Positions 1 through 64,000 of a stretch of 64,000 bases of DNA are shown in pieces (within the stretch, counting starts at the first letter, position 1; each line of letters starts with the position of its first letter). This stretch comes from Paucisalibacillus globulus (GTDB taxonomy: Bacteria; Bacillota; Bacilli; Bacillales; Amphibacillaceae), in contig NZ_LT855406.1 in NCBI RefSeq assembly GCF_900184735.1, positions 1 to 64,000 on the forward strand. The letters are read 5' to 3'. Both the position numbers and the translations under genes were made by a program. Under the pieces are notes generated by a model. The model was not told the origin of the DNA. It made no database searches and was given only the letters and a program-made list of their open reading frames with translations.

Positions 1-129
1 TTCGCCCTTGACACCACACCCGTAAACCATTGTCGTGTTTGTCAAGAGCGATGGCGGTAAGATTTCCACCATCAAAAGTGTGGGTATTTTATTTTTATGG
101 GCTTTTCATAGAACTTTTTACACTACCAA

Positions 130-252
130 TTAATACGGACCATCTTCGCCTTTTAATCTTTTAACTTCATTTTCTAGATAATCAAGTCGTTTATGAATTC
201 TATAGAACATTGGAAGATATGCAATCATGATAATAAGAATTGCCCACCACAT
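130..252 (-). CDS. small membrane-anchored protein, 40 aa
   Basis: A 40-codon frame begins at an ATG 5 to 6 bases after a GGGGGA ribosome site and ends at TAA. The N-terminus (MWWAILIIMIAYLPMF) is a single hydrophobic segment of about 16 residues. It is followed by a basic and acidic helix with heptad-like spacing (HKRLDYLENEVKRLKGED) that looks like a short coiled coil. This is the usual plan of very small Bacillus membrane proteins. The function is unknown. It sits 30 bases downstream of a leftward hypothetical gene and may be co-transcribed with it. The ribosome site and protein-like composition support it being real; no homologue was recognised. Confidence 0.6.
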   Translation of the reverse strand: MWWAILIIMIAYLPMFYRIHKRLDYLENEVKRLKGEDGPY

Positions 253-282
253 GGTACTTCCCCCTTTTCTATTTACAATTAG

Positions 283-750
283 TTAATCCCAAGAATTAAA
301 AACAACGTCCCCAATTCTTCTCGGTTTCCAATATTTTATGTTAGTGAGTTCGGCATCATTTAATTCATTTTCAATTTCTATCGATATTCTTCCGCTTTGT
401 TCTTTTATCACTAACAGATTGTCTAGTTCTTCCGGGAGTAAAATCCGGTAATAAGGATTGAATTCAGCTGCAAGTTTATCATGTGTTACAAACCTAATAG
501 CAGTAACATCCTCAATAGATGATGCAAATGTAAGAAATGGATATGTACCATTTAATAAAATATATAAGTCATCACCATTCATCGTGATTTTGACTTGATA
601 ATAATTTCGTGCATATTCTGGTTCGTTAAAAGAAATAATTTCCCCACCATGATTATGAATGACAGAGTAGCAGATTTTTTTAAAGAAAACTCCATCTACG
701 CTAATATCGTTTGGCCTATTAAATCCAGTAACACCGTTACGAAGAATCAT
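283..750 (-). CDS. hypothetical protein, 155 aa
   Basis: The frame starts at ATG after a GGTAGG-type ribosome site. The predicted protein is soluble, acidic and rich in short beta-strand-like stretches, with no signal peptide, membrane segment or motif that I recognise. It has a run of aromatic and charged residues near the end (YWKPRRIGDVVFNSWD). Its neighbours are a 40-residue membrane protein downstream and a Nudix hydrolase upstream, all on the same strand. The family resemblance is not strong enough to assign a function. Coding status is likely from length, ribosome site and composition. Confidence 0.6.
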   Translation of the reverse strand: MILRNGVTGFNRPNDISVDGVFFKKICYSVIHNHGGEIISFNEPEYARNYYQVKITMNGDDLYILLNGTYPFLTFASSIEDVTAIRFVTHDKLAAEFNPYYRILLPEELDNLLVIKEQSGRISIEIENELNDAELTNIKYWKPRRIGDVVFNSWD

Positions 751-830
751 TTCAAATTCCTACCTTTAATTATTTGTTTTTAATTAACTTGACTGGTTCT
801 ATTATTATCTACAAGCTTTGCAAAACAGCC

Positions 831-1289
831 TTAGTTAAACTTAAACTCTTTTTCATTTCTCAAAAAATAATCCAACGTATCCTGATGTGTTAATACTTCA
901 TTCACTTTATCTAGATCTATAAATGCAACCTCACTAATCTCATTATCGTTCGGCTGTAGTAACTCTATATCACCGATAAACTCTACCAGGAACATCGTTG
1001 TTTCTTGACTACTATAACCAATTTGTTCCTGGACTGTAGCAGGGAAATTAAAGCAGATTTTATCGTCTAATTGTTTCACTATCCTAAAATCTCCCGAACC
1101 GGTTTCTTCCTTTAATTCTCTTAATATAGCATGCTGTACATCCTTATCTTCTTCTTCCACGCCACCTTTTATAAAATCCCATTCGCCATTAATGGGTTGT
1201 TTACCTTTTTTTGTATTCATTTTGATTTTATGTACGACTAATAATTTATCCATTTGGAAAACAATCGCACCTACTGCTTTTCTGATCAT
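831..1289 (-). CDS. Nudix hydrolase family protein
   Basis: This 152-residue protein carries a Nudix fold. Residues 42-64 contain the G...REUXEEXG box (R57 E58 L59 K60 E61 E62 T63 G64), which in the family binds the metal and cleaves nucleoside diphosphate-X compounds. The first box glutamate, eight residues before the arginine, is Lys49 here, so the box is imperfect and activity could be altered. It starts at ATG after AAGGAG. It is one of three Nudix genes within 3.5 kb on the same strand, but they are not paralogues at a glance. The substrate cannot be inferred. Confidence 0.85.
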   Translation of the reverse strand: MIRKAVGAIVFQMDKLLVVHKIKMNTKKGKQPINGEWDFIKGGVEEEDKDVQHAILRELKEETGSGDFRIVKQLDDKICFNFPATVQEQIGYSSQETTMFLVEFIGDIELLQPNDNEISEVAFIDLDKVNEVLTHQDTLDYFLRNEKEFKFN

Positions 1290-1368
1290 AAGTTAGAACT
1301 CCTTATTTTTGACAGGAAATACCACGAGAAATCAGTTTCTATTAATCAAGCAAATGGTGGCACACAAT

Positions 1369-1824
1369 CTAATTATTATCCAATTCATATGAAACGATTA
1401 TTTTGGTATGTGGTAAGTATTCAAACGTAATGTTTCTTCCCAGATGCCTTGGTTTTATTTTCGTAGAATAGTATAATCCTCCATCTACTTCTATCTCATT
1501 TTTATTATCCTTTCCGACATCTCGGACATGATTAATGGTCCCTTCTTCAAATAAATAATCGCCCTCCAAAACATATGGAAAGTCTTTTATATATGGTACT
1601 CCTGCATTTCCTAGAAAAATTGCAATTAAAATAGCAGCTAGCATTGCACCTACAAACTTCATCATGGCTTTATAATCTTCTTTTGTCTTTTTTATCCGAA
1701 TTACGTTCTTTTTTCTATCACGAATTGTTTCAAGTAATAATGCAATCAGAATCCAAGGGATAACAATAGCAACTAACAACACAACAGCAACACAGAAAAT
1801 AAGCATAAACCAATACAAACCCAT
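1369..1824 (-). CDS. two-helix membrane protein, unknown function, 151 aa
   Basis: The N-terminal 30 residues form a hydrophobic helix. A basic loop (RDRKKNVIRIKKTKED) and a second hydrophobic helix near residues 52-72 follow, then a soluble domain of about 75 residues that should lie outside the membrane. No catalytic motif was recognised. The start is the second of two close ATGs, nine bases after a GGAG site. It lies between two Nudix genes on the same strand with short gaps, which suggests an accessory gene cluster rather than a known pathway. Confidence 0.6.
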   Translation of the reverse strand: MGLYWFMLIFCVAVVLLVAIVIPWILIALLLETIRDRKKNVIRIKKTKEDYKAMMKFVGAMLAAILIAIFLGNAGVPYIKDFPYVLEGDYLFEEGTINHVRDVGKDNKNEIEVDGGLYYSTKIKPRHLGRNITFEYLPHTKIIVSYELDNN

Positions 1825-1852
1825 TCATTCTATCTCCAATAACTTAGTTTTC

Positions 1853-2293
1853 CTATACCTCTACACTAACTTGATCCAAATCAAAACAGTAATACCTTAG
1901 ATTTCTATCCTTCAGCCAATTTTCTAAAGGAATTACCCATGGTCGAAAAGATAAATAGTCCCGTATCTCATCTATTGCAACAAACCGAGTATCGACAATT
2001 TCTTCATCAAGTTCCTGTTTATTCTCCGCTATAATTTCTCCCCAATAATAAACATGTAAATATTGTCCATATTCTCTTGAGGTGTATTCGGAAATGAAAG
2101 CGACCTCTTTGACATTAATGTTAAATCCCGTTTCCTCTAACCCTTCCCTTGCTGCTGTTACATGGAAGGTTTCACCTGACTCGGTTCCTCCTTTTGGCAA
2201 ACTCCAACCGCTATCGTCCTTAACTAATAAGACCTTCCCATCCTGGATGACTACAACTCCACCTGCTAACTTATGTGCCAAAGTACTCCCCAT
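1853..2293 (-). CDS. Nudix hydrolase with intact Nudix box
   Basis: The 146-residue protein has a complete Nudix box at residues 35-57: G35, E41, R49 E50, E53 E54 and G56 in the expected spacing, preceded by the substrate-loop SLPKGG. It should hydrolyse a nucleoside diphosphate or related pyrophosphate in the cytoplasm. The ATG at 2293 has a weak ribosome site; a TTG four codons later follows GGGGAG at short spacing and could be the true start. It is divergent from the cwlJ gene. The identity as a Nudix enzyme is firm but the substrate is not known. Confidence 0.87.
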   Translation of the reverse strand: MGSTLAHKLAGGVVVIQDGKVLLVKDDSGWSLPKGGTESGETFHVTAAREGLEETGFNINVKEVAFISEYTSREYGQYLHVYYWGEIIAENKQELDEEIVDTRFVAIDEIRDYLSFRPWVIPLENWLKDRNLRYYCFDLDQVSVEV

Positions 2294-2437
2294 TTCAATT
2301 CGTGATCTCTCACAACTATGTTAGCATAATATTCCAAATACTTATACAAGATATTTCCAAGTGTACTAAGGTAAAGTAGTTGTCCTATGAAACCTTTTTG
2401 CCCTTTTTTACATACACTTCTTATAGAGGTGATAAAA

Positions 2438-2875
2438 TTGGTGCGAGTAAAATATACAGACAGTGATATTGCGTTAATGGCAAGGATGATGAGGGCTGAA
2501 GCTGAAGGCGAAGGAAAACTAGGAATGCTTATGGTTGGCAATGTCATTGTCAATCGAGCAGTAGCAGATTGCCTGGACTTTGTTGATGTCAGGACAATAC
2601 CGGATGTCATCTACCAAGTTCAGGGTGGTAATTATTCGTTTGAAGCAGTACAAAAAGGTAATGTATTTTATAATCGGGCAAGGAGTGTAGAAAAGAGATT
2701 GGCTAAACAAAACTTAGATTATTGGAGAGAGCATCCCTCTAAGTATTCACTTTGGTATTTTAATCCGTACGGTCCATGCCCACCTACATGGTACGATCAA
2801 CCATTTGCAGGACAGTATAAACAACATTGCTATTATGAACCACAGGCAAACACCTGTGAAAGTGTTTATAGGTGA
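2438..2875 (+). CDS. cwlJ: spore cortex-lytic cell wall hydrolase CwlJ
   Basis: CwlJ is a spore-coat-located hydrolase of the SleB family that degrades cortex peptidoglycan in germination, triggered by Ca-dipicolinate. This protein matches the Bacillus CwlJ along its length: LMARMMRAEAEGEGK with the catalytic-type Glu near residue 21, the GNVIVNR core, and the C-terminal SLWYFNPYG, CPPTWY and HCYYEP segments. Starting at TTG 2438, a few bases after AGAGGTGA, gives 145 residues, close to the usual 142. A longer frame opens upstream at 2387 but adds a stretch with no homology. It stands alone, divergent from Nudix genes, and ends at a strong terminator. Confidence 0.93.
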   Translation: MVRVKYTDSDIALMARMMRAEAEGEGKLGMLMVGNVIVNRAVADCLDFVDVRTIPDVIYQVQGGNYSFEAVQKGNVFYNRARSVEKRLAKQNLDYWREHPSKYSLWYFNPYGPCPPTWYDQPFAGQYKQHCYYEPQANTCESVYR

Positions 2876-2877
2876 TA

Positions 2878-2910
2878 TTAAAAATCTCCACATATGGTGG
2901 GGATTTTTAA
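2878..2910 (+). terminator. intrinsic terminator after cwlJ
   Basis: A 14-bp stem (2878-2891 with 2897-2910, one G-T pair) closes on a five-base loop. Its 3' arm holds the T-run, so it can stop cwlJ transcription. The 5' arm is A-rich, so it may also work in the other direction. Confidence 0.8.
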
Positions 2911-2944
2911 TATGGTTGTATGAAACAGAAGTCAGAAGTGGTTG

Positions 2945-3823
2945 TCAGTTATTTTGTGTGGACAACTTATTTACTTGAAGGAATTCACATAGCCTACTAT
3001 TTATTTCATGAGAAGATTTTCCGAGCCAAATTAAATGGCCCCACGAGTTAAGAATACAAAGTTCTGACGTAGGAATATTTTTATGTGCAAAATTGGGATG
3101 CTCTATTGGAACAGAACTATCATGTTTACTATGCATAATAAGTGTTGGACATTTGATTCCCTTTAAATCTTCTATTGTAATATCATTTACTTGTATCAAA
3201 TCTATCATAAATCCATAACCGGATCGTTGGCGATTATTCATTTTCCGCACAGCTTCCACATCATCTTGTAATATTTTTTCTTTAGCATTAGCGTATGATA
3301 GGCTACTAAACGAAGAGAACATTTGCTTAAAGATAAACTTTGGGAAGACATTGTTTATGGAGGAAATTAAACCCCATGTAAAATTTTCTACTCTCGGATG
3401 AAATAATATCCTTGCAGCTTTATATTCTTTATCTTTCTTTGTTAGCCATGTTTTTGTTACTGCTGATTGTAATGTAAGTGTACGAACTCTTTCTGGATAT
3501 TTGGAAGCGAAAAAGATTGCACTGGGACCGCCTGCAGAAATTCCAAGTAAATGGACCTTATTTATTTTCAGATAATCTATTAATCTCACGTAATAATCAC
3601 AAGCTGTATTGAGACTCTCTCCAATTTCCTTAGATGTCCCACCATAACCAGGTCTTGATGGGGTGATAATGGAATAACCACTTTCTACTAAAGCTTCATA
3701 TCCAAATTCCTCCAAACAATTGGAGTGACCACCGTGCATTACTAATATGGGTTCTCCTTTTCCTATAATTGAATATTCCATTGACAGGCCTTCGGTAGAT
3801 AATATCTGGATTTTTCGCTCCAT
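2945..3823 (-). CDS. alpha/beta-fold hydrolase
   Basis: This is a 292-residue alpha/beta hydrolase. Visible features are the oxyanion-type HGGHSN near residue 30, the nucleophile elbow GISAGG with Ser96, a probable acid in MHSKHDSS, and the C-terminal catalytic His in SWGHLIW. Between them lies a helical cap of about 90 residues. Members cleave esters, epoxides or C-C bonds; the substrate is not evident. No signal peptide is seen, so it is cytoplasmic. The gene is leftward, 37 bases upstream of the next Nudix gene's stop codon, without clear operon partners. Confidence 0.85.
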   Translation of the reverse strand: MERKIQILSTEGLSMEYSIIGKGEPILVMHGGHSNCLEEFGYEALVESGYSIITPSRPGYGGTSKEIGESLNTACDYYVRLIDYLKINKVHLLGISAGGPSAIFFASKYPERVRTLTLQSAVTKTWLTKKDKEYKAARILFHPRVENFTWGLISSINNVFPKFIFKQMFSSFSSLSYANAKEKILQDDVEAVRKMNNRQRSGYGFMIDLIQVNDITIEDLKGIKCPTLIMHSKHDSSVPIEHPNFAHKNIPTSELCILNSWGHLIWLGKSSHEINSRLCEFLQVNKLSTQNN

Positions 3824-3860
3824 TTTCTGTCCCTCACTTTTATAGTTATAATTAATCTAT

Positions 3861-4289
3861 TCACTTAATCTCTTTTACTAACTTATCAGCCAGTTTAACA
3901 TTTTCCTTTAGAAAGTCAGGTAATTCACCATGTGCTAAGATTTCCGATGTCGTCATCCATATTACATCATCCACTTCTTCCCTACTTTTAGCAAAAGGTT
4001 CTCCTGATTTATGTTGACATAGAAATACTATATCAATAACATTCAAACCAGAATCCGATATAAAGGAAGAACTATTGACATACTTAAGAATGGATACCTC
4101 TATTCCTACTTCTTCATCTATTTCCCTATGTAACGTTCTTTCCAATATATCCCTAGAATTACCCTCTAGTTCACATTTCCCGCCAACAAGAGAAAGCCCT
4201 CCACCTGCATGTTCCTCTTTTTCACTTCGTTGGATTAATAGCCATTTATCATCACGATAAATTGCACCTTCCACATTCACAATAAACAT
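3861..4289 (-). CDS. Nudix hydrolase with extended Nudix box
   Basis: The 142-residue protein has a Nudix-type core: SLVGGKCE at residues 33-40, then R55 E56 I57 D58 E59 E60 V61 G62. The distance between the glycines and the REUXEE element is longer by several residues than in the classic box, as seen in some Nudix subfamilies. It starts at ATG after AGGAGG. It is presumably a cytoplasmic pyrophosphohydrolase with unknown substrate. It is the third Nudix gene of this cluster, followed by a GNAT gene on the same strand. Confidence 0.83.
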   Translation of the reverse strand: MFIVNVEGAIYRDDKWLLIQRSEKEEHAGGGLSLVGGKCELEGNSRDILERTLHREIDEEVGIEVSILKYVNSSSFISDSGLNVIDIVFLCQHKSGEPFAKSREEVDDVIWMTTSEILAHGELPDFLKENVKLADKLVKEIK

Positions 4290-4336
4290 GTTATAACCTC
4301 CTATCTATAAAATCTTTCCACGTTATGTATGCATGA

Positions 4337-4798
4337 TTACGAAGGAAAATATTCCATTGGCTCTGTACTATGGACGTATCCATTTCTCTTATAATAGTCT
4401 ATCGCTTCATCACTAGGCCACACGATTACAAACTCATATTTACGTTCCTTAATCCAACTATTAATCGAACGTAATAACTTACTCCCAACTCCCTTACTTC
4501 TATAATCTGGAACAGTATATACATTCGTCATGTAAGCAAAAGGACGTGTCACTCTACCAGGACGAGGCACCTTCTGAACCAGCTCTATGTATATATGGGA
4601 TACAATTCTATCGTTCTCTTCTGCAACCCAAATGTACCAATCCGAACCACTAATCGCATTTTCTAAAAAAACTTGGCATTCTTCTCTGAAGTCTTCATAG
4701 GATTCATTTGATTTACTTTCATCGTATTCATTTGTAAAATCCCATCTCATTTTAATGAGTTGATCCATGTCCTTTGTTTCAGCTAATCTAAACTTCAC
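4337..4798 (-). CDS. GNAT family N-acetyltransferase
   Basis: The 153-residue protein shows the GNAT fold: an N-terminal strand-helix unit (FRLAETKDMDQLIKMR), the central strand WVAEENDRIVSHIYIE, and the acetyl-CoA pyrophosphate loop YRSKGVGSKLLRSI near residues 120-133, ending with FVIVWPSDEAIDYYKRNGY. It should transfer an acetyl group to an unidentified amine. The start is GTG 4798, five bases after GGGGAGAG. It is probably co-transcribed with the SDR-like gene just upstream, whose stop codon is 18 bases before this start. Confidence 0.85.
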   Translation of the reverse strand: MKFRLAETKDMDQLIKMRWDFTNEYDESKSNESYEDFREECQVFLENAISGSDWYIWVAEENDRIVSHIYIELVQKVPRPGRVTRPFAYMTNVYTVPDYRSKGVGSKLLRSINSWIKERKYEFVIVWPSDEAIDYYKRNGYVHSTEPMEYFPS

Positions 4799-4816
4799 TT
4801 TTTCTCTCCCCTCCCT

Positions 4817-5380
4817 TTACGGTCTCTTTTCCCAAGGTTCCAGTGTACCCACAACTATTTTTCTCTTCTTGCTTTGTATTCCTGCAATAACACCCTCTGA
4901 TATCTCATGATGGTTTAACCATCTAGAAGTCCCTCCATTATAGATAAAACCTAATTGCACTTCTTTTACTGTACAATTAACTGGAATATCCTGCTCAATA
5001 GTTGTAATACTATTCAAATGGCTACTACTTCCCTTCACCAGTACCAATGTCCAATGATGGTGCCTTTGAAGCGCTGCTATTTGCCCTTTGATAGTCGGGA
5101 TAGCATCTGGGGCAGTACTATGAATCCATGCAACTACAAGGTCAATCTCACCATTCTCCTCATATGCATGTATAATCTGTTGCTTTAAAGAATCTGTACT
5201 AGAATAATCTAGTTCCTGTACTTTAAGACCATGTTCTCCATATTGATTGCTCAAACGCTCTAATCGTTGTCTATTTCTACCAAAAACAACCGTATGATTG
5301 ACATGTTCTGCAATCCAACCAGTAGCTTCAAGAAGCATACCTGTCCCACCAAAGACTAATGCATGGTTGCAATTCAACAT
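4817..5380 (-). CDS. short-chain dehydrogenase-like protein
   Basis: The N-terminus has a Rossmann dinucleotide-binding fold with a GGTGML loop (residues 11-16) and a following strand ending FGRNRQRL, suited to NADP binding. At 187 residues it is short for the SDR family, and the YxxxK catalytic pair is not visible. It could be an atypical dehydrogenase or a nucleotide-binding regulator. It starts at ATG after a GGGGGAAG ribosome site and is followed on the same strand by a GNAT gene. No substrate can be inferred. Confidence 0.7.
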   Translation of the reverse strand: MLNCNHALVFGGTGMLLEATGWIAEHVNHTVVFGRNRQRLERLSNQYGEHGLKVQELDYSSTDSLKQQIIHAYEENGEIDLVVAWIHSTAPDAIPTIKGQIAALQRHHHWTLVLVKGSSSHLNSITTIEQDIPVNCTVKEVQLGFIYNGGTSRWLNHHEISEGVIAGIQSKKRKIVVGTLEPWEKRP

Positions 5381-5460
5381 ACTTCCCCCTATCCAATTAG
5401 TTCACCGGTTTAACATAATCTATTAATCTTTAATACACGCCTGTGGAGAATCATCACCCT

Positions 5461-5994
5461 CTATAACAATGTAACCCTCCAAATCATATGGTGTGCACCG
5501 TCTCCCCATAAATCCGTTATTACATAATCTGGTTCCCCAAACTTTTTACGCCAGATTGTTTGGGATCGTTTGTAACCGGAGTCTAAACAAAATTCTTGGG
5601 CTCCCCGATTCTGGAGAGCAACATATATCTCATTTAATAATTGGTTACCTATTCCCTTACTTTGATAACTTGGATGAACGAACACCGTACCTACTTCATA
5701 TAGGCTCCGGAATGCATCATTAGTCCATTTTTTAATCAAGTCACTTGCAGGACCAAATTCTATTGTTCCGATAATTTTCTCATCAACTTCTGCAATAAGG
5801 AAATATCTATCTGTACCACCAGTTCCTATATCTTGATTTAGATAGGTAATCTTCGTTTGTATCTCTTCTTCTATATCATCGAGTAGCTCCGCTATGCCTT
5901 CCTTCTGAAACGTATCTGTTACTACCAATCGGAATAATTCTTGGATTTTTATAATGTCCTTTTTTCTAGGTCTTCTAATTACAGTACTCTTCAA
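5461..5994 (-). CDS. GNAT family N-acetyltransferase
   Basis: This GNAT protein has the acetyl-CoA binding segment HPSYQSKGIGNQLLNEIY and the preceding strand YEVGTVFV; the N-terminal strand is STVIRRPRKKDIIKIQELF. The open frame extends far upstream to 6132, but that extension overlaps the next gene and encodes unrelated hydrophobic residues. The TTG at 5994, eight or so bases after AAGGTGA, is the better start and gives 177 residues. The substrate is unknown. The C-terminus (GEPDYVITDLWGDGAHHMIWRVTL) resembles GNATs that act on small metabolites. Confidence 0.8.
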   Translation of the reverse strand: MKSTVIRRPRKKDIIKIQELFRLVVTDTFQKEGIAELLDDIEEEIQTKITYLNQDIGTGGTDRYFLIAEVDEKIIGTIEFGPASDLIKKWTNDAFRSLYEVGTVFVHPSYQSKGIGNQLLNEIYVALQNRGAQEFCLDSGYKRSQTIWRKKFGEPDYVITDLWGDGAHHMIWRVTLL

Positions 5995-6022
5995 TGTCCA
6001 TCTCACCTTACCTAGTATAAAT

Positions 6023-6229
6023 TTATTCCAAAAAAAAGAATACAACCAGCCCACCAATTCCAGCCAAAGTGCAACATACTCCACCAAAGCGTGTGGAAAA
6101 AATATAAAAATCAGAAGGCTCGGTGGCATCATTGGACTTCCAACTTTCGGTTAGTTGCCAAATGAATTCTGGTTTTATCGAAGCAATTAAACCAAAAACC
6201 GTTACAAATAAAGAAAGTAATAACAGCAT
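6023..6229 (-). CDS. small membrane protein, DUF6199-like, 68 aa
   Basis: Two hydrophobic helices flank a conserved-looking centre (KPEFIWQLTESWKSNDATEP, then SDFYIFSTRFGG), the pattern I associate with DUF6199 membrane proteins of Firmicutes. The ATG at 6229 follows AAGGGGG by six bases and is preferred over an upstream in-frame ATG at 6295. The function is unknown. It is followed 28 bases later by the GNAT gene and preceded by ydbT on the same strand. Confidence 0.7.
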   Translation of the reverse strand: MLLLLSLFVTVFGLIASIKPEFIWQLTESWKSNDATEPSDFYIFSTRFGGVCCTLAGIGGLVVFFFLE

Positions 6230-6321
6230 ATATTTCCCCCTTAGGTATAATTGTAAATATTTAATTGTTCCTATTGAACCACCGAAAAACCACACTGGAG
6301 CCCATTTATGTTCCTCCTGTT

Positions 6322-7827
6322 TTATCTACTTCTATTTTCTATTTCCACATCTTCTCTCCGCTTGAAATACCACTCTATAATCCCCATGGCAAAGCCTAGT
6401 GGAATGTCTTGAATAATCTCAACGTGTATGGGAGTAGAACGATTTATCGTTGACACAGATGCAACATTAAAATGACTTTGCAATCTCGACTGAGAATAAC
6501 TCATTTCTACTACATTTTTCCTTTTCGTAATAAACATACGACTGGTCAAACCTCCATGCCACCATTGGATCTGATCATCTGTTACAACATACCTTGTATG
6601 AATATAATCTAGCACCCTGTTTAGTAAGATGATACATAATAGTATTAGACTCCACACCCACCAAGTAATGTGTAGAAAATCAGGCTTAATAAAAAATAAT
6701 ACAATTGTTGCAATAACAAAGAACCAACTTGGTCGCAATAATCTAAGCCATAAAGCGATACGTGGTAACCGTTCTAATCTACTATTTATCTGATAGATTG
6801 GTAATAATTCTTCTATTAACTGATAAGCCTTTTCTACTGGTAAAAATGGATATAATGAGTTTACATTTAAGGAACCATCCTCTATATTCGGCTTGGCTGA
6901 ACTAATCAGTTTTACTTCTGCTAACCCAAATAAACGTTTTAAAAAAGTCTGTTCCATTTCCAATCCTTGAATCTTATTCTTTTCAATCGCAAAGTAGCTT
7001 TCATTTAAAACTCCTCTATCAATGTAAATATGGGTATCATCCGAAGATATTTCATATTTTCCGTAACGGATAAATGTTCTAGCAACTCCAAACGTTACCG
7101 CCACGATGACCAGAAATGCAATCAGAATACCAATCAACCATGAACTACTCAGCAACAGTTGAAACATTCCTTCGAACCGATCGATATCCTCTATTAGAGG
7201 TTCTGCATAATCTAACAATCCTGCACCAATAGGAATGATGGCTAGAAAGCTTAATGATGTAAAACTTGCCTTCCACAAGTCTTTACGTTCTGGAGTAAAA
7301 TGAATTGTTCGGTCTGTTTCGGAAATGGAATCCTCTTCTTCAGGCTGGGCTTGTAATTCATTTTCATACTGACTTTCATTTGAAGTATGACTATCTTGCT
7401 TTGCTTTAACTAAATCAATTAAATCTTGAGCATGTTTTTTGGTAATCACTTCATAATGTATAGCATCTTCTACCCCATCCATTGCAGTTTCAAATGTTAA
7501 GGAGGTTAGACCAAACACTTTGTGAAAGACCGTTGTCTTCCTTGTCACATTCTGAATTCTTGAGAACGGTATGGTGCTAGATTGTTTCACAAAAATCCCT
7601 TTATGAATATGAAACACTCGGTCCTTCCATTCATACTTCTCTACAAACCATGCGGTAATAATGTAAATTAAGCGTAGGAGTATATAAAGTAAAAATACAT
7701 ACCTACCATACTTCACAAGCCAGAACTCTGACTCCCTATTAAATACAAATAATAAAATTGCAAAGAAAAAATTACTCTTCACTAATTGATAGATTCGAAA
7801 AGCAATAGTCAACGGATGAAATCGCAT
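6322..7827 (-). CDS. ydbT: PH-domain membrane protein YdbT
   Basis: This 501-residue protein is built from repeated bacterial PH (bPH2, DUF304) domains, each preceded by a pair of membrane helices. Signature segments are GIFVKQSSTIPFSRIQNV near residue 93, the second GVLNESYFAIEKNKIQGLE, and the third GGLTSRMFITKRKNVVEM. A variable acidic linker lies near residues 150-175. B. subtilis YdbT is of the same length and is likewise paired with YdbS. The start ATG overlaps the stop of ydbS, so the two are translationally coupled and may form one membrane complex. The physiological role is not settled; envelope-related functions have been suggested. Confidence 0.88.
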   Translation of the reverse strand: MRFHPLTIAFRIYQLVKSNFFFAILLFVFNRESEFWLVKYGRYVFLLYILLRLIYIITAWFVEKYEWKDRVFHIHKGIFVKQSSTIPFSRIQNVTRKTTVFHKVFGLTSLTFETAMDGVEDAIHYEVITKKHAQDLIDLVKAKQDSHTSNESQYENELQAQPEEEDSISETDRTIHFTPERKDLWKASFTSLSFLAIIPIGAGLLDYAEPLIEDIDRFEGMFQLLLSSSWLIGILIAFLVIVAVTFGVARTFIRYGKYEISSDDTHIYIDRGVLNESYFAIEKNKIQGLEMEQTFLKRLFGLAEVKLISSAKPNIEDGSLNVNSLYPFLPVEKAYQLIEELLPIYQINSRLERLPRIALWLRLLRPSWFFVIATIVLFFIKPDFLHITWWVWSLILLCIILLNRVLDYIHTRYVVTDDQIQWWHGGLTSRMFITKRKNVVEMSYSQSRLQSHFNVASVSTINRSTPIHVEIIQDIPLGFAMGIIEWYFKRREDVEIENRSR

Positions 7828-8318
7828 TATTCATCCACTTCCTTCAGTTTCGCTAGCTCTGCTATCTTTTCTCTTAGTGCGAGTGCGACATTTTCTTCTA
7901 GAGCGGGAATCACATGAGAAGATCCAACTGTCTCTACCTTAATGGAACGGACATGGTATCGTCTCATTATTGGACCCTGACTAGTGGTAACAGATTGAAT
8001 CTTCGTCATTGGTACCGTAACCCACTCTCTATTAAAAATCCCATAGCTTAATTGGAGATATTCATCATCATACTGGTAACTCCAACTTCGATATAAATAT
8101 GTAGGTTCAAAAATGGACCAAATTATTCCAATAACACTCAATATAACTAAGCCAACCAAAATCCAATAAACCCACATTGGCCATTCAAAGTAATGTTGTA
8201 ACCAAAAGAATATCCCAATAACGATAAGCCCAATAATATTCCCTATCAACTCTGAAACCCTACGCATTTTAGGAAACATTGGAGATAACGAGTTTTCTAG
8301 TTTTATTTCTTTCATCAA
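7827..8318 (-). CDS. ydbS: PH-domain membrane protein YdbS
   Basis: The 163-residue protein has two membrane helices (about residues 25-45 and 50-70) followed by one bPH2 domain with the signature YGIFNREWVTVPMTKIQSV and the closing helix ALREKIAEL. Length and order match B. subtilis YdbS, the partner of YdbT, which it overlaps by one base. The start is ATG 8318 with a moderate upstream ribosome site. Two-gene operon. Function unknown beyond membrane location. Confidence 0.87.
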   Translation of the reverse strand: MMKEIKLENSLSPMFPKMRRVSELIGNIIGLIVIGIFFWLQHYFEWPMWVYWILVGLVILSVIGIIWSIFEPTYLYRSWSYQYDDEYLQLSYGIFNREWVTVPMTKIQSVTTSQGPIMRRYHVRSIKVETVGSSHVIPALEENVALALREKIAELAKLKEVDE

Positions 8319-8567
8319 TAGCTGCCTCCAAAATTAAGTTAATTAATCTATCTCTATTCTATACGAAAAAGCAGCCAAAAAGTTTTCATTTTACCGGATT
8401 TTTCCTTTTAAAGTTTGAAGGACAACGTAATTTCCTATAACTTCCATCATAAAGATATCTGGTAGGCTTAAAAAATGATGGAGAGGACATTGATCATAAA
8501 GAGAAATGTATTAACTTGTTTAGCGGGTTTTAGTATGCAACTTTATTGGTAGAAGTTCTTTTTCTAG

Positions 8568-9133
8568 AAGGCTGTTTTCTTACAGTTTGTTGCAGTTGAT
8601 AGAAACTGCGCGGCTAATAATCTAATTTGGGAGCAACATACCCGCTACGGAAATACACTCCGCTTTTACTGCCAGCACAGGGGCGACATCTGCTCGAAAA
8701 GACCCTCGCAGTGTCTACCTTGCCGCGGGCGGCTGGTGAGCCTCCTCAGAGCTAAAGCTCCCCGCGGGTCTCACCGATGCCTTTCCTCCCGCAGGAGTCT
8801 CCGTGTATTTCCTTCGCTAGTAATAAGTGATTAAGGGCAATAGAACCACATAAATCCAAAACATGATCAATAATTAACAATAATTAGAATACTAAACCAG
8901 CGCAGGCAGAATACGGAGACTCCTGCGGGAATAGCACGTGTCCGAAGACCCCTAGAGAGGTGAACTTTCCTCGAGGAGGCTGAGGCCGGGCCCGCGGAAA
9001 GCGGAGTATTCTGCCGGAGCGGTGGCATACCACTATACTCATATATTTTAGGAGTAGTTACCGCGCATTTTCTATTTACTAGTTACTAGTTTAAACTATC
9101 CAGAAAAACAACAATCTTTTAGAAAACAGCCTT
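8568..9133. repeat. long GC-rich inverted-repeat element, copy A
   Basis: A 566-bp non-coding element bounded by perfect 13-bp inverted ends (8568-8580 and 9121-9133). Inside are two GC-rich modules that each have their own inverted ends: module 1 (8641-8820, ends GGAAATACAC) and module 2 (8905-9015, ends GGCAGAATAC). The whole is related to copies B (36455-37055) and C (48973-49393), which lie in the opposite orientation. GC content is far above the surroundings. No protein-coding frame or RNA family was recognised. The flanking 8319-8567 and 9134-9278 hold nothing I can name. Confidence 0.85.
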
Positions 9134-9278
9134 TTGAGAAAAACTGTAATCTAAGGAATAAATAAATGTAGTATTTTTCTATTATTGCCCACATATGGTT
9201 ATACCATGGGCACTAATACTTACTTCATAATGGGACAAAAGTTCAGTCCCTAAATAATGAGATTAGGAGGGAAAAGTA

Positions 9279-9680
9279 TTGACTGATTCACAAAATGAAA
9301 ACAATGAGCACTCAGAAATGAATGGGGAAGAAACGCAAGAAAAGAACAAAACATCATCCGGTTTAGAAGAAAATGTTGCTGGCCTACTTTGCTATGTGGT
9401 TGGATTTGTTACCGGAATAATTTTCTTACTTATTGAGAAAGAAAGCCACTTTGTGCGATTCCATGCTTTACAATCCATCATCGTTTTTGCTGCATTATTT
9501 GTTCTTAATATCGTACTGGGCTTTATCCCTTTCTTAGGATGGGCACTCACCATGTTATTAGCACCACTTTCATTAGCTTTATGGATTGTATTGATGATAC
9601 AGGCTTATCAAGGGAAATTATTTAAGTTACCTATCATTGGAGATATTACAGAAGACCAACTGAAGAAGATGAAGAGCTAA
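9279..9680 (+). CDS. DUF4870 family membrane protein
   Basis: The 133-residue protein has a polar, charged N-terminus of about 35 residues and then three hydrophobic helices. The segment LCYVVGFVTGIIFLLIEKESHFVRFHALQS is split here as helix one plus the conserved basic and aromatic turn typical of DUF4870 (Tic20-like) proteins. It starts at TTG 9279, seven bases after AGGAGGG. The function is unknown. It is a single gene closed by a hairpin it shares with the convergent dehydrogenase gene. Confidence 0.82.
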   Translation: MTDSQNENNEHSEMNGEETQEKNKTSSGLEENVAGLLCYVVGFVTGIIFLLIEKESHFVRFHALQSIIVFAALFVLNIVLGFIPFLGWALTMLLAPLSLALWIVLMIQAYQGKLFKLPIIGDITEDQLKKMKS

Positions 9681-9689
9681 TGCAAAACG

Positions 9690-9726
9690 AGAACAATGCC
9701 CAGGAGTTAAACCTGGGCATTGTTCT
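9690..9726 (+). terminator. bidirectional hairpin terminator
   Basis: A 15-bp perfect stem (9690-9704 with 9712-9726) and a seven-base loop lie between two convergent genes. There is no long T-run, but stem strength and position fit a shared terminator. Confidence 0.65.
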
Positions 9727-9740
9727 AGCTACAGGGATAA

Positions 9741-10715
9741 TCAATTTACCTTATTGATAGGATTTCCTGTAAGGAATGATTTTACATTATCTACTGCGAT
9801 ATCTAATAAGCGTTGTCTTGCTTCTTCAGTGGCCCATGCAATATGTGGTGTGATGATACAGTTTTCTGCATGTAATAATGGGTTATTTTCCCTTATTGGT
9901 TCCGACGATACAACATCCACAGCAGCTCCCCCGACTTTTCCGTTGTTTAGTGCCTCAGCTAAATCAGCTTCTTGAATTAAAGCCCCTCTTGCTGTGTTAA
10001 TTATCAGAACACCATCTTTCATCTTTTGGATGGAATCCTTATTAATCATCCCTTTATTTTCTTCCGTAAGTGGACAGTGTAAAGATATGACATCTGATTT
10101 AGCATATAGTTCATCTAAAGAGGCGAACTTCACTTGGTTTGATTCTTGATCCTTATTTGGAGTTCGTTTCGATGCAATTACATTCATTCCAAACGCTTGA
10201 GCTATTTTACTTGTGGCTTGTCCAATCCGACCATAACCAATTATCCCAAGTGTTTTTCCTGTTAGTTCCAATAATGGTTTTCTAAAGAAACACCAATCCT
10301 GATTACTGGTCCACTCACCTTGTTTTACAGCTTGATGATGAAGCCCAACATGATTTGTCAGCTCTAGAAGTAAGGAAAAAGTCATTTGAGCTACTGTATT
10401 AGTCCCATAAGCCGGAATGTTCGTCACGACTATATTTCGCTCGTTTGCAGCGTGGATATCCACGACATCATATCCTGTTGCCAGTACACCGATGTACTTT
10501 AGCTTAGGTAGTTCTTTAATAACTTCTTTGGTTATGGGTGTTTTGTTTGTTAAGATTATTTCTGCTTCCTTTGATCGTTCGATGATTAATTGGATGTCGT
10601 TTGTTGAAAAGGATGTCCGTTCGTAGATAGTGAAATTTGCTAGTTCAGTTAATGGTCCCCAGTTAAGATCGCCTGGGTTCAAGGTGTAAGCATCTAGTAT
10701 AATTGCTTTTTTCAT
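9741..10715 (-). CDS. D-2-hydroxyacid dehydrogenase family protein
   Basis: This 324-residue enzyme belongs to the D-isomer-specific 2-hydroxyacid dehydrogenases, which reduce 2-oxoacids with NAD(P)H. Visible features: the NAD loop TLGIIGYGRIGQAT near residues 150-165, the NTARG motif with the substrate Arg, the catalytic Glu in SSEPIREN, and the catalytic His in ITPHIAWATEEAR. The overall form is closest to hydroxypyruvate/glycerate reductase-type members, but the substrate cannot be fixed. It lies 15 bases downstream of an AAA ATPase gene and may share its transcript. Confidence 0.88.
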   Translation of the reverse strand: MKKAIILDAYTLNPGDLNWGPLTELANFTIYERTSFSTNDIQLIIERSKEAEIILTNKTPITKEVIKELPKLKYIGVLATGYDVVDIHAANERNIVVTNIPAYGTNTVAQMTFSLLLELTNHVGLHHQAVKQGEWTSNQDWCFFRKPLLELTGKTLGIIGYGRIGQATSKIAQAFGMNVIASKRTPNKDQESNQVKFASLDELYAKSDVISLHCPLTEENKGMINKDSIQKMKDGVLIINTARGALIQEADLAEALNNGKVGGAAVDVVSSEPIRENNPLLHAENCIITPHIAWATEEARQRLLDIAVDNVKSFLTGNPINKVN

Positions 10716-10730
10716 AAAACATTATCTCCC

Positions 10731-11498
10731 CTAGTCTTCATTTCTATCATCTAACAGATGATGTAGCATTCGGTCTCGATTTTCAAAAAATTGCTTCATA
10801 ATCTTATAATGACCTGTATCTTCCAATCTCTTTTCTTGTAATCCTTCTTCTGTTAGTTCAATAATTTTGGCATTTGGATAGGCCATAATAATTGGAGAAT
10901 GAGTTGAAATAATAAATTGTGACCCCGCATTTGCTAGTTCATGAATCCTAGCTAGCATCGACATTTGCCTCAAGGGTGATAATGCAGCTTCCGGTTCATC
11001 CAATATGTACAAACCCTCTTCACTAAATCGGTGGATAAATGTTGCAAAAAATGACTCCCCATGAGAAAGCTCGTGAAGAGAGGTCCCACCAAATGAATCA
11101 ACAATCCTACCACCAAAACCTTCTCGATCTAACTCCTCAATATTGGTTGCCAAATTATAATAAGATTCTGCTCGAAAGAAAAAACTATCCTTTGGACGAT
11201 ATGGTCCTTTTGCTAATCGGATATATTCATGCAGATCCGAATGCGAATCATAACTAGAGAAATTGAAATTCAGCGTACCACCTTCTGGATTGAAACCAAG
11301 CCCGATTGCAATTGCTTCTAGTAGCGTAGATTTTCCCATTCCATTCTCCCCAACTATATACGTCACATTAGGATGGAATACAATTTGCTGGAAATTCTTA
11401 ATTACTGGTAGATTTAGTGGAAAACGATCATAAGAAGAAATATTTTCTTGTTTTAAATCAATCCGTTTCAAGTATTGTAAATCTTCGTTTAGTAGCAT
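10731..11498 (-). CDS. AAA/ABC-type ATPase (AAA_21-like)
   Basis: The 255-residue protein has a Walker A (GENGMGKSTLLEA, near residue 51), an ABC-like signature (ELSHGESFFATF), a Walker B (GLYILDEPEAALSP) and the D-loop/H-loop region with STHSPIIM. This is the compact SMC/ABC-like ATPase architecture without membrane or coiled-coil insertion. Members of this type act alone or as part of defence and repair modules. Here its direct neighbours are a small unknown protein two bases upstream and a dehydrogenase downstream, so no defence partner is evident. The start is ATG 11498. Confidence 0.85.
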   Translation of the reverse strand: MLLNEDLQYLKRIDLKQENISSYDRFPLNLPVIKNFQQIVFHPNVTYIVGENGMGKSTLLEAIAIGLGFNPEGGTLNFNFSSYDSHSDLHEYIRLAKGPYRPKDSFFFRAESYYNLATNIEELDREGFGGRIVDSFGGTSLHELSHGESFFATFIHRFSEEGLYILDEPEAALSPLRQMSMLARIHELANAGSQFIISTHSPIIMAYPNAKIIELTEEGLQEKRLEDTGHYKIMKQFFENRDRMLHHLLDDRNED

Positions 11499-11500
11499 GA

Positions 11501-11752
11501 TTAAGTTCCTCCTCCATTCTCACAATTACACTCATACTCTTTGAATTTATATTCTTTATATAGTTCAAGATGAGTGAATTTATTAGAATCTGATTCATAC
11601 ACTTTGACGATAGGTGCAATATCTTGTTTGGCTAATTCCTTCACTTTTTCCATAAGATTATCAGTTGACTTTATTGGGTATTCGTTCATATCTTGGTACA
11701 GGTTCTGATGTTCACATACATCGTAAGTTATTGCTAGGTAATATGTTGCCAT
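11501..11752 (-). CDS. hypothetical protein, 83 aa
   Basis: A small soluble protein ending in a Cys pair (EYECNCENGGGT). It begins at ATG 11752 after GGAG and stops two bases before the ATPase start, so the two genes are very likely translated from one message. The Cys-x-Cys tail could bind metal, but this is only a guess. No family was recognised. Confidence 0.6.
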   Translation of the reverse strand: MATYYLAITYDVCEHQNLYQDMNEYPIKSTDNLMEKVKELAKQDIAPIVKVYESDSNKFTHLELYKEYKFKEYECNCENGGGT

Positions 11753-11789
11753 TAAACCATCTCCTAAATTAGTCTTAGAATGTACAAGC

Positions 11790-12200
11790 TCAATCCGTGT
11801 ATGTATATGCTCCTCCAGGAAGTGAGTTTATGTAGAATCCATTGGTACCATGTAACTGCCATCCCTCAAAATAATTACTATCATGAAAAAGCTCAAGCAT
11901 GATATCCCCATCAAATTCCATAACTAAATCTGCCACATCCTCATATAAGCGGATATTCTTAATAGACCTTCCAATTAGAACTTTCTCAACGGTTCTGTAA
12001 GAAAACATATCTTGTGCATACTGATAATCTGAAAGACCCATTACGATTCCAGCAGAATCTCTTAAACGAAATGGGCACTCTATTATTAAATTTGCATTTT
12101 CAAAGATTATCCCTGTTGGTTTGCGGTTAATTTCTACAATTTCAGTTACTGTTTGATTGAGAAAAAATGTAAAATCTATTTTACTTAACCCTCTTGGCAT
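11790..12200 (-). CDS. hypothetical protein, 136 aa
   Basis: A soluble protein starting at ATG 12200 after GGAGG. The sequence is rich in beta-type segments (FFLNQTVTEIVEINRKPTG, DLVMEFDGDIMLELF) and ends with an aromatic tail. No signal, membrane helix or known motif was found. It is the first gene of a leftward set with the 83-residue protein and the AAA ATPase. It may be a beta-sandwich protein of unknown role. Confidence 0.6.
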   Translation of the reverse strand: MPRGLSKIDFTFFLNQTVTEIVEINRKPTGIIFENANLIIECPFRLRDSAGIVMGLSDYQYAQDMFSYRTVEKVLIGRSIKNIRLYEDVADLVMEFDGDIMLELFHDSNYFEGWQLHGTNGFYINSLPGGAYTYTD

Positions 12201-12384
12201 AACTTACCTCCATTATCATGTAATCTCCTATAACTAGTTTACCTGTTTTGTACACATTCAGGAAGAATTCTATTCATTACCAATTTCTTTTTTCATCTTG
12301 TAACGACCTGCTTATACTTCTAATAAAATATATATCACGAAATCTTATTTATTAGGCATTATCCTAATTTCAAGGAGTGAGCAT

Positions 12385-13827
12385 ATGCCCGCCATTACTG
12401 GAGAAAAATATTTAGAACGAATTGATAACTTACATTCAAATGTATGGGTAGATGGTAAACCTGTACAAGAAAAAATCAGTGAGCATGCTGCGTTTAAAGG
12501 GGTTATGAAGAGCCAAGCCAAATTATTTGATATGCAGTACGATCCATCATTAATCGATATCATGACCTACACATCACCATTGTCGAAAGAGCGGGTAGGA
12601 ATGTCCTATCTACAACCTAAAACGAAAGAAGATTTGGTGAAAAGAAGAACCATGACTCAACAATGGGCACTTTCGAGTAATGGAATGATGGGGAGAAGTC
12701 CCGACTATATGAATACTGTCATTATGGCACTCGCTTCCTCCGCACCATATTTAGAGGATAAAGACAACTGCTTTCCTGAACGATTGGTTGCTTTCTATGA
12801 ATACGCTAGGGAGAATGACTTGTCCCTTACCCATTCCTTTGTCAATCCACAAGTAAATCGAGCACAATTCTACTTAGAAGATATGGATGAGGAGCCAATC
12901 GCTGCCAAAGTTATAAATAAAACTGAAGAAGGAATCATCGTAAGAGGTGCGCGTCTACTAGCAACTCGAGGTGGAATCACGGATGAGATCATTGTATTTT
13001 CAGCTGGTGGCATTCAAGATAAAGCAAATGGATTTGCATTTTCCATACCAAGTAACCAAAAGGGTTTAAAATTTATCTGTAGAGAATCGTTTGTTGGTGG
13101 CGACTCCACCTTTAACTATCCATTAAGTTCTCGATATGAAGAAATGGATAGCATTGTGATATTTGATGACGTACTTGTACCATGGGAACGTGTTTTTTAT
13201 TATGATAATTTACTTGTTTCCAATACATTTGCAACTAAAAGCTCTTTCCTGCCCTTTTCCATACACCAAGCAATATCCAGACAAATTGTAAAAACAGAGT
13301 TTGTACTAGGGTTAGTTCAAGCTATAATCGATTCCATTAATATCGGTGAGTATCTTCATGTACAGGAGAAGACCTCGGAAATTATCATTGCTTTGGAGAC
13401 ATTAAAAGCGTTGGTCATCAAGGCTGAAGTGGAAGCAAAGTTGGATGAGTGGGGAATTATGCGACCAGACCTGAAGACATTACAGGTAGCGAGTACTATT
13501 TTCCCAAAGGTATATGCTAGATTTAGTGAAATCATCCAACAGATAAGTGGTAGTGGAATCATGACAATACCAACCGAAAAAACATTTCAATCGGAGTTGA
13601 GAGAAGATCTGGAACATTACTTACAATCAAAAGCAGATGATGGCAATTCACGGGTAAAACTATTTCGGTTAGCATGGGAGTTAACCATGAGTGCTTTTGG
13701 AACACGAGAAGTGCAGTATGAGCGATACTTCTTTGGTGACCCGGTAAAGTTGTCGAGTCAGTTGTATCATACGTATAAAAGAGAACCTTATGTTGAGAGG
13801 GTAAGAGATTTTTTATCTGAAGAATGA
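12385..13827 (+). CDS. hpaB: 4-hydroxyphenylacetate 3-monooxygenase, oxygenase component (HpaB family)
   Basis: This 480-residue protein is a FADH2-dependent aromatic hydroxylase of the HpaB family, which hydroxylates 4-hydroxyphenylacetate or related phenols with flavin supplied by a separate reductase. It opens with the family start ITGEKYLERIDNL, has the FAD region MNTVIMALASSAPYLED and SFVNPQVNRAQFY, and the conserved block IVIFDDVLVPWERVFYYDN. Its length equals the Bacillus family norm (about 480). It starts at ATG after AAGGAGTGA. No reductase gene (hpaC) lies nearby, so the reductase must be elsewhere. It is monocistronic, convergent with liaR. Confidence 0.9.
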   Translation: MPAITGEKYLERIDNLHSNVWVDGKPVQEKISEHAAFKGVMKSQAKLFDMQYDPSLIDIMTYTSPLSKERVGMSYLQPKTKEDLVKRRTMTQQWALSSNGMMGRSPDYMNTVIMALASSAPYLEDKDNCFPERLVAFYEYARENDLSLTHSFVNPQVNRAQFYLEDMDEEPIAAKVINKTEEGIIVRGARLLATRGGITDEIIVFSAGGIQDKANGFAFSIPSNQKGLKFICRESFVGGDSTFNYPLSSRYEEMDSIVIFDDVLVPWERVFYYDNLLVSNTFATKSSFLPFSIHQAISRQIVKTEFVLGLVQAIIDSINIGEYLHVQEKTSEIIIALETLKALVIKAEVEAKLDEWGIMRPDLKTLQVASTIFPKVYARFSEIIQQISGSGIMTIPTEKTFQSELREDLEHYLQSKADDGNSRVKLFRLAWELTMSAFGTREVQYERYFFGDPVKLSSQLYHTYKREPYVERVRDFLSEE

Positions 13828-13832
13828 ATAGA

Positions 13833-13860
13833 GGCAATCCCCATGTGAATGAGGATTGTC
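13833..13860 (+). terminator. hairpin between hpaB and liaR
   Basis: An 8-bp stem (13833-13840 with 13853-13860, one G-T pair) between two convergent genes. No clear T-run, so termination is plausible rather than certain. Confidence 0.45.
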
Positions 13861-13863
13861 ACC

Positions 13864-14496
13864 TTATTCCACCAAGTCATGCTTAAAAGCATAAATCACA
13901 GCTTGCGTCCGGTCCTGCACTTCAAGCTTTCCTAATATATTACTTACATGCACCTTCACTGTCTTAAGTGCAATAAATAATTCATCGGCAATCTCTTGAT
14001 TAGTCTTACCTTGAGCAACTAAAAGAAGAATCTCCTTTTCACGTTCCGTCAATTGATCATGAAGATGAACAACAGGCTTTTCACGCATTTTAGTCATAAT
14101 TTTCCCCGTTACCTCTGGTTCTAGGACAGATTCACCAGCATAGGTAGACCGAATGGCTTTAGCTATCTCCATAGCTTTCGAGGTTTTTAACATATAGCTT
14201 GTCGCGCCTGCTTCCAATGCGGGGTACACTTTTTCATCATCAAGGAAACTGGTTACGATAATGATCTTTGCTTCGGGCCATTGTTCTATAATCTGTTTTG
14301 TTGCTTCAATGCCGTCCATTTCTTTCATCACTAGATCCATTAGAATAATATCTGGCTTAAGTTCTAAGGCAAGGCTCACAGCTGGGGCACCATCACTCGC
14401 CTCAGCTATTACCTCGATATCTGGCTGTGCCGATAAATAAGCTGTTACACCAATCCGTACCATCTCATGATCATCTGCGAACAATACTCTTATCAC
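13864..14496 (-). CDS. liaR: response regulator LiaR
   Basis: A NarL/FixJ-type response regulator of 210 residues. Residues 1-120 are the receiver domain (DDHEMVR acidic pocket, phosphoacceptor Asp in IILMDLVMKEMDG, Lys in SYMLKTSK). The C-terminal LuxR-type helix-turn-helix holds LTEREKEILLLVAQGKTNQEIADELFI split over helices 1-3. In Bacillus, LiaR is phosphorylated by LiaS in response to lipid-II-cycle antibiotics and activates liaIH. The start overlaps the liaS stop (ATGA), and it is the last gene of the lia operon. Assignment rests on the intact operon context. Confidence 0.93.
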   Translation of the reverse strand: MIRVLFADDHEMVRIGVTAYLSAQPDIEVIAEASDGAPAVSLALELKPDIILMDLVMKEMDGIEATKQIIEQWPEAKIIIVTSFLDDEKVYPALEAGATSYMLKTSKAMEIAKAIRSTYAGESVLEPEVTGKIMTKMREKPVVHLHDQLTEREKEILLLVAQGKTNQEIADELFIALKTVKVHVSNILGKLEVQDRTQAVIYAFKHDLVE

Positions 14497-15533
14497 GCTT
14501 CTTCACCTTCCTTTCGTAAAATGGGGACTTTCACTTCTATTTGAGTACCTTGATTTGGTAACGAAACAATCTTCATGGTACCGCCAACTTCCAGTGCACG
14601 TTCCTCCATATTCTGTAAACCGTATGATCCGGTTTTTGCTGTATGGATATCAAATCCTATTCCATTATCCTTTACCCTCAAGATAGCGATATCATCACGT
14701 TTTATTAGAGTAACATGAAGAGCTGTTGCCTTCGCGTGACGGAGCGTATTGGACACTGATTCTTGCAAGATTCGGAACAATTGATCCTCAACACCTTTAT
14801 CAACTTTAAGATCTTCAACCTTCCATGAGATTTCCATAGGGACCTTCTGTTTAAGTTCTTCTAGTAATTCTTCCACACCTTCAAAGAGCGACTTTCCTTT
14901 CAGTGCTACTGGACGTAAATGGAGTAATAATGCTCGCATTTCAAGTTGGGATTGTTGAATCATATTTTCAACTAGTCCAAGTTGTTTTTTTACGGTTACA
15001 TCCATCTCTTTTGACGTCTCATTGATAGCAGACATCATCATTGAAGCAGCAAATAATTCCTGACTAACAGAATCATGTAGTTCCCTTGCTAATCGATTCC
15101 GCTCCTGAACAACGATATCTTGTAAGCTTTGCTCCCTCTCTTCGGCCCGCTTTGTCGCGAGACTCTGGAAATGCTCGGCTTGTTTATTAATTTTTTCCTG
15201 TATCTGTATCATTTTTTGTTCTAGATTATTTAATTCTTTATAGGAAAAATGATCTGTATCGATACTCTGACCTTTTGTTAATCTATCTAATTGTTTATCT
15301 AAGTACCCTATCCGTTGTTTCCAATACCAACCGATTGAAATTCCTAAAATCGCACCAGAGATAGTTGCTATAGCTAGAACTGTGATGAGAAAGGAAATAT
15401 CTCCAACTTTCATTTCCCAAAGCATGGACCAAGTAAATTCCTCATGTAAGAAGAAGGTTAACCCAACAGATAAAATGACTAAAACTAAACTATACATCAT
15501 TCCAATCATCATATGGCGAAGAACTGTCATCAT
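14493..15533 (-). CDS. liaS: sensor histidine kinase LiaS
   Basis: This 346-residue membrane kinase has two N-terminal helices (about residues 5-30 and 47-70) with a short extracytoplasmic loop, as expected for an intramembrane-sensing kinase. A HisKA_3 domain follows with the phospho-His in RLARELHDSVSQEL near residue 152, and then a HATPase domain (NTLRHAKA, VKDNGIGFD, GSYGLQNMEERA). LiaS phosphorylates LiaR under cell-wall stress and is held inactive by LiaF. Start and stop overlap the neighbouring liaF and liaR frames, so the three are coupled. Confidence 0.93.
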   Translation of the reverse strand: MMTVLRHMMIGMMYSLVLVILSVGLTFFLHEEFTWSMLWEMKVGDISFLITVLAIATISGAILGISIGWYWKQRIGYLDKQLDRLTKGQSIDTDHFSYKELNNLEQKMIQIQEKINKQAEHFQSLATKRAEEREQSLQDIVVQERNRLARELHDSVSQELFAASMMMSAINETSKEMDVTVKKQLGLVENMIQQSQLEMRALLLHLRPVALKGKSLFEGVEELLEELKQKVPMEISWKVEDLKVDKGVEDQLFRILQESVSNTLRHAKATALHVTLIKRDDIAILRVKDNGIGFDIHTAKTGSYGLQNMEERALEVGGTMKIVSLPNQGTQIEVKVPILRKEGEEA

Positions 15534-16255
15534 ATCCGCTTCACCTCGATATCACCGGAGAATACAGAGGTTATGATTTTCACTCTTGGATAAGTCGTAT
15601 CATAATTTTCCGTTTGGTATAATAGTGATTTATTGATTAAATTCATATCTTTTTCATCAAAGATATGTGCTCTGCCAAATACAGAGCTATGATGAATACT
15701 AACTTCCACATCATAAGGGACATAAATCTCGATATTTCCTACTAAATGGCGAATAGAAATTATGGCCGTGTCATTTGGTAGTACCGTGTTACTTAAATCT
15801 ATTATTCGATCCCCAATTGCACCGTGAATATTTACATCTCGCCATTGATAGGCCATATCTTCTGTCTGTGCATCCTCGAACAATTTGTTTTCAAATAGTG
15901 GTTTCAATTTAATTAGCTTTTCAGCATTTATTATATTACTAGGCAGAATTGGCTCTAGGTCTTTAGTTTTCTTAGACTCCGAGTAATCCTTTAGCCATAG
16001 AACAATGACTACAACGATTAGAAAGCGAACTGCCCAAAGATTTAAGATGGAAAAGATAAAAAATACCAAGAAAATCCAAAACAACACTTTTCCCCATAGT
16101 TGTTGGAAATTTTTCCACCCGATATATGCAAATATGGCAGAAAATATTGCTGGAATTATTGCTCCACCAAAATGAAATATAACTTCGAAAATAAGAAGGA
16201 TTACTCCTACGATCATAATCCAGTTGAGTGTATCTGTTTTTAGTTTATTGAACAT
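15530..16255 (-). CDS. liaF: LiaF, inhibitor of LiaRS
   Basis: LiaF restrains the LiaS kinase in the absence of envelope stress. The protein has several N-terminal hydrophobic helices (residues 10-90) and a C-terminal soluble LiaF/DUF2154 beta domain (DLSNTVLPNDTAIISIRHLVGNIEI split here; ending SVFSGDIEVKRI). The ATG at 16255, nine bases after GGGGGG, gives 241 residues, the usual length; an upstream in-frame ATG at 16273 is less likely. The stop overlaps the liaS start. No liaG is present between liaH and liaF, unlike in B. subtilis. Confidence 0.9.
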   Translation of the reverse strand: MFNKLKTDTLNWIMIVGVILLIFEVIFHFGGAIIPAIFSAIFAYIGWKNFQQLWGKVLFWIFLVFFIFSILNLWAVRFLIVVVIVLWLKDYSESKKTKDLEPILPSNIINAEKLIKLKPLFENKLFEDAQTEDMAYQWRDVNIHGAIGDRIIDLSNTVLPNDTAIISIRHLVGNIEIYVPYDVEVSIHHSSVFGRAHIFDEKDMNLINKSLLYQTENYDTTYPRVKIITSVFSGDIEVKRI

Positions 16256-16352
16256 AGCAGGAATCCCCCCCATTTATAAGAACTCATTCAGGCCCAATTT
16301 CTTGGGCCTGTGTCATGAGTATACCATTTTTAGGTAATATTTCGCATTTCAA

Positions 16353-16988
16353 TTAATTGGCTTTTTCTTTTTCTGCCAATTCCTTTTCTAATTTAGCGAT
16401 TTTGCTATCAAATGTGCTCTTATAGTATGCACTATTTACCTTATATTCTAAGTTGTCAATATAACGCTCCATCTCAGCAAACTTGGAGAAAGGCTTATCC
16501 GATACTTCATCCATCACACGATTAATTTGATGGTTAGCATGAAGGACATTCTCACGTCCCATCAATTCCATCCGACGAAGTCGCATATCTTTAATACGAT
16601 GTTTCATCTCTTCATACTTCTGTTCTAATTCTTCTAATTGCTCAATTGATTCCTGACGAGAAGCTTTCATTCTTTCAGCACGTGCTTGATACTCATCATG
16701 TTCCTTTTGAGCAAAAGCATGCATTTGCTCTTCTCCAGCTTTTTCTGCAATAGCAGCTTGCTTTTGACGCTTCTCAGCCATTTCCGCTGCTCTTAAATAT
16801 TCTTTAGAAAACTCATCCTTCAACTTGTATTGGCGCTCAATTAATTTGCGAACCTTCTCTACTTCTTGTTCCGCTTGGCGTAAGTATTGATTTAATGCAC
16901 CAACTGGGTTCTTCTGTTCTTTCTTGTCTAGTAAATCATGTAAATCCGCTTCGATTGAATCTTTAATACGTGTGAATACGTTTGTCAT
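16353..16988 (-). CDS. liaH: LiaH, PspA/IM30 family phage-shock protein
   Basis: LiaH is the PspA-like effector that forms large rings under the membrane when the Lia response is induced. This 211-residue protein is almost entirely helical and charged with long coiled-coil segments, opening MTNVFTRIKDSIEADLHDLL as in PspA/IM30 proteins, and containing the LREAEQEVEKVRKLI-type heptads. It starts at ATG 16988 behind AAAGGAGAG. The gene is separated from liaI by 591 bases that hold a tandem repeat, whereas in B. subtilis the two are adjacent. Confidence 0.93.
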   Translation of the reverse strand: MTNVFTRIKDSIEADLHDLLDKKEQKNPVGALNQYLRQAEQEVEKVRKLIERQYKLKDEFSKEYLRAAEMAEKRQKQAAIAEKAGEEQMHAFAQKEHDEYQARAERMKASRQESIEQLEELEQKYEEMKHRIKDMRLRRMELMGRENVLHANHQINRVMDEVSDKPFSKFAEMERYIDNLEYKVNSAYYKSTFDSKIAKLEKELAEKEKAN

Positions 16989-17048
16989 TTGTGTTCTCTC
17001 CTTTTTATTGTTTTTGTTTTATTTAGCTTTTTGAGCTTGTGGTGGAGT

Positions 17049-17552
17049 GGGTGCATGGTTGCTGGGTTTGGGCACATGGTTGCTCGGCTTGGGTACATCT
17101 TCGCTACACTTGGGCACATACTCTCGTGGGACGGGTGCATGGTTGCCTGCATCGGGAGCATACTCGCTATACTTGGGCACATTCTCCCTCATACCGGGCA
17201 CATGGCTGCCTGCACCGGGAGCATACTCGCTACACTTGGGCACATTCTCCCTCATACCGGGCACATGGTTACCAGCACCAGGAGCATACTCGCTACACTT
17301 GGGCACATACTCTCTCATACCGGGCATATGGTTGCCAGCACCGGGAGCATACTCGCTACACTTGGGCACATACTCTCGCCAAACGGGCACATGGTTGCCT
17401 GCATCGGGAGCATCCTTGCTTCCCTTGGGCACATACTCTCGCCAAACGAGCACATAGTTGCCAGCACCGGGAGCATACTCGCTACACTTGGGCACATACT
17501 CTCGCCAAACGGGCACATGGTTGCCAGCACCGGGAGCAGCCCCGCACCACTC
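17049..17552. repeat. 21-bp tandem repeat with 63-bp higher-order period between liaI and liaH
   Basis: About 24 units of exactly 21 bp follow one another without any insertion or deletion (unit starts at 17049, 17070, 17091 and so on to 17532), each opening GGG and carrying CAT near base 6. Three unit types alternate to give a 63-bp period: GGGCACATGGTTGCC..., GGGAGCATACTCGCT... and GGGCACATACTCTC.... Because 21 is a multiple of three, several frames on both strands are open over long distances with 21-residue repeats. On the lia strand none of these frames has a convincing ribosome site. It lies inside the transcription unit that must read from liaI to liaH, and is much richer in GC than the flanks. 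Confidence 0.9.
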
Positions 17553-17579
17553 AGACCAATATCTCCATTAATACAATGC

Positions 17580-17930
17580 CTAATTATTCAATTCCGCCCA
17601 CTGGCGTTCAAAGTTAGTAAATGGATCATTGTCATCAGTAGGAATTACGGTTTCACGCTTTTCCTTTTTCCAGTTTTTCATTATCCAGAACAGTGCAAAT
17701 GCAGCTGCGATTCCTAGAACTGCATAGATGTTTGATAACGCAATGCCTAATATAAATAATCCTAGAATGACCCAACCAATTTTCCCTGCAGCAGAATCAC
17801 TCTTTACGAACTTCTTAAAGACGATGTAAAGTAGCCAGATGCTTAGACCTAGTAAAACCATTGGCCCTAGATTTGCAAGTAATACTAGTAGGGCAATTAG
17901 TCCTCCTATAAACAACATAAACTTTCTCAT
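17580..17930 (-). CDS. liaI: LiaI-like membrane protein
   Basis: The 116-residue protein has four closely spaced hydrophobic segments (residues 5-22, 24-38, 50-66, 68-84) and a charged cytoplasmic tail (KNWKKEKRETV ... DPFTNFERQWAELNN). It is the first gene of the lia operon, where LiaI anchors LiaH rings at the membrane. Sequence similarity to B. subtilis LiaI is limited, so the name rests on position and topology. It begins at ATG 17930 after AAAGGAGG. The operon promoter should lie in 17940-18060. Confidence 0.7.
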   Translation of the reverse strand: MRKFMLFIGGLIALLVLLANLGPMVLLGLSIWLLYIVFKKFVKSDSAAGKIGWVILGLFILGIALSNIYAVLGIAAAFALFWIMKNWKKEKRETVIPTDDNDPFTNFERQWAELNN

Positions 17931-18033
17931 GTAATTGCCTCCTTTCTTGATCTTGACTTAATCTTACCGAAGAAATTAACTCTGGATAATGAGCCTAAGC
18001 TATATTTTGTGCTAGGTCTTAGGGCTTAGAAGG

Positions 18034-18047
18034 GGCTAGGGCTAGCC
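18034..18047. promoter_or_regulatory. inverted repeat upstream of liaI, candidate LiaR site
   Basis: An inverted repeat GGCTAG-GG-CTAGCC lies about 105 bases upstream of the liaI start, and a TATAGC-like -10 hexamer follows some 40 bases downstream on the lia strand. No good -35 box is visible, as expected for an activator-dependent promoter. Assignment to LiaR is inferred from position only. Confidence 0.3.
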
Positions 18048-18070
18048 GAATAAGAAGTACTACTACATAA

Positions 18071-18121
18071 AAAAAGCTGTTGCAAGGGCTAGAATAATAC
18101 ATGCCTTTGCTACAGCTTTTT
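18071..18121 (-). terminator. intrinsic terminator after metallophosphoesterase
   Basis: Arms AAAAAGCTGT (18071-18080) and ACAGCTTTTT (18112-18121) pair, extended by GCAAGG/CCTTTGC inside with one bulge. In the leftward direction the stem ends in a U-run, closing the gene that stops at 18136. Confidence 0.75.
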
Positions 18122-18135
18122 CTAAATTTTTTATG

Positions 18136-18999
18136 TTACTTTCCGTTTGTACCAACAACGTTAACCAAACTAATTTGACTCTGATTCCAGAATCTAATTG
18201 GTAACACACTAGTCCCCAAGCCACTATCTATATATAGATACCTTTTGCTGCTAATTTCAAATATCCCTTTATCCAATTCAGGGAAAAATCCTTGGTCAGG
18301 AGCGATTAGAGCCCCAATTAGTGGTACTCTCACTTGTCCACCATGTGTATGCCCACTCAATATTAAGTTAGCCTGAATATCCTGGTATTCTTCCACAACA
18401 GTAGGGGAATGGGAAAGTAGTACTGTATAGAATTCATGGCTCACACCGTCAAATGCTAGATTAATATTCTCATGGTTAGTTGATTGATTATCAATCCCGA
18501 CTAGATTTATAGTAGTAGTTCCAATCGTGATTTGAGTGTTTTTATTATTTAGGATGGTTACACCTCTTTTTGAAAGACCCTCTAATATCTCTTCTGTATA
18601 TTTGTTCTCCCACTCATGGTTTCCAGTTACAAAATAAATGTGTCGATTAATTTCTACAAGTTTCTCAACCAATGAGAATACATTGGAATAATTCGAAGTC
18701 TTCCTATCTACTAAGTCTCCAGTCAAAACAATAATATCGGCAGTGTTTCGATTAACCGCTTCAATTAATTTTTCATTCTGGTTACCAAATACTTTATTAT
18801 GTACATCACTAATTTGCATAATAGAAATTTCTGTGCCCAATGGGATTTTATCCGTATCAAGCTGAACTTTATTTATCCGAAATATATTGGTGTCAATATA
18901 AGTTTTACTTGCTGTAAATACGATGAATATTATTGCAAGGTATACCATGATTCGTTTTTTGTTTCTCCTAAAGTAAGTATTATTTTGTTTGCTTAACAT
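18136..18999 (-). CDS. membrane-anchored metallophosphoesterase
   Basis: This 287-residue protein starts with a basic N-terminus and one membrane helix (IMVYLAIIFIVFTASKTY), placing the catalytic domain outside the membrane. It has the calcineurin-like phosphoesterase motifs in order: ISDVHNKVFG (D-x-H), TGDLVDR (GDxxDR), TGNHEWE (GNH[DE]) and SGHTHGGQV (GHxH). This is the YaeI/YkuE-type subgroup. The substrate may be a lipid-linked phosphate, but this is not visible from sequence. Single gene, closed by its own terminator. Confidence 0.87.
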   Translation of the reverse strand: MLSKQNNTYFRRNKKRIMVYLAIIFIVFTASKTYIDTNIFRINKVQLDTDKIPLGTEISIMQISDVHNKVFGNQNEKLIEAVNRNTADIIVLTGDLVDRKTSNYSNVFSLVEKLVEINRHIYFVTGNHEWENKYTEEILEGLSKRGVTILNNKNTQITIGTTTINLVGIDNQSTNHENINLAFDGVSHEFYTVLLSHSPTVVEEYQDIQANLILSGHTHGGQVRVPLIGALIAPDQGFFPELDKGIFEISSKRYLYIDSGLGTSVLPIRFWNQSQISLVNVVGTNGK

Positions 19000-19140
19000 C
19001 TATCCATCCTCCGAATTAGTTCAATTATCACCACTATTTTCCTCATAAGTACTCTCCTTAATGAAACTGCAATTATTATAACAACAATAATCAATTTATA
19101 ACATAACAAAGGTGCACTTTCACAAGTAGCATTTTAAGGA

Positions 19141-19169
19141 GTGACAGGTATCACAAATCCTTGTATAAT
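19141..19169 (+). promoter_or_regulatory. sigma-A-type promoter of the leader-fusB unit
   Basis: A -35 box GTGACA (19141-19146) and a perfect -10 box TATAAT (19164-19169) are separated by 17 bases. The first ribosome site downstream is GGAGGTGAT, ahead of a 20-codon leader frame, not the 220-codon gene itself. Confidence 0.75.
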
Positions 19170-19198
19170 TCTGTTAGGCTTGCTTGGAGGTGATAGAA

Positions 19199-19261
19199 AT
19201 GGCGGGATTATTTACATATCAGCCAATAATTGTAGGAGCTCATGCAAAGCCAATTTATTAG
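19199..19261 (+). CDS. 20-residue leader peptide upstream of fusB-like gene
   Basis: The peptide MAGLFTYQPIIVGAHAKPIY is encoded directly behind a very strong ribosome site (TTGGAGGTGATAG) and a good promoter. It has no coding continuation and stops 101 bases before the fusB-like start. Its last codons (AAG CCA ATT) form one arm of a 10-bp stem with 19317-19326. Plasmid-borne staphylococcal fusB is reported to be preceded by a leader peptide and controlled by translational attenuation, so I infer the same role here. It could also be a chance frame, but promoter, spacing and structure argue against this. Confidence 0.65.
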   Translation: MAGLFTYQPIIVGAHAKPIY

Positions 19262-19353
19262 AAAGGCGATACTTTGTATGAGGTAAATTATCTACTCGCC
19301 TAGTCTCATTTCTGATAATTGGCTTTAATCATTTGCTATAAAAAAATGAGGAG
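19246..19353 (+). promoter_or_regulatory. candidate translational attenuator of fusB-like gene
   Basis: Three stems can be drawn: 19246-19255 with 19317-19326 (10 perfect pairs), 19264-19269 with 19296-19301 (AGGCGA/TCGCCT, nested inside the first) and 19305-19311 with 19344-19350 (CTCATTT/AAATGAG). The last covers part of the GAGGAG ribosome site at 19348-19353 and cannot coexist with the first stem. Mutually exclusive structures that overlap a leader peptide and the next ribosome site are the hallmark of attenuation. Which state is the induced one cannot be decided by eye. Confidence 0.55.
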
Positions 19354-19362
19354 CTGATAGAA

Positions 19363-20025
19363 ATGACAAAGAAAATCAATATCGTTTTGGAAAATATTCC
19401 ATTCCTTAGACATGATCAATACAACTTTATTAAGTACCAACTGTCCAATATTGTTCATGCTCGTTTAACTTCAAAGGATGAAGAAGTTATAAATACCGTA
19501 AAGTTGATTGCAATGGATAAGATATTTTCTATATTGCCTAACTTAAATGAAAATCAACAGATGTTGTTATCCAGAATTGTAAATATAGAAGAGCAAAACC
19601 AGGTAGATTCTTTTTTAACGGAATTAAAAACCTATGTTATTCCTTTTAGAAGCACATCAGAAAAAGCGCTTTCTAAACTATTTCCGAAAGTAAAAAAGTT
19701 CAAAGGTCCGGATCTTAATACAATTGACTTTAGAGATATATCTTATATAGGTTGGTATGATATTCGCTCGGAAAGGAAGTTTCTAGTAACGGAACACAAC
19801 GGGAAGTTGATAGGTTTCCAAGGAACTTTTATGAAGAGCATAAAAGGTATATGTTCGATATGCAATCGATATGAAGATGTTGGATTATTTATGGCTAATG
19901 TGAAAACGGGAAAAGAAACGTATACAAATCGCGGAAATTACATTTGCGCAGACAGTCATAAATGTAACCAAAACCTAACCACTTTAGATAAATTACACTA
20001 CCTTATTGAATTATTAAGTAACTAA
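19363..20025 (+). CDS. FusB/FusC-type elongation factor G-binding protein
   Basis: FusB-family proteins bind EF-G and release it from ribosomes stalled by fusidic acid. This 220-residue protein has the expected plan: an N-terminal four-helix bundle (residues 1-95), and a C-terminal mixed domain with zinc ligands C164-x2-C167, C195 and C201 (CSICNR and YICADSHKC). Length is close to FusB (about 213). Chromosomal homologues are common in Bacillaceae and need not confer clinical-level resistance. It starts at ATG after GAGGAG and is preceded by a leader peptide and stem structures that suggest drug- or stall-dependent expression. Confidence 0.88.
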   Translation: MTKKINIVLENIPFLRHDQYNFIKYQLSNIVHARLTSKDEEVINTVKLIAMDKIFSILPNLNENQQMLLSRIVNIEEQNQVDSFLTELKTYVIPFRSTSEKALSKLFPKVKKFKGPDLNTIDFRDISYIGWYDIRSERKFLVTEHNGKLIGFQGTFMKSIKGICSICNRYEDVGLFMANVKTGKETYTNRGNYICADSHKCNQNLTTLDKLHYLIELLSN

Positions 20026-20041
20026 TGGTTTTTTCTGTATC

Positions 20042-20068
20042 TATCACTCCCCGGTTTGGGGAGTGATA
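20042..20068 (+). terminator. hairpin after fusB-like gene
   Basis: An 11-bp perfect stem (20042-20052 with 20058-20068) and a five-base loop, 17 bases past the stop. No T-run follows, so efficiency is uncertain. Confidence 0.55.
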
Positions 20069-20115
20069 AACACTCTCTAGAATTACCACAATCCACAGGA
20101 AATAATTCAGTATCA

Positions 20116-20919
20116 TTATGCATGTAACAGATCAGATGTATTGCCTTTTTTACTTATCCACTTACTAGTAGTATCCAATATTAACTTATTTGCTCTATTA
20201 TTCTTTGATACTGCTTCTTTTGTCTCTTTTAAGTAATCATTTGTTGAATCTACAGGATACTCTCCACACACATCAAGGCTAATAACTTTTTTTGACTGAA
20301 TAAGTGCCTTAACTATTTTTAACATTTGTTGTAGCTGTATTGTTCCGTGATCCCATCCTGTAACGGCTTCTTTTTTATCTAGAACATCTTTATCCATGCT
20401 TATGTATACTGAATCGGTTGGTATGTTTTTTAATATAGATTTTGTAATGGTAGTTGGATTTGATTGTAGTGAGTTTTTCGTGTAAAGTTCCACTCTGTCA
20501 TGAATGGATGCAGGTATGTGTTGTATTCCTTCTTCGCTCACACCAATAATAAATACTTTCTTCAGCATGGGAAGTTGTTGGATAGATTCCAATACCCAAG
20601 ACCCACAAGAAATAAGTTCGTCACTTGGACTTGGAATTGTGTCAGTATGATGGTCAAATAGAACCAGGGTATATGGCTTGTCTATTTGGGTTTGGAGGAT
20701 ATAAGACATATAATGGTAATTTCCACTTCCTAAATAATAGATTCCACTTAGTTCTTTTTCCGTGATTTTTTCTGTGAGGTACTTTAAGTTCTCTTTTTCA
20801 CAGAAACGACTAATATTCGGGATAGATTCAAAATCAATCCATTTATATTTCTTGTTCAAGTAAAAACTTTGTCTTCTGTATGCCCCATCGAAATTCAATA
20901 AGGTTACATTGGTGTACAT
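20116..20919 (-). CDS. arginase/agmatinase family protein
   Basis: A ureohydrolase-fold protein of 267 residues. The metal-binding blocks are recognisable though non-standard: LVLFDHHTDTIP in place of the usual DAHxD block, and SMDKDVLDKKEAV corresponding to SxDxDxxDP. Family members hydrolyse arginine, agmatine, formiminoglutamate or related guanidino compounds with two manganese ions. The divergent first block makes the substrate unclear. The gene is single, starting at ATG 20919 after a purine-rich GGGGG stretch. Confidence 0.78.
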   Translation of the reverse strand: MYTNVTLLNFDGAYRRQSFYLNKKYKWIDFESIPNISRFCEKENLKYLTEKITEKELSGIYYLGSGNYHYMSYILQTQIDKPYTLVLFDHHTDTIPSPSDELISCGSWVLESIQQLPMLKKVFIIGVSEEGIQHIPASIHDRVELYTKNSLQSNPTTITKSILKNIPTDSVYISMDKDVLDKKEAVTGWDHGTIQLQQMLKIVKALIQSKKVISLDVCGEYPVDSTNDYLKETKEAVSKNNRANKLILDTTSKWISKKGNTSDLLHA

Positions 20920-21031
20920 GTTGATTGCCCCCTATAAATTTTTACTTCTATACTACTAGTATATCATTCTAGTAAAAATATTCAGGAATTTAAGCCCCAA
21001 CTTAATCTAGCTGTGCTCTTTTCTTCACAAA

Positions 21032-21062
21032 AAAACCTAGTCCATATTATGAGCTAGGTTTT
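21032..21062 (-). terminator. intrinsic terminator after membrane protein gene
   Basis: A 9-bp stem AAAACCTAG (21032-21040) with CTAGGTTTT (21054-21062); the leftward transcript ends in a U-run. It lies 30 bases past the stop at 21093. Confidence 0.75.
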
Positions 21063-21092
21063 CATTTCCACCATTTGTAACCATAAGGCAGC

Positions 21093-21548
21093 TTATAGCA
21101 ATTCCTTATTCTTTTTATACGACCGCTTTAATGAAATAAAGCTAGTGAGATACCAAAGGAATCCAACGCTTATTAATAAGCCACCAATTTCGACCCATTC
21201 AGTTTTATTAGCGGGTACACCAGAAATGAATAAAAATAGTACGATAAATATTAGGACAAAACTAATCGTTTTAGTACGAATGTGTTTTAACTCTTTTTTA
21301 TAGGAGCTTTCCGTTGCAACATCTGTATACTCAATACCAGATAATGTATACCTTGCCGTTACATAGAAGAGAAAAATTGTAACCAAGATTAATAATGCAG
21401 TATTAGTGTTCATAAGAAAGTATTGATTCCAAATCACCATCACAATTAGGGAAAGAAAGAGTAATATTCCCCCTTCTGCTAGTAAGTACAGTATTCTTTT
21501 CTCCTTATATTCATCATTTGGAATTAAAAATGTTATCCATGATTTCAT
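21093..21548 (-). CDS. four-helix membrane protein paired with XRE regulator
   Basis: The 151-residue protein has two pairs of hydrophobic helices (about 22-38, 48-66, 92-110 and 118-136) separated by a charged loop (ATESSYKKELKHIRTKT). It lies five bases downstream of an XRE-type regulator on the same strand. The same pairing, regulator followed by a multi-helix membrane protein, recurs at 63269-63993. The function of such pairs is not established, and no motif points to transport or catalysis. Confidence 0.7.
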   Translation of the reverse strand: MKSWITFLIPNDEYKEKRILYLLAEGGILLFLSLIVMVIWNQYFLMNTNTALLILVTIFLFYVTARYTLSGIEYTDVATESSYKKELKHIRTKTISFVLIFIVLFLFISGVPANKTEWVEIGGLLISVGFLWYLTSFISLKRSYKKNKELL

Positions 21549-21553
21549 TTCTA

Positions 21554-21745
21554 CTATACCTCCCAGAATAAATCATTTAATGTTTTATTTAGAACTTTTG
21601 CGATGGATATACAAAGTTGTAAACTCGGGTTGTATTCACCCTTCTCTATAAGTCCGATTGTCTGTCTAGTCACACCAACCCTAACGGCTAACTGTTCCTG
21701 AGTCATGGATAGATTTAATCTTGAAGTTCTGACATTGTTTTTCAT
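21554..21745 (-). CDS. XRE-family helix-turn-helix regulator, 63 aa
   Basis: A compact Cro/C1-type DNA-binding protein: residues 12-40 form the helix-turn-helix (MTQEQLAVRVGVTRQTIGLIEKGEYNPS split here after the recognition helix), and the tail LNDLFWEV is typical of this short subgroup. It has no effector domain. A promoter with a perfect 10-bp inverted repeat lies just upstream and is the likely autoregulatory site. It is co-transcribed with the membrane protein gene five bases downstream. Confidence 0.88.
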   Translation of the reverse strand: MKNNVRTSRLNLSMTQEQLAVRVGVTRQTIGLIEKGEYNPSLQLCISIAKVLNKTLNDLFWEV

Positions 21746-21799
21746 CGCTTCACCTTCAAAGGTAACATAGTATACTCCTTAATGTAATATATATGTGTC

Positions 21800-21842
21800 A
21801 TTATGTAATTTATATATTACATAATACGTATGAAGTTGTCAA
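21800..21842 (-). promoter_or_regulatory. promoter and operator of the XRE/membrane-protein unit
   Basis: On the minus strand TTGACA (21837-21842) and TAATAT (21814-21819) are separated by 17 bases. A perfect inverted repeat ATTATGTAAT (21800-21809 with 21816-21825, six-base spacer) covers the -10 box, so a bound repressor would block RNA polymerase. Autoregulation by the XRE protein is inferred. Confidence 0.7.
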
Positions 21843-21932
21843 TTAATTATTGGTGCTTATTGGAATAATTGGCACTATATGCTCTTTGGGTATACTGATT
21901 AGTTTTGAGGTATTAAATATCGGAATATAGAA

Positions 21933-21962
21933 AGCGTGTTTTCTTTATGCTCAAAACACGCT
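21933..21962 (-). terminator. intrinsic terminator after DinB-like gene
   Basis: A 10-bp perfect stem AGCGTGTTTT (21933-21942) with AAAACACGCT (21953-21962), followed leftward by a pyrimidine-rich stretch, seven bases past the stop at 21969. Confidence 0.75.
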
Positions 21963-21968
21963 AATAAA

Positions 21969-22673
21969 TTACCTGCAAGGACTTCTTTTATTTAGCAGTC
22001 TTCCTTTAATTCGTACACATTTGTTCAAGTGCAAGAAATTATGTCTTGTTGCTGGCATCAAGACTAATCCAGCAATTGTTTTTTTGCTCCAGTATTCAGC
22101 AAGCCATTTAGATTGCTGCATAACTGCATTTTCATCGAATAATCGTTTGATTCGACTAGCTTCCACTTTCATTTGAAATTGTCCTGGATTTAATGAAGAA
22201 ATGATTCTTTGTGTTTGTTTACCAACTGTTGTTCTGTAATCTAATAATTGTTCAAGATTTATTTTTGAGCTCAAAAAAGTAATATCTTCCTCGCTCATGT
22301 CATTTCCCGAATGTACATATGGAATATTCAACTTTTCTTGCCAATTGGAACTTTCTAAAACCTGTTGCTCATCAGCCACCAAAATATTCATCGTCATATC
22401 CTCTACCCGAGCAATATGCCATAAATGCCATGCAATAGAATTCTTTGTATCCGGGTTTTTAACTGGGTATTGTCTAAAGGTCGCTTCATCTAAATCCCGT
22501 ATTAAAGCATCTTCCAATGTCACTTGTTTTGTTTGGTTTAGTGGAGATGAGTATAATAACGAGTGCTGTGATAGAAATAATTGGATTGCCTGTTCATGTT
22601 TTTCCGTATTTAAGATAATCTCTTTTAGGTTCTTGTGGTTATCATTCCAGATCCTGCGTTGTTTCATGTCCAT
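21969..22673 (-). CDS. DinB-superfamily protein
   Basis: The protein folds as a DinB/YfiT-type four-helix bundle, with the metal-binding His pattern visible in SIAWHLWHIARVED (residues near 88-101) and the C-terminal TRHNFLHLNKCVRIK. Members act as thiol-dependent or other small-molecule transferases; the substrate is not known. The frame is open upstream to 22790, but that part crosses the terminator of the neighbouring gene. The ATG at 22673, eight bases after AAAGGTGGA, gives 234 residues and is preferred. Confidence 0.78.
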   Translation of the reverse strand: MDMKQRRIWNDNHKNLKEIILNTEKHEQAIQLFLSQHSLLYSSPLNQTKQVTLEDALIRDLDEATFRQYPVKNPDTKNSIAWHLWHIARVEDMTMNILVADEQQVLESSNWQEKLNIPYVHSGNDMSEEDITFLSSKINLEQLLDYRTTVGKQTQRIISSLNPGQFQMKVEASRIKRLFDENAVMQQSKWLAEYWSKKTIAGLVLMPATRHNFLHLNKCVRIKGRLLNKRSPCR

Positions 22674-22781
22674 AGTAAAAGATCCACCTTTACTTAATAA
22701 ATAACTAGTTAAATAGATGATATCACGAATGTACGTTTTGGTAATGTGTTTTTTAACTATTCGAATAATGAAATGTAAAAA

Positions 22782-22813
22782 AGCGAACATCCTTTTCTAA
22801 GAGGCTGTTCGCT
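22782..22813 (-). terminator. intrinsic terminator after YhfK-like gene
   Basis: An 8-bp stem AGCGAACA (22782-22789) with TGTTCGCT (22806-22813), then a U-run in the leftward direction. It sits upstream of the DinB-like gene's chosen start and supports that choice. Confidence 0.75.
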
Positions 22814-22833
22814 TGAGTAAACAAAGTAATATA

Positions 22834-23484
22834 TTACTGTATTTTCTTTAAAGCATCTTCAACTGGAGTCTCTCCGGACATCAAACCAATTGTTTTCTTA
22901 TACGTCTTCTCCTCATCTAATGAAGCAACAACTGTTCTCGCTACGTCTTCACGTGGTATAGAGGTTTTTTCAAAGGTTTCTCCAACAGCAATTTTTCCCG
23001 TACCGGGTTCATTTAGTAATAGCCCTGGTCCAAAAATTGTATAGTTTAAGTTACTTTCCACTAGCATACGATCTGCATAGTGTTTGGCAATCATATATGG
23101 TTTGATTGGACTTTCTTTCCAAGATTCACGGTCGTACGCTTTAAATGCACTAACCATGACAAAACGATTTGCGCCAACCTTCTCAGCTGCTTCCATGGAT
23201 TTTACCGCTCCATCTAAGTCAACAAGTAATGTTTTGTCTGGACCCGTTTTCCCGCCAGATCCCGCTGAGAAAATGACTGCATCTGACCCTTTCATAGCTT
23301 CGGAAATCTTATCCACACTACCCTCTAAATTAGCAACAACCGCATTTACACCGATTTGATTAAGGGATTCTGCCTGTTCCTTACTTCTCACCATTGCTGT
23401 TAACTCATACTGTTCACTTTCTTGAAGGAATTTCACAATATGTTTTCCTACCTGACCATTTGCTCCGATTAGAAATACGTTCAT
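22834..23484 (-). CDS. yhfK: NAD(P)-binding atypical SDR, YhfK-like
   Basis: A 216-residue atypical short-chain dehydrogenase with the NAD(P) loop LIGANGQVGKHIV at the N-terminus, the strand AVIFSAGSGGKTGPDKT, and YMIAKHYADRML near residue 139 holding a Tyr-x3-Lys-like pair. Length and motif order match B. subtilis YhfK (about 214 residues). These proteins resemble NmrA/flavin-reductase-like sensors or reductases; the substrate is unknown. Start at ATG 23484 after GGGAG. Single gene with its own terminator. Confidence 0.85.
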   Translation of the reverse strand: MNVFLIGANGQVGKHIVKFLQESEQYELTAMVRSKEQAESLNQIGVNAVVANLEGSVDKISEAMKGSDAVIFSAGSGGKTGPDKTLLVDLDGAVKSMEAAEKVGANRFVMVSAFKAYDRESWKESPIKPYMIAKHYADRMLVESNLNYTIFGPGLLLNEPGTGKIAVGETFEKTSIPREDVARTVVASLDEEKTYKKTIGLMSGETPVEDALKKIQ

Positions 23485-23554
23485 CTTGATTACTCCCTTC
23501 CTTGTTCGCTATATATATTGTTTCAAACGAGGTAGTTTTTATCAAAGATGTTGC

Positions 23555-23992
23555 TTATAGATGTTCAGTACTACAAAAATAAGGACCGCAATAACCAGTT
23601 TCATGTGTTACAACATAAGTCCAATTAAATTCTTTATCAATCACATAGATATCCATCTCTTCTTTTACATCATCACTGGTTAGCTTTTTTGCATTCATTA
23701 GGCTTATTACCTCATCTGAATGTTGGTAAAAAATAATGCAATTATCTTTCGCAATCCTATTAAATGCTTCTTCAGCATCGTTTCCTTCTAGGTACTCCGT
23801 TTTGTTATAGCTAAATAGATGCCATAAATAGCCACTAAATCCTTCATGGTCCGTAAGATAGATACTCTTCTGTTCATCCCGACTAAGATGCTTGGCAAAT
23901 GTCTCTTTCCACTTTCCCCGATAATACGTACCCCACTTAGGTATTTCTTTTATGACCATGTTTTTCTTTTTGAGTATATCTATTAATTGCAT
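23555..23992 (-). CDS. DUF4275 family protein
   Basis: A soluble 145-residue protein with the family-type features IPKWGTYYRGKWKE near the N-terminus, the central GFSGYLWHLFSY, and the C-terminal NWTYVVTHETGYCGPYF. These match what I know of the DUF4275 family found in Bacillaceae. No catalytic function is known. ATG 23992, preceded by GGGGG eight bases upstream, is the better of two close starts; the other is at 24007. Confidence 0.78.
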   Translation of the reverse strand: MQLIDILKKKNMVIKEIPKWGTYYRGKWKETFAKHLSRDEQKSIYLTDHEGFSGYLWHLFSYNKTEYLEGNDAEEAFNRIAKDNCIIFYQHSDEVISLMNAKKLTSDDVKEEMDIYVIDKEFNWTYVVTHETGYCGPYFCSTEHL

Positions 23993-24038
23993 ATCTATAT
24001 CCCCCATAATTTGCTTACCTAAATATTACCATAAAGTG

Positions 24039-24097
24039 GTGCCTGTCACTTCCCGATATTTGTCGACCGTCGACAATATTCGGGAAGTGACAGGCAC
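24039..24097. repeat. palindromic GTGCCTGTCAC-type repeat, copy 1
   Basis: Two 29-base arms (24039-24067 and 24069-24097) form a near-perfect inverted repeat: GTGCCTGTCACTTCCCGA at each outer end and GTCGAC at the centre. Related sequences occur at 28451-28515 and 29571-29631. It lies between the DUF4275 and dps genes and could fold into a cruciform or long RNA hairpin. The family looks like a dispersed palindromic repeat of this genome. Confidence 0.85.
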
Positions 24098-24104
24098 TCA
24101 TTAA

Positions 24105-24569
24105 TTAACCTAGAAATGCTTGTAGCATCCAGATGGTTTGGTCTAGGTAATTTTTATAGTTGATTAACATATCTTCTGTTACAGGATCTTCTTCTTGGGT
24201 TGCTAGTTCTATCGATTTTACCGTGACATCACGAATGGTGCGGTAATCATTTACTAGATTTTCAACCATTTGTTCTGCTGGAATCTTGTTATAGTATGGT
24301 TCTTCATCAATTAACGAATGCTCTAGGTATTCTGCTAAGGTAGAATATGGTTTTTCTCCTTTTGCTATTAAACGCTCTGCGAATTCGTCAAATTTCAGAT
24401 TTGCTTCATTATATAATTCTTCAAACTTTTCATGAAGGGTAAAGAATTGTGGACCTTGTACATACCAATGATACTGATGAAGTTTTACATGTAAGACACC
24501 TAGATTTGCCACTAACTGATTAACCATAGTAGATGTTGTTGCCTGTTGTTCTGTGTGTGATGCTGTCAT
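24105..24569 (-). CDS. dps: Dps family DNA-binding ferritin-like protein
   Basis: Dps proteins form 12-subunit shells that store iron and protect DNA from peroxide damage. This 154-residue protein has the family ferroxidase ligands at the subunit interface: His in LHVKLHQYHWYVQGPQF and Asp/Glu in NLKFDEFAERL, plus the C-terminal helix QTIWMLQAFLG. Length equals MrgA/Dps of Bacillus. Start ATG 24569 after a GGGAGAG site. I found no convincing PerR or sigma-B site upstream, so its regulation is left open. Confidence 0.92.
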   Translation of the reverse strand: MTASHTEQQATTSTMVNQLVANLGVLHVKLHQYHWYVQGPQFFTLHEKFEELYNEANLKFDEFAERLIAKGEKPYSTLAEYLEHSLIDEEPYYNKIPAEQMVENLVNDYRTIRDVTVKSIELATQEEDPVTEDMLINYKNYLDQTIWMLQAFLG

Positions 24570-24752
24570 ACCTATCTCTCCCTTTTCTGTTTATATTTTG
24601 AATCTAGTAAACTTGTACCCTTATTTCCTTATTTTTAATCATTTTTGTTCAGGAATGCTTTCATAGATGATCCGGAGTTCATTGAATTCTGCCACCTTTC
24701 TAGTACTATAATCGAATGTAAAGATAGAAACGTGGCAAAGAGAAAAGGGAAA

Positions 24753-24848
24753 ATACCCTTGCATTACAAGGTATTACATGTTATCTTATTTCTATACCTT
24801 GCAATACAAGGTATTTTCTTTGTACCTAACCCTTGCAATGCAAGGTAG
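24753..24848 (+). promoter_or_regulatory. three PadR-type palindromic operators
   Basis: Three near-identical palindromes with core ACCTTGCAnTRCAAGGT lie at 24753-24774, 24794-24814 and 24829-24848, spaced about 35-41 bases centre to centre. The middle one (ATACCTTGCAATACAAGGTAT) is the most symmetric. The third ends just before the ribosome site of the PadR gene. A TTGCAT and TATCTT pair 17 bases apart in and after the first site may be the promoter. The arrangement suggests autorepression by the PadR protein. Confidence 0.75.
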
Positions 24849-24863
24849 TGAAGAGGTGATAAT

Positions 24864-25196
24864 TTGTCAACGACACAAATGTTAAAAGGTATTCTCGATG
24901 GTTGTATTTTAGCTATCATCAAGAATAAAGAAGTTTATGGCTATGAGCTTACAGAGAAACTGGAAAGCTATGGATTTCATTCTTTCAGTGAAGGTACGAT
25001 CTATCCATTGCTTATGCGAATGCAAAAAGAAGAGCTAGTAACCTCAACATTAAAAAAATCAACAGCAGGACCAAGAAGAAAATATTACTCCCTTACTAAA
25101 AAGGGGGAGGAAGAATTGAATAAATTTAAGTTGCAATGGGACCATCTACAGACCAATGTTAACCGTGTATTGAGTAATGAAGTAGAAGAAAATTAA
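24864..25196 (+). CDS. PadR family transcriptional regulator
   Basis: A 110-residue winged-helix regulator of the PadR subfamily 2: KGILDGCILAIIKNKEVYGYELTEKLE at the N-terminus is split between helices 1 and 2, followed by SEGTIYPLLMRMQKEELV (recognition helix) and the wing GPRRKYYSLTKKGEEEL. It has only the short C-terminal dimerisation helix. The TTG start at 24864 follows GAGGTGAT. It precedes a HAAS-domain membrane protein, the standard PadR-HAAS pairing, and probably represses both genes through the three palindromes upstream. Confidence 0.92.
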   Translation: MSTTQMLKGILDGCILAIIKNKEVYGYELTEKLESYGFHSFSEGTIYPLLMRMQKEELVTSTLKKSTAGPRRKYYSLTKKGEEELNKFKLQWDHLQTNVNRVLSNEVEEN

Positions 25197-25210
25197 AGGG
25201 GGATGAACAA

Positions 25211-25963
25211 ATGCAATATGAACTTTCAAACAAAAGTAAGCGTTTTTTAGAGGATCTTCGTGTATATCTGTTTTCAAGCGGGAAAAAATCAGAAGAAATT
25301 GATGAAATCGTAGAAGAACTTGAAAGTCATTTAGTTGAGGCGGAACAACATGGAAAACCAATTGAAAAAATAATTGGGAAATCACCGAAGGATTACATGG
25401 AGACAGTTGCCGATGAAATGGCAATAGATTTTAGGACATGGTTTAAATACATATTAATCATTATATTCGGGGCATTTTCTTTCACTATTTTTAGGGATGT
25501 TCTTGCCGGTAACTTGTCCTATTCATTATTGGAAATTGTCGGTCATTTAGCAATAACATTGATCTTTACTTTTTTGACTTTCATTGCCTTCAAGTATATA
25601 TCAAGTAATAATTTTTCAAATACTGTTCAACTAGTGATCTTATATTTAATTGGCATGATACCTCTTGGGTTATTTATCGGAATGTATTTTCTGAATGAAT
25701 CTATTAGAACCCCTGTTATCCAATTCGGGGAAACAGGTTCCATGATTGTTGCAGCAATAACATTACTCTTTGTTCTGGCCATTTCCATTTGGACAAAGAC
25801 AGGTATTCTCATCGCTATTGTAACCTTATTAACTTTACCGGAATATCTACTTAGTAAAACAACCTTAAATCTAGAAACTCAGTTAATTTTAAGTTCAGTA
25901 ATATCCTTTGGCGGGATTGGAATTTATCTATTCATTTCGAGTCAACTAAATAAAGATAAATAG
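25211..25963 (+). CDS. HAAS/DUF1129-type membrane protein
   Basis: The 250-residue protein starts with a helical HAAS domain (residues 10-70; VEELESHLVEAEQHGKP and GKSPKDYMETVADEM) and continues with six or so membrane helices. Such proteins are the usual targets and genomic partners of PadR regulators, but their biochemical role is not known. It begins 14 bases after the padR stop behind AAAGGGGGAT and forms one operon with it. The operon ends at a terminator at 26000-26029. Confidence 0.82.
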   Translation: MQYELSNKSKRFLEDLRVYLFSSGKKSEEIDEIVEELESHLVEAEQHGKPIEKIIGKSPKDYMETVADEMAIDFRTWFKYILIIIFGAFSFTIFRDVLAGNLSYSLLEIVGHLAITLIFTFLTFIAFKYISSNNFSNTVQLVILYLIGMIPLGLFIGMYFLNESIRTPVIQFGETGSMIVAAITLLFVLAISIWTKTGILIAIVTLLTLPEYLLSKTTLNLETQLILSSVISFGGIGIYLFISSQLNKDK

Positions 25964-25999
25964 TGATGGATTCATTTTCCAAACCAACATGTATCTAAA

Positions 26000-26029
26000 A
26001 AGCCTACCCAATAATTTTGGAGTAGGCTT
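26000..26029 (+). terminator. terminator between padR operon and mph-like gene
   Basis: Stem AAGCCTAC (26000-26007) with GTAGGCTT (26022-26029) lies between two convergent genes. A-runs and T-runs on both sides allow it to act in either direction. Confidence 0.7.
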
Positions 26030-26043
26030 GTTAAATTTAAAAG

Positions 26044-26943
26044 TTATTGAGGGTTATTTCCCAATAAATTCTTGGCCATTTCTTCATATTCTTCTAGACC
26101 AGAAATGATGGCAAATTCAGCAATTGCAACTGGGTATGCTGAAATGGATTCCATAATATGCTCTTTCATTCCGTCCCAATATATGCCACCTGCTTCTCGA
26201 TAATAATGGATTAATTTATCCAGAGCTTCTTCCCCAAAGGCTTGGAAGTGAAAGACAAAGTCATGCGATACATCGGTCACTTTTGCCTCTGTCCAATCTA
26301 TTAATCCAGTGACATTCGTGTCCTCCTCTATCATCGTATGTCCCGCATGAAGATCACCATGAATTAAACCGGTTGCCTGTGGCCAGATGGCCTTATTATT
26401 TATCCAAGTCTGCCAGCGCGACCACAAATCATCCGCCACGCCAAACTTAGCTTTCACTTTTTCCATGCGTTCTTTCATAGAAGATTTTGCTTCTTCTGCG
26501 GTATGAACTACTAATCCAACCTCCCGAGCTTCCTCTCCTGGAATATTATGTAGTGAAGCCAATGTTTTAGCTAAGGTTTGATGGAACTGTTCTGGTACAT
26601 TCTCATAATCCATTTCCCAAACATAGTTTTGTATTTCAGGGTCAATGGTTCCAGCTGGCACTCCGCTTAACTTTTTGTAAGCAATCAAATCATTTTCATA
26701 AATGGTCCAAACAGGAACTTCAAATGCTACATGTTTATTGATTAGATCTAGGACGTTCTTCTCCACAATGGTTCGTTTCATCACGTCTTCTCGCCTTGGA
26801 ATTCTAAGAACCCAATCATTTCCACTTTCATCTGTTGCAAACACCGCTAAAAAATCTAATCCAGACTCATTGAATATAAGAGTGTCTTCTTTTACTTGGA
26901 GCCCGTACTTTCCTGCTAATTGGACTACTTGATGTTTTTCCAT
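26044..26943 (-). CDS. macrolide 2'-phosphotransferase (Mph family)
   Basis: Mph enzymes inactivate macrolides by GTP-dependent phosphorylation of the desosamine 2'-OH. This 299-residue protein matches the known Mph(B)-type enzymes over its whole length: [31 protein letters not shown], then the kinase loop [13 protein letters not shown] and the metal site [17 protein letters not shown]. It resembles the chromosomal B. subtilis YcbJ/MphK type, so intrinsic, perhaps narrow, macrolide resistance is expected. The start ATG follows AAGGAGG. The gene shares its strand with three upstream genes, with a 26-base gap to the nearest, and has no visible leader-peptide control. Confidence 0.9.
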
Positions 26944-26969
26944 ATAAAAACCTCCTTCTATTCATTTTA

Positions 26970-27146
26970 TTACTTCTTTGCCTTTTTACTCGTATACCAA
27001 TCAACTATTATTACTCCTAAAGAAATACCTGTTGCAATGGAAAGTGCTGTGCGTATTTCTAGCTCTTGCTTTAACAGCACATCTAAAGTTAGTAATACAA
27101 TCAATACAATGAGGAAGTGAAAAGCAAACTTGTAACATCTCTTCAT
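26970..27146 (-). CDS. small membrane protein, 58 aa
   Basis: A two-helix protein: after a short basic start (MKRCYKF), hydrophobic segments cover residues 6-22 and 32-49, and the tail is YTSKKAKK. The ATG at 27146 is six bases after AGAAGGG; the frame is open upstream but without a better site. It begins 14 bases after the PP2C-like gene's stop, which points to co-transcription. Function unknown. Confidence 0.65.
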   Translation of the reverse strand: MKRCYKFAFHFLIVLIVLLTLDVLLKQELEIRTALSIATGISLGVIIVDWYTSKKAKK

Positions 27147-27159
27147 GAAATTCCCTTCT

Positions 27160-27969
27160 TTACTCATCACTTGGCCTTGTAACATCCTTTGATATGTCGA
27201 CATCCCAAGCTATAATGGTAGTACTGTCTCGAACATTATTTTCTTGGATAGTTTGAAGCAGAGTCTTCACACCAGGATTTAGCTCATGATTCATCATGAC
27301 ATGATAAATATCATTCGGAGAGAAAAAAGGTTCATTCGGACATTCCACAAGCCCATCTGTGGTTAGTAGTATTCGGTTCAAACCCTTCCTCAGTTCCCTA
27401 ACACCACTACTGTAGCAAGGGACTACCTGTTCAAATGTATTGACCTGACCAACCCACTCAAAGAATTGTCGTTGATTTAATTGATATTGTCCAAGTTGGG
27501 AAAGTTCAGGGTGAAAAATATAGGATATGCAGTCCCCTATGGATAACCACCAAATATATTTGTCTATTCTTAACACTAGTAAACAAGCAGTCTCCCCTTT
27601 TACTTCTCGACACTTAGAAAGGAAATCTTCTTCTTGAAATAGTTGTAATACAGTTTGTTCCATTTCTAACAAAGCCTGATTATACGGCTTAGATAATAGA
27701 TTATGGATAGTGGATTTATAGGCTAAGAATTGGGTTATAACTAGTTCAGCACTTTCCGCTGAATGATGTGCATCTAAGATAATAGCAAACTCCCAATTCT
27801 GTTCTTGGTCAGCCCATACCAAACAGCCATCTTCATTTTTATATTGACCTGCTGATGAATTTCCCCCGAAGCGTCCGATTGAAATATGGTTAACGTTCTG
27901 TATGCTAATGGTATCTACACAATGTTCTTGGCTTCCTACCCAACTAAATTCACTAATGGAATTCACCAT
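27160..27969 (-). CDS. PP2C-type serine/threonine phosphatase-like protein
   Basis: The 269-residue protein shows the PP2C fold: GGNSSAGQYKNEDGCLVW near residue 34 with the metal Asp, FAIILDAHHSAESAE in place of the usual DGMGGH block, LLTTDGLVECP and the C-terminal RDSTTIIAWDV. The second metal block is unusual (DAHHS), so activity may differ from classic PP2C enzymes. The target protein is unknown. It starts one base after the stop of the upstream HIT gene and is therefore in its operon. Confidence 0.78.
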   Translation of the reverse strand: MVNSISEFSWVGSQEHCVDTISIQNVNHISIGRFGGNSSAGQYKNEDGCLVWADQEQNWEFAIILDAHHSAESAELVITQFLAYKSTIHNLLSKPYNQALLEMEQTVLQLFQEEDFLSKCREVKGETACLLVLRIDKYIWWLSIGDCISYIFHPELSQLGQYQLNQRQFFEWVGQVNTFEQVVPCYSSGVRELRKGLNRILLTTDGLVECPNEPFFSPNDIYHVMMNHELNPGVKTLLQTIQENNVRDSTTIIAWDVDISKDVTRPSDE

Positions 27970-27970
27970 A

Positions 27971-28426
27971 TTAGGTACTCTCCAAATATTCTCTTAGCCT
28001 GTTACATAGATTAATAACCTCATCATTGTTTCCCATTGGAGCATGTTCCCAGTCATAAACCGCCATAGGTCCCCAGTACTCTTCTGGTGTATTCGGGTAA
28101 CGAGCTACCAAATGCATGTGTAGATGAGGAACTGAGTTACCTGATACAAGGGAATAGACATGTTCTGCCCCTTCTGATTCCATCAGAGCTTTGCTTACTC
28201 TAGCCATTACAACACCAAAAGTTTTTGCTTCATCATCTGTCATGTCTCCAAGAGTAGGAGCATGCCTCTTCAAATCAATCATAATATGACCTAAATAGTT
28301 CGGATTCCCATTTTTATCAATATGACCAACGTATACAAATTCATCTTCATAGATCGTAACCCCAGCTGTATCTACAAATCCAGCATGCTTATTACAAATG
28401 AAACAATCTTCCTCCCTGTATTCCAT
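27971..28426 (-). CDS. HIT family protein
   Basis: Histidine-triad proteins hydrolyse or transfer nucleotides from nucleoside phosphoramidates and related compounds. Here the HIT motif is HLHMHLVARYP near residue 105, with an N-terminal CFICNKHAG zinc-like pair. The frame is open to 28513, but that part reads through a dispersed palindromic repeat. The ATG at 28426, seven bases after AAGGGGAG, is the natural start and gives 151 residues. It is the first gene of an operon with the PP2C-like and small membrane protein genes. Confidence 0.85.
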   Translation of the reverse strand: MEYREEDCFICNKHAGFVDTAGVTIYEDEFVYVGHIDKNGNPNYLGHIMIDLKRHAPTLGDMTDDEAKTFGVVMARVSKALMESEGAEHVYSLVSGNSVPHLHMHLVARYPNTPEEYWGPMAVYDWEHAPMGNNDEVINLCNRLREYLEST

Positions 28427-28450
28427 CCCCATTCTCCCCTTCTTTTTTTG

Positions 28451-28515
28451 AGGTGCCTGTTTTGAGGTGCCTGTCACTTCCCGAATTTTGTCGATGTTAG
28501 ACATGACAGGCACCT
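28451..28515. repeat. GTGCCTGTCAC-type repeat, copy 2
   Basis: The half-site GAGGTGCCTGT occurs twice in tandem (28450 and 28464), then the full core through CACTTCCCGAATTTTGTCG, and an inverted end TGACAGGCACCT (28504-28515) pairs with 28465-28476 over 12 bases. It lies just upstream of the HIT gene, between it and the convergently unrelated SRPBCC gene on the same strand. It belongs to the same family as 24039-24097. Confidence 0.8.
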
Positions 28516-28528
28516 TCAGAACCTTACA

Positions 28529-28969
28529 CTAATGAACTAAAGATGCTCTCAAATCTTTGATATCATGTTCTAAGTAACTTTTTAGGCAGGATAGCATGTA
28601 TATCCATCCTTCTTTTTGTCCTAACATTTTAGTTACTATATCTGGATCTTCTGCCTTAAATCCCGATTCGCTCACTTTTACAATGGTGCTATTCTCGTCG
28701 AGTACGTCTAATGTGATTGTTACTACTGTTTCATCGTTTTGTTCTCCCCATGAGAAATTTATCTGTTTGTTTTCTTGAAGTTCTATTATATTTATAAAAC
28801 CTTCCGCACCATACTCATCATACCTTAGTAAAATTTTCTTTCCCTTTTCCCATCTTTCAGAACTAGACGAAAACCAATAATTTCCGATTTTTGCTGGGTC
28901 AACAAATGCTTCAAAGACCTCATTAGCAGGTTTGTTTATTTTCATTTTTGAAGTTACTTGTGTAATCAA
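28529..28969 (-). CDS. SRPBCC/AHSA1-type protein
   Basis: The 146-residue protein has the START/Bet v1-like AHSA1 pattern: MKINKPANEVFEAFVDPAKIGNYWF at the N-terminus (shown in part), RWEKGKKILLRYDEYGAEG in the middle, and a long C-terminal helix ending MLSCLKSYLEHD. It should have a hydrophobic pocket; the ligand is not known. Starting TTG or ATG near 28969 has a modest ribosome site. Single gene. Confidence 0.82.
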   Translation of the reverse strand: MITQVTSKMKINKPANEVFEAFVDPAKIGNYWFSSSSERWEKGKKILLRYDEYGAEGFINIIELQENKQINFSWGEQNDETVVTITLDVLDENSTIVKVSESGFKAEDPDIVTKMLGQKEGWIYMLSCLKSYLEHDIKDLRASLVH

Positions 28970-29160
28970 AATTGCATCAACACCTTTTCTTTTTCCTAAT
29001 TATATAGTTTCTTTAGCCTAAAAGTAATCCTTACTTAATATTACTTAAGTAAAATAATAAATATCTGCCAACCTAATAAATAACAACTATTTCAATAGAG
29101 GATTTTTTCTACTAAATAACGAATTTCTAGTTAGTGTGTTAAAAAAGGAGTGAAAAGTCT

Positions 29161-29535
29161 ATGATAAACAAAGTTGGTCAGATTATGTTGTACGTCAACA
29201 ATCAAGATGAAGCTGTTGATTTTTGGACAAATAAAGTTGGTTTCAGCGTTATTGCTGAGGAGAACGATGGAATGAGATGGATTGAAATCGCACCAACAAA
29301 AGATGCTGCAACAAGCATTATTCTTCATGATAAGAGTTGGGTTGCTAAAATGTCACCTGAATTAAATCTTGGCACCCCCTCTTTAATGTTTTTCACAGAG
29401 GACCTAGAAAAATTGTACAGCAATTTAACAAGTAAGAATATTACAGTTGGCGAAATAATGAATATGCCATCGGGCAAAGTATTTAACTTCTCAGACAATG
29501 AAGAGAACTATTTTGCTGTAATGGAGAAGAAGTAA
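29161..29535 (+). CDS. VOC (glyoxalase/dioxygenase) family protein
   Basis: A single-domain vicinal-oxygen-chelate protein of 124 residues: GQIMLYVNNQDEAVDFWTNKVGF at the N-terminus (beta-alpha-beta unit, shown in part) and KVFNFSDNEENYFAVME at the C-terminus with the metal Glu. It may be a resistance- or detoxification-type VOC protein; the substrate is not clear. ATG 29161 follows AAAGGAG. It ends at a terminator formed from part of a dispersed repeat. Confidence 0.83.
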   Translation: MINKVGQIMLYVNNQDEAVDFWTNKVGFSVIAEENDGMRWIEIAPTKDAATSIILHDKSWVAKMSPELNLGTPSLMFFTEDLEKLYSNLTSKNITVGEIMNMPSGKVFNFSDNEENYFAVMEKK

Positions 29536-29601
29536 AAGTGGCGTCAACTCCCAAGATTAATTTTTTCATTCGACAAAATTAGTGTTATTTCGGGGAGTGA
29601 C

Positions 29602-29631
29602 AGGCACCTAAAAGAACAAAGGTGCCTTTTT
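29602..29631 (+). terminator. intrinsic terminator built from a dispersed-repeat end
   Basis: AGGCACCT (29602-29609) pairs with AGGTGCCT (29620-29627), followed by a T-run. The 5' arm belongs to a third, partial copy of the GTGCCTGTCAC repeat (29571-29609, core GGGGAGTGACAGGCACCT), so the repeat seems to serve as the terminator of the VOC gene. Confidence 0.75.
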
Positions 29632-29671
29632 CTTTCTATTTTGGTTTGAAAGGAGTATATTTAGTTTATAC

Positions 29672-29691
29672 ATATTCAAATATTTGAATAT
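29672..29691 (+). promoter_or_regulatory. perfect 20-bp palindrome, ArsR-type operator
   Basis: ATATTCAAATATTTGAATAT is a perfect palindrome, 29 bases upstream of the ArsR start. It resembles the AT-rich 12-2-12-like operators of ArsR/SmtB proteins (imperfect ATA-n-TTGAA-type half-sites). Autorepression of the arsR-sulP unit is inferred. Confidence 0.7.
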
Positions 29692-29719
29692 ATTAATTTG
29701 TTGTGGGGAGGTGTGTCGT

Positions 29720-30049
29720 TTGTGGTCTGATATGCAGCAGTTTAAGGCTGATTTTTTTAAGGCTTTAGCCCATCCTATTAGAATACGGATTTTAGAGTTG
29801 TTGGCACATGGTGATAAGAGTGTTAATGAGATTCAAACTCTCTTAAATAGTGAGGGGTCTGCGGTCTCCCAACAATTAAGTGTGTTACGCTCTAAAAATA
29901 TTGTAAGTGGCACCAAAGAGGGTAAGTTAGTAATCTATTCTCTTCGTGATCCCGCTATTATTAAATTATTAGAAGTAGCACGTGAGATCTTTGAGAATCA
30001 TCGAATCGATACCATTTCGATGCTAAAAGATTTAGATAAAAATAGTTAG
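29720..30049 (+). CDS. ArsR family winged-helix regulator
   Basis: The 109-residue protein has the ArsR fold: ADFFKALAHPIRIRILELLA near the N-terminus, the recognition helix AVSQQLSVLRSKNIV and the wing KEGKLVIYSLRDP. The metal-binding Cys of the alpha-3 helix (CxC) is absent, so the ligand is probably not a soft metal. TTG 29720, six bases after GGAGGTG, is preferred to an upstream ATG that would overlap the palindromic operator. It precedes a SulP transporter by 45 bases and most likely controls it. Confidence 0.88.
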   Translation: MWSDMQQFKADFFKALAHPIRIRILELLAHGDKSVNEIQTLLNSEGSAVSQQLSVLRSKNIVSGTKEGKLVIYSLRDPAIIKLLEVAREIFENHRIDTISMLKDLDKNS

Positions 30050-30094
30050 CCTGTTCATATTTATGAAAGAAACTAAAAGGAGAAATGATACAGA

Positions 30095-31846
30095 ATGAAG
30101 GGGCTTCTGTCTGGAAGTTTGCAAGATTATTCATGGGAAAGCTTCAGGAAGGACTTAATTGCAGGGGTCATAGTTGGGGTTATTGCAATTCCACTCGCTA
30201 TGGCCTTTGCTATCGCTTCGGGAGTGAAGCCGGAGTACGGGATCTATACATCATGTATTGCTGGAATTATTATTTCAGTATTTGGTGGGTCTAAATTTCA
30301 AATTGGCGGGCCTACAGGCGCTTTTGTCCCTATTTTATTAGGAATCGTAATCGCTTATGGCTATGAAGATTTACTCCTTGCCGGATTAATGGCAGGAATT
30401 CTTTTGTGTTTAATGAGTTTTTTCAAGATTGGTTCGCTCATTAAATTCATACCAAGACCAGTTACAATTGGATTTACTGCCGGGATAGCTGTGATCATTT
30501 TCAGTGGTCAGATTGCAAACTTCTTAGGGCTTACTGGGATTGAGAAACACGAAAAGTTCCTAGACAATATGAAAGAGATTGTCCTACATCTCGATACTAC
30601 AAGTCTTTATAGTGTATTGACAGCTCTTATTTGTTTCATTGTCATTTTAATCACACCGAAAGTTTTTCCGAGGGTTCCTGGTTCAATTATTGGTCTAACC
30701 GTATCAACAATGATTGCGGTACTATTTTTCCAAGGACAGATTGCAACAATTGGTTCTACTTACGGAAATATTCCTAGTAATCTACCAGAATTCCAATTTC
30801 CTGAGATTACCTGGGAAAGAATTGTCCGATTAATCGGGCCTGCCATTGCGATAGCGGCATTAGGTGGGATTGAATCATTGTTATCTGCGGTTGTTGCTGA
30901 TGGAATGACGGGAACGAAACACAATAGTAATAAAGAGTTGTTTGGCCAAGGGCTGGCTAATATAGTCACACCATTTTTTGGTGGTATTCCTGCTACAGGT
31001 GCAATCGCTCGAACAGCTACCAATATAAAATCAGGTGCGGTATCAAGGTTCTCAGGAGTTATTCACGGTGTGTTCGTGTTGGTGACGGTTCTAGCATTCG
31101 CGCCTTTCGCATCTCATATACCACTTGCTAGTATGGCACCGGTATTAATGATTGTTGCATGGAATATGGCGGAAAGAAGACAATTCTCCCATTTATTAAA
31201 AATGAAAACAGGAGATTCATTAGTGTTACTGGTGACATTCTTGTTGACTGTATTTACTAGTATTACCACTGCGGTATTAGTTGGGTTAGTACTGGCATTA
31301 GTTTTATTTGCTAAACGAATGAGTACTATTTCTGTTGTGGAAGAGGTTCTTCCAGATCATTCTACCGTGTCTGAGAAAGTTCATGCCAATGCAGTGAGTG
31401 CATCACATCATTGCCCACAAATTAGTATCTTCACTATTGAAGGTCCGTTATTCTTCGGAGTCGCACAGCTATTTGAACAACGTGTTATGGAGAGTATTCA
31501 TTATAAACCAGAGGTGTTAATTCTTCGTATGGGGAAAGTCCCATTTATGGATTCTACCGGAGAAGCAAATTTCCTCCATATCATTCAACACTTTAAGAAA
31601 AACGGTGGGATTGTACTTCTATCAGGCATGGTGCCGAGGTTAGAAGAACAGATGAAATTATCCGGATTATATGATGAAATAGGAAAAGACAATATTTTTG
31701 AACATACTGGTGAAGCGATTGACTTTGCTCTTACTAACATTAACTACAATCGTTGCATAGGTTGTAGACATGCTGCATTTCATGAATGTGCACAATTATC
31801 TAGTGGTGTTACCTACCAAAAAGAGAAATTACTTTCACAACATTAA
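30095..31846 (+). CDS. SulP family anion transporter
   Basis: A 583-residue SulP/SLC26-type transporter. The N-terminal 400 residues form the membrane domain with the family signature near IPLAMAFAIASGVKPEYGIY, GGSKFQIGGPTGAFVPIL and AALGGIESLLSAVVADGMTG. Residues 430-540 form a STAS domain (EGPLFFGVAQLFEQ, PFMDSTGE). The C-terminal tail has a His/Cys-rich stretch (NRCIGCRHAAFHEC). Members carry sulfate, bicarbonate or other anions; the substrate is unknown. It starts at ATG after AAAGGAG and sits in an operon with an ArsR regulator. Confidence 0.9.
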   Translation: MKGLLSGSLQDYSWESFRKDLIAGVIVGVIAIPLAMAFAIASGVKPEYGIYTSCIAGIIISVFGGSKFQIGGPTGAFVPILLGIVIAYGYEDLLLAGLMAGILLCLMSFFKIGSLIKFIPRPVTIGFTAGIAVIIFSGQIANFLGLTGIEKHEKFLDNMKEIVLHLDTTSLYSVLTALICFIVILITPKVFPRVPGSIIGLTVSTMIAVLFFQGQIATIGSTYGNIPSNLPEFQFPEITWERIVRLIGPAIAIAALGGIESLLSAVVADGMTGTKHNSNKELFGQGLANIVTPFFGGIPATGAIARTATNIKSGAVSRFSGVIHGVFVLVTVLAFAPFASHIPLASMAPVLMIVAWNMAERRQFSHLLKMKTGDSLVLLVTFLLTVFTSITTAVLVGLVLALVLFAKRMSTISVVEEVLPDHSTVSEKVHANAVSASHHCPQISIFTIEGPLFFGVAQLFEQRVMESIHYKPEVLILRMGKVPFMDSTGEANFLHIIQHFKKNGGIVLLSGMVPRLEEQMKLSGLYDEIGKDNIFEHTGEAIDFALTNINYNRCIGCRHAAFHECAQLSSGVTYQKEKLLSQH

Positions 31847-31868
31847 TGGGAGGGATAAGTCCCTCCCA
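31847..31868 (+). terminator. terminator after sulP
   Basis: Stem TGGGAGGGA (31847-31855) with TCCCTCCCA (31860-31868), overlapping the region just past the stop codon; convergent with the next gene. Confidence 0.7.
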
Positions 31869-31878
31869 CTTCTCTTCT

Positions 31879-33213
31879 TTAATTCACTCCAACAGCTTCC
31901 CATTCTTCCATAAATTCAGCGATTGATTTGTCCACTTCCTCTTCACTCGGAATATGGCTAAGGATTTCTTCTTGGCTATAGACTTTTCCACCTTTAACGA
32001 TAGTGTCGATAGTCTGTGTGTGTGTAATATTTTCTAATGGATTCTCCTTTAAGATAACGAGGTCAGCAATACTTCCTTCTTTAATTATACCGATATTATC
32101 AAGATTTATAGATTTTGCTGCATTTATAGTTGCTGCCTGTAATGCTTCTAGTTCTGAAAAGCCAATCTCTACAAATATTTCTAGCTCCCGATGAAGTGCC
32201 ATACCTGGATACATATGAAGCAATGCTGGTGTGTCTGTCCCAGCAACCACCGTTCCACCCAAATCAAAGTATGTTTTTGCAATAGCTTTTGTCAAATTAT
32301 TTATGACCGCAGTTCTATCTTTGACTACATCGATATATTCTATATTTTTTTCCCACTCTTGTATTAGAGATTTCATATTTAATATTGATTCAATCACCTT
32401 ATTCTTAGGAGACCAGATGGTTGGATAGCTCATTGCTTGATCAAATAGAACCATTGTAGGGCATAGCTTTACATTGTAATCTAGCATTCTCTTACAAAGA
32501 TCCATAACTTCTTCTTGATCTGGTTCTTCCCAGTTAATATGACTCCACTCTGCTTGGTCAACTAGAGGACTCCATCCTTTATATAACTCTTGTGCAAATC
32601 CAGATGCATGTTCAAACCAATTAACACCAGCTTTAGCTGCTTCTAATGCTGTTACTTCCTTTGAATTAATTAAATCAATTGCCACTTCCAAGTCATATTT
32701 CTTCGCTTCATCCACTGCTGCTTCCATTACCTCTTTTTTAATCCAACCATATAGTTTAATAAACTTCGCCCCAACTTCTACTTGCCTACGAACCTCTTTC
32801 CTAGCCTCATCTGGTTCATCTGTTACAAAGTTACCATAGCTTGTTGGTCCCCATTGGCCAGGAGTTCCGTCAATCATTCTATCTGAAGCATATACTCTTG
32901 GTGTTGGTGCGGAATCAGGCTTCTGGATTAATTTATTAAGTAATAGAACGTTTCCAGCCGTGTTACGTACAGTCGTTACTCCTGACGCAACAAAATGAGG
33001 TGCGTATTTCTCACTAATATGACAATGCATATCGATTAGACCTGGGATAATGTATTTACCTTCTACATCAACTGTCTCCACTCCAGTTGGTAACTCTTCA
33101 CCTTGCTGATAAACTCTTTTTACCTTGTTATCCGCTACTTCAATCGCCCCTACAAAAGAACCTCCATTTTCCACATCAATAATAGTTCCATTTTTAATAA
33201 TAAATTCTCTCAT
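31879..33213 (-). CDS. metal-dependent amidohydrolase
   Basis: A 444-residue amidohydrolase of the imidazolonepropionase/prolidase-like type. Metal site 1 is IPGLIDMHCHIS near residue 56, then the loop KFIKLYGWIKKE (possible carboxylated Lys), WFEHASGF (His) and AGTDTPALL (Asp). A C-terminal beta extension (SIADLVILKENPLENI) closes the small domain. The substrate may be a cyclic amide or an acyl-dipeptide; sequence alone does not decide. No signal peptide. It is divergent from an Rgg-like regulator and probably regulated by it. Confidence 0.87.
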   Translation of the reverse strand: MREFIIKNGTIIDVENGGSFVGAIEVADNKVKRVYQQGEELPTGVETVDVEGKYIIPGLIDMHCHISEKYAPHFVASGVTTVRNTAGNVLLLNKLIQKPDSAPTPRVYASDRMIDGTPGQWGPTSYGNFVTDEPDEARKEVRRQVEVGAKFIKLYGWIKKEVMEAAVDEAKKYDLEVAIDLINSKEVTALEAAKAGVNWFEHASGFAQELYKGWSPLVDQAEWSHINWEEPDQEEVMDLCKRMLDYNVKLCPTMVLFDQAMSYPTIWSPKNKVIESILNMKSLIQEWEKNIEYIDVVKDRTAVINNLTKAIAKTYFDLGGTVVAGTDTPALLHMYPGMALHRELEIFVEIGFSELEALQAATINAAKSINLDNIGIIKEGSIADLVILKENPLENITHTQTIDTIVKGGKVYSQEEILSHIPSEEEVDKSIAEFMEEWEAVGVN

Positions 33214-33336
33214 TACTATTACCTCCTAATGTATTCCGTTTTAATTTTTCTGATTTTATTGTATATTGTATCTTACAGTAGCTTTTTAAAATTGTCATAT
33301 AGTGGAATATTGATTCGGTTTGGAGGATTGATAAGG

Positions 33337-34245
33337 GTGGAATACGGTGTAACACTCCGGAAAATCAGGAAACAAAAGGGAATAACATTAAAAGAGCTTG
33401 CAGATGGAATCTGTTCTATATCTTTTCTATCAAAGTTTGAACGTGGTGATTCAGATATTACGTTGGGCCTTATGACTCGAATATTAGAAAAGTTAATGCT
33501 AAGTTTTGATGAGTTTTTATATGTTCATCATGATTATCAACCTAGTAAACTTGAGATTTTTTTTAAATCGGTAAATACAGCATATATGAGCCGGGATACT
33601 GTACAGCTTGAAAAGTTGAAAAACGAAGAAATTAAAAAATGGAAACGATTTGGAGTGGAAACCTATCATTGGAATGCCATGATGATTCAGGTGTTAGGAC
33701 AAATTCTGGATACTCAATTTACACATGAGGAATTGAAGGAAAATAATATTAGACTATTGTCCGACTATTTATTTCGAGTAGAAGTTTGGGGTTACTATGA
33801 GTTGGCACTTTATAATGGGACCCTATTGCTTCTTGAACCTGATATGGTCATCATGCTCTCCAGAACTGCTTTCCAAAAAAGTGACCGTTTTAAAGAGTAT
33901 ACTAAGGTTAAAGATGCGATTACTGCTGTTCTTTTTAATACCATCATTTATCTACTTGGTCCTGTTAACCGATTTCATGAGAAATTTATTTATCAAAAGG
34001 AAATAGGTGAGTTTATTTCTTATCTTGAAAATCTTGCACTTTCTGAGGACAATTTATTAGAACGAGTGCATTTATTACAACTCAATGGTGTTTATGAATT
34101 AAGAATTGGGGATAAAGAAGAAGGTATTGTTAAAGTTGAACATGCTATTAATATCTTAAAAGAATTAAATTCAACTAAGCTAGCTAATAATATGGAGCAA
34201 TATCTCCAACAAATATTATATTATCAAGAAAATCCCCAACTCTGA
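33337..34245 (+). CDS. Rgg/GadR/MutR-type transcriptional regulator
   Basis: The 302-residue protein has an N-terminal XRE helix-turn-helix (YGVTLRKIRKQKGITLKELADG, then FLSKFERGDSDITLGLMTRIL) and a long all-helical C-terminal domain of the TPR-like Rgg type. Rgg proteins respond to short peptide pheromones in streptococci; whether this one does is unknown. The open frame runs upstream to 33103 but overlaps the divergent amidohydrolase gene; GTG 33337, nine bases after GGAGGA, is preferred. No small pheromone-like frame was recognised nearby. A strong terminator overlaps its stop codon. Confidence 0.82.
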   Translation: MEYGVTLRKIRKQKGITLKELADGICSISFLSKFERGDSDITLGLMTRILEKLMLSFDEFLYVHHDYQPSKLEIFFKSVNTAYMSRDTVQLEKLKNEEIKKWKRFGVETYHWNAMMIQVLGQILDTQFTHEELKENNIRLLSDYLFRVEVWGYYELALYNGTLLLLEPDMVIMLSRTAFQKSDRFKEYTKVKDAITAVLFNTIIYLLGPVNRFHEKFIYQKEIGEFISYLENLALSEDNLLERVHLLQLNGVYELRIGDKEEGIVKVEHAINILKELNSTKLANNMEQYLQQILYYQENPQL

Positions 34246-34260
34246 TAAAGAGTTGGGGAT
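34232..34260 (+). terminator. terminator overlapping the Rgg-like gene's stop
   Basis: Stem ATCCCCAACTCT (34232-34243) with AGAGTTGGGGAT (34249-34260), 12 perfect pairs. The TGA stop at 34243-34245 lies at the loop. Confidence 0.75.
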
Positions 34261-34276
34261 AGAAGATTCATCTGTA

Positions 34277-34531
34277 TTATGTCGCCTTTCTCGCTGCCTT
34301 CATAATTAGACTAATTACAAAGATTAAGATAATAGCACCTATAAGAGCAGGAATAATTGAATAGCCACCTACTTCTGGCCCCCATTCTCCTAACAACGCT
34401 GAACCAATCCATGCTCCAATAATACCTGCAATGATGTTTCCAATTACACCACCTGGAATATCTTTACCAACGATTAAGCTACCGATCCAACCAAGAATAC
34501 CTCCAACAATAAGGCTCCAAATAAATCCCAT
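34277..34531 (-). CDS. GlsB/YeaQ/YmgE family stress-response membrane protein
   Basis: An 84-residue protein of three Gly-rich membrane helices: FIWSLIVGGILGWIGSLIVG, DIPGGVIGNIIAGIIGAWIG and the last one with IIPALIGAIILIFVISLI. The pattern is that of GlsB/YeaQ/YmgE proteins, linked to stress responses. ATG 34531 follows AGGAGG. Upstream in-frame ATG adds a hydrophobic piece not seen in the family. Function within the cell is not established. Confidence 0.88.
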   Translation of the reverse strand: MGFIWSLIVGGILGWIGSLIVGKDIPGGVIGNIIAGIIGAWIGSALLGEWGPEVGGYSIIPALIGAIILIFVISLIMKAARKAT

Positions 34532-34657
34532 AATGTATTTCCTCCTAATGGTGATATATTTTTTTATAGCTATTATATATGTAACCAAAAGTTGGACAAC
34601 TTAAACATTTAAGTTACTTATCTTATCAACATTATGAAATTTTTGATTGAATTCCAT

Positions 34658-35749
34658 TTAATCGTATGATTCTTCTTTTTCCTTTCCCGTCATCATTACT
34701 GCAAGTAATACGGCACAAATTCCACCAACCAATTTCCCAACAATCATCGCAAACACAATTTCTTTATTAATTCCCGCAACAAAACCTAAATGGCCACCTA
34801 AAACAAATGCACCACTTACTGCAAAAGCGACATTAATTATTTTCCCTCTAGAATCCATATCTTTAAGCAATGATAAAGTTGGTATAACATGAGCCAAACT
34901 CGCTACTAACCCAGCTGATGAAATATCGCTAATGCCTACTATTCCACCAAGTTTTTTCAGTGGTCTCTTTAGAATGGTGGAGATAAACGATACAAACGGA
35001 AATGCCCCAGCAAGAAAAACGGCTATCATCGCGACAATCTTTATCCCTTCGTCAATGGGTGTCATACCAGGGATGATGACCATATCCGTAAATGTTTCCA
35101 CACAAATTGCAGCAAGACCAACGATTGCTATAATTTCAATTCCTTTTGCAAAAATAGAGAAACCGGTAATCATCTTACTCGTATATTTAATTAAACCAAT
35201 TGAAATTAGAATCGATAGTATGATCGTAGGTATAAGATTTTTAATAATCATCCATATATCAAATCCAGCGACTAGCCCTCCAACTAAACAACCAATTGGA
35301 ACGGTTATTAATCCAAGCAAGATTCCTTTTGCGAAGTACGGATGATCCTCTTTATTAATGATTCCAAGTGCCACTGGAATTGTAAATGCAATCGTTGGTC
35401 CCATCATCGTTCCTAAAAAGACCCACGAAAAGACTTCCGCTTCTTCACTTTGAGACATTTCGGTTGCCAATGAATAACCTCCCATGTCGAGTGCCAATAT
35501 AGTATTCGCAAAGGAAGCAGGATCTGCACCAACTAATGCATAAATAGGGGCAATTACTGGTGTTAGAATCGAAGCTATTACAGGGGCAAGTGATATAATC
35601 CCAACCATTGCCAGTGTAAGAGACCCCATCGTCATAAAACCTTCTGTAAAACGATTCCCTAATCCCCATCTGTTGCCGATCATTTTATCAATTGCACCTA
35701 AACATAAAAAACCGATGACAATATAAACTATTAAGTCGTTAATACCCAT
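34658..35749 (-). CDS. eutH: EutH-type ethanolamine permease
   Basis: The 363-residue protein has about ten membrane helices and matches EutH along its length: MGINDLIVYIVIGFLCLGAID at the start (shown in part), then GMGS-like segments such as FMTMGSLTLAMVGI, ANTILALDMGGYSLATEMS and VFLGTMMGPTIAFTIPVALGI. EutH facilitates ethanolamine entry. Here it stands alone: no eutBC ammonia-lyase, microcompartment or regulator gene is present in the window. ATG 35749 lies six bases after GGAG and is preferred over 35761. An AT-rich gap separates it from the upstream gene. Confidence 0.9.
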   Translation of the reverse strand: MGINDLIVYIVIGFLCLGAIDKMIGNRWGLGNRFTEGFMTMGSLTLAMVGIISLAPVIASILTPVIAPIYALVGADPASFANTILALDMGGYSLATEMSQSEEAEVFSWVFLGTMMGPTIAFTIPVALGIINKEDHPYFAKGILLGLITVPIGCLVGGLVAGFDIWMIIKNLIPTIILSILISIGLIKYTSKMITGFSIFAKGIEIIAIVGLAAICVETFTDMVIIPGMTPIDEGIKIVAMIAVFLAGAFPFVSFISTILKRPLKKLGGIVGISDISSAGLVASLAHVIPTLSLLKDMDSRGKIINVAFAVSGAFVLGGHLGFVAGINKEIVFAMIVGKLVGGICAVLLAVMMTGKEKEESYD

Positions 35750-35868
35750 TTTTTTCTCCATTAGTATCCATATTTTTTATATAGATTTAATTTATCATCA
35801 ACTCCATGCTTCCGTAAACAATATGATTTAGATTATGGGTAACACTTCTTACCTTTTAGTCATAAAAA

Positions 35869-35895
35869 AACTCACAAGTATATAACTTATGAGTT
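35869..35895 (-). terminator. intrinsic terminator after DUF454 gene
   Basis: An 11-bp stem with one mismatch (35869-35879 with 35885-35895) followed leftward by a seven-base U-run, eight bases past the stop at 35903. Confidence 0.8.
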
Positions 35896-35902
35896 ACTTG
35901 AT

Positions 35903-36322
35903 TTATTTTGCCGCTTGTCTTAATGATGCGCGGATGATTCTTGCTTCTTCTGGTGTGATTGTTTTTATTTTCTTAATAAAGTAATAGTGCTTAATCAGAC
36001 ATAAAACAATCATCATGACTTTCACTAATATAATATCGATATATAAAACTGAAAATAGGATAAAGGCATCTGCGATTAGGTTAATTCGAATCTTTTCTTT
36101 TCTAGTCATACCTTTGTTTTCGCGGAGTCTAACCACATATTCTTTATAGAACGATGTACCCTTGAACCAGTTCTCCACTCGTTTCGAACTTTTGCCGAAA
36201 CAAAATGCTGCAAATAAGAAAAACGGTCCACCTGGAAGTACAGGAAGTACCACACCAGCCACACCGATACCAAACGAAATAAAACCGAGAACAACAAATA
36301 TAAAACTTTTAATGTTCTTCAT
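35903..36322 (-). CDS. DUF454 (YbaN-type) membrane protein
   Basis: A 139-residue inner-membrane protein with two N-terminal helices around the family signature VLGFISFGIGVAGVVLPVLPGGPFFL (shown in part) and FCFGKSSKRVENWF, and two more helices near residues 80-115. The same arrangement is found in E. coli YbaN. The function is unknown. ATG 36322, a few bases after AAGGTGA, is chosen over an in-frame ATG nine bases upstream. Single gene. Confidence 0.85.
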   Translation of the reverse strand: MKNIKSFIFVVLGFISFGIGVAGVVLPVLPGGPFFLFAAFCFGKSSKRVENWFKGTSFYKEYVVRLRENKGMTRKEKIRINLIADAFILFSVLYIDIILVKVMMIVLCLIKHYYFIKKIKTITPEEARIIRASLRQAAK

Positions 36323-36454
36323 TATAATCACCTTACCTTTCAGATGATTTCATAACTAATGTCTAATTTTACACCGAAAGCAGATTTAAATCAAAAAAAG
36401 GTCTTCATCATGATAATATATTCTGGTACTTCGTTTCTTATGTTGATTCCTTTA

Positions 36455-37055
36455 GGTTGTTTTCTAAAAGATTGTTGTTTTTTGGATAGTTTTATCTAAC
36501 AAATAGTAGATAGAACCTGTGCGGTAATTTAACCAATAGTTAATGAGTATAGCGGAACGATACCGCTCCGGCAGAATACTCCGCTTTCCGCGGGCCCGGC
36601 CTCAGCCTCCTCGAGGAAAGTTCGCCTCTGCGGGGTCTTCGGACACGTGCTTTTCCCGCAGGAGTCTCCGTATTCTGCCTACGCTGGTTTTGATCTTCTA
36701 TTCCTAGGTAGTATTAGATTCTGTTTATTATTGATATGATAATAAGCCTTATTCACTCTACACTAGCGAAGGAAATACACGGAGACTCCTTGAAAAAGAA
36801 AATCACTTTTTCTGCGTGCGATGTATCGCTTTCGTAGCGTTCCTTGTCCTGCGGGAGGATAGGCTTCGGTGAGACCCCGCAAGAGCTTTAGCTCTGAGGA
36901 GGCTCACCAGCCGCCCGCGGCAAGGTAGACACTGTGAGGTACTTTCGAACAGATGTCGCCCCTGTGCTGACAGTAAAAGCGGAGTGTATTTCCGTAGCGG
37001 GTATGATGCTCTATTCAAAATGCTTAGTTACCGCACAGTCTCTGTAAAATCGCCT
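36455..37055. repeat. long GC-rich inverted-repeat element, copy B
   Basis: Same structure as copy A but reversed: module 2 (36570-36679, ends GGCAGAATAC/GTATTCTGCC) precedes module 1 (36771-36993, ends GGAAATACAC/GTGTATTTCC). The left outer end (GGTTGTTTTCTAAAAG) is well conserved; the right one is decayed near 37050. Module 1 is interrupted at 36791 by a 60-bp insert. A frame on the minus strand across it (36803-37018) is a by-product of the repeat. Confidence 0.85.
36791..36850. repeat. 60-bp insert inside repeat copy B
   Basis: Comparison with copies A and C shows that ACTCCT|GCGGGAGG is continuous there, whereas here 60 bases intervene and TCCT is present on both sides, like a short target duplication. 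The insert has two small hairpins: GAAAAAG/CTTTTTC (36792-36812) and GCGA/TCGC (36818-36829). It looks like a small mobile or repetitive sequence that entered the older element. Confidence 0.6.
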
Positions 37056-37091
37056 ATACAATAAACACATTCCTATTAAATCAGAAAAAAA

Positions 37092-37120
37092 GCAGCACCT
37101 ATCATCTAGATAGATACTGC
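37092..37120 (-). terminator. terminator after the 155-aa membrane protein gene
   Basis: GCAG-n3-CTATC (37092-37103) pairs with GATAG-like and CTGC segments up to 37120 with a three-base internal loop. The leftward transcript ends in seven U residues. Confidence 0.6.
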
Positions 37121-37135
37121 CCTCTCTGTATTAGT

Positions 37136-37603
37136 TTATGCAGTTTTTCTAAATCTCTCATACAAATTCTGAACACCATAAAGTAAATATGCCTTAAAGT
37201 GTAAATAAATGAAAAATTGTATGTGGTTGATATTATTAAGACTTATTATTTTAAATCGTTTTAAGATGTCAATTAATACAAATGCAAATAGGCCATCTGA
37301 AATTAGATTAAGTATAATAAACTTTTTAAAATTACCGTAAGAGATTTTTAGAAGCCACATGGATAGTGGCATGTATGGACCAATGCTAAAAGGTAACTCA
37401 TCTTTAAAAAACGACTTTTTCTTATCGTAAAATTTCCACCAGTTCCGTTTGTGACCATAAATATGATTCATAATTTCAAATACCACAATAACAATTCCTG
37501 CTAGAGAATAGCGTTTAAAATTACGTTTTCCAATAAATAGTAGCGTCATCCACGGAATGAAAATGATAGCTAGATTAAATACTAAATGTCTTTTCGTAAT
37601 CAT
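37136..37603 (-). CDS. hydrophobic membrane protein, unknown, 155 aa
   Basis: The protein has four to five hydrophobic segments (about residues 8-24, 30-46, 75-92, 95-113, 125-140) and is strongly basic overall. No family motif was recognised. It begins at ATG 37603 with a moderate AGGTGATTT ribosome site, and lies alone between repeat copy B and the Gfo/Idh/MocA gene. Likely a real but uncharacterised membrane protein. Confidence 0.6.
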   Translation of the reverse strand: MITKRHLVFNLAIIFIPWMTLLFIGKRNFKRYSLAGIVIVVFEIMNHIYGHKRNWWKFYDKKKSFFKDELPFSIGPYMPLSMWLLKISYGNFKKFIILNLISDGLFAFVLIDILKRFKIISLNNINHIQFFIYLHFKAYLLYGVQNLYERFRKTA

Positions 37604-37705
37604 GAATAAATCACCTCGGGGCGTTTCTTTTTCTCCTGTTTAACTTATCCATTATTGTATATTTAATCCTTGTTACTTGGATATTTCACATATATTTTCA
37701 ATCTA

Positions 37706-37735
37706 AAAAATCCTATCAAAACTGATAGGATTTTT
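37706..37735 (-). terminator. intrinsic terminator after Gfo/Idh/MocA gene
   Basis: A 12-bp perfect stem AAAAATCCTATC (37706-37717) with GATAGGATTTTT (37724-37735); U-run in the leftward transcript, ten bases past the stop. Confidence 0.85.
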
Positions 37736-37744
37736 CATTTATAT

Positions 37745-38689
37745 TTAATTTTCCCTTAACTTTTCTAGTATCGCTTGTGCTTTATAACCAATTTCAAAAT
37801 CATAAATCTCTGCTGCTTCTCCTTTAATAGCTTTTACCAATTCATCCAATAAACTTTTCTCGGGAACAGCGGTAAATGGGATATCTTGAAGCTCTTCTCC
37901 ATTTTTCCCACCTTTTAAAATTCCCCAATTATCAAGCGTGAGAACTCCTTCTGTTCCGTAAGCGGTAAAACCAATATATTCATTACCTGCAATTTGACTT
38001 AGCCCTTCAATTAACACTGGTGTTCCGTCTTCCAGCTCTGCTGTTCCAATAATTCCTGTTTCACATTTTGAAGGATCCTCTGGTAATTCTAGACGAGTTT
38101 CAATATTCTTTATATCACCGAAAATTTTCAATATCTGTTGGATAAAATGAACTCCTACTTCAAGAACAAAGCCACCTTGCTCACGTCCACCTACCCATTC
38201 ATTCTTTTGCCATTGACGTGGCCATTCTGGAAATTGCATCGTAAGCTTTAGTCTACGCAGTTTGCCAACATATTGCTGCTTGATTAAATCTGCGAATTTA
38301 GTTGCGGCTTGTTCGTAATTAAGTGGAAAGTTCATCGCGTGAATGATGTTAGCTTCTTGAGCAGCTTTAAGCATTTCCTCTGCTTCATCTAATGAGTTCG
38401 CGAGTGGCTTTTCACAAAGAACATGTTTACCAGAGCCAATTACATCCAGCACTATTGTATGATGAAACTTTGGTGGTACTGCCACATAAACCATGTCGAT
38501 TTTTTCATCTTCTAATAACTGTTTATAATCGGTATAAGCTTGAACGTCACCGATTTCCTCTGCTGTTTTAATCGCAAGTGACTCTACATGGTCACATACA
38601 GCAATAATCTTTACTTCTTTATGCTCCGTAAATCGATTAATTAAACGTTGACCAATAGCACCAAGGCCAATAATTCCGATCTGAATCAT
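37745..38689 (-). CDS. Gfo/Idh/MocA family oxidoreductase
   Basis: A 314-residue NAD(P)-dependent sugar- or inositol-type dehydrogenase. The N-terminal Rossmann fold shows GIIGLGAIGQRL, and the family EKP motif is in HVLCEKPLANSLDEAEEM near residue 95. A C-terminal beta-sheet domain follows, with GGREQGGFVLEVGVHFIQ, the usual substrate-binding region. The substrate is unknown and no sugar operon surrounds it. It ends 12 bases after the upstream DUF4085 gene on the same strand, so they may be co-transcribed. Confidence 0.87.
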   Translation of the reverse strand: MIQIGIIGLGAIGQRLINRFTEHKEVKIIAVCDHVESLAIKTAEEIGDVQAYTDYKQLLEDEKIDMVYVAVPPKFHHTIVLDVIGSGKHVLCEKPLANSLDEAEEMLKAAQEANIIHAMNFPLNYEQAATKFADLIKQQYVGKLRRLKLTMQFPEWPRQWQKNEWVGGREQGGFVLEVGVHFIQQILKIFGDIKNIETRLELPEDPSKCETGIIGTAELEDGTPVLIEGLSQIAGNEYIGFTAYGTEGVLTLDNWGILKGGKNGEELQDIPFTAVPEKSLLDELVKAIKGEAAEIYDFEIGYKAQAILEKLREN

Positions 38690-38701
38690 AGACTTCTCCC
38701 C

Positions 38702-39907
38702 CTAGTTTAATAGTGCTTGATATTTTTTAATGATATTCTCTTTTAAAATGCCTTCTTGATTGAATGCATTTACGAAGACCGATAGTAACATTTCGTTTTC
38801 ATCTGTCAGTATAATCTTTGATAGCACTAAATTAATACTATCTGCTAATTCTATTGGATACTCATACATCGTATTCCATGCTCGGACTTGTAATTCTAAA
38901 TTATCACCTAGGACTGCTCTTTCTATCGCCTCTTTATCCTCCACAGGTAATAGTTCCCTAGAATTCGCATAAGGATCCTCATATGTATCTGTGTAAATGA
39001 AATCAATTGGATTATATTCGTCTCGATTATAAGTAAACATTTGGTTGTTAACATGGAGAATAAATTCATTTAACCGAAACTCTATTGTAGCATCTTCTAA
39101 TTCGATACCATCATGCAATGATTTGATAGAGCAAAATAATTCTGGAATAATGAACCAATAGCGATAGTTCAAATTCAACTGGCTGATATATTCCGTTAAT
39201 GAGGTTTTTTCCAATTTATCCTCATCACGCAATATAGTATACATGCTCGGACGGTAAAAATATTCCCCATCCATATCCTTCATGGTAATGGTCCACTCTG
39301 CATCAGGAACATCAAAGAGCACACGGAAAGCAAAACCCTCTTCTGTCTTTTGCAATTCATAATAAATCAGCCATTGACCCGTTTGTAAGGGTACATTGGT
39401 TTCTTCCGTAATAATATTTTTAAATTGTAGATGTATTATGGATTTCGTTGTGAAGCCACCATCCGTATTGATATATAGATGTAGCGTCTGACCATCTCGT
39501 TCGATTCTCTCAATAGTTGCATCATGTAAGCTTTCCTTGAAAATCTCTTGAATGTTTATAGGCAAGTATGTAACGGCATATTGTGTATTGCCATGAGCTG
39601 CATCTAATTTTTGTTCGAATTCAAGGCTAGCTTGATTGATCCACTCTAAATAATCTTCCCGAATTTCTTTAGGTAATGTGAATTGATTCAGGGTACCATT
39701 TTCAAGATAGGGTATGAAACGCTTTGGCAAGACTTGGAGCAGTTCTTCCTTCACTTCTTCCAGCTCGTCTCTCAAACGTGCTGAGAGGTCTTCTCCGTCT
39801 AATTCGGCATCCCTTACTACCATTTCCCATTCTTCATCTGTTTCATGTATTGGCAAGAGATTGCATTTTTCAAATTTGGTTCTTGCTTCTTTAGTTACGT
39901 TCCACAT
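38702..39907 (-). CDS. DUF4085 family protein
   Basis: A soluble 401-residue acidic protein with a helical N-terminal region (WNVTKEARTKFEKCNLLP; EELLQVLPKRFIPYLENG) and a beta-rich middle and end. This arrangement is that of DUF4085, a family known from Bacillaceae without assigned function. ATG 39907, behind AGGGGGAA, is preferred over the upstream start at 39961. It lies 12 bases upstream of the Gfo/Idh/MocA gene in the same direction. Confidence 0.78.
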   Translation of the reverse strand: MWNVTKEARTKFEKCNLLPIHETDEEWEMVVRDAELDGEDLSARLRDELEEVKEELLQVLPKRFIPYLENGTLNQFTLPKEIREDYLEWINQASLEFEQKLDAAHGNTQYAVTYLPINIQEIFKESLHDATIERIERDGQTLHLYINTDGGFTTKSIIHLQFKNIITEETNVPLQTGQWLIYYELQKTEEGFAFRVLFDVPDAEWTITMKDMDGEYFYRPSMYTILRDEDKLEKTSLTEYISQLNLNYRYWFIIPELFCSIKSLHDGIELEDATIEFRLNEFILHVNNQMFTYNRDEYNPIDFIYTDTYEDPYANSRELLPVEDKEAIERAVLGDNLELQVRAWNTMYEYPIELADSINLVLSKIILTDENEMLLSVFVNAFNQEGILKENIIKKYQALLN

Positions 39908-40000
39908 AAACTTCCCCCTAACATCACACAGTTTTCTTGTATTGTACCATGTACAATACAATTTAGGCTTAGTCTAAACATGATGAATTAGCCAATAAAT

Positions 40001-40036
40001 TAATCCCAATAGTATCTCTTATCACTATTGGGATTA
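40001..40036 (-). terminator. hairpin after MFS transporter gene
   Basis: A 13-bp stem TAATCCCAATAGT (40001-40013) with ACTATTGGGATTA (40024-40036), 20 bases past the stop. The U-run is weak. Confidence 0.65.
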
Positions 40037-40055
40037 GTCATTGTACTGTTATGAT

Positions 40056-41231
40056 TCAGTTTCCTCTTGTTCTACCAAGATAAGTTCGACTAGATCTTGA
40101 TGTATAGATTTGAAATAACAAATAAGCAAGTACAGACAAGAACATACCAGAAATATACGGAAAGCCTATATTAATCGAATATAAATATCCTCCAAGTACC
40201 GGTCCAATGATTCTCCCCAGTGAATCAGATGAGGACAAATAACCTGTTGCAACGCCATACCCTGACTTAGATTTCTTAGTTAATAGTGAGGAGACGCTTG
40301 GCCGGATAACTCCATTCCCAATACCAAAAATGGCCAAGAAAATAGCTGCTGTTGTAAAATCTTGAATAAACAGCATTAAGCCAAAACCAATGGCTGATAT
40401 GGAAATCCCTGCTTGAATAAAGAATGATTCCCCGTATTTCTTAGTCAATCTTCCCATCGACCCCTGAACCATAGCACTTGCAAGGCCCATAATCATGAAA
40501 GCATAACCTAGTGTTACAGCATCCATTTCCGCTTTCCTAGCAGCAAAATAAGCAAACGTTGCTTCTAACCCTGCAAGTGAAAGTGACACAAAAAAGTTTA
40601 GGAAATACAACATTGCTAAAGGTCCACCGATAACCTCTTTTCGAGAAATCCTTTCTTTTCTTTGTTTATTCCCACTTACATGAAGAGATTCTCGTAGTAT
40701 CAATGCAACCAAGATTAGTGTAAGGAAAGAAACAATACCCGATATATAAAAAGGCATATGTATATTTATATTTGTAAATACTCCACCAATTGCTGGACCG
40801 CAAATAAACCCAAGACCTGTTGCAGCTCCTATAATGCCCATACCTTTTGCACGGTCTTCTTCAGATGTAATATCGGCAACATAAGCTTGCACTGTTGGCA
40901 TATTCGCTGCTGATAAAATGCCACCTACGATTCGTGCCGCAAATAACATCCATAACTCTGTGGATAGAGCTAACATAAAGAAAGACAAAGATAAACCTAA
41001 TATTCCAATCATAATAACCGGCTTTCGACCAATACGATCGGAAACGCGTCCCCACATCGGAGCAAAAATGAATTGCATCAATGAATAAACAGCCATTAAT
41101 AATCCAAGTTCAGTAGGAGAGGCACCCATGTCCTCTGCGTAGAATGGAAGTACTGGAATTATAATTCCAAATCCAACCATAACAAGGAACATGATGAGAA
41201 AGAGAATTGGTAGTACTTTTTTTAGTTGCAT
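40056..41231 (-). CDS. MFS drug/metabolite transporter (DHA1-like)
   Basis: The 391-residue protein has 12 membrane helices in two halves. MFS signatures: GRVSDRIGRKPVIMIG after helix 2, and the antiporter motif C-like segment LGFICGPAIGG in helix 5. It belongs with the DHA1 multidrug or tetracycline-type efflux pumps; the substrate cannot be predicted. ATG 41231 after AAGGGTGG is preferred to an earlier frame start. It is a single gene and no regulator gene adjoins it. Confidence 0.87.
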   Translation of the reverse strand: MQLKKVLPILFLIMFLVMVGFGIIIPVLPFYAEDMGASPTELGLLMAVYSLMQFIFAPMWGRVSDRIGRKPVIMIGILGLSLSFFMLALSTELWMLFAARIVGGILSAANMPTVQAYVADITSEEDRAKGMGIIGAATGLGFICGPAIGGVFTNINIHMPFYISGIVSFLTLILVALILRESLHVSGNKQRKERISRKEVIGGPLAMLYFLNFFVSLSLAGLEATFAYFAARKAEMDAVTLGYAFMIMGLASAMVQGSMGRLTKKYGESFFIQAGISISAIGFGLMLFIQDFTTAAIFLAIFGIGNGVIRPSVSSLLTKKSKSGYGVATGYLSSSDSLGRIIGPVLGGYLYSINIGFPYISGMFLSVLAYLLFQIYTSRSSRTYLGRTRGN

Positions 41232-41442
41232 CGTAATTCCACCCTTGGTTAGTCTATGCAGTAGCATCTTAATTTCAATTTGCCCTACCGATATTTTCTG
41301 TATCTATATCGTTATTGTAAACCTTGCCTTTATATCATAACAAGGTTTGAAAGAAAAACTAGTGTTTTGTGAAGGTTTTCAATAATTGTACATAGAACTT
41401 GAGATAATAATTAGATTAAGATATATCAACTACATATAAAAA

Positions 41443-41461
41443 GAGACCCTATAGGGGTCTC
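41443..41461 (-). terminator. hairpin between WYL-like and MFS genes
   Basis: A 7-bp GC-rich stem GAGACCC (41443-41449) with GGGTCTC (41455-41461), 56 bases past the stop of the 71-residue protein and upstream of the MFS gene. Confidence 0.55.
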
Positions 41462-41516
41462 AAATATCAATTTCTATTGCACAGTTTCTATTCAATTTGT
41501 TATTCCTTAGCTAACC

Positions 41517-41732
41517 TTAAGCTCCCATTCTTTTCTTAACGTTACCAGCTGAAAGTACGTTTTCTATTTTAAACGTACGTATTTTTTTACGCCAATAACA
41601 ATATGCTACGATTTGTTCCTCATTCATTTTAATCACACGTATGATTCGCTCGGTTAGATTATTACTGGAATCTATATAATAAATGACAATCTTTTGTTTA
41701 GTATTAATGGAATGTTGGAAGATACTTTTCAT
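41517..41732 (-). CDS. small WYL-like domain protein, 71 aa
   Basis: The 71-residue protein resembles the beta-barrel part of a WYL domain: IVIYYIDSSNNLTERIIRV then IVAYCYWRKKIRTFKIENVLSAG, matching the usual strand pattern with a final helix. It has no helix-turn-helix. Such stand-alone proteins occur in Bacillaceae; their ligand and role are unknown. ATG 41732 follows GAGGAG. Flanked by an amidase gene and the MFS transporter gene. Confidence 0.7.
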   Translation of the reverse strand: MKSIFQHSINTKQKIVIYYIDSSNNLTERIIRVIKMNEEQIVAYCYWRKKIRTFKIENVLSAGNVKKRMGA

Positions 41733-41799
41733 CTACACATCTCCTCATGTAAGAACATTTGTTCTTATTATATCCATATACTAACCAAATTACAACCGT

Positions 41800-43281
41800 T
41801 TATTTATAAGTAGGGTTGTTTTTTATATTAATCCAATTCTCGGATCCTTCTAATTCACCTGCAAGTTGGAACAAAAGGTCCTCTCTTCCTCGTCTTGCCA
41901 TTACTTGAACTCCACATGGAAGACCTTCTTTAGTCAAATGTATAGGAAGTGTCATAGCAGGTTGACCAGTTAAATTAGCAAGTTGGGTAAAAGGAGTCCT
42001 CATCAGACTCTTATTAGCCACTTCTTCAACAAATCCTGATTTTTTAAGAACTCCTCCTAATCTTAGACCGCCAACGACTCGAATTAGTGCCTTCTCGAAA
42101 TTTGTTTGGTCAAGCTCTCCTATTTTAGATGGAGGATATGCTGTTGTTGGTGTGATGTATAAATCATATTCATCATGGAAGGTTTCCATTTGAATGGCGA
42201 CCTCATCCCAGAATTTCAAGCTAGTTAAGAACTCTTCTGCCGTCACCGCTTTACCTAGTAATCTTAGAATCCAAGTTGTTGGTTCCACATCCTTGAAGGT
42301 AACTTTTCTACCAACTACACCCTCAAGTTCCCGTAATGTTGAACCAACCTCAGCAAAATACATCATCATATAACTTTCTGCTAATCGTTTGCCGTCAACT
42401 GGGGCCTCTTTTTCTTCCACAGAATGCCCCATGCTTTCAAGTAACTTTACTGTTTTATGAACTGCTTGTTTGCATTCGTCATCTACCGAAGTGCCTAACG
42501 GAGATTGGGTAGTAAATGCAATTCTTAATGGTCGAGTAATAGGAGTCTCTATTACTCTTAAGTAGGAACCATCGAATGCTGGTGCAATGAAGGCATTAGC
42601 ACGGTCATATTGGTATTGATCTAACATAGCAGCACTATCCCGAACCGTACGACTTAAAATATGATCAACAGAAGCCCCCTGCCAACCACGTCCCCTAACA
42701 GGACCAACAGGTGTCCGACCGCGGGTTGGTTTTATGCCGAATAATCCACAAAAAGCACCTGGAATTCGAATTGATCCACCACCATCATTGGCACCAGCAA
42801 AAGGAACCATTCCTGAAGCAACAGCCGCCGCAGAACCTCCACTAGAACCACCAGGTGTGTATTCCGTATTCCAAGGATTACGAGTTGGCCCATACAATGC
42901 TGGCTCCGTAATTCCCATCAATGCAAATTCTGGAACATTAGTTATGCCAATAATGGATACCCCTGTGTTCTTTATTTGCCGAACGAATTCACTATCATGA
43001 TTGGCTTTATATTCAGCAAGTGCTTTTGAACCAGCAGACATTGGATGACCTTTTGTTTCTTGAGAGATGTTCTTTATTAATGTTGGAACACCAGCAAAAA
43101 TTCCGGTTGAATTTCTGCTATCCTTAAAATCATAGATCTTATGTATTACCGCATTTAGAGCTGGATTCTTCTTCTCAATTTCTTGTACGGCCATTTCTAA
43201 AACTTCTTCAGGATTTACTTCTTTCTTTTGTATTAACTCAGCCAAGCCTAGACCATCATATTGCTTGTAATCAAAAACCAA
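41800..43281 (-). CDS. amidase (amidase-signature family)
   Basis: A 493-residue amidase-signature enzyme with the Ser-cisSer-Lys triad context: the Lys lies in GVPTLIKNISQE near residue 70, and the Ser-rich loop is GGSSGGSAAAVASGMVPFAG near residue 145, followed by GGSIRIPGAFCGLFGIKPTRGR. Members hydrolyse diverse amides, including peptide amides and nylon-oligomer-like substrates; the real substrate is unknown. No signal peptide. It starts at ATG 43281 after GGGGGC and is a single gene. Confidence 0.9.
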   Translation of the reverse strand: MVFDYKQYDGLGLAELIQKKEVNPEEVLEMAVQEIEKKNPALNAVIHKIYDFKDSRNSTGIFAGVPTLIKNISQETKGHPMSAGSKALAEYKANHDSEFVRQIKNTGVSIIGITNVPEFALMGITEPALYGPTRNPWNTEYTPGGSSGGSAAAVASGMVPFAGANDGGGSIRIPGAFCGLFGIKPTRGRTPVGPVRGRGWQGASVDHILSRTVRDSAAMLDQYQYDRANAFIAPAFDGSYLRVIETPITRPLRIAFTTQSPLGTSVDDECKQAVHKTVKLLESMGHSVEEKEAPVDGKRLAESYMMMYFAEVGSTLRELEGVVGRKVTFKDVEPTTWILRLLGKAVTAEEFLTSLKFWDEVAIQMETFHDEYDLYITPTTAYPPSKIGELDQTNFEKALIRVVGGLRLGGVLKKSGFVEEVANKSLMRTPFTQLANLTGQPAMTLPIHLTKEGLPCGVQVMARRGREDLLFQLAGELEGSENWINIKNNPTYK

Positions 43282-43432
43282 TTAATTTGCCCCCTACCTC
43301 GATAAAAATTTAGTTAAAATTCAAAAAACTTTTCATCTTATTTTAGCACAACTGAAGTCTGTAAATGACAAGGAATCCCTAAATGGTTTGGTTTAGAGTA
43401 CAATAATTAGATTAATAGCGTCAAAATAAAAA

Positions 43433-43473
43433 AGGATCCTCTCCATAAATAATTAAATTATGAGGAGGATCCT
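43433..43473 (-). terminator. intrinsic terminator after methyltransferase gene
   Basis: Stem AGGATCCTC (43433-43441) with GAGGATCCT (43465-43473) plus a short inner CAT/ATG pairing. A U-run follows leftward; 12 bases past the stop. Confidence 0.75.
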
Positions 43474-43484
43474 GAATTACAGCA

Positions 43485-44399
43485 TTATTTCTTCACTGCA
43501 TGGATAAAGTTAATGGTTTCGAATGCAGATAAATAATCCGTTCTATTTCTAAAATATTGCTTATCAATTACCGTTGGTGATAAATGTTCAAAAATTAATA
43601 AACCTGATTTTTCTAGCATATACTCAAGTTCATTGTATGCAAAACTTGATTTCATTGGTTCTCCACTTGCTAAAGCCATTTTCACCATATTCTCTACTCG
43701 ATTAGACAGACCTTTTACTTCAAAGAGAGTTTCATCTGCATAATCAAAAACAATAGAACTTCCCGATGGAACATTAGCAAGTATATGGTTTATCAAGCTT
43801 GCATTTTCCTCTTTAGTTAAATAATACGAAACACCCAAAAGGCTGAAGAACGTTTTTTTGTTCTCATTAAACCCATTATTTATTAGAGTTTGAATGGACT
43901 CTCTTGTGAAATCCATTGGTACGAGTTTTAAATTATTTGGAATTTTTAAGCCTGCATTATTCAATCTTTCTATTTTGGATTTCTGTGTAGTCGGATGGTC
44001 CAGTTCAAATACCTCTAATTTATTCTCTAGCTCAGGATGTCTAAAGCAAAAAGTGTCCAATCCAGCTCCTAAAATGACATATTGCTCTACTCCTAACACC
44101 AATTCATTAAGCAAGACATTTTCACAATAGGCTGCACGGGAAAGCGGTGTGGGTGAGAGTTGCACCTGTGTAATCCACTTCAATATTTCTTCTGGATCGT
44201 CCTTAAACTTTTCTGCGATATCTTGGTTGAAGAATGGTACACCATTAATCATATTCACCTTGATTTCTGAAAACTCTTCTTGCGAAAGGAGATCTATTGC
44301 AAGATAATCATCAAAGATTTTTGGAACATCATTCTGACTGTGATAAGCACGAGAAAAAGCCGAAACCAAAGCGGTCATACTGGATTCATTTTGCTTCAC
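43485..44399 (-). CDS. class I SAM-dependent methyltransferase (LCM/PPM1-like)
   Basis: The 304-residue protein belongs to the leucine-carboxyl-methyltransferase-type family: YVILGAGLDTFCFRHPELE is the SAM-binding loop (residues near 115-133), FELDHPTTQKSKIERL follows, then LVPMDFTRESI and FFSLLGVSYYLTKEE. Bacterial members methylate small acids or polyketide intermediates; the substrate is unknown. GTG 44399, seven bases after GGAGGG, is the better start (four or so codons after an ATG). It lies directly behind a strong promoter and a terminator-like hairpin, so its expression is probably attenuated. Confidence 0.83.
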   Translation of the reverse strand: MKQNESSMTALVSAFSRAYHSQNDVPKIFDDYLAIDLLSQEEFSEIKVNMINGVPFFNQDIAEKFKDDPEEILKWITQVQLSPTPLSRAAYCENVLLNELVLGVEQYVILGAGLDTFCFRHPELENKLEVFELDHPTTQKSKIERLNNAGLKIPNNLKLVPMDFTRESIQTLINNGFNENKKTFFSLLGVSYYLTKEENASLINHILANVPSGSSIVFDYADETLFEVKGLSNRVENMVKMALASGEPMKSSFAYNELEYMLEKSGLLIFEHLSPTVIDKQYFRNRTDYLSAFETINFIHAVKK

Positions 44400-44416
44400 A
44401 TCAATACCCTCCAAAT

Positions 44417-44455
44417 AAAAAAATAGGATTCCCCTGGCCAGGAGAATCCTATTTT
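44417..44455 (-). terminator. terminator-like hairpin just upstream of methyltransferase ribosome site
   Basis: Arms AAAATAGGATTC (44420-44431) and GAATCCTATTTT (44444-44455) pair over 12 bases with inner CCT/AGG, and the leftward transcript ends in seven U residues (44417-44423) just before GGAGGG. It is a textbook intrinsic terminator between promoter and coding region, consistent with an attenuator or a short independent RNA. Confidence 0.75.
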
Positions 44456-44478
44456 ACACCGAACTTAAATATTTGTAA

Positions 44479-44507
44479 ATTATAGCATATTTAGATTTTT
44501 TTGTCAA
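44479..44507 (-). promoter_or_regulatory. near-consensus sigma-A promoter upstream of methyltransferase
   Basis: On the minus strand TTGACA (44502-44507) and TATAAT (44479-44484) are spaced by exactly 17 bases. A transcript would begin near 44472 and reach the hairpin after about 17 bases. The promoter is among the strongest-looking in the window. Confidence 0.85.
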
Positions 44508-44607
44508 ATATTTTACTTCTTGGTTACCTCTTTAATTACAGTTCATACTTCCAATTTAATTACATGTTTTTTTTGATAGTAAAACTTACTGTTGAAGTTA
44601 TTTGATA

Positions 44608-45165
44608 CTAACTTTTAGCTATTTTCCAAGTATCCCTTGTCAACTTCATATTAATAGAATCAATCCATTCCCCTTCATATTCCAAATCATTTTCATCAAC
44701 ACTATCAAATTCAAATCCAACTTTTTCATAAACTGTCTTCGCTCGTGGATTAAATGCAAATACACTTAAGGTCAGTTGTTCTAAATCAGTATGTGTAAAA
44801 AGATAATCTACCGTTAGCTGAGTAGCCTCTGTTCCCAAACCACGATTTCTTCCTCCTGGTCCGATTAAAATTCTAAAGTTCATGCTACTCTTCTTTTCTT
44901 CATATAAATTGGCCACGACTTCCCCTACTAATCTGTTCGTTGCTTTATCAACAATAGCAAGGTCTAAACGATCCGATTGCTCGTTTCTAGTATTATACCA
45001 ATCCCACACTTCTTCCCGATTATAGCCAGGGGTACTTCCCGTTAATTTAATAATCTCTGGGTCTTGTAAACACTCTTCTAAACTAGGAAAATCTTCTTCT
45101 ATTTTAAAGGGTCTCAAAATGATTTTTTCGCCAAGAATAGTAGGTTTTTTTCTCAAGTTAATCAT
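44608..45165 (-). CDS. GNAT (RimJ/RimL-type) N-acetyltransferase
   Basis: The 185-residue protein is a RimJ/RimL-like GNAT: GEKIILRPFKIEEDFPSLEE near the start, LVGEVVANLYEEKKSSMNFRI and the acetyl-CoA loop GPGGRNRGLGTEATQLTVDYLF near residues 105-126 (shown in part), then FNPRAKTVYEKVGFE. It may acetylate a protein N-terminus or a small amine. It starts at ATG 45165 with a GGGGGAG site. Next to glutaredoxin-like gene but in a different functional class. Confidence 0.85.
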   Translation of the reverse strand: MINLRKKPTILGEKIILRPFKIEEDFPSLEECLQDPEIIKLTGSTPGYNREEVWDWYNTRNEQSDRLDLAIVDKATNRLVGEVVANLYEEKKSSMNFRILIGPGGRNRGLGTEATQLTVDYLFTHTDLEQLTLSVFAFNPRAKTVYEKVGFEFDSVDENDLEYEGEWIDSINMKLTRDTWKIAKS

Positions 45166-45192
45166 TCCATTCTCCCCCCATTGCCAGAACGA

Positions 45193-45444
45193 TTACGCCC
45201 TAGCTTCATTTATTGCCTTCAATAGTTTTTCAGGATCAAAACCCGATATCCACTTTCCATTTACTTCTGTTTGTGGAACGGATAATTTTCTAGTCTTACC
45301 TATGAGTTTTAATAAAACCAATGGGTTCATATCTACATTTACTTCGTTATAAGATATGTCAAAGGTGTCCAAAAACTGCTTTACCATTCCACAAACTGGA
45401 CAAAGCGTGGATGTATAGACTGTTATGTATGGATTCATATTCAT
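45193..45444 (-). CDS. glutaredoxin-like protein
   Basis: An 83-residue thioredoxin-fold protein with the active-site CPVC at residues 15-18 (TSTLCPVCGMVKQFL) and cis-Pro in SVPQTEVNGKWISGF. It resembles glutaredoxin-like NrdH/YruB-type thiol reductases. It starts at ATG after a TGAGGTAAT ribosome site. It is the first of a block of sulfur and redox genes on the minus strand, which suggests work on protein or low-molecular-weight thiols. Confidence 0.85.
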   Translation of the reverse strand: MNMNPYITVYTSTLCPVCGMVKQFLDTFDISYNEVNVDMNPLVLLKLIGKTRKLSVPQTEVNGKWISGFDPEKLLKAINEARA

Positions 45445-45573
45445 TACCTCAGGTCATTTTCTGTTTTATACATTGTACTGTGTTATTATTGTATCAAAAT
45501 GGTTCTTTTCTCGATATATCTTTTAACTAAAAAAAGAAAAGGACGGGTTCCTGTCCGCCCTTTCCTGAAGTTT

Positions 45574-45969
45574 CTACTTACTCTTATTAATACATGTTAT
45601 TAGTCTTTCTTCTATATCTGAGGCAACATTCTGTAAGGAATCATCTTCTACCATTTGAATTAAAGCACTTGGCTTTGGCATCCCAATCTTTGTAATTCCA
45701 TTGCTATCCTCATATACTACAATTTTGCAAGGTAAGAAATAACCAATTAGTTGATTGGCTGATAAGACATTTTGTGCTTCTAGAGGATTGCAGACCTCTA
45801 GTATGGTAAATGGTTTTTCTAATTCAAAACCTTTACTTTCCAATGTTTCTTTTACATTAAACTGCCACTGTACACCGAATTTTTCTTCTTTTAGGTTTGC
45901 TTCTAATGATTGTATAGCTTCATCTATTGACTTTGACGTCTCAACCGTATAGTGAAACATGTTTTCCAA
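45574..45969 (-). CDS. DUF302 domain protein
   Basis: The 131-residue protein has the DUF302 pattern: FHYTVETSKSIDEAIQSLEANLK at the start (shown in part), FGVQWQFNVKETLESKG, FTILEVCNPLEA and LPCKIVVYEDSNGITKIGMPKP. DUF302 proteins often accompany rhodanese and sulfur genes; they have been linked with sulfur or redox stress but the biochemistry is not settled. ATG 45969 after AAGGAG. It is 19 bases from the next rhodanese gene's stop and likely co-transcribed. Confidence 0.85.
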   Translation of the reverse strand: MENMFHYTVETSKSIDEAIQSLEANLKEEKFGVQWQFNVKETLESKGFELEKPFTILEVCNPLEAQNVLSANQLIGYFLPCKIVVYEDSNGITKIGMPKPSALIQMVEDDSLQNVASDIEERLITCINKSK

Positions 45970-45988
45970 CTCCTTAGAGCTACAGTAT

Positions 45989-46288
45989 TCATTCGGTTTT
46001 ATCGTTCCAGTTATTCATACCACCAATCATATCTTCCACCTTATATCCTAATGCTTCTAGGATACCACAAGCAGCCTTACTTCTATTACCAGATTGGCAA
46101 GTGATGATATAACGTATATCCTTATTCAATTCATTCTTTCGTATTGCAAGTTGACCTAAAGGGATATGCTTCGCACCAGGAATTTTACCAGTGGCTACTT
46201 CACTACTTTCTCGAACATCAATCACGGTTACTTCTTCCCCGTTCTGAATGCGTTTAGCGACTTCTTCAGGTGTTACTTGTACTGCCAT
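45989..46288 (-). CDS. single-domain rhodanese-like protein
   Basis: A 99-residue rhodanese with the active loop CQSGNRS (Cys near residue 64), VTVIDVRESSEVATGKIPGAKHIPLG at the N-terminus (shown in part) and the C-terminal GGMNNW. It should carry a persulfide on the Cys and pass sulfur between thiol acceptors in the cytoplasm. It starts at ATG after AGGAAG and is one of three adjacent stand-alone rhodaneses, a striking redundancy near the CstR gene. Confidence 0.88.
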   Translation of the reverse strand: MAVQVTPEEVAKRIQNGEEVTVIDVRESSEVATGKIPGAKHIPLGQLAIRKNELNKDIRYIITCQSGNRSKAACGILEALGYKVEDMIGGMNNWNDKTE

Positions 46289-46303
46289 AATTTTCTTCCT
46301 TTC

Positions 46304-46663
46304 TTAAAACCACTCACTCATGCCGCCTTTAACATTGTATATCTTTTGGAATCCTTGTTTCTTTAGCATTTTTGCTGCACTTCTACTTCTCATTCCACTT
46401 TGACAAATGACAACGACTTCTTTGTCCTTATCTAGAGACTCCAATTTGTTAGGTAGATTGGAAAGCGGAATATTTTTAAATGGTTTACGGTGGTTTGCAT
46501 TATATTCACCAGGTGTTCGGACATCAACAAATTGTACATGGTTATCCTTGAATTTATCTTTAGCTTCTTGAACACTAATATTCGTGATACCTTTTACAGG
46601 CATAAATTTATTAACGAAAAATGCGATAACAATAATTAATAAAATCCATTCGATCATATTCAT
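46304..46663 (-). CDS. membrane-anchored rhodanese
   Basis: An N-terminal membrane helix (MIEWILLIIVIAFFVNKFM) is followed by a rhodanese domain with FVDVRTPGEYNANHRKPFK and the active loop CQSGMRSRS near residue 88, ending GGMSEW. The anchor places the sulfurtransferase at the inner face of the membrane. It may serve quinone-linked sulfide oxidation or thiosulfate transfer, but this is inferred. Start ATG 46663 after AAGGAGTAG. It is in the same block as the other rhodaneses. Confidence 0.86.
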   Translation of the reverse strand: MNMIEWILLIIVIAFFVNKFMPVKGITNISVQEAKDKFKDNHVQFVDVRTPGEYNANHRKPFKNIPLSNLPNKLESLDKDKEVVVICQSGMRSRSAAKMLKKQGFQKIYNVKGGMSEWF

Positions 46664-46695
46664 GTTAACTACTCCTTTTTATTTAATAGGAGAAT

Positions 46696-46992
46696 TTACT
46701 CCATTTCGCCTTCCCAATCCAGCATGCCGCCTAGCATGTTTGTAACATTGTATCCGTTTTGGATTAAGAATTGACATGCATTACCACTTCTACCGCCTGA
46801 GCGACATACCATATAATAATGCTCATTTTTATCTAGTTCGTCTAGTCGGTCTGGGATTTGACCTAATGGAATATGCTTTGCCCCTGGAATGATACCTGTT
46901 GCAACTTCTACATCTTCTCTTACGTCAACGATATTTAACTTTTCACCTGCAGTTAGTTTTTGTTCTAATTCCTTTGCTGTAATTTCTTTCAT
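46696..46992 (-). CDS. single-domain rhodanese-like protein
   Basis: A 98-residue rhodanese with NIVDVREDVEVATGIIPGAKHIPLG (shown in part) and active loop CRSGGRSGN, ending GGMLDWEGEME. ATG 46992 lies eight bases after GGAGG. Directly upstream (47015-47032) is a palindrome of CstR type, so this gene and the two rhodanese genes downstream of it, plus the DUF302 gene, are probably one CstR-controlled transcript. Confidence 0.87.
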   Translation of the reverse strand: MKEITAKELEQKLTAGEKLNIVDVREDVEVATGIIPGAKHIPLGQIPDRLDELDKNEHYYMVCRSGGRSGNACQFLIQNGYNVTNMLGGMLDWEGEME

Positions 46993-47014
46993 AATCATTA
47001 CCTCCAATTATTTT

Positions 47015-47032
47015 TATACCTATACGGGTATA
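47015..47032 (-). promoter_or_regulatory. CstR-type operator upstream of rhodanese genes
   Basis: TATACCTATACGGGTATA, an imperfect palindrome matching the ATACC(C)-N4-GGGTAT pattern that recurs at 47744-47759, 51653-51670 and 51775-51790. It lies 23 bases before the rhodanese start. Confidence 0.7.
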
Positions 47033-47089
47033 TATTTTTTCGAAAAAGAAAAGTTCATCAACTCTTCTTCACCATCTGAATTGCTGAAC

Positions 47090-47350
47090 TTATCTACTTT
47101 TTACTAATAGATTTACTGCTTCCTTCACTAGTTGCTCCGTACTTTCACCATTTGCAATATTATCCCGTACACATTGTTCTAAATTCATACTGACAATCAA
47201 ACCAATGGTACGGTCAATAGCACTTCGTGAAGCAGATAACTGAGTTATGACATCTTTACAATCTTGTTTTTTCTCAATCATACTTAAAACGCCTTTAATC
47301 TGTCCTTCAATTCGCTTTAGCCGATTGACAACCGATTTATCATATTCCAT
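47090..47350 (-). CDS. cstR: CstR persulfide-sensing repressor (CsoR family)
   Basis: An 86-residue all-helical CsoR-family repressor. It has two cysteines, Cys31 (KKQDCKDV) and Cys60 (LEQCVRD), at the very positions of S. aureus CstR, and an Asn replaces the copper-liganding His. This is the CstR signature: Cys31 and Cys60 form inter-subunit di- or trisulfides with sulfane sulfur, releasing DNA. It sits between rhodanese-like genes and is followed by a CstR-type palindrome cluster, so it very likely controls the whole sulfur island. ATG 47350 after AAGGAGCG. Confidence 0.9.
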   Translation of the reverse strand: MEYDKSVVNRLKRIEGQIKGVLSMIEKKQDCKDVITQLSASRSAIDRTIGLIVSMNLEQCVRDNIANGESTEQLVKEAVNLLVKSR

Positions 47351-47353
47351 TTA

Positions 47354-47704
47354 TTATCGCTCCTTATCTCTGCACGGGCAGTTGCTAATTTGATAACTTG
47401 CAACTTGATATCCCTTTGCTAATAAATATCTTACCCCTAAATTAAGCTCAAGGCGATCATTTGCAATCACATGGATGTGGTTCTTTGGGATTTCTTGAAT
47501 GAATCGTTTCAAATAGGCATAGGGAATACGTAAGTCACTTTGCTCTTGATTTACATCAATATTATAGTCCCTAATATCTAGTACAACAGTGCTTGTCTTA
47601 TCATGACCGGTTTTTTTACAAGGGATACCTCGTACAGGAAAATATCTTTTGTACACTATTATACATAAAAATGAACCAATCACTACACTCAGATAAGTAC
47701 TCAT
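47354..47704 (-). CDS. membrane-anchored rhodanese-like protein lacking the active Cys
   Basis: The 116-residue protein has an N-terminal membrane helix (SVVIGSFLCIIVYKRYF), then a rhodanese-like fold (VVLDIRDYNIDVN, ending with a Cys-rich tail SNCPCRDKER). Where active rhodaneses have C-x4-R, this one reads HVIANDRLELNLG, so no catalytic Cys is present. It may be a structural, sensor or docking partner. The start follows a GGGG ribosome site and lies 38 bases from a CstR-type operator. It precedes cstR by three bases and shares its transcript. Confidence 0.72.
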   Translation of the reverse strand: MSTYLSVVIGSFLCIIVYKRYFPVRGIPCKKTGHDKTSTVVLDIRDYNIDVNQEQSDLRIPYAYLKRFIQEIPKNHIHVIANDRLELNLGVRYLLAKGYQVASYQISNCPCRDKER

Positions 47705-47742
47705 ACCCCACCACCTATTATTTTAAGAAGATACACTCATAT

Positions 47743-47767
47743 TATACCCCTTTGGGTATATTGTCAA
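47743..47767 (-). promoter_or_regulatory. promoter with CstR-type operator
   Basis: On the minus strand TTGACA (47762-47767) is followed by a palindrome TATACCCAAAGGGGTATA (47743-47760) and a TAATAT or TATAAT box overlapping it. The operator therefore lies in the spacer and -10 region of the promoter for the 116-residue protein and cstR, which fits autorepression. Confidence 0.75.
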
Positions 47768-47845
47768 GTTACGTTTATCAAAGTTTCTAATTAGTTGTTG
47801 CTATATAATAGATTTGCATTTTGAACCTCAGGAGAACTGTATGGA

Positions 47846-48625
47846 TTACAATAAAATATCAAACCATATCTTAATAGCCGTACCTGCTATCATAATGGCT
47901 AAAATCACTTGTAAAATTCTTGTATTCATTTTCTTACCAGCTTTTGCTCCGAGTGGTGCTGCTATTAAGCTTGCTACAATCATAATTAGTGCTGGCCAAT
48001 AATCAACTTGACCCGTTACAAGTTTACCCACACTCCCACCAACTGAGGAAATAAAGGTTACCGCTAAGCTTGTTGCAATTGTCATACGGGTTGGTATGTG
48101 AAGAACTGTTAGCATGATTGGTACAAGTAAAAATCCTCCAGCTGCACCAACAATACCTGATCCGACACCAACTATTAAAGCTAATATTACTGCCAGTGGC
48201 TTATTAAAAGTCACTTCAATTAATGGCATATCATCCACTTGTTTTTTGGGGACAAACATCATAACAGCAGCAATCACAGCAAGAATACCATACACGACAT
48301 TCACAGCCTGTTCCGATAAGAAACTAGATCCATAACTACCAATTAAGCTACCAATTAGGATTGCTCCACCCATATAAATAATAAGTTGTCTGTTTAGGTA
48401 TCCACCTTTACGATAAGCCCATACTCCAGCAATGGAAGCAAACAGTACTTGTACAGCACTTATTCCCGATACTTCATGGGCAGAAAAGGCTACTAGACCA
48501 AATAGAGGTGGAATATATAATAGCATTGGATATTTAATAATCGATCCACCGACACCTAACATTCCGGATAAATAGGAACCAATAAATCCTATTGCAAATA
48601 TGACGATGATAAATGATAAATCCAT
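47846..48625 (-). CDS. yrkJ: TauE/SafE-type sulfite/organosulfonate exporter (YrkJ-like)
   Basis: The 259-residue protein has seven to eight membrane helices with the TauE/SafE family features: GSYLSGMLGVGGSIIKYPMLL near the N-terminus and VGVGSGIVGAAGGFLLVPIML in the second half. These exporters move sulfite, thiosulfate or sulfoacetate outward. The setting next to CstR, rhodaneses and TusA points to export of sulfur-oxidation products. ATG 48625 after AAAGAAGG. The next gene upstream is a TusA-like protein, and the pair corresponds to yrkJ-yrkI of B. subtilis. Confidence 0.88.
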   Translation of the reverse strand: MDLSFIIVIFAIGFIGSYLSGMLGVGGSIIKYPMLLYIPPLFGLVAFSAHEVSGISAVQVLFASIAGVWAYRKGGYLNRQLIIYMGGAILIGSLIGSYGSSFLSEQAVNVVYGILAVIAAVMMFVPKKQVDDMPLIEVTFNKPLAVILALIVGVGSGIVGAAGGFLLVPIMLTVLHIPTRMTIATSLAVTFISSVGGSVGKLVTGQVDYWPALIMIVASLIAAPLGAKAGKKMNTRILQVILAIMIAGTAIKIWFDILL

Positions 48626-48653
48626 TAATAGACCTTCTTTCTAAAGTTAGAAA

Positions 48654-48677
48654 AGCGAGTAGATAATGCTACTCGCT
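48654..48677 (-). terminator. intrinsic terminator after tusA-like gene
   Basis: An 8-bp stem AGCGAGTA (48654-48661) with TACTCGCT (48670-48677), followed leftward by a short U-run. It lies 12 bases past the tusA stop. Confidence 0.75.
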
Positions 48678-48689
48678 ATTTAGTTTTCC

Positions 48690-48917
48690 TTATGCTTTTT
48701 GAATATAGAAGTATAGAACATCGTCTTCTGTTTTTTGTTCTAGTACGGTATGGCCGCCTGATTTCGCCCATGCTGGGATATCATTTATTGCGCCTTTGTC
48801 GGTAACAAGTACCTCTAATACTTCACCAGAATTAATCGTGTCCATTGATTTTTTAGTTTTAACGATTGGCATTGGACATGCTAGTCCTTTTGCATCTAAT
48901 GTTTTTGTAATGTTCAT
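48690..48917 (-). CDS. yrkI: TusA-family sulfur carrier (YrkI-like)
   Basis: The 75-residue protein has the TusA core with CPMPIVKTKKSMDTI near residue 14; the Cys in CPMP is the sulfur carrier. TusA-type proteins accept sulfur from rhodaneses and pass it on. It starts at ATG 48917 after AAGGAGCG. The nearest upstream element is repeat copy C, and no CstR-type site was seen directly before it. B. subtilis YrkI is homologous in size. Confidence 0.88.
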   Translation of the reverse strand: MNITKTLDAKGLACPMPIVKTKKSMDTINSGEVLEVLVTDKGAINDIPAWAKSGGHTVLEQKTEDDVLYFYIQKA

Positions 48918-48972
48918 GCTGAACGCTCCTTTTTGTTTTGGCTGTATACTCTATGATTGATATTTACATACT

Positions 48973-49393
48973 TGATAGAAACTGTGTGGTAACCACTGTC
49001 AGTTAATGAGGGTAGTATTAATATACCGCTCCGGCAGAATACTCCGCTTTCCGCGGGCCCGGCCTCAGCCTCCTCGAGGAAAGTTCGCCTCTGCGGGGTC
49101 TTCGGACACGTGCTATTCCCGCAGGAGTCTCCGTATTCTGCCTGCGCTAGTTTAGGTTTCCTAATTCAAAATAACGAGTAGTTTTTTATATTGGTTTTAA
49201 GTGCCGTCATAATTAATCATTATATTCTAGCGAAGGAAATACACGGAGACTCCTGCGGGAGGATAGGCATCGGTGAGACCCCTAAAGAAGATAGCACGAG
49301 GAGGCTCACCAGCCGCCCGCGGAAAGCGGAGTATTCTGCCGAAGCGGTATTCTAACACTATTTTCTTAAGGGAATTACCGCACAGTTTTCTAT
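48973..49393. repeat. long GC-rich inverted-repeat element, copy C (chimeric)
   Basis: This copy is in the same orientation as B. Module 2 (49031-49142) is nearly identical to that of copy B. Module 1 starts normally (GGAAATACAC at 49235) but ends in GTATTCTGCC (49331-49340), the end of module 2; the usual outer arm with GTGTATTTCC is missing. It is thus a hybrid of the two modules, most simply explained by recombination or gene conversion. Flanking GATAGAAACTGTGTGGTAA (48973) and an inverted partner near 49375 are present. Confidence 0.85.
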
Positions 49394-49429
49394 CCACTAT
49401 TTGTTACGTTATTTCTAATATGAAATCTA

Positions 49430-50557
49430 TTATCTAACCGCACAGCGGTTAGGACCAATTTCCATTTCCGTTTGTTCGTCATGATCTGGAGTGATTTTAC
49501 CCATGTTTACTTGACGAATTTGCTCGTACGCATTTGGTTGTGGTGGTAAATTATCCGTAACAGTGCTACGGAATTCAGCCTCGTCTTCAATGTTCAGACC
49601 ATGGTTTTCTTTGAAAAGATCACCAAGTCGTCTTGCTACTGTACCATCTTCATTTAACTCATCAATGATCATGAAGTGTGCAGGTAGAACGACTAGGTCT
49701 TCTGCTAATTCACGGTAACGCGTATATAACGTTTCTCGTAAATCTCCTACCCAATCTTCTGCAAGTCCTGCTAAGTCTGGACGACCGATAGAATTAATAA
49801 ATAAGATATCACCTGTTAATAGAAATTTATTATCAATAACAAATGAAGTTGAACCAATGGTATGGCCAGGTGAGTAAAGTGCATTTACATCAATTTGAGA
49901 TGCACCGATTTTCACGTTTAAGCCATCTGTAAGAGCTGTGTAATAAAATACTACTTCTGTTGCGTCCTTTGGTGGTAGATAGTACGTTGCACCTGTTGCA
50001 TCTGCAATGTGACGTCCACCTGAAATATGGTCCGCGTGTAAATGTGTATCAAATACGTGCTTGATTTCTACACCTTTTTCTTTTGCAAAACTAGTAAATA
50101 CATCTGTGAAACGTACTGCGTCAATAATTGCCGCTTCCCCTTCAGAGATAACCATATATGATAGACACCCTTTACCTAGACGAACAAATTGATATAACTC
50201 GCCACCGTTATCTAAGTCAGCAACTTTAATTGGCTCTAGGTAACTGCTCCAAGATTTCATACCACCTTCTAGGTATGCTACTTCACGGCCTTCTTCTGAT
50301 AGCATTTCAGCAACCATGATTGAAGATCCTTCTTTTGCACAAACTACTAATACTTCTTTATCCGTTGGAATCTTAGGTAGAATCTCTTCTACACCATCTA
50401 AGAGTTCAAAGTAAGGGATATTTAAATACTCAAACTTGTGTCCTTCAATTTTCCAATCTGCAAAGGCGTCTGCGTTTCGTACGTCTAAAATAAATAATTC
50501 TTCATTATCGATTACTCTTCTAGCAACATTTGCTGCTGTCCATTTGTTTACCGTCAT
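49430..50557 (-). CDS. yrkH: rhodanese-MBL fold protein, persulfide dioxygenase-like (CstB/YrkH type)
   Basis: The 375-residue protein has an N-terminal rhodanese domain ([11 protein letters not shown]; active loop VVCAKEGSS with Cys73) and a C-terminal metallo-beta-lactamase domain with [22 protein letters not shown] and LTGDILFI. This order and the MBL iron-binding motifs are those of ETHE1-type persulfide dioxygenases and B. subtilis YrkH; S. aureus CstB has the domains in a different arrangement. It likely oxidises low-molecular-weight persulfides to sulfite or thiosulfate. The start codon lies just past a CstR-type half palindrome that overlaps its ribosome site. Confidence 0.87.
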
Positions 50558-50565
50558 CTCAACAA

Positions 50566-50582
50566 TTACCCCCCTAGGTATA
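50566..50582 (-). promoter_or_regulatory. CstR-like half palindrome at the MBL gene start
   Basis: TTACCCCCCTAGGTATAAT on the plus strand (50566-50584) resembles CstR sites and overlaps the GGGGGG ribosome site of the MBL gene. A near copy (ATTACCCCCCAAGGTATTAT) precedes the yrkF-like gene at 51606-51624. Confidence 0.5.
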
Positions 50583-50641
50583 ATTATATTTATTTTTTTG
50601 CAGTGGAGAATTTCCCCACTGCATGAAGTTTTTTAATCAAA

Positions 50642-51037
50642 TTAGAAAGTTAATGTTGGTGCTGCATCTTTTGCATATTCTAGGAATGTTACTGCTCCAC
50701 CAACTTCGATTCCATCAACGAAATCTTCTTTTGTAAGACCCATAACGTCCATTGTCATTTGACAAGCAATAAATTTAACGCCAAGCTCTTGCGCCATTTC
50801 TACAAGTTGTGGAATGGAAGGTACGTTTGCTTTTTCAAAACCTTCAGCGAAGTGTTCTTTTCCTGCTGGCATTTCTAAAGCATGCATTCCTTGCTTGTGG
50901 ATTAAGTTAAGACCTTCGAACGTAAAGAAGATTTCAACCTCTTTCTCTGAAGCCGCTGCTGCTGTTGCGATATTGAATACTTTGTATGCATCAAACATAC
51001 TACCGTTTGCTGCAATAATAGCTACCTTATTTGACAT
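50642..51037 (-). CDS. yrkE: DsrE/DsrF-like sulfur-relay protein (YrkE type)
   Basis: The 131-residue protein has the DsrE/F/H fold: KVAIIAANGSMFDAYKVFNIATA at the start (shown in part), VEIFFTFEGLNLI and the Cys-bearing segment KFIACQMTMDVMGL with Cys near residue 92. DsrE-type proteins carry sulfur in relay systems with TusA. It lies between the MBL protein and the TusA-rhodanese fusion, the same order as yrkF-yrkE-yrkH in B. subtilis. ATG 51037 after AGGAGG. Confidence 0.86.
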   Translation of the reverse strand: MSNKVAIIAANGSMFDAYKVFNIATAAAASEKEVEIFFTFEGLNLIHKQGMHALEMPAGKEHFAEGFEKANVPSIPQLVEMAQELGVKFIACQMTMDVMGLTKEDFVDGIEVGGAVTFLEYAKDAAPTLTF

Positions 51038-51050
51038 AATAAAATTCCTC

Positions 51051-51602
51051 CTAAATATCTTTTGTTATTTTTCCGTCCCACTCAGTCATACCTGGTAGAA
51101 CGTTATAAACCTTTGTAAAGCCTTTACTTGCTAATAATTGCGCTGCTAAGTTTGAGCGCTTACCTGTACGGCAAACTACGTAAATATCATCTTCTTTGTT
51201 TAGTTCCTCCAGGCGTGTTTCTAGTTCTCCCATTGGAATCGATTTTGCACCTTCTATATGCCCAAAAGCATATTCAGCTGCTTCACGTACGTCTAAGATT
51301 AATCCAGCACGTGATTCGATTTCCTCAAGTGGAACAGTTTGTTCGAATGATTTTTCCACTTCTGGCTCATTAGAACCTTTGCGAATATAATGATAAAGTA
51401 CATCGCCCTCTTCTACTGTCCCTAAATATTGATGGCCCACTGTACTTGCCCAGGCAGCTAAATCTGCCTTCGATCCTTTGTCTGTTGCTTGCACTTCCAA
51501 CACTTGACCTTCAACAAGTTCGGTGATTGCTTTTTTCGTTTTCACAATTGGCATTGGACAAGCTAAGCCTTTTGCATCTAGTTGATGATTTGCTTGTATC
51601 AT
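51051..51602 (-). CDS. yrkF: TusA-rhodanese fusion protein (YrkF)
   Basis: The 183-residue protein fuses a TusA domain (residues 1-75, CPMPIVKTKKAITEL with its carrier Cys) to a rhodanese domain (residues 90-180; LILDVREAAEYAFG and the active loop CRTGKRSN). Size and layout match B. subtilis YrkF. It can take sulfane sulfur on the rhodanese Cys and hand it to the TusA Cys. It is the first gene of the cluster reaching the MBL gene and is preceded by two or three CstR-type palindromes plus a consensus promoter. Confidence 0.9.
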   Translation of the reverse strand: MIQANHQLDAKGLACPMPIVKTKKAITELVEGQVLEVQATDKGSKADLAAWASTVGHQYLGTVEEGDVLYHYIRKGSNEPEVEKSFEQTVPLEEIESRAGLILDVREAAEYAFGHIEGAKSIPMGELETRLEELNKEDDIYVVCRTGKRSNLAAQLLASKGFTKVYNVLPGMTEWDGKITKDI

Positions 51603-51605
51603 CTA

Positions 51606-51798
51606 ATTACCCCCCAAGGTATTATTTTCATCAAAAATGTTTACATCCAACTTATACCTGCACGGGTATAAATTTTAGCAATAAAATAGTCGTTATATAA
51701 ACGAAAATTATGTGATGCCTTTTTGATGTTCCCACTGATTTCGCTCGTGGGAAATTAATTACATGACCTATAATATACCCCATAGGGTAAAATGTCAA
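51606..51798 (-). promoter_or_regulatory. promoter region with three CstR-type operators upstream of yrkF-like gene
   Basis: Minus strand: TTGACA (51793-51798), 17-base spacer, TATTAT (51770-51775). A palindrome TTACCCTATGGGGTAT (51775-51790) fills the spacer. A second palindrome TATACCTGCACGGGTATA lies at 51653-51670, and a third, partial one at 51606-51624 overlaps the ribosome site. The triple arrangement around promoter and leader suggests tight repression of the yrkF-yrkE-yrkH-like genes. The remaining 51799-51925 stretch holds nothing recognised. Confidence 0.8.
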
Positions 51799-51925
51799 CC
51801 CGTTCATTTATCTTTTTTGGTAGATTGTGCTTGAGTACATATATAACAGGATTGGGACCATCTCACTCTATTTTGGGTTCAACTGATTTAGGAACGGGAG
51901 CATCCGCCTAAAGCATAGACGCATC

Positions 51926-53026
51926 TCACTCCACAATACCCGCATTTACAGGTAATTGAAACCAAAAACTATGCACGTTGCCATCTGTATTTACACCAAT
52001 CGTACCACCGTGGTGCTCGATGATTTCTTTTGATATGGCTAGCCCTAATCCAGAGCCACCTAATTCACGAGACCTTGAATGGTCAATACGATAAAATCGT
52101 TCAAATATCTTTTCTTGCTCCTCATAAGGAATTGGTTTTCCAGGTCCTGTTACAGTCAGCTTATACGCTGAATGAATATTTTGACCTTTGATTGTTATTG
52201 GCCCTATTCCCTCATAATAGCAAATCGCGTTATCTATAAAATTACTAATGACTTGTGTTATGGCATCACTATTGACCAGTACATCACTATTTTCAACATC
52301 CGTTTGCACTTTAACTTTTGATTGCTCCAAGGCCAAACGAAACATTTCAACAGATTGACCCACTAGTTTCTTTATATTAACGAAGGATTTCTCTGTAAAA
52401 TTCTGAGTTGATACATGATCCCATTCTTTCAATTGCTCTATCTGCTCTACCAAATGAATAAGACGTTTCGATTCCTCATATAGCGATTGGTAGAGCTTTT
52501 CATTTCCCTCAACCACTCCAGTTTGTAATGCACGGAGATAACCATTTAGGTTTGATAATGGTGTACGAAATTCATGAGATAAATCGGAGACTAGCTTTTG
52601 ACGTTGCCGCTCATTTTCCTTCAATTGTTTAACTAAATCATTAAAGTGACTAACCAATTCCCCAATTTCTCCCTCGGGTTTCCCTACAATAGGTTTAGGG
52701 TACTCACCCTGCTTCATCTTTTTAGTGGAATAAATAAGCTCTCTCAATGGATGAATTAGCTTTTTGGTTAAATAGAAATGTGTGAGACTACCGATAATAA
52801 TCGTAGAAACACTAAAAATCCATAAATATTGGAAAAGTGTAGCTTCAAACTGGTCTTGTTTTTGACTACTCATGGATACTAATCCATCAGCTAATATGCA
52901 GGCGGTATTATATATCGCCCAGCTACTAAGACCTACAAATGCTGTAATGACAACTATATTAATAAAAGTTAGGCGAAAAAGAAATTGTTTGGGAACAAAT
53001 GCATTTCTAATTCTATTCCGTAACAA
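51926..53026 (-). CDS. sensor histidine kinase (HAMP-HisKA-HATPase)
   Basis: The 366-residue membrane kinase has two membrane helices (about residues 15-40 and 70-90) around a short extracellular loop, a HAMP-like segment (TKKLIHPLRELI), HisKA with the phospho-His in VSDLSHEFRTPLSNLNGYL near residue 150, and a HATPase with NFIDNAICYYEG and GSGLGLAISKEII. The input is unknown. Overlap with the upstream response regulator frame shows one operon. Being next to the sulfur genes, it could sense a related stress, as yrkPQ lies near yrk genes in B. subtilis. Confidence 0.88.
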   Translation of the reverse strand: MLRNRIRNAFVPKQFLFRLTFINIVVITAFVGLSSWAIYNTACILADGLVSMSSQKQDQFEATLFQYLWIFSVSTIIIGSLTHFYLTKKLIHPLRELIYSTKKMKQGEYPKPIVGKPEGEIGELVSHFNDLVKQLKENERQRQKLVSDLSHEFRTPLSNLNGYLRALQTGVVEGNEKLYQSLYEESKRLIHLVEQIEQLKEWDHVSTQNFTEKSFVNIKKLVGQSVEMFRLALEQSKVKVQTDVENSDVLVNSDAITQVISNFIDNAICYYEGIGPITIKGQNIHSAYKLTVTGPGKPIPYEEQEKIFERFYRIDHSRSRELGGSGLGLAISKEIIEHHGGTIGVNTDGNVHSFWFQLPVNAGIVE

Positions 53027-53696
53027 ATTTATACCCCATTCCTCGAACCGTTACAATCCGCTTTGGTACAGCAGGATTTTCTTCGATTTTTTTTCGTAGC
53101 TTTTTTATATGAGCATCTATGGTTCGATCGAGCACTAATTTATCCGCATAAGGGTACAATTGGTCCATTAGATTTTCCCTAGAGATTACTGTATTCGGGT
53201 TTTCCATAAAATAAAAAAGTAGATTGAACTCATGTTTTGTTAATGGTATTTCTTTATCAAATAGTAATACTTCACCTTTTCGAGGTTTAATACAGAGTCC
53301 ATCATGAGTAATCTTTTGGCAAAATTGTCCTGTACGACGTAGCACGGCCTCTATATGGGCAAGAAGTTCCTCTGGCTCAAATGGCTTGACTAAATAGTCA
53401 TCTGCCCCAATTTTTAACCCCTTCACTTTATCTTCAGTACGGGATTTGGCGGATAGCATTATAATAGAAACTTCATTTCGTTCTTGTGCTCGAACCCACG
53501 TACAAAACTCTTCACCACTAAGTTTTGGGAGCATTAAGTCCAGTATTATAAGGCATGGATGTTTTGTGAGAAAGACTTCTTTAGCGGCCTCTCCATCAGC
53601 AGCTTCTACCACATCATAGCCTGCTTTTATTAGATAAATCCTAATTAACTCCCGAATCATCTTATCGTCTTCTACAACTAATATCGTTTGTTTCAT
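53013..53696 (-). CDS. OmpR-family response regulator
   Basis: A 227-residue regulator with a receiver domain (VVEDDKMIREL, phosphoacceptor Asp in LIILDLMLPKLSGEEF, Lys in DYLVKPFEPEEL) and a C-terminal OmpR/PhoB winged helix (LTKHEFNLLFYFMENPNTVISRE, RTIDAHIKKLRKKI and VRGMGYKFV). The cognate kinase overlaps it downstream. The target genes are not visible, but a regulatory link to the flanking sulfur/redox genes is possible. ATG 53696 with a modest GTGAG site. Confidence 0.9.
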   Translation of the reverse strand: MKQTILVVEDDKMIRELIRIYLIKAGYDVVEAADGEAAKEVFLTKHPCLIILDLMLPKLSGEEFCTWVRAQERNEVSIIMLSAKSRTEDKVKGLKIGADDYLVKPFEPEELLAHIEAVLRRTGQFCQKITHDGLCIKPRKGEVLLFDKEIPLTKHEFNLLFYFMENPNTVISRENLMDQLYPYADKLVLDRTIDAHIKKLRKKIEENPAVPKRIVTVRGMGYKFVTE

Positions 53697-53950
53697 TCAC
53701 TCACCTCTTGCCACATTATACTACACGCTCTATTCCATCTTCTCAAGCACTTCTAACTGTTATCATATTCCTTCCATGTGAAAATTTAATGAAAGTTAAT
53801 CAACTTTTATTTATAGCCGCTCTTTTTTATCATTCTTTCACCTAATACTATTAATTGAGACAAAAAAAATTAGATCTAACATGTGATTGTTCACTTTAAA
53901 TAATAAGTATAAGGTGCATCAAATCCAAAATTAAAAAGGAGTTCATCAGT

Positions 53951-54067
53951 ATGACAAACCCCTTATATCGTCTAGTTAAACTACTATACTTTTGTAGAGA
54001 ATGTTCTCGGCCACATCTTGTAAAAACTCTTCATTTAAAAAAACTACATATTTTTACTTTGCTGTAG
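53951..54067 (+). CDS. short open frame, 38 aa, convergent with cupin gene
   Basis: A 38-codon frame begins at ATG nine bases after AAAAAGGAG and ends at TAG. The peptide is basic and has a CxxC (FCRECSRPH), but shows no recognised family. Its end overlaps the 3' end of the cupin gene on the other strand by 24 bases, and no promoter is obvious. The ribosome site is good, but this may be a chance frame. Confidence 0.25.
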   Translation: MTNPLYRLVKLLYFCRECSRPHLVKTLHLKKLHIFTLL

Positions 54068-54853
54068 AAGTTTTGATTCCCCAGTACGCTCCCATTCTTC
54101 AACTGTTTCATAAGCATCCTCAGGTGAGTATCCCTTTCCTACGAGAACACCCATCAAGATAAATTCTTGTAGAATATGTGTAGCATTAATACCTCTCTTC
54201 ACATCCTCAAGCCCCTCATTCACCAAAAACTCCGTATATTGAACCCATTCATCAGGTGTTTTACCAAAAACAACTGTATTTCCTTGATTACCGCCTTCTT
54301 CTGCAGCCATTGCATCTGCTTTAGTTTGGTGAACTGTTCCATGCGGGTGGTGAGGTGGTGCATAAATAGTATAAAGCTTTAACGGAGTGTTACCTGTATT
54401 CGTTAGATTATGCCATGTTCCAGCCGGTACCATAATTGCTGAATCATCATTCACTCTTCTTTCAAAGTCAAGTCTATCCTTACTCTTTCCCATCTGCACA
54501 ATTCCTTGCCCTTGTTCAACACGCAGGAATTGATCCGTGTCAGGATGTATTTCCAAACCAATATCTTCCCCTGGGTTAAGGCTCATTAACGTAACTTGTA
54601 AGTACGTTCCAGTCCAGATAGCGGTACGATAGGTATTGTTTTGTTTAGCAGCCTGATTAATATTGACAACAAATGGGTTCGGTCCATTATCTACTATCCG
54701 AACATTTGTAGGTTGGTTAAATGAATTAAAGTTAGTTGTATTTTTCACGGCTTGGTAATCCCAATTAGACTGTCTCACATCATTATTCATTGGAGCATTC
54801 ACATAATAAGGGTAGGGAATTTGATGTAAATAGTTATATGGAACAAAGTACAT
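54044..54853 (-). CDS. cupin domain protein with spore-coat-like N-terminus
   Basis: The 269-residue protein has an N-terminal Tyr/Pro/Asn-rich region (FVPYNYLHQIPYPYYVNAP), then a cupin barrel with EDIGLEIHPDTDQFLRVEQG (metal ligands H, E) and IMVPAGTWHNLTNTG, and a helical C-terminus. The cupin part resembles the YrkC-type proteins; the N-terminus is like small spore-coat proteins, but a coat role is only a guess. ATG 54853 lies nine bases after GAAAGG. A long palindrome with a CstR-like core is about 70 bases upstream. Confidence 0.78.
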   Translation of the reverse strand: MYFVPYNYLHQIPYPYYVNAPMNNDVRQSNWDYQAVKNTTNFNSFNQPTNVRIVDNGPNPFVVNINQAAKQNNTYRTAIWTGTYLQVTLMSLNPGEDIGLEIHPDTDQFLRVEQGQGIVQMGKSKDRLDFERRVNDDSAIMVPAGTWHNLTNTGNTPLKLYTIYAPPHHPHGTVHQTKADAMAAEEGGNQGNTVVFGKTPDEWVQYTEFLVNEGLEDVKRGINATHILQEFILMGVLVGKGYSPEDAYETVEEWERTGESKLLQQSKNM

Positions 54854-54921
54854 GTTCTTCATCCTTTCTAAGATTAATATTTAAGTAGTTAAATCACCTA
54901 ATAACCATACTATGCAATAGG

Positions 54922-54942
54922 TAATAGCCCGAATGGGTATTA
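54922..54942 (-). promoter_or_regulatory. CstR-like palindrome upstream of cupin gene
   Basis: TAATAGCCCGAATGGGTATTA resembles the ATACC(C)-N4-GGGTAT motif, with one arm diverged. Extended pairing (GGTAATA/TATTAACC) makes a longer hairpin. It may be a weak operator or a hairpin with other function. Confidence 0.4.
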
Positions 54943-54948
54943 ACCTAT

Positions 54949-55145
54949 TAATTCATATTTTGTAATCTAGAACGACTACCCATTAAAGAACATAAGATGA
55001 GAGTCTAATAGTAGGAGGAAAACCTTCAATATCCCCACCGATGTCCGACTCGTTTTCACACAACTGCGTAATGCATCATAAACCATCTAGCAGCATTTGA
55101 AAGGGGACTTGCAAGAATATAATATGTTGTTAGCTAAAAATAAAA
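54949..55145. other. intergenic stretch without recognised content
   Basis: Between the cupin upstream region and the terminator of the broken osmC I see no gene, motif or strong structure. A minus-strand frame of about 35 codons across 54955-55080 has no ribosome site and no resemblance to a known protein. Confidence 0.5.
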
Positions 55146-55174
55146 AGCCGTTCTCCATTAAGATGAGTACGGCT
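55146..55174 (-). terminator. terminator after broken osmC
   Basis: Stem AGCCGT (55146-55151) with ACGGCT (55169-55174) followed leftward by a run of U-rich sequence. It lies 52 bases past the stop of the osmC-like remnant. Confidence 0.7.
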
Positions 55175-55225
55175 CTAAGCTTTTTTCGAAAAATACTGGA
55201 TTTGTTCTTCAAACCATATAACAAC

Positions 55226-55613
55226 TTATTTATCTCTAACTTCAATCGTCTCAACAATATCGATAGCCTCTTTAACAGACTGTACCATAGCACAATTTTT
55301 CACTGCTAATTCCAGGGATTTTTGTACTTTAGACAAGTTTAAATTATTGCCATAAACAATGTAATGAAGCGCAATTTTCGTAACTCTATTAGCTTCTTCT
55401 TCATTTCGTTCAATATCCGATTCTATCTCTATTGAATCAAACGAAATACGTTTCTTCTCTAAAACCTTCTTTAGCACCCCACCACTTCAACCTGCAAGTG
55501 AAGATAAGTAATTGGACTGGTCGAAAGCCCATTTCAGGATTACTTGAAATATCTAATTTGCCATATTCGAAATCCCCTTGGACTTCACCATTCTCTCCCA
55601 CATGAAACTTCAC
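55226..55613 (-). pseudogene. broken OsmC-family (YhfA-like) peroxide/thiol protein
   Basis: Two fragments of an OsmC-type protein lie in different frames. The 5' part begins at GTG 55613, a few bases after AAAGGAGGAG, and reads VKFHVGENGEVQGDFEYGK, then MGFRPVQLL. The 3' part (83 residues from 55477) reads VLKKVLEKKRISFDS through VKNCAMVQSVKEAID. Between them, the expected segment SSLAGCSGG is out of frame by a two-base deletion after CAATTACTTA, and its Cys codon is TGA. OsmC uses that Cys for peroxide reduction, so the gene is probably inactive. The second catalytic Cys (NCAMVQS) is preserved. Confidence 0.8.
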
Positions 55614-55645
55614 ATTTTCTCCTCCTTTAATATAGAATCAGAAGA

Positions 55646-56245
55646 TTAATCCATCTTCTCAAATTCTTGAACCATTAAATCATAATTCATTGCTCCAAAC
55701 GCTCTATAGCTAATAATACCATTGGAATCAACCATATATGTGGTTGGAATCGGTTGGATTGCATAGAGATTCGCGACATCTAAATTTGTATCCATTAATA
55801 TCGGAAATGTTAATTTGAAATCATCAGTAAACTTCTCTACGTCCTCCACACTTTTTTCGGTATCGGATAAATTCACTGCTAATATAACAATATCCTTGTC
55901 TTGATGAAACTCTTCCATATCTGGCATTTCAGCTCGACAAGGTGGACACCATGTTGACCAAAAGTTGATCATCACGCGACTACCACGGAAATCTGATAGT
56001 TTCACCGTATCTCCAGTTAACGTATCCAACTGAAAGTCTGGAGCCTTGTTACCAACTTCCAATCCAATAACAGGCTCTTCTGTTCCTGTTTCAATAGCCT
56101 CTTCATTTTGCGAATCATCTTCTACTTCTTGCACTTCCTCCACATTCTCAAATTGACCTGCAGATTTTCTATTGGAATCGATAAAATCAAATACAGCCCA
56201 ACCTAACATACCAATAACAACAACGATAAGTATCCACTTCTTCAT
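55646..56245 (-). CDS. TlpA/ResA-like membrane-anchored thiol-disulfide oxidoreductase
   Basis: A signal-anchor helix (WILIVVVIGMLGWAVFDF) is followed by an acidic linker and a thioredoxin-like domain with active site STWCPPCRAEMPDM near residue 100 and the cis-Pro in IQPIPTTYMVD. It is of the ResA/TlpA type, facing outside, where it reduces cytochrome c precursors or other disulfides using electrons from CcdA. ATG 56245 after AGGAGGTAA. It lies 19 bases after ccdA on the same strand, the expected partner gene. Confidence 0.88.
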   Translation of the reverse strand: MKKWILIVVVIGMLGWAVFDFIDSNRKSAGQFENVEEVQEVEDDSQNEEAIETGTEEPVIGLEVGNKAPDFQLDTLTGDTVKLSDFRGSRVMINFWSTWCPPCRAEMPDMEEFHQDKDIVILAVNLSDTEKSVEDVEKFTDDFKLTFPILMDTNLDVANLYAIQPIPTTYMVDSNGIISYRAFGAMNYDLMVQEFEKMD

Positions 56246-56264
56246 GGTAATTACCTCCTGAATT

Positions 56265-57023
56265 TTATCCTAATCTCGCTAACCATGTATCTTGTACTAA
56301 ATCGAGTAAGAATCCTGAAATACGTGGCATTAATCCAAAGAATAGAACTAACCCCATGATAATCATCATGACAGCACCTATTTTCATAATGACTTCACTA
56401 TGACGTACAATCCATCTCGTTTTACCAATGAAAAACGTTAAAATTACAAACGGTAAAGCGAATCCAACAACATACATTAGTGTATAAAATATCCCTTGAC
56501 CAGGATTACTAGCAGCTAAAAGCAATATAGAACCGAAGATTGGTCCAATACATGGTGTCCACCCTGCAGCAAATCCCAACCCAATAAAGAAAGTACCAAG
56601 ATATCCTGCTGGTTTTTTCGTGTAATGAAATCGTCTTTCCTTCATAAGGGAAGGAATATTAATCCACCCAGCTATAAATAACCCCATCACGATAATGAAA
56701 ACTCCCGCTATTCGCTGAATGAGCAATCCAGAATCTCCAATTAATAGCTGTTGTGCCCACTGTCCTAGAAAAGAAGCACTTGCACCTAAGCTAAGAAACA
56801 CTAAAGAAACTGCTAATAGAAAGAAGAAGGAATGAGCAAATAACTGTCGAGCCATTCTACTATTCTTACTTTCCTGCAATTCTTTTACACTAATTCCAGT
56901 TATGTACGACAAATAAGCTGGAAAAATTGGCAATACACAAGGGGATAAAAAAGATAGTGCACCAGCTCCTATCGCCAAAAGCATTCCTACAAGTAACATC
57001 GTATCTGTCTCAATAATACCCAT
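56265..57023 (-). CDS. ccdA: cytochrome c biogenesis protein CcdA
   Basis: A 252-residue membrane protein with six helices and the CcdA features: GALSFLSPCVLPIFPAYLSYI near residue 20 and GLGFAAGWTPCIGPIFGSILL near residue 150, each holding one of the redox-active Cys. It passes electrons from cytoplasmic thioredoxin to outer thiol-disulfide proteins such as the TlpA-like gene downstream. It overlaps the upstream membrane protein gene at TAATG, so the three are translated from one message. Confidence 0.92.
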   Translation of the reverse strand: MGIIETDTMLLVGMLLAIGAGALSFLSPCVLPIFPAYLSYITGISVKELQESKNSRMARQLFAHSFFFLLAVSLVFLSLGASASFLGQWAQQLLIGDSGLLIQRIAGVFIIVMGLFIAGWINIPSLMKERRFHYTKKPAGYLGTFFIGLGFAAGWTPCIGPIFGSILLLAASNPGQGIFYTLMYVVGFALPFVILTFFIGKTRWIVRHSEVIMKIGAVMMIIMGLVLFFGLMPRISGFLLDLVQDTWLARLG

Positions 57024-57670
57024 TATGCATCCCTCTTTCGTAATATATAAGTTAGGCTACCTATACTAGCAATAAAAATTACGCCAACAAACCATGGTGC
57101 CATCATATATCCAAAGACTGTAACAAATGGCTGAATCAACGCTATGCTAATCATTCCAAGTGACCAAGTTGTTACAAGAATGATTAACAAGATGATGACA
57201 TTCAATCGCTCCCGTAGGAAAAAGAATATACCAATTAATATTGCCAGTAGGATTACATATCCGAACGCATACGAATTATCCTCTACAATCAGTTGAATAA
57301 ATTCATATACAAACGAACTAATAAGGAATACGTGAACAAAAGATTCCATTAAAGGTAGTAAACTAACACTTTTTCGCCTTGACTTATAAAGAAGCAACAA
57401 AGCAATTAGTACAATAGCAAAATATAAGGCCTTTGAGTCACTTGGATAAGCTAGAACGGATAGTGGATCCGTGAGAAATGTGGATAGATTTAATACAATT
57501 TTTCCTAACCAAATAAACATTATAAAGTTAATTAATTGAGAAGTTAGTTCTTCGATGTGCTTTTTCTTTTGTTCCTTTTTCAAGTCACTATATAAATAGA
57601 AAAAAAGAAAACCGATTGCTAAACTGAGAGCAATCATTCCAATTATTGTTAATTTGCTTGCTATCGCCAT
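57023..57670 (-). CDS. multi-helix membrane protein in ccdA operon
   Basis: The 215-residue protein has about seven hydrophobic helices and a short basic loop near residues 30-40 (DLKKEQKKKHIEE) but no Cys pair or known catalytic motif. Its stop overlaps the ccdA start, so it is probably needed with CcdA, perhaps as an assembly or quinone-related partner. I do not recognise the family. ATG 57670 has a weak GAGGCAC ribosome site. Confidence 0.7.
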   Translation of the reverse strand: MAIASKLTIIGMIALSLAIGFLFFYLYSDLKKEQKKKHIEELTSQLINFIMFIWLGKIVLNLSTFLTDPLSVLAYPSDSKALYFAIVLIALLLLYKSRRKSVSLLPLMESFVHVFLISSFVYEFIQLIVEDNSYAFGYVILLAILIGIFFFLRERLNVIILLIILVTTWSLGMISIALIQPFVTVFGYMMAPWFVGVIFIASIGSLTYILRKRDA

Positions 57671-57795
57671 TGCTTGTGCCTCACTTTCAATACTACGTCC
57701 AATTGTATCTTACCCGTCCACTGTGAAAATTTGATGAAAGTAATCAATGTTTTTTATTATAATATAGAAGTCCCCTCACTCCTCTATACAAAAAA

Positions 57796-57816
57796 CCGAC
57801 TTCTAAATGAAATCGG
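57796..57816 (-). terminator. terminator of the germination operon
   Basis: A stem CCGA-n-TTC (57796-57803) with GAA-n-TCGG (57810-57816), then six U residues leftward. It lies about 80 bases past the gerC-type stop. Confidence 0.65.
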
Positions 57817-57895
57817 CTAGTGTCCCAAAATAATTTTAAATATTTGCTGCCATCCTAAAAAGTTCTTAAAAAATACTTTTTTAATAGTTCATTTT

Positions 57896-59092
57896 TCACT
57901 TCCACTCCATCCCCGTTCTCCTAATGCTAATGTTGTAATCGATTTGAATATTCATATCCTGATAAATATCTGCCCATTTTTCATCTGATTGGACTTGCTC
58001 GTCCCAATAGTTCGGATACTTGGCCCTGATCCTTGCACCTAAACCGAATATATCCGATTGATCCTCTTGCAACTGTTTAATGAATCTGTCAGCCATCTCA
58101 TTTACCCTTTTCGATGCTGCATCTTCAATTGCTTGAATGGAGGATAAGTCCAATTGATTGGATTCAATTTCTTCTTCAATCATAGCATCAACATTAACTT
58201 CAAATGTTGTTTTTGGTTTCCCATTTTCAATAATAGACTTAATCTTTGAATCACGCCCTACTGCTTTAACCATGTAAACCCCTTCATCATTAGGAAGTGA
58301 AACAGGGACACTATATCCAGCTGGATTCATACCTTTTATGGCCATATAGATCCCAATTTCTATAGGGGAAAATTTATTGATCATTTTATTCCCTTTAAAA
58401 TATGCCATTCCATCGATGAGTATACGATCATTATTGATGACCTGAACTCTTGGAAGTGTAGCATCTACCCCTGGATCAGATAGATCGATCCAAAACATGC
58501 CTAAATATTCTCTTGGCAGTTTTCCAAACCGTACCGCATTATCCAGTGTATCGGATAAATAGAGGGATGGAACATTTTCTACTGGTGGTGCAGCTTCTAG
58601 CACTTTTTTTGCATCATTTTTATTTACTATCATCCAAGCGGTTCTTCGCACTTCAGGGTTTCGTCTAAAGTAATCATTAATCTCTTCTATCCCATTTTCG
58701 GCTACATCTTCCGAAATGACAATAATTTGCAAGTGTCCTAAGTAAAGCTTTTCAGCTAGTTGCTGTTGTAGGTTTGTGATTGCATCTTTTACCGAATGCC
58801 CTACCGTTTCAAGGACCCAACTATTCTTCTCGGAACCTTCACCTCCACCACCTTCAGGTCCTAACTTAATCTTTCCTGGTAAGGATATTTGAGCAGTTAA
58901 CTTAATAAGATTGTCGTCTTGGCCTGGAAAATCCCCTTTTTGATGGGTTACCTCAGGTTCTTCTCCCATATCCTCTTCTGTAGCTATATCAATTGCAATT
59001 CCTAAAATATTGGCACGTTCCTCTAACTCATATCGATCCCAACAACCTGACAAGAAAACGATTATGCCTAATACGAATAATCTTCTCTTCAT
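57896..59092 (-). CDS. Ger(x)C family germination lipoprotein
   Basis: The C-subunit lipoprotein of a GerA-type nutrient germinant receptor. The signal peptide MKRRLFVLGIIVFLSGCWDR ends in a lipobox with Cys17, followed by YELEERANILGIAIDI, the standard Ger(x)C opening, and a long three-domain C-terminal part. With start 59092 (five bases after GAGGGTGA) it is 398 residues, typical for GerKC. It is the third gene of the operon and begins 11 bases after the gerB frame. Confidence 0.92.
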   Translation of the reverse strand: MKRRLFVLGIIVFLSGCWDRYELEERANILGIAIDIATEEDMGEEPEVTHQKGDFPGQDDNLIKLTAQISLPGKIKLGPEGGGGEGSEKNSWVLETVGHSVKDAITNLQQQLAEKLYLGHLQIIVISEDVAENGIEEINDYFRRNPEVRRTAWMIVNKNDAKKVLEAAPPVENVPSLYLSDTLDNAVRFGKLPREYLGMFWIDLSDPGVDATLPRVQVINNDRILIDGMAYFKGNKMINKFSPIEIGIYMAIKGMNPAGYSVPVSLPNDEGVYMVKAVGRDSKIKSIIENGKPKTTFEVNVDAMIEEEIESNQLDLSSIQAIEDAASKRVNEMADRFIKQLQEDQSDIFGLGARIRAKYPNYWDEQVQSDEKWADIYQDMNIQIDYNISIRRTGMEWK

Positions 59093-59103
59093 GTTGATCA
59101 CCC

Positions 59104-60228
59104 TCATAATGAATTATTTTCCTCACTCTCAGGCAAACGTTTTAGCCCTCGAATTGAAGCAATGGAAAGGAGTATAAAAGGATAAAGCAATAAAGGAAGC
59201 ATACCGTATTTTGTTACTGCCAATAAGTACTTGTACATAGTAAAAATATCCTCTGGAAAAATCGCAACAAGGAAGATAATGGGTGCAGCTAAAATAGAAA
59301 CTATTCGATAGTTATGGAAACGGAATAGCTCACAAATTCCTCTTACCACGATAAAATAATAGGATAATAAAGTTGTAAATACACCATAGATGTATGAAAT
59401 TAACAGAATGGCATCGATTCTGGACAGTATTTCAGCTGGGACTTGAATCATTCTACCAAGAATCAGTGTTGGCCAAAACATCTGCATAATTTCCTCTACT
59501 CCAAAGACAGCTATTGTCATCGTAATCACAACCAAAAGAATCAATGCTCCGAAACCATATCCCCACGAGGCCCCCTTCATGCTTTTCATTGGATTTTTCA
59601 TGAATGGTATAACCATTGCTATAACTAAAAAATTAGCAATTGCCATGGGCACAACTAATGCTCCCTTCATAAAATCCTTAAAATTCGGTTCGTTACCTAG
59701 AAAAGGGGCTAAATGATACATTTCAACATCGCGAAAGGCAAAGACTAGTATCACAACAATTGGAATCAAAATTAATGGCACATAGAAAAAATGGATATAT
59801 GCAAAAGTGGATACATTTTGATAAGTTGTGGTCACACACAAAAGTAGCATCACAACAATGGCTAAATGGATTGGTGTATTATTAAGAATAGACCCTTGAA
59901 TAGCCTCAGCATATTGCCTTGTCTCTAATCCAACCAGAACTAGAAACAATAAAATAATGAACAAACTCATGATTCTTCCAATTGGTTTACCCAAAATGAT
60001 TTCGTTATAACCAATGATTGTTTTGGTTGGAAATCGCTTACCAACTAGAACTAGACCCACTAATCCAATAAAACCTATTAAGATTCCAACTATGGTAGCA
60101 AATGGCCCCCCAGTCCCCGCATAATTCACGATAAACCTTGTAAGCTATATTACGGATACTCCTATCATCGTGCTGATGATGATAAATGCTAGTTGTAGTG
60201 TTGATACTTGATCTCGTTGTTTATTCAT
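59104..60228 (-). pseudogene. GerB-type germination permease with in-frame TAG at codon 28
   Basis: The B-subunit is the membrane permease of a GerA-type receptor (APC-type transporter). The frame starts at ATG 60228, overlapping the gerA stop (TAATG), as MNKQRDQVSTLQLAFIIIS, then TMIGVSVI, and meets TAG at 60145-60147 (codon 28). It continues in the same frame as LTRFIVNYAGTGGPFATIVG and the rest. Homologues have an uninterrupted helix here, usually ending in VSVLTLPRF, so TAG replaces a sense codon. Re-initiation at GTG 60129 would give 341 residues lacking the first helix. Otherwise it has normal length (374 codons). Confidence 0.85.
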
Positions 60229-61832
60229 TAGAATCTCCCCCTTTTCTCATTGGCGAGTGGGTTCGACGGTCCCTTCTTCACACCACTATCAACTCGTACT
60301 TTATCCTTTGGATGTAGTTCTCTCGGTCTTTCTGTTAGCCAACGTAATGGAGCACGGATTATGGAATCTTTAATTCCTTCTTTATTCCAGGGAGTAATAG
60401 GAGAAAAATAAGGCACTCCAAACGAACGTAACGAGAGCATATGATTGATAATAAACATTAATCCCACTGCCAAACCAAGCAAGCCGATAAAACCGGAAAG
60501 GACAATCAATGGGAACTTAAGCATCCGAAAAGTAATAGCTGCATTATAGGATGGCGTGGCAAAGGAACCAATTGTAGATAAGGCGATAATAACTACAGTT
60601 ATGGGACTAACAAAACCAGCAGATACTGCTGCTTGTCCGATAACTAATACACCTACAATGGATAAAGCTCCACCTACTTGTTGTGGCATGCGGATAGTCG
60701 CTTCTCGTAATATCTCCATTGCAAGTTCCATCAACAATACTTCAACGACAACGGGAAAAGGAACACCCGCCCTTCCACTCGATGCTGCAACAACGAATTT
60801 TGCCGGAATCATCTCCGGATGAAATGAGAGAACCGTTACATAGAGGGAAGAAAAGGTAAGGGAAAAAAGCAGTGCCATATATCGTATCGAACGAATAATA
60901 CTACTCATTAAAGTTCTGGATACATAGTCTTCACTTGTTTGATAAAATTGATTAAAAACAGCAGGTACGATAAGTGCATAAGGAGAACCATCAACCAGAA
61001 TCGCTACTCTTCCTTCTAAAATATTTCCCACTGCTTTATCAGGTCTTTCCGTATTGAGCACCTGTGGAAATGGTGACCTAGGATTATCCTGAATAAATTG
61101 TTCGATGTAACCAGCATCCAAGATACGGTCAATTCCAATATCTTGAATTCTTTTCTTCACCTCGTTTATAAGTTCATCACTAGCAATATTCTCTAGATAA
61201 CAGTTGGCAATTTTCGTCTTCGTTTTCTCACCTACTTCAATAGGTTCGGCTCGAAACTCTGGGACCGGAAGTCGATAGCGCAATAATGAAAGATTGGTTT
61301 GTAATTGTTCAATAAATCCTTCTCTTGGTCCTCGTACTACACGTTCTGTTTCTGGTTCTGTTATTCCTCTTTTTTCTCGTTTTAAGGTATCGAGAATGAG
61401 ACACTCATTTTCACCATCTATGAATATCACCGTTCTCCCTTGTAGAAGGGCATCTAGTATACTGGGTAATTCACACTTAATCTCCCCTTCTGAAAAATAA
61501 AGAAAATCATTTAAGAGATATTGAAGTGTGTATTTTTTGGAACCACTTGATTTGTTATAGATTTCTTTAGGAGCTTGTAGTGGTTGAATAATATCACGGT
61601 TTATTTTTTCGTTATCAACTAAGCTGTTGATAAACAAAGCCATAGCAGGGGTTTTACCGAATAGGTGAAAGGAACGAAGTGTAAAATCAGTATCCCTCTG
61701 GAAGACTTCTTTCACTAGTTGAATATTTTGATTTAAGTTATCTGTTAGTTTGGTATTCTGCGAAGCCTCTAAGCTATCACTTGAAGAAAGGCGTTCATTA
61801 CTTGACTTCCTCTTTCTCTTCCAGAAAACCAT
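60228..61832 (-). CDS. GerA-type germination receptor A subunit
   Basis: A 534-residue A-subunit of a GerA-type spore germinant receptor. The N-terminal soluble domain (residues 1-260) is charged and polar with an early MVFWKRKRKSS; the C-terminal part has five membrane helices and ends in a basic cytoplasmic tail (RGRF). Typical segments are GRTVIFIDGENECLIL, VRGPREGFIEQL and ILEGRVAILVDGSPYALIVP. ATG 61832, behind AAGGAGGAA, is preferred over an earlier frame start at 61853. It leads the gerA-gerB-gerC operon; such operons are transcribed in the forespore, but no SigG promoter was pinned down. Confidence 0.92.
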   Translation of the reverse strand: MVFWKRKRKSSNERLSSSDSLEASQNTKLTDNLNQNIQLVKEVFQRDTDFTLRSFHLFGKTPAMALFINSLVDNEKINRDIIQPLQAPKEIYNKSSGSKKYTLQYLLNDFLYFSEGEIKCELPSILDALLQGRTVIFIDGENECLILDTLKREKRGITEPETERVVRGPREGFIEQLQTNLSLLRYRLPVPEFRAEPIEVGEKTKTKIANCYLENIASDELINEVKKRIQDIGIDRILDAGYIEQFIQDNPRSPFPQVLNTERPDKAVGNILEGRVAILVDGSPYALIVPAVFNQFYQTSEDYVSRTLMSSIIRSIRYMALLFSLTFSSLYVTVLSFHPEMIPAKFVVAASSGRAGVPFPVVVEVLLMELAMEILREATIRMPQQVGGALSIVGVLVIGQAAVSAGFVSPITVVIIALSTIGSFATPSYNAAITFRMLKFPLIVLSGFIGLLGLAVGLMFIINHMLSLRSFGVPYFSPITPWNKEGIKDSIIRAPLRWLTERPRELHPKDKVRVDSGVKKGPSNPLANEKRGRF

Positions 61833-61912
61833 TATCTTCCTCCTTAAAAACACGATTGAAATAATGAAGTTGTATTAGTATGGAAGTTTTATACCAAAAC
61901 ATATAAAAAAAA

Positions 61913-61935
61913 AGCAGATCATTAACAGATCTACT
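61913..61935 (-). terminator. terminator upstream of germination operon
   Basis: An 8-bp stem AGCAGATC (61913-61920) with GATCTACT (61928-61935, one mismatch), followed leftward by a long U-run. It probably closes the 86-residue gene that stops at 62016. Confidence 0.7.
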
Positions 61936-62015
61936 TTTCTTCCGCTTCCTGGTCAAACCAAAGCTTGGTTGTAATTTTGTTTATTTTACTTTGCATTTAT
62001 GGTCAACTCTTTCCT

Positions 62016-62276
62016 TTATCTGAAATACATATAGAAAGCAAACGCAATAAATGATAGAGCGATCGCAATAATATATATCCATGATAGGCTCTTCACATTA
62101 GAAGAAATTGATTTGGTTTCATATTCTAGAGACCGTTCTAACTCATTCTCCGCTGTATCCCCATCCTCTTCATATTGTTTCATACGATTTTCTTCTTGTT
62201 TTATTACCATAATGGTCGCAATTAACCCGATTATACATAAAACCGCAATCATAGCAATAACAAGCCATAAATTCAT
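62016..62276 (-). CDS. two-helix membrane protein, unknown, 86 aa
   Basis: Helix one (residues 4-24, LVIAMIAVLCIIGLIATIMVI) is followed by an acidic stretch (EENRMKQYEEDGDTAENELERS) and a second helix (residues 66-84). No motif was recognised. ATG 62276 follows GGGAGGG. It may be a small regulator or membrane adaptor; neighbours give no clue. Confidence 0.6.
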   Translation of the reverse strand: MNLWLVIAMIAVLCIIGLIATIMVIKQEENRMKQYEEDGDTAENELERSLEYETKSISSNVKSLSWIYIIAIALSFIAFAFYMYFR

Positions 62277-62377
62277 GAGAACCCTCCCTTATTCATAACT
62301 ATTTTCTTACCTTAATTCTACTATAAGTTTGACAAAGATTGGGGATATGTCATGAACAATTCATGAAAAAGAAAAAA

Positions 62378-62415
62378 GTAGTTCTGTAGTGCTTAGAAAA
62401 GCATCACGGAACTAC
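62378..62415 (-). terminator. intrinsic terminator after VOC gene
   Basis: A stem GTAGTTC (62378-62384) with GAACTAC (62409-62415), extended inward by several further pairs, and a U-run leftward. It lies 12 bases past the VOC stop. Confidence 0.75.
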
Positions 62416-62427
62416 CAGTATAATTAT

Positions 62428-62823
62428 TTATTTTGCATTCTCGTCTGGTTGATGAATACCGATAATATTCCCTTCAGTATCAAGATAATAACCTTGCCAA
62501 GCCATGCCAGGTAGAGCATACTTTGGAAGAGCAACTTGGCCCCCAAACTCTAAAATTTTTGCTTCGGTAGAATCATAATCTTCTACATTCATCGTACAGG
62601 AAAAGCCATTCATCGGTTGTCCTGGTTCTGGTGGGGTTCCTTTTCTCTGCATTAATGCCCCGTCTATCCCGTGTTCACTTGCATCACCTGTTACCGCCCC
62701 AAAGTAAGGCATGCCAGCATAATCGCTCCAATCCTCAAATCTCCAACCAAATACTTCACCATAAAACTTCTTAGCTCGCTCCATATCCGATACATGAATT
62801 TCAAAGTGTACTAGTCTTCCCAT
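62428..62823 (-). CDS. VOC family protein (glyoxalase/dioxygenase-like)
   Basis: A single-domain vicinal-oxygen-chelate protein of 131 residues: LVHFEIHVSDMERAKKFYGEVFGW near the N-terminus (shown in part), then PYFGAVTGDASEHGI and the C-terminal YYLDTEGNIIGIHQP with the metal Glu. Of the type of the YkcA/PhnB-like VOC proteins; the substrate is unknown. ATG 62823 lies five bases after GGAGG; another ATG is directly before it. Confidence 0.85.
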   Translation of the reverse strand: MGRLVHFEIHVSDMERAKKFYGEVFGWRFEDWSDYAGMPYFGAVTGDASEHGIDGALMQRKGTPPEPGQPMNGFSCTMNVEDYDSTEAKILEFGGQVALPKYALPGMAWQGYYLDTEGNIIGIHQPDENAK

Positions 62824-62936
62824 CATAACCTCCATTAATAATTTAGTTGTTATCCTCTTAGTAATTCAATGTAAGTTTTTGAATCTCCTTCCTATTATTG
62901 TAAAAATATTATGAATTTATTCAATCCAACGGATAT

Positions 62937-63266
62937 TTACTTTACCTTACGAAATAATTTATATTGATACCCATCAAAGTCAAAATGTTTTTTACCAGAT
63001 GATATACTTACTGAATTCGAAATATCTTTATGAGCAAGGTTCAAATCTTTCTGAATTGTGACTAGTTCTGCTTTTTGCTCATCCATCACCAGATAAAAAC
63101 TTTCTCTTCGTTCCAATTGACTAACAGCTGGTCCAAGAGACAACACATTATCTAATAAAATATCTACTATCTTTATTCCGGTACCCTGCCTCTTTTTAGG
63201 AATAAGTTCAAAAATAGAAGACCCCTCTTTAGCAAATTGCATCACCTTTTGGTCATATTTATTCAT
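62937..63266 (-). CDS. hypothetical protein, 109 aa
   Basis: A basic soluble protein with alternating charged segments (KKRQGTGIKIVDILLDNVL; ELVTIQKDLNLAHKDI) and no membrane helix or motif that I recognise. It begins two bases after the stop of the multi-helix membrane protein gene, so it is the third gene of the XRE-membrane protein operon that enters the window at its right edge. A binding partner role for the membrane protein is possible but unproven. Confidence 0.6.
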   Translation of the reverse strand: MNKYDQKVMQFAKEGSSIFELIPKKRQGTGIKIVDILLDNVLSLGPAVSQLERRESFYLVMDEQKAELVTIQKDLNLAHKDISNSVSISSGKKHFDFDGYQYKLFRKVK

Positions 63267-63268
63267 CT

Positions 63269-63790
63269 TTACCCCTCCAGCTTATCTAGACTTCTATTAT
63301 ATTTTCTTACACTCCACTCCACCCAAACATACGAAATAGCAAAGAATACGATAATTGAAAGTAAAAACTCAAATCCAAGTACTACAACAATATTCATGGT
63401 TTCACTTAGTTCCGGTAGAAGAATTAAATGTTGCCAATCATTTTCAATTAAGAATGTCGTAATCATGTTTAAAATTAATACAAACAATGCAAAGCCAAAA
63501 GATTCCCAAAAGTAATATCGTTTCCTACTTTTTTTGGACACTTCATCTTCATTAGTAGAAATGTTCTCACCTGAAACCATTTTGGGAATGGTTAAACTTT
63601 CATCCTTTCGAGCAAACCATGCAATAGATACTGGTATCATCACTATAAAGATAATCTCCCATGTAATTTGATTAATATCTTTAGTACTTACATATTTCCA
63701 TATTGCTGAGACTAAAAGTGCCACATATAATAGGATTAATGTAATCCCAACCCCTCTAGCAATCATCATCTGACTTCTTTCATCCATCAC
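63269..63790 (-). CDS. membrane protein paired with XRE regulator
   Basis: The 173-residue protein has four hydrophobic segments (residues 12-30, 40-60, 94-112, 128-152) with a charged loop and the tail WVEWSVRKYNRSLDKLEG. It overlaps the end of the XRE gene by one base. The arrangement resembles the XRE/membrane-protein pair at 21093-21745, but the two membrane proteins are not obviously close paralogues. Function unknown. Confidence 0.68.
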   Translation of the reverse strand: MMDERSQMMIARGVGITLILLYVALLVSAIWKYVSTKDINQITWEIIFIVMIPVSIAWFARKDESLTIPKMVSGENISTNEDEVSKKSRKRYYFWESFGFALFVLILNMITTFLIENDWQHLILLPELSETMNIVVVLGFEFLLSIIVFFAISYVWVEWSVRKYNRSLDKLEG

Positions 63791-63993
63791 TATTCATCCC
63801 CTTCATAATCAAATATCTCTTCAATTGGTACATGAAAAATTTTTGCTATATCCCAGGCTAACTTAAGCGAAGGATTATAGTTGCCCCGTTCCAAGTGACC
63901 AATAGTCTCTCTTCTTACACCGACCAATTTAGCAAGCGTTTGCTGGTTCATATCAAATTTTAAACGATATTCCCGAATTCTTGTCTTTAGCAA
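63790..63993 (-). CDS. XRE-family helix-turn-helix regulator, 67 aa
   Basis: A short Cro/C1-type regulator with the helix-turn-helix MNQQTLAKLVGVRRETIGHL followed by ERGNYNPSLKLAWDIAKIF, and a tail IEEIFDYEGDE typical of this small subgroup. The apparent start (TTG) is at 63993, only seven bases from the window edge, so the real start and promoter cannot be seen. It overlaps the membrane protein gene downstream and is co-transcribed with it. Confidence 0.82.
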   Translation of the reverse strand: MLKTRIREYRLKFDMNQQTLAKLVGVRRETIGHLERGNYNPSLKLAWDIAKIFHVPIEEIFDYEGDE

Positions 63994-64000
63994 ATAGCAA

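Follow-up and report, generated by a model that had tools for sequence, protein, structure and literature searches.

The iterons of plasmid and phage replication origins are direct repeats of about 17-22 bp that carry a conserved core and are set in helical phase. KOPS/SRS, Chi and Ter are single sites or small sets. Tandem intergenic units of about 20 bp whose copy number varies are described among bacterial minisatellites and small dispersed repeats (PMC2884548). The array analyzed in this work lies between the liaI and liaH genes in a stretch of 64,000 nucleotides (the window), and it shares some properties with each of these systems. As in iterons, direct repeats hold a conserved core in helical phase, but here more than 50 chromosomal sites are occupied, single arrays reach up to 37 units, and two versions of the core are tied to the replication strand. 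The strict 21-bp phase, the protected core beside a free spacer and the strand-typed cores set it apart from these minisatellites. Like REP/BIME and REPIN, it belongs to a dispersed intergenic repeat family, but its units are direct repeats and show no hairpin beyond the control. Its orientation follows replication, as does that of KOPS/SRS, Chi and Ter, but it is built as a tandem array and its core is not enriched outside arrays. No description of such arrays was found in the open-access library searched.

The array in the lia operon

The preliminary description had proposed a GC-rich 21-bp tandem repeat with a 63-bp higher-order period between liaI and liaH, and our analysis confirmed it. 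TRF reported a 63-bp period with 7.0 copies at 17101-17538 (score 611) and a 21-bp period with 3.1 copies at 17054-17119. The self-identity of the region 17049-17552 at lags of 63, 126 and 21 was 0.84, 0.81 and 0.54, respectively. A core-anchored finder delimited 24 units in unbroken phase (Table 1). The GC content is 0.545-0.57 within the array (200-bp windows, 17100-17599) vs 0.28-0.43 in the array-free windows of 15000-20000. The array is well beyond chance, and its sense strand, i.e., the minus strand, is the leading strand according to GC skew.

It had also been stated that liaI and liaH are normally adjacent. This is the case in 64/80 named loci (80 retained out of 182), where the gap is at most 50 bp, whereas here the gap measures 591 bp and is mostly filled by the array. 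The LiaI protein gave no Pfam match above the cut-off, and tblastn matched it to the gene preceding liaH in 80/80 loci. Genes were called by a simple longest-ORF method and checked with Pfam where this is named. A search of 16900-18150 revealed no terminator-like site, and no Rfam match fell in the array when 15000-19500 was searched.

Table 1. Features of the lia region and a further array in the window
Feature	Coordinates	Strand	Basis or remark
liaR, response regulator	13864..14496	-	Pfam
liaS, histidine kinase	14493..15533	-	Pfam
liaF	15530..16273	-	Pfam, E 5e-39
liaH (PspA/IM30 family), downstream of array	16353..16988	-	PspA_IM30, E 3e-15
AC-rich 3' flank, array to liaH, ending with the liaH ribosome site AAAGGAGAG	16995..17035	-	
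165-codon open frame with HVP/YAP heptads	17019..17516	-	Regarded as a mere consequence of the 21-bp period
Array with type 1 core ATGNNCCC: 24 units of 21 bp in a 63-bp higher-order period	17036..17539	-	TRF, self-identity, core-anchored finder
GT-rich 5' flank (sense), liaI stop to array	17540..17579	-	
liaI-like gene, 116 aa, upstream of array	17580..17930	-	Position and tblastn
Second, worn array of the same family, 5 units	51820..51924	-	Type-1 finder only; outside the 54 arrays counted

A genome-wide family with two cores

The interpretation of the repeat as part of the lia operon stood only in part: the array is real, but about 50 other sites carry such arrays, and hence it is not specific to lia. 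The repeat block is a member of a genome-wide family and not a lia feature. The fetched parts of the genome contain at least 54 intergenic arrays with at least 5 units, 994 units in total; the array counts given here are lower bounds, and the absences are valid at the search depth used. A 3-unit pattern allowing up to 3 mismatches matched 465 and 154 times on the two strands, compared with 8 and 11 times for the reversed control, and a sequence model built from 41 of the 49 extracted 126-mers gave at least 149 genome matches when 150 of 469 first-look candidates were scored. Outside the arrays, the full motif occurs at 2 sites in 131 kb of intergenic DNA vs 2.7 in shuffles, and thus its use as a single site is not visible and we have rejected it as a single-site signal. 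The stretch C12:155-225 kb was considered as an island and dropped, its genes being by eye core genes, e.g., ATP synthase and glyA.

Two observations on individual arrays can be added. One contig ends within an array (L016; G000:C2 end, 202876), and arrays of this kind may break short-read assemblies. Only one of the 54 arrays, that at C16:175660 (L121), lies between the arms of a perfect inverted repeat of 17 bp, TAGAAACTGTGCGGTAA; inverted repeats of 12 bp or longer are absent around the other 53.

Each unit consists of a conserved core (ATGYNCCC...A in type 1) and about 8 free bases. In the 643 type-1 units, which come from arrays chosen by the core, positions 0-7 have the sense consensus A T G Y N C C C, with frequencies of 0.95 for the A and 0.99 for the T of the ATG and of 0.94 and 0.98 for the first two C; position 18 is A in 0.91 of the units, and positions 10-17 are nearly free. 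The consensus was derived from arrays with a type score >0.7 (643 units) or >0.6 (311 units), and core conservation in it is inflated because the arrays were found via the core. The phase noted in the lia array is held throughout the family: the spacing of strong cores is exactly 21 in 575/683 cases and a multiple of 21 in 607/683, and TRF gave 0% indels in 34/49 arrays.

Adjacent units often alternate in their free part, and the best higher-order lag is even in 31/35 arrays, the lia array, with a best lag of 3, being one of the four exceptions (414 copy pairs with an identity of 0.75 or higher, from arrays with 8 units or more). Between higher-order copies, type 1 arrays differ by 0.067 in the core and 0.213 in the spacer (p 4e-55) and type 2 arrays by 0.081 and 0.200 (p 3e-16), these p values being too small because the columns were treated as independent. 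The core thus changes 2.5-3 times less than the spacer between duplicated copies. In this test, which used 49/54 arrays, the array boundaries were taken from TRF instead of the core, so that it escapes the core-selection bias in part, the TRF repeats lying inside arrays already found. If the core were not protected, fresh copies should differ evenly across core and spacer.

In both core types, the 60-bp flanks are GT-rich on the 5' side (0.65-0.67) and AC-rich on the 3' side (GT 0.35-0.37); the 5' flank exceeds the 3' flank in GT in 50/53 arrays, unlike the means of 169 control gaps, and the free positions drift likewise along the array in 32/34 arrays. A pairing of the GT-rich with the AC-rich flanks was rejected, since matched pairs were no better than mismatched ones (53/54 arrays).

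The second core version, CTTGTGACC, has the same 21-bp period, and its pattern matched 136 and 46 times vs 0 and 0 for the control. We have set the type by positions 0 and 5, i.e., A..C for type 1 and T..A for type 2. The sense strand is the leading strand in 34/35 type-1 arrays and in 0/19 type-2 arrays (Fisher 1e-13), and therefore the core version predicts the replication strand in 53/54 arrays of this genome; the exception, C22:364939, is a 0.56/0.44 mixture of the types. The leading strand was assigned per contig from the GC skew of sampled stretches (C10 by local sign), a measure that at short array loci can deviate locally with gene direction. Neighboring genes do not explain this rule, because between tandem genes the arrays lie in mixed orientations (type 1, 11 sense and 6 antisense; type 2, 1 sense and 10 antisense). 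Five of the six antisense type-1 arrays keep to the leading strand although both of their neighbors lie on the lagging one, all ten neighbors having Pfam domains; the sixth is the mixed array. The first five arrays had suggested that the upstream gene sets the orientation, which the larger set did not bear out.

The family in related genomes

By LiaH identity, the nearest named genomes are Paucisalibacillus sp. EB02 (99%) and P. globulus (96%), followed by Ornithinibacillus massiliensis (92%) and O. halotolerans (89%). The labeled relatives probably correspond to the species given here, to which they were tied by identical lia spacers. Under strict filters, and with 57 first-look candidates scored per genome, the family model matched in 8/11 genomes of the genus; at that depth 3/11 had no match, and neither had any of 50 genomes from other genera of the order.

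The strand rule is strong in the genome analyzed and recurs in two relatives, but P. globulus does not follow it. In EB02 (G007) type 1 is leading in 8/8 arrays, 3 of them in weak-skew stretches, and in O. massiliensis (G010) in 6/7, 1 with weak skew. P. globulus (G001), with the same core, has 5 leading and 6 lagging arrays, and O. halotolerans (G003) has 2 and 2, the lagging ones with weak skew. In O. caprae (G008) the unit is one of its own, CTTGTGTCCGATGTT, and lies on the lagging strand in 5/5 arrays, one with weak skew. These counts refer to arrays called under the strict definition, with 5 or more units, in stretches chosen mostly around model matches; the loose core definition was noisy in the relatives and the stricter one was used. 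In EB02, the nearest relative, type 2 is seldom encountered (1 pattern match vs 182 here).

A comparison of the liaI-liaH spacer among relatives had been suggested, and in it the strict finder called an array in P. globulus only. By eye, about 5 worn units can be recognized at this site in EB02, 4 in P. globulus, 3 in O. massiliensis and 2 in O. halotolerans (4, 4, 2 and 2, respectively, by core count). These small numbers support the suspected expansion in the form of growth at the lia site. No units were found there in G002, G004 and G008, and no LiaI match was obtained in G005, G006 and G009. Another site, C16:145988, has 37 units vs 6 in EB02. For 18/54 arrays both flanks were found together in one fetched relative stretch, and in 15/18 of these the gap of the relative contains four or more strong cores on a single strand, in other unit numbers, a fraction that is not a rate since the relative stretches were mostly picked around arrays.

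The 3' end of tdk carries a type-2 array here, and by eye five relatives, including the nearest one, have no array at this site. Unrelated short repeats were seen there by eye in G009, G004, G002 and G008, and a scan of the tdk site among the relatives at 1e-6 confirmed a repeat in G006 only, with period 20. Taken together with the 3/11 genomes without a match, the lack of the tdk array in the nearest relative indicates that single arrays or the whole family can be missing.

Arrays with a 20-21 bp step are also found elsewhere in Bacillales. At 1e-6, a period scan of the 80 lia loci gave 11 intergenic hits, 8 of them with period 20, 21 or 40 (two being halves of one array, and L104:6259 possibly coding); at 1e-8 there were 9 hits, 6 with period 21, and 0 in shuffles. 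Among 40 tdk loci the scan at 1e-6 gave 12 hits, 9 with period 20, 21, 40 or 41, one period-40 hit being another dispersed repeat, while three shuffles of these loci gave 2 hits in total. Neobacillus niacini has, in its own liaI-liaH gap, a 21-bp array with another core, TCACAACA (L101:2864-2969). By eye, a different GC-rich sequence, alike in all three, occupies this gap in two Oceanobacillus and one Metabacillus (L030, L031 and L105), and thus the gap tolerates insertions. O. massiliensis has two more 21-bp arrays with other cores (L223:13307-13412 and L242:462-567), which means that several cores are possible within one genome. Phages and plasmids gave no family match; the pattern hit one viral contig (L204:7884-7967), where the repeat is a different, AT-rich, iteron-like 21-bp direct repeat.

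The shared 20-21 bp step with differing cores suggests that the period, and not the sequence, is the conserved property. One could go further and imagine a general, undescribed system of intergenic two-turn (20-21 bp) arrays in Bacillales, with lineage-specific cores read by a fast-evolving DNA-binding protein, whose two cores would mark here the leading and lagging strands as strand-aware signposts, but we consider this extension rather unlikely.

Possible roles of the arrays

Our tentative preference is to place the lia block in a family of iteron-like arrays that are intergenic and non-coding and that occur in most of the genomes sampled from the genus. At gene borders they could serve as helically phased binding arrays for a putative host protein. 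The units show the repeat structure of iteron arrays, i.e., direct repeats with a conserved core and a step of about two helical turns, and the combination of a protected core, a free spacer, this step and polarity fits a binding array for a protein that follows one helix face. A sequence-specific host DNA-binding protein would read the cores. As the period corresponds to two turns, all cores would lie on one side of the helix, and the protein would line up on that face to form a polar nucleoprotein stretch at the gene border. The most likely use would be a boundary with a defined side on which replication or transcription machinery arrives as it passes; going from a binding site to a boundary is the least secure step of this explanation. 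The absence of core enrichment outside the arrays speaks against it, as do the breakdown of the strand rule in P. globulus, its unclear state in O. halotolerans and the genomes or sites in which the family or an array is missing. The lia array would then have long adjoined the liaI 3' end and have grown in this species, and its effect on liaH, if any, may be incidental.

A close rival, just behind the binding array, is a selfish or neutral minisatellite that expands by slippage and unequal recombination, its core being needed by the amplifying or spreading process and its polarity arising from strand-sensitive spreading; we regard it as a serious possibility. The arrays have head-to-tail units whose copy number varies between species at one site, as expected of a minisatellite or VNTR, and the wide variation at lia and at C16:145988, the repeated duplication visible in the even higher-order lags, the narrow distribution within the genus, the lack of polarity in P. 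globulus and the inverted repeat bracketing C16:175660 are in its favor. On the other hand, the 53 arrays without such a repeat speak against it, as do the sites that in relatives still hold strong cores on one strand. Within one array, units that alternate have the core in common but not the spacer, and thus they are not fresh copies. The slower change of the core between duplicated copies likewise speaks against this rival.

The preliminary description had considered that the array could act in the mRNA, and indeed it is oriented along the transcription of an operon in which the gap is mostly short elsewhere, so that a transcript from the liaI promoter must cross it before liaH. Tuning of liaH expression, mRNA decay or translation coupling by the array nevertheless appears improbable. 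Array orientation in the family does not follow the neighboring genes, and array length is not conserved at lia. In 34 arrays, each compared with 20 shuffles, the folding energies are somewhat below those of dinucleotide-shuffled sequence (mean z -0.9 for the sense and -1.2 for the antisense strand), but they equal those of a column-permuted control that keeps the period (z +0.3 and 0.0), and therefore we have rejected an RNA hairpin. Since the energy does not depart from this control, the palindromic stem-loop units of REP/BIME are not found either. A CRISPR array does not fit, as the free part comprises about 8 bp within the 21-bp unit and is itself duplicated in the higher-order periods.

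Replication fork traps like the Ter sites of B. subtilis with RTP would account for the polarity of the arrays relative to replication, and the core may partly resemble Ter cores. This is a still less probable reading, because RTP (PF02334), the sole DNA-binding protein searched for, has no match in the genome (among 14 control genomes it was present in B. subtilis only) and because an array at C10:251 kb is near an origin-type skew switch located somewhere in 165-250 kb.

A family of repetitive heptapeptide proteins, also raised earlier from the long open frames that indeed occur on both strands of the block, is hardly tenable: the period is divisible by three and a sense frame, HxP, is free of stops in the lia array, but this frame has stops in 25/38 arrays, no frame is open in all members and each of the six has stops in most arrays (summed per frame, 76-277 stops in 35 type-1 and 44-202 in 19 type-2 arrays), the T of CAT, silent in the HxP frame, is the most fixed position (0.99, in arrays chosen by the core), and some related Bacillales arrays step by 20 bp.

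In genome annotations, the arrays may yield spurious heptad-repeat 'hypothetical proteins'. They offer a defined DNA bait for finding the putative reader protein, and a core version that predicts the replication strand in all but one of the arrays would make the family a chromosome landmark of an unusual sort.
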